From the NCBI RefSeq assembly GCF_001942495.1, contig NZ_MKZS01000001.1, positions 4,727,035 through 4,762,405 on the forward strand: DNA of 35,371 bases, in the 5' to 3' direction. The notes beneath the pieces are model-generated. The model was not told where the DNA came from. It made no database searches and saw only the letters and a program-made list of their open reading frames with translations. The DNA is from Moorena bouillonii PNG. GTDB lineage: Bacteria; Cyanobacteriota; Cyanobacteriia; Cyanobacteriales; Coleofasciculaceae. Positions 1 to 35,371 of this stretch are shown here, piece after piece (positions within the stretch are counted from its first letter, which is position 1; every line of letters begins with the position of its first letter). Position numbers and translations under genes: made by a program.

Positions 1-1654
1 TCCCAGAGCATCTGCCGCACAAATACGCACATCAAAGTGGTCATCATCCAGCAATTTACTTAAGGGGTGGATGGTGGCTTCTGTCCCGATTTCTCCCAGA
101 GCATCTGCCGCACAAATACGCACATCAAAGTGGTCATCATCCAGCAATTTACTTAAGGGGTGGATGGTGGCTTCTGTCCCGATTTCTCCCAGAGCATCTG
201 CCGCACAAATACGCACATCAAAGTGGTCATCATCCAGCAATTTAATTAAGGGCTCGATGGTAGCTTCTGTCCCGATTTTTCCCAGAGATTTTGCAGCACT
301 ACTACGCACAAAATAGTAGTCATCATCCAGCAATTTAATTAACGGTTCAATCGTGGCTTTTGTGCCAATTTTTCCCAGAGCTTCTGCCGCAATTTTACGC
401 ACATATGAGTGGGGATCATCCAGGCATTTAATTAAGGGGTCAATCGTGACTTCTGTGACAATTTTTTCCAGAGCTTCTGCCGCACTTTTACGCACCCAAT
501 AGTCAGGATCATCCAGGCATTTAATTAAGGGGTTAATCGCCGCTTCTGTGCCAATTTTTCCCAGAGCTTCTGCCGCCATGATTCGCACATATGAGTGGGG
601 ATGATCCAGGTATTTAATTAACGGGTTAATCGCCGTTTCTGTGCCAATTTTAGCCAGAGCTTCTGCCGCACTTTTACGCACCCAATAGTCAGGATCATCC
701 AGCAATTTAATTAAGGGTTCGATGGTGGCTTCTCTCCCGATTTTTTCCAGAGCATCTGCCGCCATAATTCGCACATATGAGTGGTCATTGTCCAGCAATT
801 TAATTGACCGATCTATCGTGGCTTGTCTCACGATTTTTTCCAGAGCATCTGCTGCACTCCTACGCACATCAAAGTGGTCATCATCGAGCAATTTAATTAA
901 GGGGTCTATGGTGGCTTCTGTCCCGATTTTTCCCAGAGCATATGCTGCACTCCTACGCACAGAAAACTTGTCATCATCGAGCAATTTAATTAAGGGGTCT
1001 ATGGTGGCTTCTGTCCCGATTTCTCCCAGAGCTTCTGCCGCACAAATACGCACATCATAGTCGTGATCATCCAGCAATTTAATTAAGGGGTCGATGGTGG
1101 CTTCTGTCCCAATTTTTACCAGAGCTTCTGCCGCACAAATACGCACATCAGAGTCGTCATCATCGAGGAATTTAATTAAGGGGTCGATGGTGGCTTCTGT
1201 CCCGATTTTTTCCAGAGCTTTTGCCGCACTACTACGCACATCAGAGTCGTGATCATCCAGCAATTTAATTAAGGGGTCGATGGTGGCTTCTGTCCCGATT
1301 TCTCCCAGAGCATCTGCCGCACAAATACGCACATCAGAGTCGGGAGCATCCAGCCATTTAATTAACCGGTCGATGGTGGCTTCTGTCCCGATTTTTCCCA
1401 GAGCTTCTGCCGCACTACTACGCACATCAAAGTGGTCATCATCCAGCAATTTAATTAACGGTTCAATCGTGGCTTCTGTCCCGATTTTAACCAGAGAATA
1501 AGCCGCACTACTACGCACAAAATAGTAGTCATCATCCAGCAATTTAATTAACGGTTCAATCGTGGCTTCTGTGCCGATTTTTTCCAAAATTTTTGCCGCA
1601 CTACTACGCACATCAAAGTGGTCATCATCCAGGCATTTACTTAGCTCAGGTATC
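1..1654 (-). repeat. 93-bp tandem repeats encoding HEAT units
   Basis: A landmark in each unit (cca or cga, then gcaattta or a variant) falls at 48, 141, 234 and so on to 1629, which is exactly 48+93k for k=0-17. No indel breaks the register over 18 units. The first units (about 1-250) are identical over the full period. Some more distant units are also nearly identical: 297-359 matches 1506-1568, thirteen periods away. It is a protein-coding tandem array, not a CRISPR. Confidence 0.95.
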
Positions 1655-3081
1655 GCTTTGTCTGATCCAGTTATTTCCAACAGCTCAACCTTAAAAAATT
1701 TCGGAACCTTTAACCCAGCCACCAACTCAACAGTCTGCTCTTGAAACTCCGGTTTTACTGCTCCTGCTAACCTCGCTCCCAGTTGCCAATCCACTGCTAA
1801 CCCTAACCTTACCACTCGCTGGGCTTGGGCTTGATCATCTACCAATTGCAGCATCAATACCAGAGTTTCTGTCCATGTCAAATAATTGAGATAGTTCTGT
1901 TGTAACTCCTGATCCCTAAGACGTGGTAATTGCTTCAATAAATATTCCGCTGTATAGTATTCTTGGATTAGTTGGTGTCGAAACTCAATCAACTCTCCTG
2001 ATTGTTGAATCAAGTGATGGTTGAGTAAGTCCTTTAGCCAAGCTCTAGCGCGAACTTTAGGATCGATACAACCATTCTGACCTAGATAGTTAGTTAAAAT
2101 TTCCTCGGCTTTTGTCTTAGGAATAGCAACAGTAATCTCTTTGGGCTTATCCCCTGTTGTCATCACAAAAGCTAACTGTTGCAGCAGGTCTGGCCAAAAT
2201 CCTCTTGATTCCTCGGAAACCTTAACATCTTGCTTGATGTTATCAGAATAGAACTGGGTAAATGAGCGAAACACTAACCCCAGATTCGATGGTATCTCTC
2301 CCTTATCCTGAAACAGGGCACACAGCATCATCAATAGTAGGGGGGTTTGCCCAAATTCCCGTAAGCGATCGCCCAACTGCTCAAGCATCTGCTCTCCCTG
2401 TTGTGGCAAATACTTTCGGACAAACTCCGACATTTGCTCTACACTCAAGGGTTGCATTTCCAACTTCTTTTGAATCCCCAAGTCACCACCTACTCCTAAA
2501 TCCCTAGTGGTGAAAATCATGGGAGTACGCTTCTGGTAATCCCTCCGAAACTGAGTCAAATCCACACGTGCTGCTTCTGACGGTAGCTCGTTCACCCCAT
2601 CGATCAGTAACCAGAATTGTCCATCAAACAATAATCTTTCGATTTCGGTGGAGTTGAGGAGTACACCATGACGTTTCAGAAAATTCCGCACTAACTCCAG
2701 CACCGATTTCTGGTAATATCGCAGTTCCACCAGCACCGGAATTTTCCCTTGTATTCCCTCATCCCCCAACAATCGCACTAACGCAGTGGATTTTCCTGAA
2801 CCCGGACGTCCCATCAGTAAAACATGGTCAACAGCATACTTGCGCAATCCTTCTAGGACAGGCAAGCGCTCAGTTTCTTCCGGATTTTCGTATTCTTCCC
2901 GATTTTCGTCTCGTTGTGGCTGCTCCGACTTGATGGTTTGCACCATTAGGCCATTAAACAGCATAGGGGTTCGTTGCTGCTGCTTGGGCTTGCGGCCTTC
3001 GACATCAGTGAGGGTATAAACTTGCCACCATTGGGCGTAGCTGTTACGGATTGATGCTAGATAGGGATCCCAATTGACCAT
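1..3081 (-). CDS. NACHT-family STAND NTPase with C-terminal HEAT repeats (3' end outside window)
   Basis: The minus strand is open from an ATG at 3081 through position 1 (1,027 codons, no stop), so the C-terminus is missing. A short N-terminal segment of about 85 residues, rich in Trp and Tyr at its start, leads to Walker A GRPGSGKST (residues 91-99) and Walker B LLIDGVNELP (158-167). Helical STAND-type sequence follows to about residue 475. After that come 31-residue HEAT units with the pattern DPLIKLLDDxxxDVRxxAAEALGKIGTEATI. NACHT proteins are ATP-driven switches, and the repeat arm usually senses a ligand or protein. Some bacterial NACHT proteins are antiphage, but no effector domain is visible here, so the output is unknown. 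A role in defence or signalling is inference. No strong Shine-Dalgarno sequence marks the start. The plus-strand open frames over the repeats are shadows. Confidence 0.88.
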   Translation of the reverse strand, partial: MVNWDPYLASIRNSYAQWWQVYTLTDVEGRKPKQQQRTPMLFNGLMVQTIKSEQPQRDENREEYENPEETERLPVLEGLRKYAVDHVLLMGRPGSGKSTALVRLLGDEGIQGKIPVLVELRYYQKSVLELVRNFLKRHGVLLNSTEIERLLFDGQFWLLIDGVNELPSEAARVDLTQFRRDYQKRTPMIFTTRDLGVGGDLGIQKKLEMQPLSVEQMSEFVRKYLPQQGEQMLEQLGDRLREFGQTPLLLMMLCALFQDKGEIPSNLGLVFRSFTQFYSDNIKQDVKVSEESRGFWPDLLQQLAFVMTTGDKPKEITVAIPKTKAEEILTNYLGQNGCIDPKVRARAWLKDLLNHHLIQQSGELIEFRHQLIQEYYTAEYLLKQLPRLRDQELQQNYLNYLTWTETLVLMLQLVDDQAQAQRVVRLGLAVDWQLGARLAGAVKPEFQEQTVELVAGLKVPKFFKVELLEITGSDKAIPELSKCLDDDHFDVRSSAAKILEKIGTEATIEPLIKLLDDDYYFVRSSAAYSLVKIGTEATIEPLIKLLDDDHFDVRSSAAEALGKIGTEATIDRLIKWLDAPDSDVRICAADALGEIGTEATIDPLIKLLDDHDSDVRSSAAKALEKIGTEATIDPLIKFLDDDDSDVRICAAEALVKIGTEATIDPLIKLLDDHDYDVRICAAEALGEIGTEATIDPLIKLLDDDKFSVRRSAAYALGKIGTEATIDPLIKLLDDDHFDVRRSAADALEKIVRQATIDRSIKLLDNDHSYVRIMAADALEKIGREATIEPLIKLLDDPDYWVRKSAAEALAKIGTETAINPLIKYLDHPHSYVRIMAAEALGKIGTEAAINPLIKCLDDPDYWVRKSAAEALEKIVTEVTIDPLIKCLDDPHSYVRKIAAEALGKIGTKATIEPLIKLLDDDYYFVRSSAAKSLGKIGTEATIEPLIKLLDDDHFDVRICAADALGEIGTEATIHPLSKLLDDDHFDVRICAADALGEIGTEATIHPLSKLLDDDHFDVRICAADALG

Positions 3082-3148
3082 CTTAAGGATGAATTATGAA
3101 GGTTGAATTATATTGCACCCTTGTGATTTATTCTAGCTGGGCAGCTGA

Positions 3149-3352
3149 GTTGGTGGGCAGTGCTTTGCTATGGGATCGGGAGCTGAGCTGATTGGTCTGC
3201 TGCACTGCCCACCCTACATCGGCTGAGTTGGTGGAACTGGCATCTTGCCAGTTTCAATATATGTTGGGGCGGGCAGTTGGTGGGCAGTGCTTTGCTATGG
3301 GATCGGGAGCTGTACTGATTGCTCTGCTGCACTGCCCACCCTACATCGGCTG
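3149..3352. repeat. Two 77-bp direct repeats with inverted ends; rest of the 3082-3659 gap
   Basis: Copy 1 (3149-3225) and copy 2 (3276-3352) differ at only a few positions and lie 127 bp apart. Each has GTGGGCAGTGC near its left side and GCACTGCCCAC near its right, so each can fold into a hairpin. They resemble small non-coding REP/MITE-type elements. Open frames on both strands here are by-products of the palindromes. The rest of the gap between the NACHT gene and the 3660 gene (3353-3659) is AT-rich, and I see no gene or clear signal in it. Confidence 0.75.
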
Positions 3353-3659
3353 GTGTGATTGTGATTGTAGTTGCAATTATAGTTGACAAAATTATCTATA
3401 AGTGCTTATACCCCTTGCCCTAGATATTTCCATCTCCTGATCACCCCATTTCCCGGTCTTCCAGTGCTATTCTCCGACTGGCAACTGTTAGGATAATATT
3501 TTTTTTGTAAATTAGTTGAGAAAGCTTTGCATTTGACCCCTAGATAGACTAAACTAGTCTAGGAGTATTAGCAATAACTAATCCCTGGCTGCTCAAATCT
3601 TCCCTTAACCGAGGCAGCTTGGTTCCAGCTTTTAACAAAAAACTATAGCATTATTGATT

Positions 3660-3929
3660 ATGGATCCATCTATATCTGAATCAGAGGCCAGTCAAGTGAT
3701 TGAGATCAAGTGGGGAGAGCGATGGCAAGTCTATCGGCGCTTGCAAGAGCTAGAGATTCCCTGTCACTGTAAGACTGACCAGCCCTTGAGAGCTGAAATC
3801 GATAATGTCACGGCTTTGATTCAAATTTGGAGTATCCTCAGACAGCTAACCCTTCCGCGCCAGGAGTTAATATCCTGGCTCGATGATTGCTGGCGGCTTC
3901 CTAGCAAAAGGCGCAAGGAGAAACTTTAA
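3660..3929 (+). CDS. Small conserved-looking hypothetical protein (89 aa)
   Basis: I chose the ATG at 3660 because the frame opens upstream only with a TTG (3654). The product is an 89-residue soluble protein with no signal peptide or membrane segment. The middle reads IKWGERWQVYRRLQELEI, followed by a Cys-His-Cys triplet (CHC). A helical C-terminal half contains SWLDDCW and ends in a basic tail (KRRKEKL). The composition is that of a real folded protein, but I do not recognise a domain. It stands alone, with about 580 bp upstream and a repeat array downstream, so context gives no role. Confidence 0.6.
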   Translation: MDPSISESEASQVIEIKWGERWQVYRRLQELEIPCHCKTDQPLRAEIDNVTALIQIWSILRQLTLPRQELISWLDDCWRLPSKRRKEKL

Positions 3930-4011
3930 GTAGTAGGTAAGCATTCAGCCCTCAGCGGTCAGCCGTCAGCTTTCCATAACTCAGATTAAACTACTGATCC
4001 TGCAGGTCTAC

Positions 4012-4109
4012 TCAACCTTCAACCTTCAACCTTCAACCAACAAACCTTCAACCTCCCAACCTTCAACCTCCCAACCTTCAACCTCCCAACCTGCCAACCT
4101 GCCAACCTT
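4012..4109. repeat. Heptamer array (caacctt and variants)
   Basis: Tandem 7-bp units of the form caacctt drift into cctccca and cctgcca variants. They fill the space between the 89-aa gene and the ABC ATPase. They match the short tandemly repeated repetitive (STRR) heptamers known from filamentous cyanobacteria. Confidence 0.85.
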
Positions 4110-4134
4110 AAAAGAATACCTTTAAGATCCATTC

Positions 4135-5211
4135 ATGACAAAACCAGCAATTCTACATTTAGAAGGGATTACTAAACACTTTGAGCAAACCACTGAGCCA
4201 GCAGTGGGGAATGTGTCGTTTACCCTCCATGAAGGGGATTTACTGGGATTAGTGGGGCCATCTGGCTGTGGCAAAACGACTTTACTGCGGATTGTAGCTG
4301 GATTTGAGCGACCCCAAGCCGGACTAGTGGTATTGGCAGGACGGAAAGTGAGTGGGCCAGGGTATTGGTTACCACCAGAACAGCGCAATACTGGTATGGT
4401 CTTTCAAGACTATGCTCTATTTCCTCATCTGACCGTAGCAGAGAATGTGGCGTTTGGGCTTAAGCAGAATCGGAAACAGAAGAGTGGTGTCTCGGTCAAG
4501 AATAATACGGAAGATGCGATCGCATTAGTCGGATTAGCTGGCATGGGCAAACGTTATCCCCACGAACTCTCTGGTGGTCAGCAGCAGCGAGTTGCCCTAG
4601 CCCGTGCCTTAGCCCCCAGACCTAAATTAATTCTATTGGATGAACCCCTCAGCAATCTGGATGTCCAAGTGCGTCTGCGGTTGCGTCAGGAAGTGCGAGC
4701 TATTCTCAAAGAAACCGGAACCTCTGCTATTTTTGTCACCCATGACCAAGAAGAAGCCTTGTCGATATCCGACCAAGTGGGAGTCATGCGTTCTGGTCGA
4801 TTAGAGCAATTGGGGACACCAGAAGAAATCTATACCAATCCCAGCTCTCGCTTTGTAGCAGAATTCGTCACCCAAGCCAACTTTTTACCAGCCCAACGCA
4901 GAGGAGACCTATGGGAAACAGAAGTAGGCTCCTTTGCCATCAGAGTCAATGATGCCATACTTAATACTAAACTCGATCAGCTCGAGGAAGGGGAGCTCAT
5001 GCTTCGGGAAGAAAATGTTCTTCTCAACCCTGATGATAACTCCACCGTAGTGATTCAAGACCGACACTTCCTAGGTCGTGAATACCGCTACTGTTTACAA
5101 ACCGCTTCCGGCAAAAAACTCCACGCTCGCACCAACCTAAGCACTCAGTTACCGGTAGGAAAGCGGGTGCGAGTGTCTGTAGCTGACCCATCAGTAGCGA
5201 TTTTTGCCTGA
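4135..5211 (+). CDS. ABC transporter ATP-binding protein, Fe(3+)/FbpC-FutC type
   Basis: The 358-residue protein has all ABC ATPase motifs: Walker A GPSGCGKTT (41-49), Q-loop VFQDYALFPH (Q91), signature LSGGQ (145-149), Walker B LILLDEP (165-171), D-loop NLD and switch His203 in FVTHD. About 110 residues after the switch form a C-terminal regulatory TOBE-like domain, as in the FbpC/CysA/PotA group. The PPEQRNTGMVFQDYALFPHLTV-like block between Walker A and the helical domain is typical of ferric-iron FbpC/FutC ATPases. It would drive import at the inner face of the plasma membrane. No permease or binding-protein gene lies next to it, so substrate assignment rests on similarity alone. Sulfate, molybdate or polyamine remain possible. 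Confidence 0.88.
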   Translation: MTKPAILHLEGITKHFEQTTEPAVGNVSFTLHEGDLLGLVGPSGCGKTTLLRIVAGFERPQAGLVVLAGRKVSGPGYWLPPEQRNTGMVFQDYALFPHLTVAENVAFGLKQNRKQKSGVSVKNNTEDAIALVGLAGMGKRYPHELSGGQQQRVALARALAPRPKLILLDEPLSNLDVQVRLRLRQEVRAILKETGTSAIFVTHDQEEALSISDQVGVMRSGRLEQLGTPEEIYTNPSSRFVAEFVTQANFLPAQRRGDLWETEVGSFAIRVNDAILNTKLDQLEEGELMLREENVLLNPDDNSTVVIQDRHFLGREYRYCLQTASGKKLHARTNLSTQLPVGKRVRVSVADPSVAIFA

Positions 5212-5520
5212 GGGAACAGGGAAAAGGGAATAGGGAATAGGGAGTAGGGAGTAGGGAGTAGGGAGTAGGGAGCAGGGAGTGTGGGGAGCAAGGCTTGCGG
5301 TTTCCATGGGGCTGACATTGAATGTACCTCATAAGTAGGGAAAACGCTATAACAAACTGAAAGCATCAAATCTTATCACTGTTGCCTGTTCTCCGTTCCC
5401 TGTTCCCTTACAGAAGTAATAACAATCAATTTTAGTACTGAAATAATCGAATCTTATCACTGTTCCGCGTTCCCGATTCCCGATTCCCGATTCCCGATTC
5501 CCGATTCCCGATTCCCTACC
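5212..5520. repeat. STRR-like heptamer arrays in the 5212-5554 gap
   Basis: The gap between the ABC ATPase and the convergent SLATT gene holds two arrays. About 5214-5281 has ggagtag-like 7-bp units, and about 5467-5516 has gattccc units repeated at least six times. Between them is a TTGAATGTACCTCAT stretch whose GTACCTCAT core recurs at 11651. Open frames read across these arrays are not credible genes. No promoter or terminator is clear. Confidence 0.85.
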
Positions 5521-5554
5521 TTGACAGGTCAAGATCTCAATTAAACAGATGGAG

Positions 5555-6412
5555 TTAATCCTGTTTATTCTCTCCTGACTGATTGCCATTAGACCCTGAG
5601 TCATTGCCATTAGAGGATTGGACTTGCTTGAGATGAATCTTATTCACCTGAACAATATAATGTTCTATGGCCTTTTGTGATTGTTGTTGACGTCGCGGGC
5701 CATCGGATGAATCAGAAAAGCGATAAGCTGGAGTAACTCCCAAGACAAATTTTTCCTGTTCCGCCTCTAACAATTCTACAGTAGTGTTGGCAGCAATCCA
5801 ATTTTCTTGAAACGGAAAGGAAGTAGAGACACTAGCAACAATAGAAGCAACAGCTGGAAAGATTACCGGGAGCCACTTTAGTAATGCAGAACCAGTTTCT
5901 AATTTGTCTAGCAAGACTAAAATTGGTGTTATTCCCGATAAAATAATGGTTAACATTTGGGCAACATAGTAAGCATTTCGGGAGGTCCTGCGGGTCTTTT
6001 TATAATCGTCAATTAACTCCTGGCTATAGTTTAATGCTTTTTCTATCGCTAGAGTTATGGGGTTATTCTCTGTGGAATTATTACCGCACCAGAGCCCACT
6101 ACACAGTTTAGATTTTTTGAGCAGTTGAAACTCATGATTAGCTTCTTTATAGTCTTGCCACAATTGTTTATTAATTAGAAACAGAAATATAAAAACGGCA
6201 AAACAAGCAGCGCTAACGATTAGCAATATTTGACGGTGTGAGATAAAAAGAGAGGCAATTCCGACCCCAACCCCAGCAGCCAGGAATAAATAAGAACCTA
6301 GGCTTATTAAAACTGAAGGTTTTGAAATTGATGAAGAAGAGATTTGCTCTATTGTCTTAGGAATTTTAGTCTCTGGAATTCCGTCAACTTGCGTTGCTTC
6401 CAAATTCGTCAT
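5555..6412 (-). CDS. SLATT/DUF4231-like membrane protein
   Basis: This 285-residue protein has two hydrophobic hairpins, at about residues 36-83 and 149-197, separated by a polar helical segment. The motif FPFQENW follows the last membrane helix. The next region has the ELLEAEQEKFVLGVTPAY pattern typical of DUF4231 proteins in the SLATT group. SLATT proteins are predicted small membrane proteins, some proposed as pore-forming effectors in nucleotide-signalled defence. No nucleotide synthase or other partner gene is adjacent, so a defence role here is speculative. The C-terminal tail is low complexity (Ser, Asn, Gly) and arises from a small DNA duplication near 5582-5616. The start is the ATG at 6412, with no clear ribosome-binding site. 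Confidence 0.72.
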   Translation of the reverse strand: MTNLEATQVDGIPETKIPKTIEQISSSSISKPSVLISLGSYLFLAAGVGVGIASLFISHRQILLIVSAACFAVFIFLFLINKQLWQDYKEANHEFQLLKKSKLCSGLWCGNNSTENNPITLAIEKALNYSQELIDDYKKTRRTSRNAYYVAQMLTIILSGITPILVLLDKLETGSALLKWLPVIFPAVASIVASVSTSFPFQENWIAANTTVELLEAEQEKFVLGVTPAYRFSDSSDGPRRQQQSQKAIEHYIVQVNKIHLKQVQSSNGNDSGSNGNQSGENKQD

Positions 6413-6560
6413 TTTTATCTAATTGTTAATAAAGTTAATGGACAGAATTGTCTCCAGTCAATTCTAGCAAGTGGGCATTGCTGATTGGTAGAGTACTCAG
6501 AAATCCCACTGTTCACCCTCCGTTATGATTTTTTTTTGAAATTTTGCTGTTTGACCCAGT

Positions 6561-6634
6561 GGTGCGTTACGGGGCGGGCTTTACCAACCCTGGCTACGAG
6601 GTTGAAAATGACGGCGAGACCCCCTAACGCATCC
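6561..6634. repeat. Short inverted-repeat element (MITE/REP-like)
   Basis: GGTGCGTTACGGGG (6561-6574) faces CCCCCTAACGCATCC (6620-6634), giving arms of about 13 bp with one or two mismatches around a 45-bp centre. It lies in the 336-bp gap between the SLATT gene and the IS element. It looks like a small non-autonomous repeat. I see nothing else in 6413-6560. Confidence 0.55.
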
Positions 6635-6671
6635 TATGCAACTCCCTATATTTTATCGAAAATAGGAGAGT

Positions 6672-6742
6672 TTGAGAGGGGAAAGAATACCCAGTCCTCT
6701 TAGGTCGGGGATGAATTTCCCCTCTCAAGTGGCGTAAGCCAC
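6672..6742. repeat. Left-end hairpins of the IS element
   Basis: TTGAGAGGGGAAA (6672-6684) is perfectly complementary to TTTCCCCTCTCAA (6716-6728) with a 31-nt loop. A second hairpin GTGGC-gtaa-GCCAC sits at 6729-6742, just after the stop of the minus-strand RHH gene. The pair could be the left-end hairpins recognised by a TnpA, or a terminator for the RHH gene. Confidence 0.5.
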
Positions 6743-6748
6743 AATCTG

Positions 6749-6931
6749 TTAACTAGGCAATACACCGGCTTTTCCCAACGCTTCCAAATATTCGGACAGA
6801 CTTACACCGGCAACGGAAGCTAATCGCTTCAGTCCGTTCCATGCTGTATCCGTCACTCTAATGGTATGTGCTCCTTTGGGTTCCCCGTGAATACAGGGTC
6901 TTCCCATTTTTTTTGTTTCTGTTTTAGCCAT
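6749..6931 (-). CDS. Small ribbon-helix-helix-like protein linked to TnpB
   Basis: A 60-residue protein with a basic N-terminus (KTETKKMGRP, resembling an AT-hook core). A strand-helix-helix pattern follows: HTIRVTDTAW, then NGLKRLASVAG, then SLSEYLEALGKAG. This is how Arc/CopG/MetJ-type RHH DNA-binding proteins look. It is divergent from tnpB with 64 bp between the starts, a good place for a shared operator. Inference: it represses tnpB or its own promoter. Binding to the element ends is an alternative. No toxin gene partner is present apart from TnpB. Confidence 0.65.
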   Translation of the reverse strand: MAKTETKKMGRPCIHGEPKGAHTIRVTDTAWNGLKRLASVAGVSLSEYLEALGKAGVLPS

Positions 6932-6995
6932 TTCCTGATCACTTTACGATTCTATAATCTATAATTAAGATAGCACGGATAAAGAGGTCGATACC

Positions 6996-8348
6996 ATGCA
7001 ATACGGATACGTCTACAAGCTCATTCCAAGTTCTCAGCAGATGACTGTCATGAATCGGTGGCTGGATATGCTCAAAGCGCAGTACAACTATCTGTTAAGG
7101 GATAGGAATGATTCCTATGAGCAGGTTAAGTCACCTAAAATGGGGAATTACTGCGACTTGAGGACTCGTGGAGAGGCGTGTCCGTTGACTTGCTCGGTCA
7201 ATAAGTCAACCTCTGTTGGTTATCCTTGGAAGAAAAGCCAGAAAAATCCTAGACGTAGTGTTTATGAGGTTCAAAGTTCTACTCTTCCGAGTTTAAAAAA
7301 AGAACGCCCTTGGTACAAAAAAATACACTCAACTGTCCTGCAACAAATGCTCAGACAGTTGGATACCGCCTTCTCAAAATTCTTTAAAGGTGAAGCAGGG
7401 TATCCCAAACCGAAAAGACCTTCTCGTTACCGGAGCTTCAAGTACTCACCAGGTCAAGTAAAACTTGACGGCAATCGAATTTACTTGCCCGGAATAGGAT
7501 GGATGAGATTTTATAATTCTCGTCCTATCCCAACAGGTTTCACGATGAAATCTGTGACCGTGCGTCGAAAGTCACGGGGTTGGTTTGTCAGTATTCAGAT
7601 CGAGGACAAATCAGTTCCGTTACCTCCGGTGAAAACTACTGATGAAATCAACCCAAATTGTGTCAAAGGATGCGATTTAGGTATCAATAAACTTGTCAGT
7701 ACTTCTGATGGCGAAACTATTGCAAACCCATCTAACACTAAAAAGTTCAAGCGTAAAAAAAGGCGCTTGAAACTAAGACAAAGAGTTGCGAGTCGGAAGC
7801 AGAAAGGCTCAAATAACCGCAAAGAATCTTTTAGTAAGGTTGCGTCGTTACACGAACGATTAGCCAACAAGCGTTCTGCGTACCATTGGGAAGTGGCTAA
7901 AAAATTGACCGATGGTACAGATGCCCTGGTTTTTGAAGATCTCAACATTAAGGGTATGAAGTCTCGTTGCAAACCCAAGCCCAATCAGGATGGTGGATAT
8001 GATGGCAACGGACAATCTGCCAAAAGAGCACTCAATCGTGTAATATCTGAAGCCGCCTGGGGAGAACTAGTAAAGAAGGTAGAAGTCGTGGCTGGGAAGT
8101 CAGGCATAGCGATCATCAAAGTCAACCCTAAGCATACATCTGTTGAATGCCCGAAATGCCATCACATCAGTGCAGACAATAGACATGGGGAAAAGTTCCT
8201 CTGTACTGAATGCGGATATCACGATGATGCTGATGTGAACGGTGGTGTAAACATTAGGAACAGGGGTTTAAAACAACTGGGTATTGACCCCATCCAGCTA
8301 CCCTCGGTGCGAGGGAAAGTTACGCCCATGGAAATAACAGCCACTTAG
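6996..8348 (+). CDS. tnpB: TnpB, RNA-guided nuclease of IS200/IS605 (IS1341) family
   Basis: The 450-residue product has the full TnpB layout. The RuvC-I Asp lies in KGCDLGINKL (D227), the RuvC-II Glu in LVFEDLNIKGM (E314), and a zinc finger is formed by C385, C388, C403 and C406. RuvC-III follows in DDADVNGGVNI (D411 or D413). All catalytic residues seem present, so nuclease activity is expected, unlike the nuclease-dead TldR relatives. A Cys-containing insertion near residues 53-66 of the N-terminal domain is longer than in ISDra2-type proteins. The ATG at 6996 has a GAGG about nine bases upstream. TnpB proteins use an omega-RNA from the element's right end to cut DNA and keep the element at its site. 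Confidence 0.92.
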   Translation: MQYGYVYKLIPSSQQMTVMNRWLDMLKAQYNYLLRDRNDSYEQVKSPKMGNYCDLRTRGEACPLTCSVNKSTSVGYPWKKSQKNPRRSVYEVQSSTLPSLKKERPWYKKIHSTVLQQMLRQLDTAFSKFFKGEAGYPKPKRPSRYRSFKYSPGQVKLDGNRIYLPGIGWMRFYNSRPIPTGFTMKSVTVRRKSRGWFVSIQIEDKSVPLPPVKTTDEINPNCVKGCDLGINKLVSTSDGETIANPSNTKKFKRKKRRLKLRQRVASRKQKGSNNRKESFSKVASLHERLANKRSAYHWEVAKKLTDGTDALVFEDLNIKGMKSRCKPKPNQDGGYDGNGQSAKRALNRVISEAAWGELVKKVEVVAGKSGIAIIKVNPKHTSVECPKCHHISADNRHGEKFLCTECGYHDDADVNGGVNIRNRGLKQLGIDPIQLPSVRGKVTPMEITAT

Positions 8349-8360
8349 GTTGTGCCTGGG

Positions 8361-8394
8361 AATCCCCATCCCTCGTGATTAGTGGGGAGGTTCA
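8361..8394 (+). ncRNA. Putative omega-RNA 3' end / right-end hairpin
   Basis: Downstream of the tnpB stop, AATCCCCATC... and ...GATTAGTGGGGAGG form a stem (CCCCATC against GATTAGTGGGG with a small bulge). It ends in GAGGTTCAAC. The omega-RNA scaffold of ISDra2 also ends with a hairpin and GAGGTTCAA, immediately followed by the guide. By analogy the guide would begin near 8395 (tgcccccaatctcc), inside an STRR array. The 5' end of the RNA, probably within tnpB, cannot be placed. Confidence 0.5.
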
Positions 8395-8397
8395 ACT

Positions 8398-8459
8398 GCC
8401 CCCAATCTCCCCATTTCCCCATTTCCCCATCTCCCCACACTTCCCACTCTCCCCATTAA
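8398..8459. repeat. Octamer/heptamer array (tccccatt)
   Basis: Units such as tccccatt, tccccatc and ttcccact run directly from the right end of the IS element to the end of the NAD kinase gene. If the element inserted here, its guide would match this dispersed array type. Confidence 0.8.
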
Positions 8460-8472
8460 CTAAGCAATTGAC

Positions 8473-9393
8473 TCAATTGCGGTGATTGTTACTGTAGGTG
8501 ACTCTCGTACCAGCCCACTGAAGCTTATTCCTTAAGGTCTGGTAATAGGAATACTGTTCCCGTAGGATAATGAACTTGGCCTGACAATCTGCTCTACGCA
8601 CGTCCACCCGTTGTCCAGGCCAAATAGAGGTTGCGAGCACACCATCCATCCAGAGTTTAGTGTTTAGCTCATAATCCCCCAAGGGCCAGATACTGACAAC
8701 AGAGCCAGAGGGGAGCACGAAAGGACGACTGGAAAGGCTCATCGGACAAATCGGTGCCACTGCGATCGCTTCGAGGGAGTCGTGCAAAATTGGACCATTC
8801 GCAGAAACAGTATAGCCAGTGGAACCAGTGGGAGTGCCAACAATTAGTCCATCCCCTTGGTATTGATCGACTATTTCTCCATCAATTTCCATTTCCAAAA
8901 TTGAGGTAATCATCCGATCGGCAGAGGCAGGTTTGACACACATTTCATTTAGTGCGAAAAAGCGATCGCTAACTGGTGTAATGTCAGTGCGGTTTCCCCC
9001 AAACACAGCCCCCTCTAACATCATCCGCCGCTGAACTGCATAGCGGTCTTCTAATAGTCGGTCCCAAACTTGCTCAGTGTCTTTAAATTCTTCGATGGGT
9101 TCGGTCAGAAATCCCAGATGACCTCCAACATTTACTGCCAAAATTGGTATTCCTTCCGGAGCCAGATGTCTTGCGGCTGCCAATACTGTTCCATCCCCCC
9201 CCAGAACCACTGCCAAATCAATGGCTTCGGTGGCAGAAGCTAAAAAAACTGGGTAGGGATTATCTTTCGCGCCACTTGGTCCGATCAGAACCTTGCACTG
9301 GCGTCTTTCCAACTCCCGAGCGCATTTTTCTGCGCAACGTTTTCCTTGGGAGTCTCCAGCTTTGTGAATAATAATGACTTGCTTTAGCTGCAC
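8473..9393 (-). CDS. nadK: NAD kinase
   Basis: The protein has 306 residues, the usual length. It has the invariant GGDG (65-68) in VVLGGDGT, the NVGGHLGFL motif (88-96) and the GTPTGSTGYT-SANGP loop in the C-terminal beta-sandwich. The enzyme phosphorylates NAD(+) with ATP to give NADP(+), which feeds photosynthetic electron transport and biosynthesis. The start is GTG at 9393, giving MQLKQVIIIHKAGDS, the start form I would expect for the cyanobacterial type I enzyme. There is no in-frame ATG nearby. Two HIP1 sites lie in the gene. It is divergent from the M48 peptidase gene, and its end abuts the repeat array. Confidence 0.94.
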   Translation of the reverse strand: MQLKQVIIIHKAGDSQGKRCAEKCARELERRQCKVLIGPSGAKDNPYPVFLASATEAIDLAVVLGGDGTVLAAARHLAPEGIPILAVNVGGHLGFLTEPIEEFKDTEQVWDRLLEDRYAVQRRMMLEGAVFGGNRTDITPVSDRFFALNEMCVKPASADRMITSILEMEIDGEIVDQYQGDGLIVGTPTGSTGYTVSANGPILHDSLEAIAVAPICPMSLSSRPFVLPSGSVVSIWPLGDYELNTKLWMDGVLATSIWPGQRVDVRRADCQAKFIILREQYSYYQTLRNKLQWAGTRVTYSNNHRN

Positions 9394-9591
9394 GTTACTG
9401 TTGTGGCTTACCCCTAGTGTTCACTGTTATTCTAGAGCGTTGGATTAAGCATTACCTGATCGGGAAATAATTAAATTGTTAAATAAATTTAATTGTCAAA
9501 AAGGCCTTTTCTTGATCAAGAAGACTACCAACTTGGGCTAACTATAACTAGAGACTGGGTCAAACAGGCTTAGTCAATAGGAGATTAACCC
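9394..9591. promoter_or_regulatory. Divergent nadK / M48 promoter region with a palindrome
   Basis: The gap is AT-rich. It holds a perfect 14-bp palindrome TTCTTGATCAAGAA at 9509-9522, about 70 bp upstream of the M48 start. It could be an operator for either gene. No convincing -35/-10 pair can be fixed by eye. An AGGAG ribosome site at about 9579 lies nine bases before the M48 ATG. Confidence 0.35.
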
Positions 9592-11508
9592 ATGACAAAC
9601 GAAGAATTTGATACCTTAGTCAAGAAACTCGAAGATTATGCCCAACGATATCCCGATAATTATAAGCTGCGTGTAGGACTTCTAGCTGCACTGGGTTATG
9701 CCTACATTTTTCTGGTCTTGGCAGGATTGTTAGGAGTCCTCGGACTAGTAGTACTGTTGATTTACTACAGTGGTCGGATCAATCGTGGCATGGTTCAACT
9801 GATCATTGTTTTGCTGGTGCCAGCCTGGATGATTATGCGATCGCTATGGGTGAGTTTTCCACCACCCCAAGGATTAAAACTACAGCGCCAGCAAGTGCCA
9901 AAGCTGTTTGCCTTGATTGATGAGTTGACCAAAGCTCTAAAAGCTCCTTCCTTTCACCATGTTCTCCTGACCAGCGAATTTAATGCAGCAGTAGTCCAGA
10001 TTCCTCGTCTGGGCTTACTGGGATGGCAAGAAAACTACTTAATTTTAGGACTACCTTTACTCCAAGCCCTTTCTCCTAGACAATTTCGAGCGGTCCTTGC
10101 CCATGAATTGGGACATTTATCCGGCAAGCACAGTTCCTTTGCAGCCTGGATTTATCGACTGCGTCAAACTTGGGAGCAGATTTGGCAACAATTGGAAAAA
10201 AGTCAACATGCTGGAGCAACAGTACTGTTTCATGGCTTTTTTAATTGGTATTCCCCCTTTTTCAATGCCTATTCTTTCGTACTTGCCCGTGCTAATGAAT
10301 ACGAAGCTGACCGCTGTGCTGCCGAGTTAGCAGGTAGTCAACACGTTGCGGAAGCGCTGCTGAGTGTTCAGGTCAAAGCTCAGTACTTGGAACAATCTTT
10401 CTGGAATGACATTTATCAGAAAGCCCAGCATCAACCCAATCCTCCACAAACCCCTTTGCAAGATTTAGCTAAGGCATTGTCGAGTCCCATTGAACCCAAT
10501 CAGCAACAACAGTGGATTAGGTCAGCGTTGATGTCTCAAACCCATCATGCCGATACCCATCCTTGTCTGTTGGAACGGCTAAAAGCCTTGAAATATCCCT
10601 TCAACCCACCGCCTAGCTTACCCATACTCGTGAAAGTAACAGCGGCTGAAGAGTTTTTGGGTAAAGCGTTACTACCCCTTACTCAAGAGTTGGAGCGTCA
10701 ATGGCATATTATTATCAATTACCAATGGCGACAAAACTATACCCAGGCTCAGGCGATACGCCAATCCTTGGAAGCTTTAGAGGCAAAAGCTGCCCACTCT
10801 CCGCTCACTGTTGAGGAAGCCTGGCATCGGGCTCGTTGGACATTAGATTTAGTTGGCACCCAAGAAGCAATCCCGTTATTAAAATCAGTACTGACCAGGC
10901 AAGCTGACCATGTATCCGCCAATTATTTACTAGGGCAAATCTTAATCGCACAAGATAATGAAGCTGGTATCGATTATCTGGAGCAGGCGATGGCACGAGA
11001 CCCAGATAGTGTTTTGACTGGCACTCAATCAATTTATGGGTTTCTAAGACGCCAAGGACGTGACGCAGAAGCAGACCGATATCGTCAAAGAGCTGCCAAA
11101 CATCATGAATTAATCACCCTGGCACACGAAGAGCGCTCTGGTTTCAGTCACGGCGATCGCTTTCAACCCCACGGACTATCAGCTGATGTAGAAGCTGCCT
11201 TACAACAACAACTTGCTGGTTACCCTGAGATTAAAGAAGCTTATTTAGTGCGCAAAATAGTGCTAATCTTTCCAGACAATCCCTATTACATCCTCGGTGT
11301 CAGCCGTCAGCGTCATTTTTTGGAGTCGAATAGCTCTAGTAAAGACCAACAACTGATTGACCGTCTTGCGGATGAATTAGAATGTCCTGGTCAGACCTGG
11401 ATCACTATTTTGAATAGTACAAATAAATCCTTGAAAAAAGCACTGCGAAAAACGGCAATTTCGCCAATTTATCAGACTCTTGTTAATCAAACGTTAATTA
11501 CTAATTAA
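9592..11508 (+). CDS. M48 (Ste24/HtpX-like) zinc metallopeptidase with C-terminal repeat region
   Basis: The 638-residue membrane protein has hydrophobic segments at about residues 28-60 and 68-90. The zinc site is HELGH (171-175), and the third ligand is probably E236 in NEYEAD. The domain before the site (ALSPRQFRAVLAHELGHLSG) is typical of M48 peptidases. About 370 residues after the catalytic domain include helical, TPR-like sequence (for example around 420-510: VLTRQADHVSANYLLGQ, then YLEQAMARDPDS). This is longer than HtpX (about 290), so it is an M48-plus-repeat architecture. A role in membrane-protein quality control or processing is inferred from the family. The ATG has an AGGAG ribosome site. 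Confidence 0.86.
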   Translation: MTNEEFDTLVKKLEDYAQRYPDNYKLRVGLLAALGYAYIFLVLAGLLGVLGLVVLLIYYSGRINRGMVQLIIVLLVPAWMIMRSLWVSFPPPQGLKLQRQQVPKLFALIDELTKALKAPSFHHVLLTSEFNAAVVQIPRLGLLGWQENYLILGLPLLQALSPRQFRAVLAHELGHLSGKHSSFAAWIYRLRQTWEQIWQQLEKSQHAGATVLFHGFFNWYSPFFNAYSFVLARANEYEADRCAAELAGSQHVAEALLSVQVKAQYLEQSFWNDIYQKAQHQPNPPQTPLQDLAKALSSPIEPNQQQQWIRSALMSQTHHADTHPCLLERLKALKYPFNPPPSLPILVKVTAAEEFLGKALLPLTQELERQWHIIINYQWRQNYTQAQAIRQSLEALEAKAAHSPLTVEEAWHRARWTLDLVGTQEAIPLLKSVLTRQADHVSANYLLGQILIAQDNEAGIDYLEQAMARDPDSVLTGTQSIYGFLRRQGRDAEADRYRQRAAKHHELITLAHEERSGFSHGDRFQPHGLSADVEAALQQQLAGYPEIKEAYLVRKIVLIFPDNPYYILGVSRQRHFLESNSSSKDQQLIDRLADELECPGQTWITILNSTNKSLKKALRKTAISPIYQTLVNQTLITN

Positions 11509-11534
11509 TGTTATTATAGCTGTTTTCAATTAGG

Positions 11535-11760
11535 TGAGGTACAAATTTCTGGGTTTTAGGGAACAGGGAACAGGGAACAGGTAACAGGGAACAGGTAACA
11601 GGGAGCAGGGAGTAGGGAGCAGGGAGCAGGAAGCAGGTAAAAAATAATGTGTACCTCATTAGGCTATAAACCGCTAGATGGGAGGCGTGACAGGTGTGGT
11701 AAGTGTGGGAAGATGGGGCGATGGAGCGATGGGGCGATGAGTAACTAGCTCCTTTTGACT
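11535..11760. repeat. STRR array flanked by inverted TGAGGTAC / GTACCTCA
   Basis: The array of 7-bp aacaggg and gagcagg units at about 11558-11640 lies between TGAGGTAC (11535-11542) and GTACCTCA (11651-11658). Octamers of the gatggggc type follow at about 11711-11738. They fill the 311-bp gap after the peptidase gene. No terminator with a clear T-run is visible. Confidence 0.75.
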
Positions 11761-11819
11761 GCCCTGCATCCCTACTCTCTACTCCCTACTCCCATTAACC
11801 CAGCAGGAAAGTACCTCTT

Positions 11820-12281
11820 TTACAGGGCAGCGTAACCAAAGGTGATGTCAAACCGACGACACCAAATTGCTACAGAGCCAAATTCGTTAAGATTCAAGTC
11901 GTCAGGAATAGCATAGCGTTGAGCACCACTGAATTGCTTGATTCGGGCGAGGGTTACATAGTCTTGTCCCCGAATTTTACGAGGTACACTGCTGTTCGGA
12001 TACAGGAGTACATTCACATCGGGTCCACTACCCGTTTTAAAGGATTGATCGAATTCTAGATAGCGTTTACCATTTTCATTGACAATCTTTACATTTCCTT
12101 GAGTGCGATGCCCTCGATCAACGGTGATAAAGCTTCCTGTGGCGATAGTAGAGGCTATTCGTTGACTGACCAGAGCATTGTTTAAAGAGTTGTGTTTAAC
12201 AACAGTTCTTTCTGCTTGCACAGCCGGAGTTGCTGCTGCCATTAACAATACGGATAAACCACCAACAATTAGACGTTTCAT
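11820..12281 (-). CDS. Secreted DM13-domain protein
   Basis: This 153-residue protein starts with a signal peptide of about 23 residues (MKRLIVGGLSVLLMAAATPAVQA). The mature part matches the DM13 pattern: a GSF start at about residue 49, GNVKIV, GSGPDVNVLLYP, YVTLARIKQFSGAQRYAIP and the C-terminal SVAIWCRRFDITFG with Cys141. DM13 domains are proposed electron-transfer or redox domains outside the cytoplasm. An excellent AGGAGG site stands eight bases before the ATG. It is alone, with repeats on both sides. Function beyond the domain is unknown. Confidence 0.82.
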   Translation of the reverse strand: MKRLIVGGLSVLLMAAATPAVQAERTVVKHNSLNNALVSQRIASTIATGSFITVDRGHRTQGNVKIVNENGKRYLEFDQSFKTGSGPDVNVLLYPNSSVPRKIRGQDYVTLARIKQFSGAQRYAIPDDLNLNEFGSVAIWCRRFDITFGYAAL

Positions 12282-12503
12282 AACACTTCCTCCTAGTAAT
12301 CAAAAATGAATTGAATCATTGCTTTAGTTGCTTAATTATTAGAATGAACTACCATTCTGAAATCACCCTAACGAATAAATGAAAGTTAGATGAGATTTAG
12401 AAAAGAAAACTGAAGCACTCAAAACTGACCAACTCAGCCTTAAGCTACTGTAGGGTGGATGAAGGGAAAGAAATGGCGTTGCTGAATCTTTGAATGAACA
12501 GGA

Positions 12504-12563
12504 GTAGAGCGGGCATCCTGCCCGCGCGAAAAGATCAAGGGACGGGCAAGATGCCCATTCTAC
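12504..12563. repeat. Inverted repeat (REP-like) in the DM13/coaE gap
   Basis: The left arm at 12504-12524 and right arm at 12543-12563 match at 18 of 21 positions when one is reverse-complemented (core GGGCATCCTGCCCG against CGGGCAAGATGCCC). Each arm is also partly self-complementary. It lies in the 418-bp divergent gap of DM13 and coaE. The remainder is AT-rich, with one HIP1 site at about 12656 and no clear promoter. Confidence 0.65.
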
Positions 12564-12699
12564 CTCACTCTTAAAATTATTCCATGATTAAGGAACGCCA
12601 AAGGAATTGCGCCGTAACCCACCACCTGGCAGCACGGATTTGTGACCAACAGGTGCGATCGCATCCTTGATCTCATAACCGATTTTATACTGAACGCCC

Positions 12700-13410
12700 A
12701 TGAATCAAAAACGCATCATTGGTCTAACTGGTGGTATAGCCACGGGAAAAACCACCGTATCGAATTACCTAGCTGATACCTACAGGCTACCAATTTTAGA
12801 TGCGGATATCTATGCCAGAGAAGCAGTACAACCAGATTCACCAATCCTGAAACAGATTTATCAGCGCTACGGTTTACAAGTGCAGCACAGTGACGGTACC
12901 CTGAACCGTAAACCCTTGGGAGAGATAATTTTTAGTAACCCAGCTGAGCGACAGTGGTTAGAGCAACAAATCCATCCTTATGTACGCGATCGCTTTCAAT
13001 CTGAACTCGATACCTTTCTTGATGCAATAGCGAGTGGGGAGGGGCTGTGTGCGGAACCTGCGTCCGCACCTTGTAAGCCCCGTGGAAACCCCCAAGACCG
13101 CGCTGCATCGCTAGTTGCTCCTACAGTTATCTTAGTCATCCCGTTACTATTTGAAGCTAAGATGACCGATTTAGTGACAGAAACTTGGGTAGTCAGCTGC
13201 TCACCAGAACAACAGCTCAAACGGATCCAGAAACGCGATCGCATCTCTAAAGAACAAGCTCAAGCCCGGATCAACAGCCAACTCCCCCTCCAGCAAAAAA
13301 TAGCACTTGCTGATCTAGTTTTAGATAACTCCTCTACCAAAGAAGCTCTAATCCAACAAGTATCTACTGCCCTTGCTACCAATGGATATCATCGAGAATT
13401 TAGAATTTAG
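12700..13410 (+). CDS. coaE: Dephospho-CoA kinase carrying an in-frame repeat-element insertion
   Basis: CoaE phosphorylates dephospho-CoA at the 3'-OH of ribose, the last step of coenzyme A synthesis, in the cytoplasm. Evidence: P-loop GLTGGIATGKTT near the N-terminus, DAD (residues 28-30 region), and the conserved VILVIPLLFEAKM and SCSPEQQLKRIQKRD blocks. The length, 236 residues, exceeds the usual 195-210. The excess is a foreign-looking stretch at about residues 112-138 (GEGLCAEPASAPCKPRGNP...) encoded by a GC-rich repeat whose 49-bp core recurs, reversed, at 21493-21541. The frame is kept, so the gene is probably still functional. The insert sits in a loop before the beta-strand VILVIPLLF. 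Confidence 0.9.
   Translation: MNQKRIIGLTGGIATGKTTVSNYLADTYRLPILDADIYAREAVQPDSPILKQIYQRYGLQVQHSDGTLNRKPLGEIIFSNPAERQWLEQQIHPYVRDRFQSELDTFLDAIASGEGLCAEPASAPCKPRGNPQDRAASLVAPTVILVIPLLFEAKMTDLVTETWVVSCSPEQQLKRIQKRDRISKEQAQARINSQLPLQQKIALADLVLDNSSTKEALIQQVSTALATNGYHREFRI
13033..13111. repeat. GC-rich palindromic element inside coaE
   Basis: Positions 13045-13093 are identical over 49 of 49 bases to the reverse complement of 21493-21541. Within it GTGCGGA and TCCGCAC form a hairpin around a 7-base loop. Right of it, CAAGACCGC and GCATCGCT words recur next to the palindrome at 30751-30820. The element has no stop in the coaE frame. Confidence 0.85.
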
Positions 13411-13545
13411 AATTTATTAGAATTAAGAATTAAGAATTAAGAATTAAGAATTAAGAATTCTACATTCTAAATTCTGCATTCTTCATTCGACCTTCTGCAT
13501 TCTTCATTCTAAATTCTGCATTCTTCATTCGACCTTCTGCAAACC
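13406..13545. repeat. Heptamer array (gaattaa, attctgc types) between coaE and sir
   Basis: Runs of gaattaa/gaattta units (13406-13460) are followed by cattctt/aaattctg units to about 13545. It is an STRR-like array between convergent gene ends, and its A+T-rich composition differs from neighbouring genes. Confidence 0.8.
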
Positions 13546-13557
13546 TGCCCGCGCTAG

Positions 13558-15510
13558 TTATCCCAAATAAGCTTTCAGAGCTTCTGCTGCCAACTCTGTC
13601 ATACTTTTCCCTTGGTTAGCAGCAGCTTCCTTAAGACGAGCATGGACTTCTTCGGGAATGCTAATTCGACGGCGATTTTTAGCAGTAGAAGATTTCTTAG
13701 CTGAGGATTTCTTACTTGCTAGCTTGGCATCTGGATTAACTATACCGCTACCTAGCTCATAGTTAGCGGAAAATTCCCGAAGGGCATCAAAGCCAATGCG
13801 ATCGCAAAAATCCCCAAAACTCTCTTCTGGTTTGCGCTCTTCCCGAAACTGCACAAAAATTGGTTCAAAGAAAGATTCCAGCTCACTTTCTGGCATTTTC
13901 TGCACATAGGCTTGTGATAACCGAGTTTGGTCTGGTGAAGCTCCCAGCCAAACTTGATAAGCTTTTGGTGCACTACCGACAAATCCCAACTCTGCCATAT
14001 ACGGTCTAGCACAGCCATTGGGACAACCGGTCATTCGGATCACAAAATATTCTTTGTCTAACCCCAATTTGTCCAGCAGTAACCGAATCCGCTCAACCAT
14101 GCCAGGGAGCGCCCGTTCTGATTCGGTAACCGCTAAACCACAAGTAGGTAAAGCTGGACAAGCCATAGAGTAGCGCACTAACGGTTCAATTCCTTCTGGA
14201 GTAACTTGAATACCGTGCTGTTCTAGAATCTGATTCAGTGCTTGCTGGTGGGTCGGGTCAATCTCATAGAGAATAATATTGTGGTTAGCAGTAAGCCGCA
14301 TCGGTAGGGCAAATTTCTCAGTAATTTCCCGCAGAGCTGTTTTGAGTCGGAAATCCCCTTCATCTTTGACCCGACCATTCTCAATCGATATCCCCAGGAA
14401 TAGTTTTCCGTCTCCTTGTTCGTTCCAACCCAAATAATCTTCGTACTTAAATGGGGGTAAGGGCTTAAACGGTGCCAGGGTTTTACCGAAGTAGCTTTCT
14501 ACTTTTTCCCGGAACTTATCGACACCCCAATCATTGATTAGGTACTTCATTCTGGCATGACGGCGGTTTACGCGATCGCCATAATCCCGCTGGGTTGCCA
14601 CAATTGCCTTAACCAAGTCGTAGATATCGTCTTTCTCTACATAGCAGATGTGGTCAGCTAGACGAGCAAAGGTTTCTTCTTTATTGTGAGTGCGACCCAT
14701 ACCCCCACCAGCCAGAACATTAAATCCCTCCAGTTCTCCCTGGTCGTTAGTGATTACCACCAACCCCACATCTTGGGTATAGATATCAATGGAGTTATCC
14801 CCGGGAACCGTTACGGAACACTTAAACTTCCGGGGCATATAGTGTTCCCCATAGATTGGTTCCTCTTTGTCTTGGAAAATAGTACCATTACCATTGCGCT
14901 GCCGTGCTGCTTTCACCTCCGGAGCTTCCTCAGCACTAATTACCTTTTCCCCATCCAGCCAAATCTCGTAATAGGCACCGGTTTGAGGGGTAAGTAAGTC
15001 AGCAATCCGATCAGCATACTCCCAAGCATACTGATACTCTGGTCGATTTTTGTATGGTGCTGGCGCAGCCATAACATTACGGTTGAGGTCTCCACAAGCA
15101 CCCAACGTTGACCCCATATTGCGGATAATTGCTGCAATTGTGGCTTTCAAATTCTTCTTGAGAATGCCATGAATCTGAAAACCCTGACGGGTAGTTACTC
15201 GTAGGGTATGGTTACCATACTCTTCTGACAACTGCTCGAGAGTCAGATAAAGCTCTGGTGGAATAAATCCTCCAGGATTTCGAGTGCGCAGCATCATCTG
15301 ATAGTCTTTTTCCTGACCCTTGACCCGGTTATCTCGGTTGTCTTGCTGGTAAGACCCGTGAAACTTAAGAATTTGAATAGCGTCTTCTGTAAAATGAGTG
15401 GTATCCTGTAGCAATTCAGTTGCCACCGGCTCACGCAAGAAGTTACTGCGTTCTTTAATTCCTTCAATCTTAGAGGGTTTGCGGGCTTTAGGAGTCTGAG
15501 ATACAACCAT
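13558..15510 (-). CDS. sir: Ferredoxin-sulfite reductase with C-terminal RHH-like extension
   Basis: The enzyme reduces sulfite to sulfide with six electrons from ferredoxin, in cysteine synthesis. The 650-residue protein shows both halves of the sulfite/nitrite reductase fold. The [4Fe-4S]/siroheme cysteines lie in [10 protein letters not shown] (C451, C457) and GCPNGCARP (C496, C500). Ferredoxin-type features and [21 protein letters not shown] near the N-terminus agree with Sir rather than nitrite reductase. The enzyme core appears to end near residue 590. A Lys/Ser-rich linker ([13 protein letters not shown]) leads to residues 613-650, [20 protein letters not shown] followed by a helix [12 protein letters not shown], which looks like a CopG-type ribbon-helix-helix domain. 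The start at 15510 fits the conserved N-terminus but has no strong ribosome site. Confidence 0.93.
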
Positions 15511-15876
15511 GGGTTCAACGGAGCAAAAAAGATGAATAAGTATAATTCCCGATAAATCGGTCGGGATTACGGTTAATGATTAGATCCTAATACTACCGTT
15601 ACCGTTGCCCATTGGATCCATAACTTTAGAAATCCTAAAATTTCTCCAAATTCATTCATTGTCGTTCAATGAGATACCGGCAAAGAGGAAAGGAAAGAGT
15701 TGAAGGAAGGTTGAAGCTAGTAGATTGGCCAAAGCGAGTAGATGCACAAGAGGATTGTTGTCACCTCAGTTGAAGTATTTGACAGTTAATACTTCATCCT
15801 TTATACTTCATCCTTCATGCTTCATCCTTCATGCTTCATCCTTCATCCTTTCCCTTTGACAATAGACATACTAAGT
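15511..15876. repeat. Gap between sir and the 15877 gene, with cttcatc/cttcatg heptamers
   Basis: About 15791-15851 is an array of cttcatc and cttcatg 7-bp units. The rest (15511-15790) is the upstream region of sir and has no recognisable gene. A short run of GATAAATCGGTCGGGATTA sits about 40 bp before sir. No operator for CysR- or NtcB-like regulators can be claimed. Confidence 0.7.
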
Positions 15877-16425
15877 TTAGAAACGATAGCCTGCACCCAC
15901 TTGAACACTGACAGACTCACCTGAACTATTTTCGTAAGCGTTAAGACCTACCTTAGTATTGCCGTAAACCAAAACATCCTTAGCAATTTGGCTTTCAGCA
16001 CCCACGCCAAGCACCCAAGCATCTTGATTACCGATGGGTGTATTGTCTCCGTCATCTTCCACAAAAGAGTAACCAACACTAGCAAAAACATTAGTATTTT
16101 TAGCTACGCCTAGGTCAAAGGAAACACTAGGAATAATCGCCGTATTGTCATCATTGAAAAGAATATCACCTCTTAGAGAAACTGGCAGCTTTGAAGTTGT
16201 TACACGAGTGGTAATATTACCACCAATATTTTGGTCATTCCCTTGTCCATCACTCGTTACACCGGCGGCAAGTCCAACGCCAATGTAGCTAGCATCTGTA
16301 CCTTTAGCGCGGAGATCCTGTGCTCCTGGATTAGCGGAAGCCATACTATTTCCTAGTAAAACTGGAGCAATTGTTGTAGCAGCCAAAGTAGAAATAGTGA
16401 CAATAGACTTTAGTAAACCTTGCAT
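15877..16425 (-). CDS. Secreted outer-membrane-like barrel protein of unknown function
   Basis: I chose the ATG at 16425, giving 182 residues, because GAGG lies eight to nine bases upstream. A longer TTG start at 16440 adds only five residues. The N-terminus (MQGLLKSIVTISTLAATTIAP...NSMASA) is a signal peptide with likely cleavage after MASA. The mature part is made of alternating short strands (for example YIGVGLAAGVTSD, VFASVGYSF, DVLVYGNTKVGLN), and the chain ends in aromatic Phe (VGAGYRF). Such a final aromatic residue is typical of outer-membrane beta barrels inserted by BamA. It is a small barrel or surface protein. The ligand is unknown. Confidence 0.7.
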   Translation of the reverse strand: MQGLLKSIVTISTLAATTIAPVLLGNSMASANPGAQDLRAKGTDASYIGVGLAAGVTSDGQGNDQNIGGNITTRVTTSKLPVSLRGDILFNDDNTAIIPSVSFDLGVAKNTNVFASVGYSFVEDDGDNTPIGNQDAWVLGVGAESQIAKDVLVYGNTKVGLNAYENSSGESVSVQVGAGYRF

Positions 16426-16708
16426 TGTTTGTTTCCTCAAATTCGTTTTTTGTGTTCCTTTCTCTACAAGTCGTTGGGAATAAACAAAAGGTTCCTGAGG
16501 TTCTAAAAAAAATTCTAAATACTTGAAAACATTGAGATGACTTGACTCTAGCTAATCCGGATATCACTAGAAAAAATTTTGCTTACTTTTCCCCTCCCTA
16601 ATTAGTTGATACTCTTTAAAAGAGAGTCGGTTTTATCAATTAATTTAATGTCTGTGTTTTGGTAGTGGACTGTTTACCAGGTGTCACAGATTGTAAGCAT
16701 TTAGCTAA

Positions 16709-16734
16709 TGCGCTACGCGCACGCTACGCGAACA
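16709..16734. repeat. Copy of the TGCGCTACGCGCACGC palindromic element
   Basis: This 26-bp GC-rich quasi-palindrome is, on the reverse strand, one mismatch away from 28816-28841. It is nearly the same as the one inside recJ at 17038-17067. It lies in the 490-bp gap between the barrel gene and recJ. Confidence 0.85.
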
Positions 16735-16912
16735 GCTATCAGTTATCAGCCATCAGCCATCAGCCATCAGCCATCAGCCATCAGCCATCAGCCATCAGCC
16801 ATTCCCGTAGCGTGGCCATTCCCGTAGCGTGGCCAACGGCCAAGGCTGACTGCTGAGTGCTGACTGCTGAGTGCTGACTGAAAAGTGCTAACTGCTGAGT
16901 GCTGACTGCTTA
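16735..16912. repeat. STRR arrays (ccatcag) plus two 17-bp repeats
   Basis: The region 16735-16803 is a run of catcagc 7-bp units. ATTCCCGTAGCGTGGCC is repeated exactly at 16801-16817 and 16818-16834. The rest is tgactgctgagtgc units to 16912, right up to the recJ stop. The upstream stretch 16426-16708 is the AT-rich leader of the barrel gene, and I see no gene in it. Confidence 0.85.
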
Positions 16913-16915
16913 CGT

Positions 16916-19375
16916 CTAATCTTGTTTGATACCAACCATCCCATATCCAGCAATGTTATATGCAGCAATGGTAGACAGAGGCACCTGGTAAAAATACTGA
17001 CGTCGGAACTGTTCTTCCTCAATGGCAGCAAAAAATATTGCGTTCGCGCAGCGTGCGCGTAGCGCAATCGCATCATTTTCAGCAACATTCGTCCGATGGG
17101 AAGACCACTCTTTTGGATGCCAACTTATTTGTACCCCGCAGTCCTGGTAAGAAACCTCAAAACCAATCGCTGATAGGGCATTCAGTCCTAACTCAACAGT
17201 GCGATCGCTTAAATCCAACTTCTCCTGCAATTGCACCAAAGTAGCCCATTGACCGGTGCGACTGAGGAACTTAGCAATTCCTAGCAACTTTTTCCAGGTG
17301 TCTTGGGCAGATAGTTGTTTAGGCCGTGGATATGCGATCGCTAATTGTCGTTCTGCCTGTATCGCTCTCCTACACCATACTTGTAACTCATCCCAACTCG
17401 TCGGACACTCATAAACCATTAGAGGAGTTAAACCTTCAACCTGTAACTCTTCTCCCCGCCAATCTAAAATCCAATCCAGCTGATTAGAGACCTGTAAACA
17501 AGACTGGACAAAATCATTTTCTTGGCAAGGTTGCACAGCAACGAGGCGCACTTCTGGACGTTTTTCATAATTATTATAGTCTAATTCCACAACAGCATTA
17601 CATCTAACTTTAGGGACTTCATCCTGATAATGTCCCCACCAAATTCCAGGAAAACCCATACTCGTAGAGTCATCCCAAATTTCAAATTTAGTTTTAATAT
17701 ACTGTACTTTACGCCCTCTCAAATCCTTAGAATTCCGATTCCACACCTGCTCAAACCAACAGTTTTTAATCAGCAATTTTGGCACAGGATTACCCATACC
17801 ACAAGGTTCCAGGTGTTTCAATTCATCAAATAGTGCTTTGCCCAACTCAGCAACCTTAACCACCAAATCCGCTTCCATGGCTGGCATCATCAAAGCACCC
17901 GTATTCCCTAGTTTTTGTGCCAACTGCTGGTTAATCGCTTCCGTAAATAAAGGAATATTATCCACTGGCAAACTCAACCCAGCCGCAAAAGGATGACCTC
18001 CGAAGCGATGCAACAAATGAGCTTGGGAATTGACTAATTCATAAAGATCAATATTATTAACAGAACGAGCCGAACCCCGTGCTATACTATAGGAGTGTTT
18101 ATCCTCTAAACCTGCTTCTACCAGTTTGCTTTCTCTATCGCTACTTTCAGTACTTAACAAAACTGTACTTAACAAAATCGTCGGGCGTCCGTATTCCTGA
18201 GCAATTTGACCTGCCACTAAGCCTAAAACACCAACCGGCCATTGGGGATCTTCTAGGACAATTACATTAGTAGTAGACAGATCAAGTTGGGCAAGTTTAT
18301 CCTTAACTTGCTTAGTAATATCTTTTTGTAAAGACATGCGGCGGCTATTAGCTAATTCCGTCTCTAAAGCCAGTTGCTCACAACGTTTCTCATCCTTACT
18401 AGTCAGTAACTCAACACAAAATGAAGCATCCCCTTGAATCCGACTTACAGCATTAATTCTCGGGCCAAGTCCGAAAGAAATATCAGTCGGGCGATCGCCA
18501 CTGCGTTTACACAACTGTAACAATCGCGCTACACCAGGACGAGAGCGAGTTTTCAGTTGCTGCTTCAGTTGTTCAATTCCCCGTTGTGCCAGGTAACGAC
18601 AATCTCCAGATAATTCCACTAAATCCGCAATTAGACCAATTGCCACCAAATCCAGCAACCCCTCTAACCGTTGTTGGGGAATATTAGGTAAAACCTGATA
18701 CATCGCTTCCACTAACTTATACGCCACCGCCACCCCAGACAAATGAAATAAAGGGTGAGTGTCAGAAAAATAGCGAGAATTGATGATAGAAACCACTGGC
18801 GGACGGTCATCTGGTAGAGTATGGTGGTCAGTGATAATCACATCTATTCCCAACTGGTGAGCATAATCAATTTCCCTCAGATTCGTGCTGCCAGTATCGC
18901 AGGTAACGATAAGTTTCACCCCAGCAGCATTCAGTTGGTCAATTCCTGGACAATTCAAACCATGGGATTCCGTCAGGCGATTGGGAATGTAGTAACTTAG
19001 CTGTTGGTGCTGCCAGAAAAACTGACCCAGTCCTTCCCATAGGACACTAGTAGCCGTGATTCCATCCGCATCAAAGTCCCCCCATATGGCAACCTTTTCC
19101 CCAGCCTCACGGGCTTGCAGTAGGCGTTTTACAGCCCATTTCATTTCCTGTCCAAAATCGAAAGGGCTGGTAGGTTGATACAAATCTGGGTTTAGGAAAC
19201 CAGCCAGTTGTTTCTCCTCTCGTATGCCCCGTTGCCACAGCAGTTGAGCAGCATAATGTCCCGAAGAGCCATTTGTATGGGATTTGACAGCTTTGAGGAA
19301 CCACTGAGGAAAGTCAGGTGGTGCTAGGACTTGCCATTGGGATTGGGACATGGATTCTGACATGGATTGGGACAT
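16916..19375 (-). CDS. recJ: Single-stranded-DNA exonuclease RecJ
   Basis: RecJ degrades single-stranded DNA 5' to 3' in recombination and repair. The DHH-family motifs are clear: GDFDADG (D100, D102, D104), TDHH (183-185) and the later SRYFSD and DHHA1 region (RFGGHPFAAGLSL). With 819 residues it is longer than E. coli RecJ (577), as cyanobacterial versions with an added C-terminal domain can be. The start could be any of three in-frame ATGs (19375, 19363, 19351), because the N-terminus is a degenerate repeat (MSQSMSESMSQS). Residues about 770-780 (ALRARCANAI) come from a 30-bp palindromic repeat in frame, at the end of the protein beyond the catalytic core. Confidence 0.93.
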   Translation of the reverse strand: MSQSMSESMSQSQWQVLAPPDFPQWFLKAVKSHTNGSSGHYAAQLLWQRGIREEKQLAGFLNPDLYQPTSPFDFGQEMKWAVKRLLQAREAGEKVAIWGDFDADGITATSVLWEGLGQFFWQHQQLSYYIPNRLTESHGLNCPGIDQLNAAGVKLIVTCDTGSTNLREIDYAHQLGIDVIITDHHTLPDDRPPVVSIINSRYFSDTHPLFHLSGVAVAYKLVEAMYQVLPNIPQQRLEGLLDLVAIGLIADLVELSGDCRYLAQRGIEQLKQQLKTRSRPGVARLLQLCKRSGDRPTDISFGLGPRINAVSRIQGDASFCVELLTSKDEKRCEQLALETELANSRRMSLQKDITKQVKDKLAQLDLSTTNVIVLEDPQWPVGVLGLVAGQIAQEYGRPTILLSTVLLSTESSDRESKLVEAGLEDKHSYSIARGSARSVNNIDLYELVNSQAHLLHRFGGHPFAAGLSLPVDNIPLFTEAINQQLAQKLGNTGALMMPAMEADLVVKVAELGKALFDELKHLEPCGMGNPVPKLLIKNCWFEQVWNRNSKDLRGRKVQYIKTKFEIWDDSTSMGFPGIWWGHYQDEVPKVRCNAVVELDYNNYEKRPEVRLVAVQPCQENDFVQSCLQVSNQLDWILDWRGEELQVEGLTPLMVYECPTSWDELQVWCRRAIQAERQLAIAYPRPKQLSAQDTWKKLLGIAKFLSRTGQWATLVQLQEKLDLSDRTVELGLNALSAIGFEVSYQDCGVQISWHPKEWSSHRTNVAENDAIALRARCANAIFFAAIEEEQFRRQYFYQVPLSTIAAYNIAGYGMVGIKQD
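17038..17067. repeat. Palindromic element in frame inside recJ
   Basis: The 30-bp stretch starts TTGCGTTCGCGCAGC and ends GTGCGCGTAGCGCAA, so the two halves are near reverse complements. Its core of 25 bases (17042-17066) is identical to 28817-28841, and one mismatch separates it from the reverse of 16709-16734. In recJ it is read without a stop. Confidence 0.9.
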
Positions 19376-19499
19376 GAACCTGATTTGCGATCGCTTATAG
19401 TTAGTCGAGTTAGTACAAAAATACTAACTTAATCAGACCGACCCATAACCAACTTTATCCAGAACTATTGTTTTGATGCAGTGGCTACTTTCTTGCTAG

Positions 19500-19577
19500 C
19501 ATGCCTATTGCCTATTGCCTATTGCCTATTACCTATTGCCTCTTGCCTCTTGCCTCTTGCCTTTTGCCTCTTGCCTC
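19500..19577. repeat. Heptamer array (tattgcc, tcttgcc)
   Basis: Units of tattgcc change to tcttgcc along the array. Its end overlaps the stop codon of the 19576 gene, so the last codon and stop are set by the repeat. The remainder of the gap to recJ holds a HIP1 site near 19386 and nothing else clear. Confidence 0.85.
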
Positions 19578-20184
19578 ATAGATACTGCTTAAACGGATGT
19601 GCCAATATTCCCAGTATCAGATCAATTTCCTTAATATAATAGTCATCCAAATCAATAAACACCAATTGATTCACCAACTTGATAAACTTCCAATTTGTCC
19701 CAGTAGTTACAGCTCCATAGATAGCATCAATATCGTGATCCTGTTGTTGATTAAATCTCTGAGCTGCTACCATTTCCGCAATGCACTGTCCTAATCCCCC
19801 CTTAATATTTTCATTTTTTGCCTCCACTAGAGTGACAACTGGTGTCCGAATTTCATACATTTCCTTAGAAGCAGTAAGAATATAATCACAGTATCCATTT
19901 AATCCAGTGCCTTTATCGACATTAAACTCAGTTCCAGAAAAAAAACCGATTTGGAAATCAAGCAAACGGCGCACTTCCAGTAAAACCGGAGCAATAACTA
20001 ACTCCGAACGAGCTTTTTCCGTATTAATAGCATTCGTGATCGGTAGATTTTCCTTAAGCGTCGTTTTCAAGTGATCACTCGGCTCGATAGGAGCAATATC
20101 ATTAAATATTGTATCCCCTTCATCAACAAAGAGGTTAAACGTCGTTTGAACTTTGTAGATACTTGTAAAGTCACTATATGCCAT
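19576..20184 (-). CDS. Putative PD-(D/E)XK-fold protein of unknown function
   Basis: The protein has 202 residues. A possible nuclease core is E61 in a helix (KARSELVIAPVLLEV), D100 in GYCDYIL, E121-A-K123 in TLVEAKNENI, then Q133 in GGLGQCIAEMVAAQ. This order (E, D, ExK, Q) is that of restriction-endonuclease-like folds. The rest, such as AVTTGTNWKFIKLVN, fits a two-layer sheet ending. It is a soluble protein with no signal. It opens a block of Uma2-type nucleases but faces away from them. No methylase is nearby. Nuclease activity is inference from motifs only. Confidence 0.65.
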   Translation of the reverse strand: MAYSDFTSIYKVQTTFNLFVDEGDTIFNDIAPIEPSDHLKTTLKENLPITNAINTEKARSELVIAPVLLEVRRLLDFQIGFFSGTEFNVDKGTGLNGYCDYILTASKEMYEIRTPVVTLVEAKNENIKGGLGQCIAEMVAAQRFNQQQDHDIDAIYGAVTTGTNWKFIKLVNQLVFIDLDDYYIKEIDLILGILAHPFKQYL

Positions 20185-20579
20185 GATCTTTATTTATCAT
20201 GTTCCCTATAGCCATTCTAAATCAAGGAAACAGAAACTAATCCTTCATGCTTCATGAAAAAATCGGTCAAGTTTTGGTTAATCCCAATCCTTGACCGAAT
20301 AAATTAACAAAAATTCCACCAGTACAGCTTAGCTGTATCTACATCCACCAGTGGTGGACACAGAAATCATGATTACACTTTGTCAATTGTAGCCAAGGAT
20401 TGAATTCCTCGCAAATTGCTATCTTAATCGAGTAGCAGATATCCAATCAATATACTCATAACCTCACCAGGATTTCCAGTAAGTTGGGGTGTAGTCAATT
20501 AATTTGAGAATTGATTTATAATTGAAATACCAAAACATGTCTATATCCACCCCTCTCCAACAAATCACAAATCAAACCA

Positions 20580-20608
20580 AGCAAAGCTAAACTCAGTTTA
20601 GCTTTGCT
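20580..20608. promoter_or_regulatory. Strong hairpin upstream of the 20654 Uma2 gene
   Basis: AGCAAAGCTAAAC (20580-20592) and GTTTAGCTTTGCT (20596-20608) pair perfectly around TCA. With no T-run after it, a terminator is doubtful. An operator or attenuator 45 bp before the start is possible. The rest of the 469-bp gap (20185-20579) has only small repeats such as CCACCAGTGGTGG at about 20346. Confidence 0.45.
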
Positions 20609-20653
20609 AAGGGTCTAAGTTCACTAAAAAATACCTTTTTAGTAGAGTTAAAA

Positions 20654-21265
20654 ATGGTACAGATACCTGCTATACCTGAAACTGATAACCTACAGATTGA
20701 GTTACCTAGAAGTATAGGATTGTCCATTACTTTAGAACAGTTTGTTGAACTCGAAGCCGCGAATCGAGATTTAAGGCTTGAAAGAACAGCTAAAGGAGAA
20801 TTAATTGTGAATCCACCCACGGGCTGGGAAACAGGAAACCGTAACGGGAGAATCAACCAGCAACTATTTAATTGGGCTGATGTGGATGGTACTGGAATAG
20901 CTTTTGACTCCTCTACAGGCTTTACGTTACCTAATGGTGCAATACGTTCTCCAGATGCATCCTGGGTCAGTCAAAAACGCTGGCAAACATTAACAGATGA
21001 ACAGCTAGTAACGTTTCCTAATATTTGTCCTGATTTTGTAGTGGAGTTACGATCTAGTTCAGACACTCTGAAATCTTTGCAAGATAAGATGGTTGAGTAT
21101 ATGGAAAATGGTGCTAAATTAGGCTGGTTAATCAATCCCCAACAACGCCAGGTGGAAGTTTATCGACCGGGGTTAACAGTAGAAATATTAGATAATCCTG
21201 TTGAGTTGTCTGGTGAAGAGGTTTTACCAGGTTTTTTGTTGGATTTGCATCGGGTTTGGGATTGA
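20654..21265 (+). CDS. Uma2-family (DUF820) putative endonuclease
   Basis: This 203-residue protein has the Uma2 pattern. The N-terminal segment LTLEQFVELEAANRDLRLER-like leads to RSPDASWV (D101) and PDFVVELRSSSD (E131), then KMVEYMENGAKLGWLI and the tail GEEVLPGFLLDL. Uma2 proteins have a PD-(D/E)XK nuclease fold. They occur in tens of copies in many cyanobacteria, with largely unknown roles. The start ATG at 20654 gives a product of usual length. This is one of three Uma2 genes in 3.2 kb, all on the plus strand, but each differs in sequence. Confidence 0.88.
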   Translation: MVQIPAIPETDNLQIELPRSIGLSITLEQFVELEAANRDLRLERTAKGELIVNPPTGWETGNRNGRINQQLFNWADVDGTGIAFDSSTGFTLPNGAIRSPDASWVSQKRWQTLTDEQLVTFPNICPDFVVELRSSSDTLKSLQDKMVEYMENGAKLGWLINPQQRQVEVYRPGLTVEILDNPVELSGEEVLPGFLLDLHRVWD

Positions 21266-21349
21266 CCAATGCCTAAAAGGATTATGGAAAAGGCGATGCT
21301 GGGATTAATGATATAAGCCCCTGACAATTATCCCCATCTCCCCATCCTC

Positions 21350-21545
21350 ATAAGGGTAGGTTTTTTACTTTGACCTCAGGTGTGGGGTGTGGGGCGTGGG
21401 GTGTGGGGTGTGGGGGATAAGAAAGCGATGCAGAGGTGCGACCCGTGGCGAATTAAATTCGCCTACGGAAAGCGCACCATTTGCCGACCCGCGGGGGTTT
21501 CCACGGGGCTTACAAGGTGCGGACGCAGGTTCCGCACACAGACCC
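21350..21545. repeat. STRR array and composite palindromic element
   Basis: A gtggggt 7-bp array (about 21380-21412) is followed by a composite repeat at 21424-21545. The first half is a partial palindrome centred on GCGAATTAAATTCGC with GGTGCGAC and GCGCACC ends. The second half (21493-21541) is the module also found in coaE, reversed. Open frames on both strands cross the element. AAGGGTAGGTTTTTTAC near 21354 recurs near 35324. I see no gene in the 439-bp gap. Confidence 0.8.
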
Positions 21546-21704
21546 AAAACCATGACCGCTCTGCATCGCTTACCAATCTTTTGCTCTGAAAGCTATTTTC
21601 CTAGCACCGTGCTATTGACTTTATTGAGTTAATATGCGTTCCAGATGACTTGTGCAGTTTCTTCGATAGGCTAAAGAGAACGATAAATCTGTGAGGACTG
21701 GGGT

Positions 21705-22226
21705 ATGACTCAGGAATTAATCGATCTCAGAATAAGTATCCTAGAAGGACGCTACGCAGATGCCTTAGCAATTGTAGATGAGTTGGAACAGATGACTAAA
21801 CGCGCAACTCTGCATCAGATTGAATCCTATTTAAACAAGGCATTGATTAACTTGATTAAAAACCAAGTAGAGGAGCGTTTGGCAAATTCTTGGGCAGCTT
21901 CAATTCGTGATTTCATTCGGGAAATCCAAAAACTGAATCTCAAAGATAACCAAAAAACTTATACTATCAATGCTGATCAATGGGAGTCATTGATTGACAA
22001 TGAACTGGAGGCAGCAATTTCCACGGCGAGTGTGGAGGTTCTAAATGGTGCCTATACTCCAGCTCAACTTTCAAAACTAGTAGATAGAGCTCAGCTGAGG
22101 CAAACAACTCAAGATTTGCTGGCTTTGACATACCTCCATTCAAAAAAGGATTTACCTTTATTTATTAATGACTATTTAACTCAATTACCAGGAGGTTCTT
22201 ATTGGAACCAAGATATACAACTATAA
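21705..22226 (+). CDS. DUF29-like protein
   Basis: The 173-residue soluble and mostly helical protein starts MTQELIDLRISILEGRYADA. Helices such as LNKALINLIKNQVEERLANS and the segment SWAASIRDFIREIQKLNL are patterns I associate with cyanobacterial DUF29 proteins, of unknown function. It ends in LPGGSYWNQDIQL. The next gene, Uma2, begins 28 bp later on the same strand, so the two may be cotranscribed. I do not know what it does. Confidence 0.6.
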   Translation: MTQELIDLRISILEGRYADALAIVDELEQMTKRATLHQIESYLNKALINLIKNQVEERLANSWAASIRDFIREIQKLNLKDNQKTYTINADQWESLIDNELEAAISTASVEVLNGAYTPAQLSKLVDRAQLRQTTQDLLALTYLHSKKDLPLFINDYLTQLPGGSYWNQDIQL

Positions 22227-22254
22227 ATCGAGTTATTCACAATCGACAATACCT

Positions 22255-23046
22255 ATGACTTCCCTTCCTTATCGATCACAGCCACTAATTTCACCTCGGC
22301 AAACCTTGCCGACAATGTATGACTTACCCAGCGAAAATCCCAAGGAACCTGGTTTGCCTGACGAATTTCATTTCTTTCAACCCCTACTATTATTGTTAAC
22401 CTTTGCCCCTGCCAAGTCCAACCCAGAGTTAGTCTTTAGTGCAAGTGACCTCAATCTTTACTATGATCTCAACCATCCCGGTTGGTATAAGCGACCGGAT
22501 TGGTTTGGTGTAGTAGGTGTGCCTCGGCTTTATGAAAGCAAAGACCTACGTTTGAGTTATGTGATCTGGCAAGAACAAGTCAGTCCATTTGTAGTGGTAG
22601 AGTTATTGTCTCCTGGCACCGAAGATGAAGATTATGGTCAAACCGTGAGCGCACCGGGAAAACCTCCAACTAAGTGGCAGGTTTATGAGCAGATTTTGCG
22701 AGTACCTTACTATGTAATTTTTAGTCGCTATACCAACGAGTTACAAGGGTTTCATCTGGTTGGTGATCACTACAAACCCGCAGTGCTAAATCAGGGCAGG
22801 TTACTGATGCCAGAGTTGGGATTAAGTTTAGGGTTGTGGCGTGGCAGTTTTCGCGATATCCCCCGATTATGGTTACGCTGGATGACCCTTAAGGGCAATT
22901 TGATTCCTCTAGCAAGCGAGGAGTTGGCACAAGCTCAGCTCGAAGCTATAGAAGCTAAGCTCGAAGCTATAGAAGCTAAGCAACGAGCAGAACGTTTGGC
23001 GGCGCGACTGCGTGAGTTAGGTATTAATCCAGACCAATTGGATTAA
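22255..23046 (+). CDS. Uma2-family putative endonuclease with coiled-coil tail
   Basis: The protein has 263 residues. RPDWFGVVG (D82), SPFVVVELLSPG (E116), KWQVYEQILRVPYYVIFS and the ELQGFHL strand define the Uma2/PD-(D/E)XK fold. The C-terminal tail (residues about 225-263) is a charged helix with a tandem duplication, QLEAIEAKLEAIEAKQRAE, followed by a common end RLRELGINPDQ. The DNA behind it is a 21-bp repeat at about 22938-22980. The tail is a frequent Uma2 appendage and probably a coiled coil. The gene lies 28 bp after the DUF29-like gene. Nuclease activity has not been shown for most family members. Confidence 0.87.
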   Translation: MTSLPYRSQPLISPRQTLPTMYDLPSENPKEPGLPDEFHFFQPLLLLLTFAPAKSNPELVFSASDLNLYYDLNHPGWYKRPDWFGVVGVPRLYESKDLRLSYVIWQEQVSPFVVVELLSPGTEDEDYGQTVSAPGKPPTKWQVYEQILRVPYYVIFSRYTNELQGFHLVGDHYKPAVLNQGRLLMPELGLSLGLWRGSFRDIPRLWLRWMTLKGNLIPLASEELAQAQLEAIEAKLEAIEAKQRAERLAARLRELGINPDQLD

Positions 23047-23118
23047 GTTGTTGTCTGAATGCAGTAGCGAATCGGAGAAACCCCTAGAGGTCGGCGCTGC
23101 ATTGCTGTTAAGGATTTG

Positions 23119-23178
23119 TGCGAACGCGCCCCGCGTGACCTACGCTCAATCCCGTAGCGTGGCCTACGGCCAATCGCA
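23119..23178. repeat. Palindromic element (CCCGTAGCGTGGCCTACGGCC type)
   Basis: GTGCGAACGCGCC... and TCCCGTAGCGTGGCCTACGG lie 25 bp before the next Uma2 start. The GGCCTACGGCCA half is a nearly perfect palindrome and recurs around 26311-26325 and in a modified form at 16801-16842. It forms the immediate upstream region of the 23202 gene. Confidence 0.75.
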
Positions 23179-23201
23179 TTTTCACCACAATCACTGCATC
23201 A

Positions 23202-23858
23202 ATGGCCAGTACTTTTAGTTCAGATGAGGATTCACCTGTTAAAACTACCCAGAGAATTGTCTTACAAAACGTCAGTTGGCAGACGTACAAGGCGCTATTG
23301 GCAGACTTAGGAGATCATCGAGCCTCGCGTCTTGCCTATGCTCAAGGAATGCTAGAAATCACGATGCCCTCAGATCGCCATGAGACATACAAGCAGCTGC
23401 TAGAACGGATGGTGAATACCTTAACCGAAGAACTTAATCTTCGGGTCAAAGGGTTTGCTTCTACAACCCTGAATCGGGAGGATTTAGAGCATGGTGCAGA
23501 ACCTGACTCTTGCTACTACATCGGCAATGTTGACTGTATTCAAGGCAGGACAGTAGATTTAGCAACTGATCCTCCACCAGACTTGGTGATTGAAGTCGAT
23601 ATTACCAGCTCATCCAGTCGGAGATTTGGGATTTACAAGCAGATAGGAGTGCCTGAAGTTTGGCGTTATATAGGACAGACTGTAGAAATTTACCGGCTGC
23701 AAAATGGAGACTATGTTCGTTGTCAGGACAATTTCACCTTTAATATTCTCTCTGTAGAGATTATCAATCAGTTTTTGCAGCAGGCAGAAACCCAGGATGA
23801 TACTACCATGATTTTAGCTTGGCGTAAATGGGTCAGGGAAAATCTACCAGAAGATTAA
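23202..23858 (+). CDS. Uma2-family putative endonuclease
   Basis: This protein has 218 residues. EPDSCYYI (D102), PPDLVIEVDIT (E131, D133), K146 in FGIYKQIGVPEVWRY and the terminal VEIYRL strand form the Uma2 core. A tail after about residue 190 is unlike its two neighbours. The start is ATG at 23202, preceded by the palindromic element at 23119-23178, so the repeat may carry or disrupt its promoter. It ends opposite the convergent RHH gene. As for other Uma2 proteins, the function is unknown. Confidence 0.88.
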   Translation: MASTFSSDEDSPVKTTQRIVLQNVSWQTYKALLADLGDHRASRLAYAQGMLEITMPSDRHETYKQLLERMVNTLTEELNLRVKGFASTTLNREDLEHGAEPDSCYYIGNVDCIQGRTVDLATDPPPDLVIEVDITSSSSRRFGIYKQIGVPEVWRYIGQTVEIYRLQNGDYVRCQDNFTFNILSVEIINQFLQQAETQDDTTMILAWRKWVRENLPED

Positions 23859-23909
23859 CGTTGCGGCTAAAGTATTTGGTTTTTAGGCGTTTTTGAATAC
23901 TCTATTCAG

Positions 23910-23940
23910 CAATGCCTTAATGAGGATTATTAAGGCGTTG
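23910..23940. terminator. Hairpin between convergent genes
   Basis: CAATGCCTTAAT (23910-23921) and ATTAAGGCGTTG (23929-23940) pair, with one wobble, around a 7-base loop. It lies between the ends of the Uma2 and RHH genes and could terminate both. There is no T-run on either side, so confidence is low. Confidence 0.4.
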
Positions 23941-23964
23941 CCTAATCAACCGTTGGTGTGGAGA

Positions 23965-24129
23965 TCAAGAATCTTTGTCCCATTCAACACCTTCTTTCTT
24001 GGCCTCGGTAACAGCACGTTCTAGAAGGTAAGCAGCAAGGTTTGATAGAGGCCGTCCATCGTAATCAGCCCATCGCTGTAAATCGTCTGCAATCCGGTCT
24101 GGTAAGGTTACTTGTATACGTTTGCTCAT
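23965..24129 (-). CDS. 54-residue CopG-like ribbon-helix-helix protein
   Basis: The reverse strand encodes ATG to TGA, 54 codons, starting MSKRIQVTLPDRIADDLQRW. A beta-strand (RIQVTLPDRI) is followed by helix IADDLQRWADYDG and then helix LSNLAAYLLERAVTEAKKEG, the RHH order. The first strand of such a dimer reads the DNA major groove. The gene is divergent from the 330-aa gene (24247) with 117 bp between starts. It could control that gene, itself, or be the antitoxin of a lost partner. No toxin follows it. The ORF is short but the fold pattern is strong. Confidence 0.82.
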   Translation of the reverse strand: MSKRIQVTLPDRIADDLQRWADYDGRPLSNLAAYLLERAVTEAKKEGVEWDKDS

Positions 24130-24246
24130 AATCTCTATTATAAGTTCACCTGTTATTTGATGTCAAATTTTACCTTATTTGTACTTAAAACGTATCTTTT
24201 ATATACATAATAGTATAATATTGATGTAATTACCAGCAAGTTTCCT

Positions 24247-25239
24247 ATGGTAGAAACAGTTAGAGACAAAAGCGATCAGCCTCCTAGCTATCAGCAAGCT
24301 TTAGACGAATTCGGCATCACACAACTGTTGTCCCATTTAAAGCACTACGGCGATGCCGACTTCAATGCAGAGTCAATGGATATAGAAGAACCAGAACTAA
24401 AAACTTTAGCTACCGTCCTAATCCAGCACCTAACTGAGAATCTGACCGGAAAACTGATAGCCAGTTATTTAAATACCATCCGCCAGGTAGACTCAGATCT
24501 ACTGTTTGACCCCATTAAAACAGAAATTGCGCCACCATCAATAGACCCCCCAGCTACCTGGAACCCTACAGCAACACCCCGTTATCAAACAGGCTCACCC
24601 ATTAGGTGGCGACCTCTAAACGGTCAAATGGACTGGGGTGTTGTGATTGGATTCTTTTACGCCTACGCCAGGCATCAATGCCAATGGGCAATTTGTTACC
24701 TGATCTGGCTTGACAAAGACTCCCCTAGTGCGGCTTGGATCGTTGCTGACACCGCTTGGGAAGAAGACATTGAACCTCGGCATCCTAAGGGTACGCTAAC
24801 AACCAACTATAGAGATTCCTATTCTTGGACTTGCACTGAGGCTTTTGGTCCTAGAAATTATTTGAAATCACCCAATGTGTTACGAACTCCCTCTGGGAGA
24901 TACCGTTTCGATGATCAATATAGAACCTCTCCCCGGACTCTAACTCAACGAGAGCAAGATCTAATTGAACTCTACAGCAACTGCCAACTGGGTATGACTC
25001 CTAGAAAATTCTATCATAAATGGGATGTGAATTACGAACAAATCGCTAGTATCTGCTCTCGCTCAACTGCCACCGTTCAGCGCTGGTTTTCCAGCGGTCA
25101 CAACTATCGCCGTCCCCAGCCAATTGATTTGCGCCATCTTGCCCTGATGGATTTTCTCTTGGAGCATTTTGAGGAGATTCCCCAGGTAATTAGGAATTTG
25201 CTATGTCCTTATGATCAACAGCAAATCGGGGATGGGTAA
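24247..25239 (+). CDS. Unknown protein with possible C-terminal HTH (330 aa)
   Basis: I do not recognise the family. Residues about 1-95 are helical and acidic. Residues 110-175 are a Trp/Tyr-rich block (RWRPLNGQMDWG, FFYAYARHQCQWAICYLIWL). Residues about 225-290 end in a putative helix-turn-helix (LTQREQDLIELYSNCQ, then YEQIASICSRSTATVQRWFS), where a sequence of this form normally binds DNA. The last 40 residues are helical. The start is ATG at 24247, with the divergent RHH gene upstream. It could be a regulator or a replication or transposition accessory protein. No catalytic motif supports either. Confidence 0.65.
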   Translation: MVETVRDKSDQPPSYQQALDEFGITQLLSHLKHYGDADFNAESMDIEEPELKTLATVLIQHLTENLTGKLIASYLNTIRQVDSDLLFDPIKTEIAPPSIDPPATWNPTATPRYQTGSPIRWRPLNGQMDWGVVIGFFYAYARHQCQWAICYLIWLDKDSPSAAWIVADTAWEEDIEPRHPKGTLTTNYRDSYSWTCTEAFGPRNYLKSPNVLRTPSGRYRFDDQYRTSPRTLTQREQDLIELYSNCQLGMTPRKFYHKWDVNYEQIASICSRSTATVQRWFSSGHNYRRPQPIDLRHLALMDFLLEHFEEIPQVIRNLLCPYDQQQIGDG

Positions 25240-25264
25240 TGGTTATATCAAGTCTGCTTGAATA

Positions 25265-25690
25265 CCCATAATTAAGGGGAGAGGGTGGGAAGTGTGGGAA
25301 GTGTGGGGAGATGGGGAGATGGGGAGATGGGGGCAGGGCTGTTTCATTTTCAGAAATAAATTGTCAGGTCAATCGGGTGAAAGGGAGCTGGGGTGCTGGG
25401 GAGAGGGTTTTTTTCAGGTTAAAAATACCTTTTTATTAATAAAAATTCCCCGACGGTGCCCTTACAGTCGTCGAATTAAATTCGCCACGGGTCGCACCGC
25501 TATCTCCCTATCTCCCTATCTCCCCACCTCCCCACCAATCATATTTGAGTCCGACGCAAGAAACAGCCCTGGGAGATGGCAGGGCTGTAACATTGCTCAC
25601 GAATAAATTGTCAAGTCAATCGGGTGAAAGGGAGCTGGGGTGCTGGGGAGAGGGTTTTTTTCAGTTTAAAAATACCTTTTTATTAAGGGT
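25265..25690. repeat. Two 108-bp direct repeats around a palindrome; octamer arrays
   Basis: GGCAGGGCTGT... to ATACCTTTTTATTAA occurs at 25332-25439 and 25578-25686, nearly identical except for the first third. Between them lies a palindromic core CGTCGAATTAAATTCGCC at about 25468-25485, of the family also seen at 21424 and 30758. Octamer arrays (gatggggag 25305-25330; tatctccc 25500-25530) flank it. An open frame across 25292-25606 is made of repeats and not accepted as a gene. Confidence 0.8.
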
Positions 25691-26037
25691 AATTATCCTG
25701 ACATGATATTAATGGCTAACAGATAACGGAAGCTTTTTTATTTAAATCGGCAATTTGGCAACACAGTGTTCTCTCGTAGCTGCTTTTATAGATAGGGTCG
25801 GAGGGTTGGACATCCCTACAAGCAGATCAACTACAAGTAGACTTTTAAGGTTATCTAACCTTGGTCAGATAACCCGCTGAAAGTAGAGGCGGTAAACGTA
25901 CTGTCTTGAAGCGTTCAACTGCTTAAGGATCTAACGGCTATAACTGTAGTTTTATAACTGTAGATTTAGTCAAAGAGATTTAATCTATTTATCAATTTTA
26001 TCAAAATAATAAATTAAACATGATGGAGCAGGGTGTT
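25691..26037 (+). other. Long leader with hairpin upstream of the 26038 gene
   Basis: GGTTATCT (25849-25856) and AGATAACC (25867-25874) pair perfectly around a 10-base loop, in which ACC and GGT could pair further. The hairpin lies 164 bp before the gene. Nothing else in the 347 bp is recognisable, but the length of unique sequence among repeats suggests a leader or promoter. A transcript has not been shown. Confidence 0.35.
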
Positions 26038-26253
26038 ATGACCTACCGTGATCGACTAAGCCCATGGTGTATTATCAAGCCACTTCCTAAAATGCAGCGA
26101 ATTATTGTCGCTCGCTTTCGTCGCCGAACTGACGCTGAGGCTCATCTACAAGTTCTGCGCAGACTGATGCCTGAGATGGAATATATACTTATTTTTGACC
26201 GAGACCCGGAGCAAGAGGAAATTAATACAGTAAGCGCTAAAGCAACAATGTAA
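26038..26253 (+). CDS. Small conserved-looking cyanobacterial protein (71 aa)
   Basis: I chose ATG 26038 because GGAG stands about ten bases upstream. Two earlier ATGs at 26020 and 26023 add six or five residues. The product starts MTYRDRLSPWCIIKPLPKMQ, then RIIVARFRRRTDAEAHLQVL and RRLMPEMEYILIFD. The pattern is a short alpha/beta unit, which I think recurs in cyanobacteria as a small protein of unknown function. No signal peptide or membrane segment is present. The gene has its own long leader and a weak terminator at about 26516. Confidence 0.7.
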   Translation: MTYRDRLSPWCIIKPLPKMQRIIVARFRRRTDAEAHLQVLRRLMPEMEYILIFDRDPEQEEINTVSAKATM

Positions 26254-26576
26254 CAAACAATACAGTAAAACTAGCAGAAGTTACACAAAACTGGGGTAAG
26301 CTATCAGCTAAAGGCCTACGGCCAATGGTTACAAACTGGGTAACCGCACAACTGGGTAACAAACCCAGTTAATGCCTAACTCAATAGCCTAAGTGCTAAG
26401 TGGTTAACCAAAAAACTATAGTGCTCTGCCCACGGAATAGAGAACCTTGTCGAAGAAGTCTGGTGAAGAATTGCTATCACTCGCATCCTTTGTAGGAGCT
26501 TTTAGTGATCTACTTAACCTCTAGCTCAGGTTTTTTTGGAATAGGATTTAACTGTAGTTAACTCAATAGTATAGCC
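26254..26576. terminator. Gap with palindrome copies and a weak terminator
   Basis: AACCT (26516-26520) and AGGTT (26528-26532) form a short stem followed by a T7 run (26531-26537), a weak intrinsic terminator candidate on the plus strand. Earlier, AAGGCCTACGGCCAATGG at about 26309 is a copy of the GGCCTACGGCCA palindrome. GGTAAC repeats are seen around 26338-26359. No gene is evident. Confidence 0.35.
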
Positions 26577-27392
26577 TTGACGCATCGGTTTGGTTGGTCT
26601 TTAGAAGAGCGAGATCCAGAAGTAATTGAATCCTATCTGCCCCAGTGGGAATGGTTTTATCGCTACTACTTTCGGGTTAAAAGTGATGGCTGGCAGCACA
26701 TTCCTGAGAGTAAGGTGCTGTTGGTTGGTTCTCACAATGGTGGATTAGCTTCCCCTGATATGGTGATGATGATGTATGACTGGTTTCGCCGCTTTGGCAC
26801 CCAGCGTCCAGTTTATGGTCTGATGCATTCCAATGCCTGGCAAATTTATCCAGACCTGGCGCAGCTAGCGGCAAAGATGGGGGCAGTCATGGCTCATCCC
26901 CAAATGGCGATCGCTGCTTTTCGTAAGGGAGCTAGTGTCTTAGTCTATCCAGGGGGTGCCCAAGATGTATTCCGTCCCCATAGCCAGCGTCATCAAATTC
27001 AATTGGCTGGACGTAAGGGCTTTATTAAACTGGCACTACGAGAAAAGGTTCCTATTGTACCGATTATCTCCAACGGTGCCCATGATACCCTGATTGTCTT
27101 AGGTGACTGCTATGAACAGGCACGACAACTGCATGAGTTGGGGATGCCCTGGTTATTTGGTCTTGACCCACAAGTTTTCCCAATTTATCTTGGTTTGCCT
27201 TGGGGATTGGCGATTGGTCCTCTACCCAATATACCCTTGCCCATACCCATTACAACTCGTGTTTGCCCTCCGATTGTTTTTGAGCGTTATGGTCGTGTTG
27301 CTGCTCGGGATCAAGATTATGTTGATGCTTGTTACGAGCAAGTTTCTACTCAAATGCAATCTGAGCTAAATGCTTTGGTTGCTGGATTATGA
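26577..27392 (+). CDS. Lysophospholipid-acyltransferase-type protein (Slr2103-like)
   Basis: The protein has 271 residues starting at TTG 26577. An in-frame stop lies 18 bp upstream and no ATG is nearby. The PlsC-like fold is seen in SHNGGLASPD (a His/Asp acyltransferase motif variant) and in SVLVYPGGAQDVFRP. A third block, GRKGFIKLALREKVPIVPII, is also typical. The chain resembles Synechocystis Slr2103, a diacylglycerol-acyltransferase-like enzyme linked to triacylglycerol or phytyl-ester accumulation. This comparison is from memory. It has two hydrophobic stretches, so probably sits at a membrane. It stands alone between two repeat regions. Confidence 0.85.
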   Translation: MTHRFGWSLEERDPEVIESYLPQWEWFYRYYFRVKSDGWQHIPESKVLLVGSHNGGLASPDMVMMMYDWFRRFGTQRPVYGLMHSNAWQIYPDLAQLAAKMGAVMAHPQMAIAAFRKGASVLVYPGGAQDVFRPHSQRHQIQLAGRKGFIKLALREKVPIVPIISNGAHDTLIVLGDCYEQARQLHELGMPWLFGLDPQVFPIYLGLPWGLAIGPLPNIPLPIPITTRVCPPIVFERYGRVAARDQDYVDACYEQVSTQMQSELNALVAGL

Positions 27393-27452
27393 GTCACTGT
27401 TCCAATTTTAGGGTTTAATTAGCATTTAAATTTTAGAGATTGGATTTTTGAT

Positions 27453-27555
27453 TTAATGCTCCCTAAATTAATACTTACCCCTAACCCAAGGTTGTTAATG
27501 GTCAAGTCAAACTTGAATTACCTAACAATTAGTATTAGTCCAAGGGGAGCATTAA
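27453..27555. repeat. 11-bp inverted repeat between convergent genes
   Basis: TTAATGCTCCC (27453-27463) and GGGAGCATTAA (27545-27555) are perfect complements 81 bp apart. The second arm touches the stop of the 27556 gene. It is either a MITE-like remnant or a loose hairpin in the 163-bp gap of convergent genes. Confidence 0.5.
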
Positions 27556-28164
27556 TCACTCGGTGACTCTTCCTTGGTAGTTATCCCGGCAAACCCTCAA
27601 AATTTCCTGGTCACCATCACTAATAGAACTAATTGGTTGATATCCTTCTAGTCCAACTTTGTAAGGATAAGTCATAGCGCTATAGCGATGGTCAAGGGTT
27701 AGCTGTTGACCAACTGCAGCAATGGTTGAACGTTGTTGACGGGCAATGGTATGGGACAAAGCGGTTTGGTTGTAGGGATCAATAACCGTCAAATTCATTT
27801 GTTTTGAATCTAGGGTGCCGTAAAAACAGCTATATTCTGACTGAGGCATATATACCGCACCAAGCACGTTGCCCTGATTCGCTTCAAATACTAGATATTC
27901 TTTACCGATCTCTCCTGGTTGTGAGGATTCACCATAGAGGTAAATGCCATCATCAGGCATTGATGCATTTCGACTCGTTGCTTGAGTGTAGGCTCTAGCT
28001 GTAGTATCAATGGCTTGATCTGGCGGTTGAGGTGCTGGTGTTGCTATAGTTGATGAGGTAGTTACCAATCCTATCGTTAGCAATAGCGTTGTTAGGGGTA
28101 GTTTTCTAAGATTTAGCAGTTGACGTGCTGACAAGAACGATCCAGTTAATTGGTTAAGCATCAT
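27556..28164 (-). CDS. Secreted protein of unknown function
   Basis: I chose the ATG at 28164, with GGGGG about five bases upstream, giving 202 residues. The frame extends to 28206 with a doubtful N-terminus. A basic N-region (NLRKLPLTTLLL) precedes a hydrophobic stretch and a Ser/Thr-rich part, an uncleaved anchor or a long signal peptide. The exported part has DDGIYLYGESSQPGEIGKEY, then LVFEANQGNVLGAVYMPQSE, SCFYG and YKVGLEGY. It ends in RVCRDNYQG, so two Cys are available for a disulfide. I recognise the type as a common cyanobacterial exported protein but not its job. Confidence 0.65.
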   Translation of the reverse strand: MMLNQLTGSFLSARQLLNLRKLPLTTLLLTIGLVTTSSTIATPAPQPPDQAIDTTARAYTQATSRNASMPDDGIYLYGESSQPGEIGKEYLVFEANQGNVLGAVYMPQSEYSCFYGTLDSKQMNLTVIDPYNQTALSHTIARQQRSTIAAVGQQLTLDHRYSAMTYPYKVGLEGYQPISSISDGDQEILRVCRDNYQGRVTE

Positions 28165-28640
28165 ACTTACCCCCTTTGAAAAAAAACTGTAAGACACCCT
28201 AAGCAAAAATTCTGAGAGTTTAGACCGTCAATTGATGAAGCCATAATCAATCAGAAAAAGTTAATTTTTCTTAAACCAGAGTTATGTTGACTCTTGAGGT
28301 TATAAACCTATTTAAGCCTAAACTATGCTTTGGTTTGTTCCTTTGTTGATCGGTTTATCAACTGTCACACTTGGCGCTGGTCATAGCCTGAAATTTTGCT
28401 GAAGCTTGACTATCAGCTTTCTCCCAGCTATTGGTTGACCCAAGCTTTAAGCAACTATGAGTGACCTTTTGCTGAAATAGGTGAGTCCAGACTCATCTTT
28501 TATTCAACCCTTAGAATAATTTTTCGTCCAGGTTAACTTACAAATTGCTTCTTAAATGGCTCCCCCAGGTTTTTTACCTCCTCACTCTCCCGTTTTGATG
28601 TGAAAATTTTGTGAAATTATCGGTGAACTTATGTAAGTAT

Positions 28641-28842
28641 TCAGCTATCAGCTATCAGCTATCAGCTATCAGCTTATGGGCATAGGGCAAGCTACTTGAT
28701 GTGCTTATGGGCATAGGGCAAGCTACACCGAACAGCTTTTGAATCAAACAGGTCAGCATTCGTTTAATCTGATTGAAGTCACAGCGCTTGTGGCCTGTGC
28801 CACAAAGCTGACGGCTGTTCGCGCAGCGTGCGCGTAGCGCAT
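28641..28842. repeat. STRR array, 24-bp doublet and palindrome copy
   Basis: TCAGCTA heptamers fill 28641-28673. GCTTATGGGCATAGGGCAAGC... appears exactly at 28672-28695 and 28703-28726, 31 bp apart. At 28816-28841 is the TGTTCGCGCAGCGTGCGCGT palindromic element. Its 25 bases 28817-28841 are identical to those in recJ. The rest of the 838-bp gap (28165-28640) shows no gene. Confidence 0.85.
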
Positions 28843-28940
28843 ATGCTTACGAACTTATACAGTGATGTGAATTTTGCTCTGACTATAGAAATACTCCAAA
28901 AGTAAGAACAGAGATTTCGGTTTTTTTTACATTTCTTTAC

Positions 28941-28975
28941 AAAAAAATAAGTGGTAACCATTTCTGGCTACCACT
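28941..28975 (-). terminator. Intrinsic terminator of the sigma-factor gene
   Basis: On the minus strand, 28 bp past the stop, AGTGGTA-gCCAgaaaTGGt-TACCACT forms a long stem, followed by TTATTTTTTT (28941-28949). It is a classic rho-independent terminator for the 29003-29995 gene. Confidence 0.85.
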
Positions 28976-29002
28976 CATGCTTGGAATACAGTCAACCATT
29001 AG

Positions 29003-29995
29003 CTAGCTAGCGATGTACTCCCGGAAATTAGCATGGCGACGCCGTAGCTGTGCTAAGGCTTGATGTTCTAACTGGCGTACCCGTTCACGACTGAGGTTCA
29101 GTCGCTTACCAACTTTAGCCAGAGATAGCTCTTTGCCATCCTCTAACCCAAAGCGTAGCGCTAGCACTTCCCGCTGTTGGGGGGTAAGTTCTGCTAACAG
29201 CAGATTTAGGTCTTGCCGCAAGGACTCCTGAGTGGTGTAGTTAACCGGTGTTAGACCATCATCTTCTAGCAGCTCAGACAGCTCTGTGTCTTGGTTATCT
29301 CCGACGCGAACGTCGAGAGAGATGGGTTGACGAGCAATGCTCAAATATTCCCGAATCTGAGCTGGTTCTAATTCCAACTCCTTAGCAATCTCGGTGGGAG
29401 TAGCATTGCGACCTAGGGTCTGGGATAGTTCCCGTTGTACTTTCTTAATTTTGTTGAGCTTTTCAGTAATGTGGATAGGCAGCCGAATTGCACGAGCTTG
29501 CTGAGCGATCGCACGGGTAATCGCTTGCCGAATCCACCAATAAGCGTAGGTGGAAAACTTGTAGCCCCGGGTTGGGTCAAATTTCTCAACCCCTCGCTCT
29601 AAGCCCAAGGTACCTTCCTGGATTAAGTCCAAGAATTCCATGTTGCGCTTCTGATACTTCTTAGCGATCGCTACCACTAGGCGCAGATTCGCTTCAATCA
29701 TCTTGCGCTTAGCTCGAGTACCTTGGTCTATGGCTTTTTTCAGTTCTGCTTCGGTCTTATTAATGGACGAAGCCCACTCTTCAGTTGTCGGTTCGCGCTC
29801 TAGCTCCTGTTCCAAGGTGCCTTTTGCCTCTAAAAGTGCCATCATTTGCTGCACTTGTTTACCATAAACAATTTCTTGCTCATGGGTCAGCAGAGGTACG
29901 CGACCGATCTCATGAAGATAGGTACGAACCATATCTGCTGAGAAGGTAGGCTTGGTAGGCTTGGTAGTTTTGGTTTTGGTTTTAGAAGTGGGCAT
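29003..29995 (-). CDS. Group 2 RNA polymerase sigma-70 factor (SigB/SigD-like)
   Basis: The 330-residue protein has region 1.2 (ADMVRTYLHEIGRVPLLT), the region 2 core (LIQEGTLGLERGVEKFDP, YKFSTYAYWWIRQAITRAI) and region 3 (RLPIHITEKLNKIKK). Region 4 with the HTH is LSRERVRQLEHQALAQLRRR. It lacks the long N-terminal region 1.1 of the primary SigA. This length and the sequence fit cyanobacterial group 2 factors, of which SigB or SigD is the nearest from memory. Such factors redirect transcription under stress or light changes. The N-terminus is a Lys/Thr-rich stretch (TSKTKTKTTKPTKPT). A strong terminator ends it. Confidence 0.9.
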   Translation of the reverse strand: MPTSKTKTKTTKPTKPTFSADMVRTYLHEIGRVPLLTHEQEIVYGKQVQQMMALLEAKGTLEQELEREPTTEEWASSINKTEAELKKAIDQGTRAKRKMIEANLRLVVAIAKKYQKRNMEFLDLIQEGTLGLERGVEKFDPTRGYKFSTYAYWWIRQAITRAIAQQARAIRLPIHITEKLNKIKKVQRELSQTLGRNATPTEIAKELELEPAQIREYLSIARQPISLDVRVGDNQDTELSELLEDDGLTPVNYTTQESLRQDLNLLLAELTPQQREVLALRFGLEDGKELSLAKVGKRLNLSRERVRQLEHQALAQLRRRHANFREYIAS

Positions 29996-30216
29996 GGGTG
30001 AGTGGTGACTCCAAAAACAAGCAGTATAGTAGATTCTGTTGCGGATGTTTACTCCATCAAGTAACTACAATCTCTTTCCCTTGAGATCATTGCGCCATGG
30101 ATTGCATTACATTTATTACAAGAGGTATTAACCACCTACCTCCTTCCTTAGAAAGAGATTTAACCGTAACTATGAGGTTGACGCTGTATACTAAGTCAAG
30201 TTTTTCTAGGTTTTGT

Positions 30217-30336
30217 CTGGGGCTTGCCCCAGTAATGGTACTCCTACAAGTTGACCAGGCACGCTTAGATCATACTCTTGGGGCCTTGGTGTTTGACCGG
30301 CAACCAAATCGAAGATGTGGGCTTTAGGGCTTCGAT
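30217..30336. other. Two small hairpins in the gap upstream of the ncRNA candidate
   Basis: CTGGGGC-tt-GCCCCAG is perfect at 30217-30232. ATCGAAG (30308-30314) pairs with CTTCGAT (30330-30336). The surrounding 29996-30360 has no gene I trust. The open frame at 30097-30327 runs through it without a start signal. Confidence 0.35.
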
Positions 30337-30364
30337 GTTTCATCTGCTGCTGACCCCCTTTAGC

Positions 30365-30551
30365 TATATAAGTATTTATAGGTGATATATACTTATATAT
30401 AAGCTATTTACAGATTGGTCTTATACAGCGTCCGGAGGTTTGGCTGAACGAGCACTTACTCCCGTAGTAGTTTCCTACTACCCTGGCAGCAACCCGCCTC
30501 CCCCAGGTGGTTTGAGGTCTTCAGGTTAACTCCCTTTAGTAAGGGTTAAAC
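30365..30551 (+). ncRNA. Candidate structured RNA (unassigned)
   Basis: An AT-rich inverted repeat TATATAAGTAT/ATACTTATATA (30365-30375, 30389-30399) precedes a GC-rich segment that folds repeatedly. GTAGTAG-tttc-CTACTAC is perfect at 30464-30481. CCTGG (30482-30486) pairs with CCAGG (30503-30507), an alternative pairing is GGAGG (30434-30438) with CCTCC (30497-30501), and a final stem CCCTT-tagt-AAGGG lies at 30532-30545. No ORF explains it. It might be a 6S-like or regulatory RNA, or a degenerate repeat. It lacks tRNA, SRP or RNase P motifs. Strand is chosen by the order of stems and is uncertain. Confidence 0.3.
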
Positions 30552-30757
30552 ACTTTGGAATTAACTTGAAGTCATTATGATTTCAACATAGCTCCATTGT
30601 ATTAGATATTTAGACCCCGGTAAAGGTGAAAAGGTTCAACAATTGTTTGTCTTGAGGAAAAAATCGCAATATCATAGGGACAGAGTCCGTCGATTACATT
30701 TCTTGATGCAGTCGCTCATGGGGGAACCCCCTTTGGCGGCACTGGCTCCCCAAGACC

Positions 30758-30814
30758 GCTTAGGTGTGCTTTCCGTTGGCGAATTAAATTCGCCAACGGA
30801 AAGCACACCTAAGC
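30758..30814. repeat. Perfect 57-bp palindrome (cgaattaaattcg family)
   Basis: Arms of 28 bases (30758-30785 and 30787-30814) are exact reverse complements around a single A, with the centre GCGAATTAAATTCGC. A copy with partial arms lies at 21424-21480 and another core at about 25468. Flanking words CAAGACCGC and GCATCGCT match those in coaE. The open frame at 30643-30858 is repeat sequence, not a gene. The rest of 30552-31092 shows nothing clear. Confidence 0.9.
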
Positions 30815-31092
30815 ATCGCTGGTGGGACTTGGGACCTTGGTGGGGCTTCGGAGATTAAGCCTCAGGTACACCCTCCATTAAAATAATCACCCAATAATCA
30901 GGAAATAGATAGATACCCCGAAGTGAGATAACCGAACTCATGGGGGTCGTGATGTCTAGACAGGCACCAATTACTGCCACTGCTAATTGAAGAGTTGGAA
31001 GTAATTGGTTGGAGTTGGCTAGGGGGAACTTACGTAACTATAAAATTAAGAAAGATCCACATCCGACCCACTAGCACAAGCGAGAAAACACT

Positions 31093-31317
31093 GTGCCACA
31101 CACGATTGTTACTGATACTTGCCAAGGAATTGCTGATTGCGTTGAATGTTGCCCAGTGGCGTGCATTCATCCAGGACCAGGGAAAAATGCCCTGGGGAGT
31201 GACTGGTACTGGATTGACTTTTCTAGCTGCATTGACTGTGGCATTTGCGTGGAAGTCTGTCCAGTTGAGGGCGCTATTCTACCAGAAGAGCGACCGGATT
31301 TGCAGAAAACGCCATAA
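31093..31317 (+). CDS. Bacterial-type ferredoxin with two [4Fe-4S]-type motifs
   Basis: The 74-residue protein starts with GTG. First cluster cysteines are C10, C16, C20 (CQGIADCVECCPVACI) and the second motif is C46-x2-C49-x2-C52-x3-C56-P (CIDCGICVEVCP), with C24 likely shared with it. C19 is an extra cysteine. This is the two-cluster bacterial ferredoxin layout, closer to the 7Fe/8Fe type than to the plant-type [2Fe-2S]. It transfers electrons in the cytoplasm. Partner enzymes are not adjacent. The overlapping frame at 30995-31363 has no homology pattern and is rejected. Confidence 0.87.
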   Translation: MPHTIVTDTCQGIADCVECCPVACIHPGPGKNALGSDWYWIDFSSCIDCGICVEVCPVEGAILPEERPDLQKTP

Positions 31318-31452
31318 TTTTTTTGGGATCATCCTATTGTTGTACAAACTATCCAAAGGTTAAATGCATAAAACTGGGGGATTGTAGACTGTTGAGGAAT
31401 AGTTCAAAAATTTCTCCCCTACTCCCCTCGGAGACAGGATGAAAACTCACTA

Positions 31453-32154
31453 TTAAAACTCAATACCAGGTTGTGCCTTAATCCCCTGTTCTTTTAAAGG
31501 ATGTTTCACTAATGTCATCTCTGTGACTAGGTCAGCTCGTTCAATTAGCGCGGCTGGTGCTCCCCTACCGGTTAAGATGACATGGGAATCAGCGGGTTTT
31601 TGGTCTAGTCCAGCCAAAACCTGCTCAATGGTTAGATAGTTGAGTTTCAAGGCTATGTTAATCTCATCCAATAGCACTAGCTTAATGTCAGGGTTACGGA
31701 TAAACCCTAAGGCGGCATCCCAGGCGGATTGGGCTTTTTCGATGTCTCGCTCTCGATCTTGAGTCTCCCAGGTAAAGCCTTCACCCATGGCATGGAACTC
31801 TAATTGAGGGGGATTGTTTTCAGTGGCTACTGTCCAGTGCTCTAAGGCAGCTTTTTCTGCGGGTTCCCAAGCACCCTTAATAAATTGTACAATCACAACT
31901 CGGTAGCCATGACCAAGGGATCGCAAGACCATGCCTAAGCCAGCTGTGGTCTTCCCTTTGCCGTTGCCGGTATGAACCACAATCAGACCTTTTTGTTTGG
32001 AGGCTTTAGCTAGGCGTTGTTCCTGTATCTCCTTGCGTCGCTGCATTTTTTGTTGATATTGCGTCCGCGTTAGTCCAGTACCAGCGGAATCAGCGGTGTT
32101 TAAGGATTCTAGACCTTGGTTGGAATCACTGGCAGACTTGATTGTGGTATTCAT
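31453..32154 (-). CDS. cobO: Cob(I)yrinic acid a,c-diamide adenosyltransferase
   Basis: The CobO/BtuR type enzyme puts the adenosyl group on the cobalt of cobyrinic acid diamide or cobinamide in vitamin B12 synthesis. The 233-residue protein has the diagnostic P-loop VVHTGNGKGKTTAGLG (GNGKGKTT 63-70), then VVIVQFIKGAWEPAEK and the later VLLDEINIALKLNYL and HVILTGRGAP. The N-terminal 55 residues are a flexible, low-complexity plus helical extension seen in some cyanobacterial CobO proteins. The start at 32154 is divergent from the DMT transporter. No other cob gene is in the window. Confidence 0.93.
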   Translation of the reverse strand: MNTTIKSASDSNQGLESLNTADSAGTGLTRTQYQQKMQRRKEIQEQRLAKASKQKGLIVVHTGNGKGKTTAGLGMVLRSLGHGYRVVIVQFIKGAWEPAEKAALEHWTVATENNPPQLEFHAMGEGFTWETQDRERDIEKAQSAWDAALGFIRNPDIKLVLLDEINIALKLNYLTIEQVLAGLDQKPADSHVILTGRGAPAALIERADLVTEMTLVKHPLKEQGIKAQPGIEF

Positions 32155-32249
32155 GGGTTTATGATCAATTCATTTTGAGCAACTCTTTAGCATACAGCAT
32201 CAAAGACTGTAATGCTTATATTGCTATCCCTGCCAACACCAAGAAACTT

Positions 32250-33374
32250 ATGGTATCCCCAAAACAGAGGAGTGCTGCTGATCAAGCTATCCCACACCAG
32301 CTGACGCGATCGCAGAAAAGTCGTGTAAAAATCCCAAAAAAAATCTCAATAGGGGTGCTTTTGGCCTTACTGTCTTGCCTAATTTTGTCGTTTCAGAATA
32401 TAATCATATATGTAATCTTTAATCAATCTTGGCTCTTTGGTCTACAGAATGTTCAAGTGGGAGGCTTCGTGGCTCCTGGTTTTGGCAACTCGCTACTGAT
32501 TCTGTGGCTAAAGATGCTGGTGGTAGTACCGTTGATGGCATTTGTGGCTAGGTTACTCTACCCATCGGTGTGGCGAGATATTAGGCGTTGTGCTCTGTCG
32601 GGAGACTTGCCTTTATTTGGCCAGGTCGTGGCGAGTAGCTTCTTTTTATTTTTATCCCAAGTGCTAATATACCTATCATTAGGTCTTATTCAACCAGGGG
32701 TAGCAATCACGATTTTTTTTATATATCCTATTGTGACGGTAATCTTGACAGGATTGCTGTTTGGTAATCGAACACCTCTATTTCCCTCAGATCTATTTAG
32801 CCCACATCTAGTTCGCCAACACCTAGTTCGTGCTCTAGTAATAGTTGGTGTTGTGGGTGGAGCGTTGCTGATTTCCCTGCCTAGTCTTGCAGCTAAGCAG
32901 CCCTATTCTGCATTGGGAGTTATAGCTGCTGCTGGTGCGGGTTTGAGCTTCGCTGTTTACATTATTCTGACCCAAGTCAGCGCTAGAAAGCTCAACCCTA
33001 TTCCTTATAGCTTTATTAATTTTACATTAATTTTGGTATTTTCTAGCCTGAGCTTATCATTTCCCCTAGATCAATCTTGGCGCTTTTTTGTTGAACCCAC
33101 CCAAAGACTGGCTGTATACTTCACCTGTCTGGGGTTGGGGGTGATAACCTTAGTGAGCTATCTGGTGCAAAATCTTGCCATCAGGCTCATTGGTGGGCGT
33201 CCAGCTTCGATTATCGGGTCAACAGCACCAGTGTTAACTACCGTCTTAGCCGTGGCGATTATTCAACAAGGTTTAGGGTTACAGGAAATTATCGGATTGT
33301 TTCTGGTAACGTTAGGGGTGGTAACCCTAAGTATGGAAAAATTACGGCATCAGAGTTGGAAACGATCACAGTAA
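32250..33374 (+). CDS. DMT-superfamily (EamA) transporter
   Basis: The membrane protein has 374 residues with about ten hydrophobic segments in two EamA-type halves. The first runs from about residue 33 (ISIGVLLALLSCLILSF) and the second from about 200 (VIVGVVGGALLISL), each with a Pro/Gly-rich helix (IQPGVAITIFFIYP; GGRPASIIGSTAPVLTT). It would export or import a small metabolite across the plasma membrane. The substrate is not predictable. I chose ATG 32250. An upstream start at 32142 would overlap cobO and add a non-membrane stretch. It ends 25 bp before the MalK gene, so cotranscription is possible. Confidence 0.85.
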   Translation: MVSPKQRSAADQAIPHQLTRSQKSRVKIPKKISIGVLLALLSCLILSFQNIIIYVIFNQSWLFGLQNVQVGGFVAPGFGNSLLILWLKMLVVVPLMAFVARLLYPSVWRDIRRCALSGDLPLFGQVVASSFFLFLSQVLIYLSLGLIQPGVAITIFFIYPIVTVILTGLLFGNRTPLFPSDLFSPHLVRQHLVRALVIVGVVGGALLISLPSLAAKQPYSALGVIAAAGAGLSFAVYIILTQVSARKLNPIPYSFINFTLILVFSSLSLSFPLDQSWRFFVEPTQRLAVYFTCLGLGVITLVSYLVQNLAIRLIGGRPASIIGSTAPVLTTVLAVAIIQQGLGLQEIIGLFLVTLGVVTLSMEKLRHQSWKRSQ

Positions 33375-33399
33375 AGAAAAAATTAAGCGTAATTGGATA

Positions 33400-34803
33400 T
33401 TGACCAACGTGGCACAGGTTATTCTGGAAAACGTTTTTAAAAGTGTTCCCGCCCGCAAAGGGGATACTGTTGTTGCACCAGTAACAACGGAACCTAAGGT
33501 GACAAACAACGAAGAGTCACCAAGCCTTGAAGGAGAAAAATCTGCACAGACACCTAAAACCCTTAATATCTTGCGGCGCATAAATCTGGAAGTCAACGAT
33601 GGCGAGTTTATGGTGCTGGTTGGTCCTTCAGGCTGTGGCAAAAGTACTCTATTGCGGATCATTGCTGGACTAGAGGAATTGACTGCGGGCAAAATTTGGG
33701 TGGGGAACAGACAAGTCAATGACTTACCACCCAAAGAACGAGACATCGCTATGGTGTTTCAAAATTATGCCCTTTATCCCCATCTGAGTGTCTATGAAAA
33801 CATTGCCTTTGGACTCAGACGAACTGGCTATGGGCAATTCAAGATGCCAGAAGACTCTAATGGGAACTCTAAGAGTGTGCATTGGGGAAAGAATCTGCCA
33901 CCCCAAGTCAAGCAAGGGCTTGTGGCTACAGGCATGATGAATGGGGAAGTTCGCTCGAATCTGGAAAATGTGTTAACCACAATGACGCGATCGCTTCCTC
34001 GGGAATTGCGATACCTGTCCGAACGAGAGAAAAAGATTGACCAGCAGGTTCGCAAAGTAGCTAAGTTGCTACAAGTAGAACACTTGCTGAATCGATTGCC
34101 AAAGCAGCTGTCTGGGGGACAAAAACAACGGATTGCTCTGGGACGGGCAATTTCCCGTAATCCCCAGGTGTTTTTAATGGATGAACCCCTCTCTAATTTG
34201 GATGCTAAACTCCGGGCAGAGACTCGCAGCCAAATTGTGAAACTACAGCGGCAGTTGGGTACAACTACGATCTACGTCACCCACGACCAAACGGAAGCGA
34301 TGACTATGGGGGATCGGATCGCGGTTATGAAAGACGGTCGCATCCAACAGATTGCTGCCCCTCTGGAAATATATAATCAACCCGCTAACCGGTTTGTGGC
34401 CGAATTCATTGGTTCACCACCGATGAATTTTATCCCGGTTCAGGTGAAAGCCCCTCGGGTAGTGTGTAATTCTCAGTTCCGCCTGACCCTTCCAGAAGTT
34501 TGGGAACCGATACTGCACCAGTATGATGGTCAATCCTTAACCTTAGGAGTTCGTCCGGAACATATGAGTATCAGTGCTCCTGCCCCCAAAAACTTGGTGG
34601 TTAGCGTTGATCTAGTGGAAGCTCTAGGGAACGATACTTATCTATCCGTCAGTATCCCTGAAGACTCTAGCCCTCTTCAGGTCAGAGTGCCACCAGATAA
34701 AATTGTCAGAATAGGTGACGAAATTTGGCTGTCTATAGACCCAGAGAAGATTCATTTATTTAATCCCAATGATGGGATGGCAATTCCTAAGTCTGATAGC
34801 TAA
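33400..34803 (+). CDS. MalK/UgpC-type ABC ATPase with two insertions
   Basis: The 467-residue protein is a sugar-type ABC ATPase with a C-terminal TOBE domain. It shows Walker A GPSGCGKST (75-83), Q-loop VFQNYALYPH (Q121), signature LSGGQ (237-241), Walker B FLMDEP and the switch THD. E. coli MalK (about 370 aa) has Walker A at 36, Q at 82 and LSGGQ at 134. Here about 39 residues are extra at the N-terminus (GDTVVAPVTTEPKV...) and about 64 in the helical domain between Q-loop and signature. Initiation is TTG 33400 or GTG 33409. It probably serves sugar or polyol uptake, with a permease elsewhere. It lies 25 bp after the DMT gene. Confidence 0.88.
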   Translation: MTNVAQVILENVFKSVPARKGDTVVAPVTTEPKVTNNEESPSLEGEKSAQTPKTLNILRRINLEVNDGEFMVLVGPSGCGKSTLLRIIAGLEELTAGKIWVGNRQVNDLPPKERDIAMVFQNYALYPHLSVYENIAFGLRRTGYGQFKMPEDSNGNSKSVHWGKNLPPQVKQGLVATGMMNGEVRSNLENVLTTMTRSLPRELRYLSEREKKIDQQVRKVAKLLQVEHLLNRLPKQLSGGQKQRIALGRAISRNPQVFLMDEPLSNLDAKLRAETRSQIVKLQRQLGTTTIYVTHDQTEAMTMGDRIAVMKDGRIQQIAAPLEIYNQPANRFVAEFIGSPPMNFIPVQVKAPRVVCNSQFRLTLPEVWEPILHQYDGQSLTLGVRPEHMSISAPAPKNLVVSVDLVEALGNDTYLSVSIPEDSSPLQVRVPPDKIVRIGDEIWLSIDPEKIHLFNPNDGMAIPKSDS

Positions 34804-34914
34804 GCTATCAGCGGTCAGTAATCAGTAATCAGTAATCAGCGATCAGCTATTAGCTTATGGGTTAGGTCACAGGCTAGAAGCCTGTGCCACAGTTGACCAC
34901 TGACAGCTGAATGC
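34804..34914. repeat. STRR array and hairpin after the MalK-type gene
   Basis: TAATCAG/ATCAGTA units at 34805-34855 are followed by a perfect hairpin CACAGGCT-aga-AGCCTGTG at 34868-34886. There is no T-run, so it is not a canonical terminator. The same GCCTGTGCCAC word occurs near 28785. Confidence 0.65.
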
Positions 34915-34969
34915 TTACCAAGCCGTAGACTAGATTTTGCCCTAGTTGTCGGAAACTTCTGCTATCGAA

Positions 34970-35215
34970 GGCAGAGAAATTGATCCAAACAGGATTATAA
35001 CGTTAGTTCCTGATTCGGATCCCCCTAAATCCCCCTTAGTAAGGGGGACTTTTGCGTGGCATTTCCTCCTTTTTTAAGGGGGAATTTTGCAAGGCAGAGG
35101 AATTGATCTAAACAGGATTATAACGTTAATCCCTGATTCGGATCCCCCTAAATCCCCCTTAGTAAGGGGGACTTTTGGGTTTAATTTCCTCCTTTTATAA
35201 GGGGGAATTTTGTGT
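34970..35215. repeat. Two tandem 123-bp repeats
   Basis: Copies at 34970-35092 and 35093-35215 start GGCAGAGAAATTGATC and GGCAGAGGAATTGATC and remain nearly identical. Both include CCCCCTAAATCCCCCTTAGT and the matching AAGGGGGACTTTT. The latter pair folds as a hairpin and belongs to a dispersed cyanobacterial repeat. Confidence 0.9.
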
Positions 35216-35235
35216 GGAATTCTCTCCTGTTCTGA

Positions 35236-35345
35236 CGACTCCCGATTCCCGACTCCCGATTCCCGATTCCCGACTCCCGATTCCCGACTCACTACTCCCT
35301 ACTCCCTACTCCCTACCTCACAAGGGTAGGTTTTTTACAATTAGG
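35236..35345. repeat. Heptamer array and poly-T at the window end
   Basis: Units of gattccc and gactccc (35236-35290) and ctccctact (35290-35317) form an STRR array. AAGGGTAGGTTTTTTAC near 35324 recurs near 21354. I see no gene to 35371. Confidence 0.8.
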
Positions 35346-35371
35346 AAGAGTCAGAAACAGCGAAAGAGCTA

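Follow-up and report, generated by a model that had tools for sequence, protein, structure and literature searches.

What is a repeat doing inside coaE, the dephospho-CoA kinase gene of Moorena bouillonii PNG, and where did it come from? The window analysed here, a stretch of 35,371 nucleotides (positions 4727035-4762405 of G000:C1 in a genome of 8.3 Mb and 13 contigs), contains a coaE gene whose product had been described in a preliminary account as about 30 residues too long, with the excess encoded by a repeat. Both halves of that statement hold, as the net gain over relatives with an empty site is 32 residues and the repeat is found genome-wide. Here we report that a gene-less palindromic repeat has very probably spread in Moorena genomes, entered coaE in frame, and been tolerated there as a flexible loop.

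The coaE frame is open on both sides of the insert, as previously stated. Its product scored 200.1 bits against PF01121 (E 3.1e-59, cut-off 27) and 199.7 bits against TIGR00152 (E 3.8e-59, cut-off 65.55), each profile matching in two stretches, the better of which ended at residues 108 and 107, respectively. With these profile scores and the P-loop residues G16 and K17, invariant across 49 CoaE sequences, the product can be assigned as a dephospho-CoA kinase. It is the only full-length CoaE among the matches listed for the window strain, and the filled gene is therefore presumably the working copy. From its place in the pathway, coaE is expected to be essential.

Five Moorena genomes were compared at this site, namely those of the window strain (G000), Moorena sp. 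SIO3I8 (G003), Moorena sp. SS36440bin_2 (G002), G001, and SIO3H5. The site is filled in two of the five, the window strain and SIO3I8, at the identical base and with an unbroken reading frame, and empty in the remaining three, where G001 (L035), G002 (L036), and SIO3H5 (L068) encode a short form that misses the residues 112-138 assigned earlier to the repeat. The empty sites of G001 and G002 read CTCGATACC-AT-AGTTGCTCC; in the filled sites, 98 bp stand between CTCGATACC and AGTTGCTCC. Filled genes are thereby longer by a net 96 bp (32 residues), I106 of the short form giving way to 33 residues (106-138). The insert bounds proposed initially, 13033-13111, were too narrow at the left edge, which the empty sites place at 13015 (Table 1). 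At the three sites compared for a target-site duplication (coaE, DUF1822, and DUF4058), at most one or two ambiguous bases were visible.

Table 1. Features of the window discussed in the text (window coordinates)
Feature	Position	Strand	Basis
coaE, dephospho-CoA kinase with in-frame insert	12700..13410	+	open frame, 236 aa; PF01121, TIGR00152
Inserted segment, 98 bp replacing 2 bp (AT) of the empty site	13015..13112	+	alignment to G001 (L035) and G002 (L036)
Outer palindromic element, left arm (CTTGATGCA + ATAGCGAG variant + TGGGG)	13018..13039	+	copy comparison
Inner 45-bp palindrome, nested in outer apex	13040..13084	+	simple and composite copies compared; hairpin -22.5 kcal/mol, z -3.00
Outer element, right arm (GAAACCCCCAAGACCGCGCTGCATCGCT)	13085..13112	+	copy comparison
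Composite between listed ORFs: GCGATGCAG-type arms, same inner palindrome, further palindrome	21425..21569	-	copy comparison
Third composite of the outer family, another palindrome nested inside	30702..30820	+	no ORF of >=100 aa listed there

The anatomy of the element was derived from 30 copies read by eye, with 90 bp shown per side. The simple outer element consists of CTTGATGCA, 8-9 variable bases, and TGGGGGAAACCCCCAAGACCGCGCTGCATCGCT, and forms an imperfect hairpin with imperfect arms of ~20 bp (-28 kcal/mol, z -5.79 for a hand-typed consensus). In coaE, the inner 45-bp palindrome breaks the GGGGG/CCCCC apex of this outer element, and the hairpin of the composite outperforms shuffled sequences by no more than a moderate margin (z -2.39; 3/200 shuffles as good). 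The inner-palindrome sequence also occurs without any outer arm in the 90 bp on each side at six of the 30 loci (L011, L012, L015, L016, L018, and L023). Since simple outer copies add 51 bp in the DUF4058 and DUF1822 genes described below and the inner palindrome measures 45 bp, the coaE gain of 96 bp resolves into 51 + 45. The insert is a repeat, as first described, although not a single unit: it is a nested composite in which a 51-bp outer palindromic element holds a 45-bp inner palindrome. In the simple consensus, four of six core frames are free of internal stops, and a stop at the edge of one core frame stems from a base outside the core.

The 49-bp core at 13045-13093 had been reported as identical, reversed, to 21493-21541, and the two segments are indeed reverse complements over exactly 49 bp. 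Chance similarity is ruled out, as first-order Markov shuffling of the window, repeated 20 times, gave longest reverse-complement matches of 14-19 bp. What the two places share is the inner palindrome; the second is not a simple copy, but sits in a different composite with inverted arms at 21416-21435/21559-21578 that read GCGATGCAG...CTGCATCGC. Further variation was seen among the copies. The composite at 30702-30820, unmentioned in the preliminary account, contains a different inner palindrome (an inverted repeat of the form GTGTGCTTTCCGTTGGCGAATT...), another case of modular nesting. At L009, L013, and L218 of the window strain, arms are tandemly multiplied in steps of ~19-26 bp (e.g., CCTCCCCAAGACCGCGCTG), which would fit hairpin growth through duplication of arms, and the outer hairpin apex at L160:10260-10303 and L185 reads GGGGGTTTCCCCC in the window strain versus GGGGGAAACCCCC in a G001 relative, which would fit a flipping of the loop.

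The two filled coaE alleles differ at 12 of 573 flanking positions (~2.1% divergence). Within the 98 bp there are five differences, all inside eight bases of the left arm, where the window strain has ATAGCGAG and SIO3I8 has GTCGCTCA. Elsewhere in the window-strain sample described below, these variants occur 12 and 79 times, respectively, and a third variant, AAGCGCGAG, 18 times. Because the five clustered differences match another left-arm variant of the outer family, the pattern suggests conversion between element copies as the best account of the allele difference. One copy at L002 of the window strain, which falls outside any long open frame, is identical to that of coaE over 89/89 bp.

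The repeat is not confined to the two places noted in the window: the coaE insert has at least 46 BLAST matches at E<=1e-3 in its own genome, coaE included (40 of 366 first-look candidates scored). Copy numbers from this search, and from those with the Oscillatoria and Microcoleus inserts discussed below, are lower bounds, because only 40 first-look candidates were scored per genome. Counts of the outer-family 18-mer CCAAGACCGCGCTGCMTC were 301 (G000), 379 (G001), 210 (G002), and 113 (G003), against 0-5 in each of 53 further genomes from the family and order, of which four had any; its backwards-read control is absent from all 57 genomes. A 675-kb sample of the window strain, made up of the window and 50 stretches, held 74 complete outer elements, the commonest form being the simple 44-bp core (32/74). 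Open frames extending for 40 or more residues on both sides surround eight of the 74, about five of these eight being convincing genes; this is not a genome-wide rate, since the sample is non-random and biased towards known matches (it comprises regions chosen for such matches within the first 2.94 Mb, together with the window and a few more hits). The description of the repeat as mobile agrees with its genome-wide occurrence and with the empty sites in relatives, mobility itself being deduced from presence and absence.

Ten genic candidates were considered, eight in the window strain and two in relatives (L222 and L224). Convincing genes among the eight are coaE, a DUF4058 gene, a DUF1822 gene, and a polyketide synthase gene. 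Simple outer elements lie in frame in the DUF4058 gene, with a net gain of 51 bp compared with G003 and G001 and 48 bp compared with G002, and in the DUF1822 gene, with a net gain of 51 bp; the latter copy is common to a G001 relative and absent in three others, and some of these empty comparators may be paralogues. The polyketide synthase copy falls between the AT (47-367) and PP-binding (442-503) domains. In an Omp85 protein (L168, window strain), the element is in frame before the POTRA domains in a stretch that is partly N, while in G002 a composite is in frame within an RND transporter, which is supported as a gene. At L162, which encodes a hydrolase, the element lies upstream of the likely start. 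A CpeS-like fragment directly behind an outer-element cluster (L218:1785-2369, profile 111-169 only) looks truncated, and the domain scan of candidate frames gave no Pfam match for L222 and L192.

Frame-keeping is not automatic, because an insertion in a Uma2 gene of the window strain (L159, ~8165-8250; family assignment taken from the protein of a relative) breaks the gene. There, the outer element adjoins other repeat sequence, the gene is split over two frames, and the spacing between fixed marks is 88 bp, versus 12 bp in the three relatives measured, a net gain of 76 bp. The Uma2 site rules out the notion that members of the outer family always keep the frame. On this comparison, outer-family insertions, or repeats combined with them, also break genes, and the in-frame cases are those surviving as genes. 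The same site in a G001 relative contains a different repeat of 60 bp (net 48), with the frame kept.

The predicted structure of the filled protein agrees with the earlier placement of the insert in a loop before a strand. In the AlphaFold2 model (49 sequences; mean pLDDT 89.9, pTM 0.85), the insert runs from the end of helix 81-111 into strand 142-146. Mean pLDDT per ten-residue block is 94-98 for residues 11-110 and 141-220, and 69, 50, and 59 for the three blocks of residues 111-140; at the ends of the protein it is 87 (1-10), 86 (221-230), and 54 (231-236). The best 14 Foldseek matches to solved structures are all CoaE enzymes. The insert probably adds a floppy loop to the modeled enzyme.

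This loop has received additional sequence repeatedly. We compared 81 CoaE sequences, the one from the window plus the best 80 among 166 relatives, and internal inserts of at least eight residues were present in 21 of them, every one at query residues 107-139. The CoaE of Oscillatoria sp. SIO1A7 has an 84-residue insert at the same loop, part of which (query 33-162) has at least 50 matches in its own genome, itself and separate pieces counted, the copies other than itself being up to 97% identical. Three Microcoleus proteins (L100, L125, and L126) have an insert of 34-36 residues there, with at least 13, 16, and 7 matches beyond coaE in the three genomes at E<=1e-3, mostly 72-77% identical over longer stretches; both palindrome arms, AGAAACCGGGTTTTTT and AAAAAACCCGGTTTCT, are present in 14/14 places read, with no more than two substitutions per arm. 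The loop extension of ~20 residues in Okeania and Trichodesmium is not a repeat, because only coaE itself matched (coaE alone in four genomes, nothing in a fifth), and it was rejected as a further repeat family in these five genomes. The repeat tests covered the Moorena, Oscillatoria, Microcoleus, and Okeania/Trichodesmium inserts; Planktothricoides has an extension of 15 residues, and others of 8-14 residues occur among the 81 sequences. Judged by sequence, the same CoaE loop holds three repeat families without evident similarity to one another, in Moorena, Oscillatoria sp. SIO1A7, and Microcoleus. We infer that this recurrence reflects filtering by tolerance. In the Oscillatoria gene (L117), a direct duplication of ~35 bp flanks the palindrome, so that TEAIAARNGGD is encoded twice; it could be a target duplication.

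The observed sequence, empty sites, copy number, reading frame, nesting, and recurrence at the loop lead us to propose the following scenario. A short palindromic repeat without its own gene would have spread within Moorena genomes, as judged from presence and absence, and would have entered coaE, most simply in an ancestor that the window strain shares with SIO3I8. In its simple form, the outer element adds 51 bp, or 17 codons; given this length and the four stop-free core frames out of six, a clean insertion in a gene would keep the frame and often be readable. The 45-bp inner palindrome, or 15 codons, may have come from a later insertion, or the composite itself may have been the incoming unit. 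The encoded residues, predicted to be a flexible loop joining helix 81-111 and strand 142-146, avoid the invariant positions, and we propose that for this reason they leave the protein able to fold and the insertion tolerable. The insert would be translated and neutral, with selection filtering where insertions survive.

Other explanations can be set against this scenario. Repeat-rich genomes such as this one, in which some stretches are N, invite the suspicion that a repeat was misassembled into coaE, but the separately deposited SIO3I8 assembly shares the insertion down to the base at which it sits, again with an unbroken frame, which rules out such an artefact and leaves it a negligible probability. 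The loop might instead be an ordinary lineage-specific coding expansion, with the repeats arising as outward copies of coaE sequence. Repeat-free variation of CoaE loops does exist, as in Okeania and Trichodesmium, and the L002 copy matches that of coaE base for base; however, the outer element occurs at hundreds of positions in four Moorena genomes, including two with an empty coaE, the commonest form in the window-strain sample is the simple core rather than the coaE form, and the outer element is palindromic in itself, as the z-score of the simple copy indicates. The abundance of the family in strains with an empty coaE already largely refutes such outward copying, which we consider very unlikely.

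A role for the loop in CoaE regulation, oligomer contacts, or stability, for which it would be kept by selection, is somewhat less remote but still improbable. Its retention in frame in two species whose coaE flanks have diverged by ~2.1% is consistent with such co-option, as is the presence of three unrelated repeats at the same loop, yet three of the five Moorena genomes do without the insert, AlphaFold2 predicts it at low confidence, and the five clustered allele differences, matching another left-arm variant, suggest conversion between copies. Entry of a gene-less repeat followed by tolerance is the reading that we prefer. Its broader extension, which we put forward as doubtful though worth stating, would make unrelated palindromic families a recurrent source of linkers in cyanobacteria and the CoaE loop a landing site in which three or more of them were retained independently; the nested 51- and 45-bp modules of Moorena would then be multiples of three because frame-keeping units persist inside genes and others break them.

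Among known systems, the closest in behaviour are the Rickettsia palindromic elements (RPE; Ogata 2000, 2002), described in PMC10969869 and PMC3733652 as palindromic interspersed repeats found in frame inside diverse genes. The Moorena outer element is likewise palindromic, interspersed, and in frame in genes whose relatives lack it. It differs in the host phylum and in its build, a 51-bp outer hairpin with a nested 45-bp palindrome versus an RPE length given as about 150 bp in PMC10969869, where the extent to which such insertions shaped Rickettsia proteins is called unexplored. The resemblance drawn in the preliminary description thus stands as an analogy: the Moorena element behaves like an RPE, and membership in that family is not claimed. 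In-frame intragenic REPs with GTAG/CGTC tags have been documented in several other bacteria, according to PMC3733652, some of them lying entirely within genes, where dimers or groups encode 20-30 residues, and in recB of two Xanthomonas species REPs occur at about the same site. The Moorena element is also a short multi-copy palindrome with some copies inside genes, but its ends read CTTGATGCAG...CTGCATCGCT, with no GTAG/CGTC tag at the hairpin foot in the copies read.

REPs are further set apart by their Y1 (RAYT) transposases, as none of the 18 Y1_Tnp matches in the window strain was bracketed by the outer element within 1.5-kb flanks, which lends no support to RAYT mobilisation of that element. 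At L263 (G000:C1:6333791), a partial Y1-transposase match interrupted by one stop is followed ~110 bp downstream by an inner-palindrome copy, an arrangement that could tie this palindrome to an element of the IS200 type. With its imperfect terminal inverted arms of ~20 bp, the simple element also resembles MITEs, and cyanobacterial MITEs (Nezha and the Anabaena MITEs, as cited in PMC10969869) are likewise short units with inverted ends. It differs from them in that no clear target-site duplication and, at the Y1_Tnp loci examined, no parent insertion sequence was found, and it is likened to them by description. Small dispersed repeats of Nostoc, reportedly treated by Elhai in 2008, are said to be very short mobile repeats in cyanobacteria.

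The suggestion that such insertions are little described in cyanobacteria was not contradicted by a literature search of incomplete coverage, in which no listed title or abstract described such an element for CoaE or for Moorena; in other bacteria, in-frame intragenic REPs are on record, as PMC3733652 indicates. Protein-coding palindromes, known from Rickettsia and some other bacteria, are now seen in free-living marine cyanobacteria together with clean empty sites. The occurrence of unrelated repeats in one CoaE loop in three genera provides natural pairs, with and without insert, of an enzyme expected to be essential, and such pairs allow neutrality of these inserts to be tested against usefulness.

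The window contains other repetitive sequence as well. Tandem repeats with a 7-bp period lie directly 3' of coaE (13395-13541) and vary among Moorena relatives, and many further arrays of this period are present elsewhere in the window. Positions 1-1643 comprise 17.7 copies of a 93-bp unit, the minus strand of which, by eye, resembles a putative HEAT-type repeat protein.
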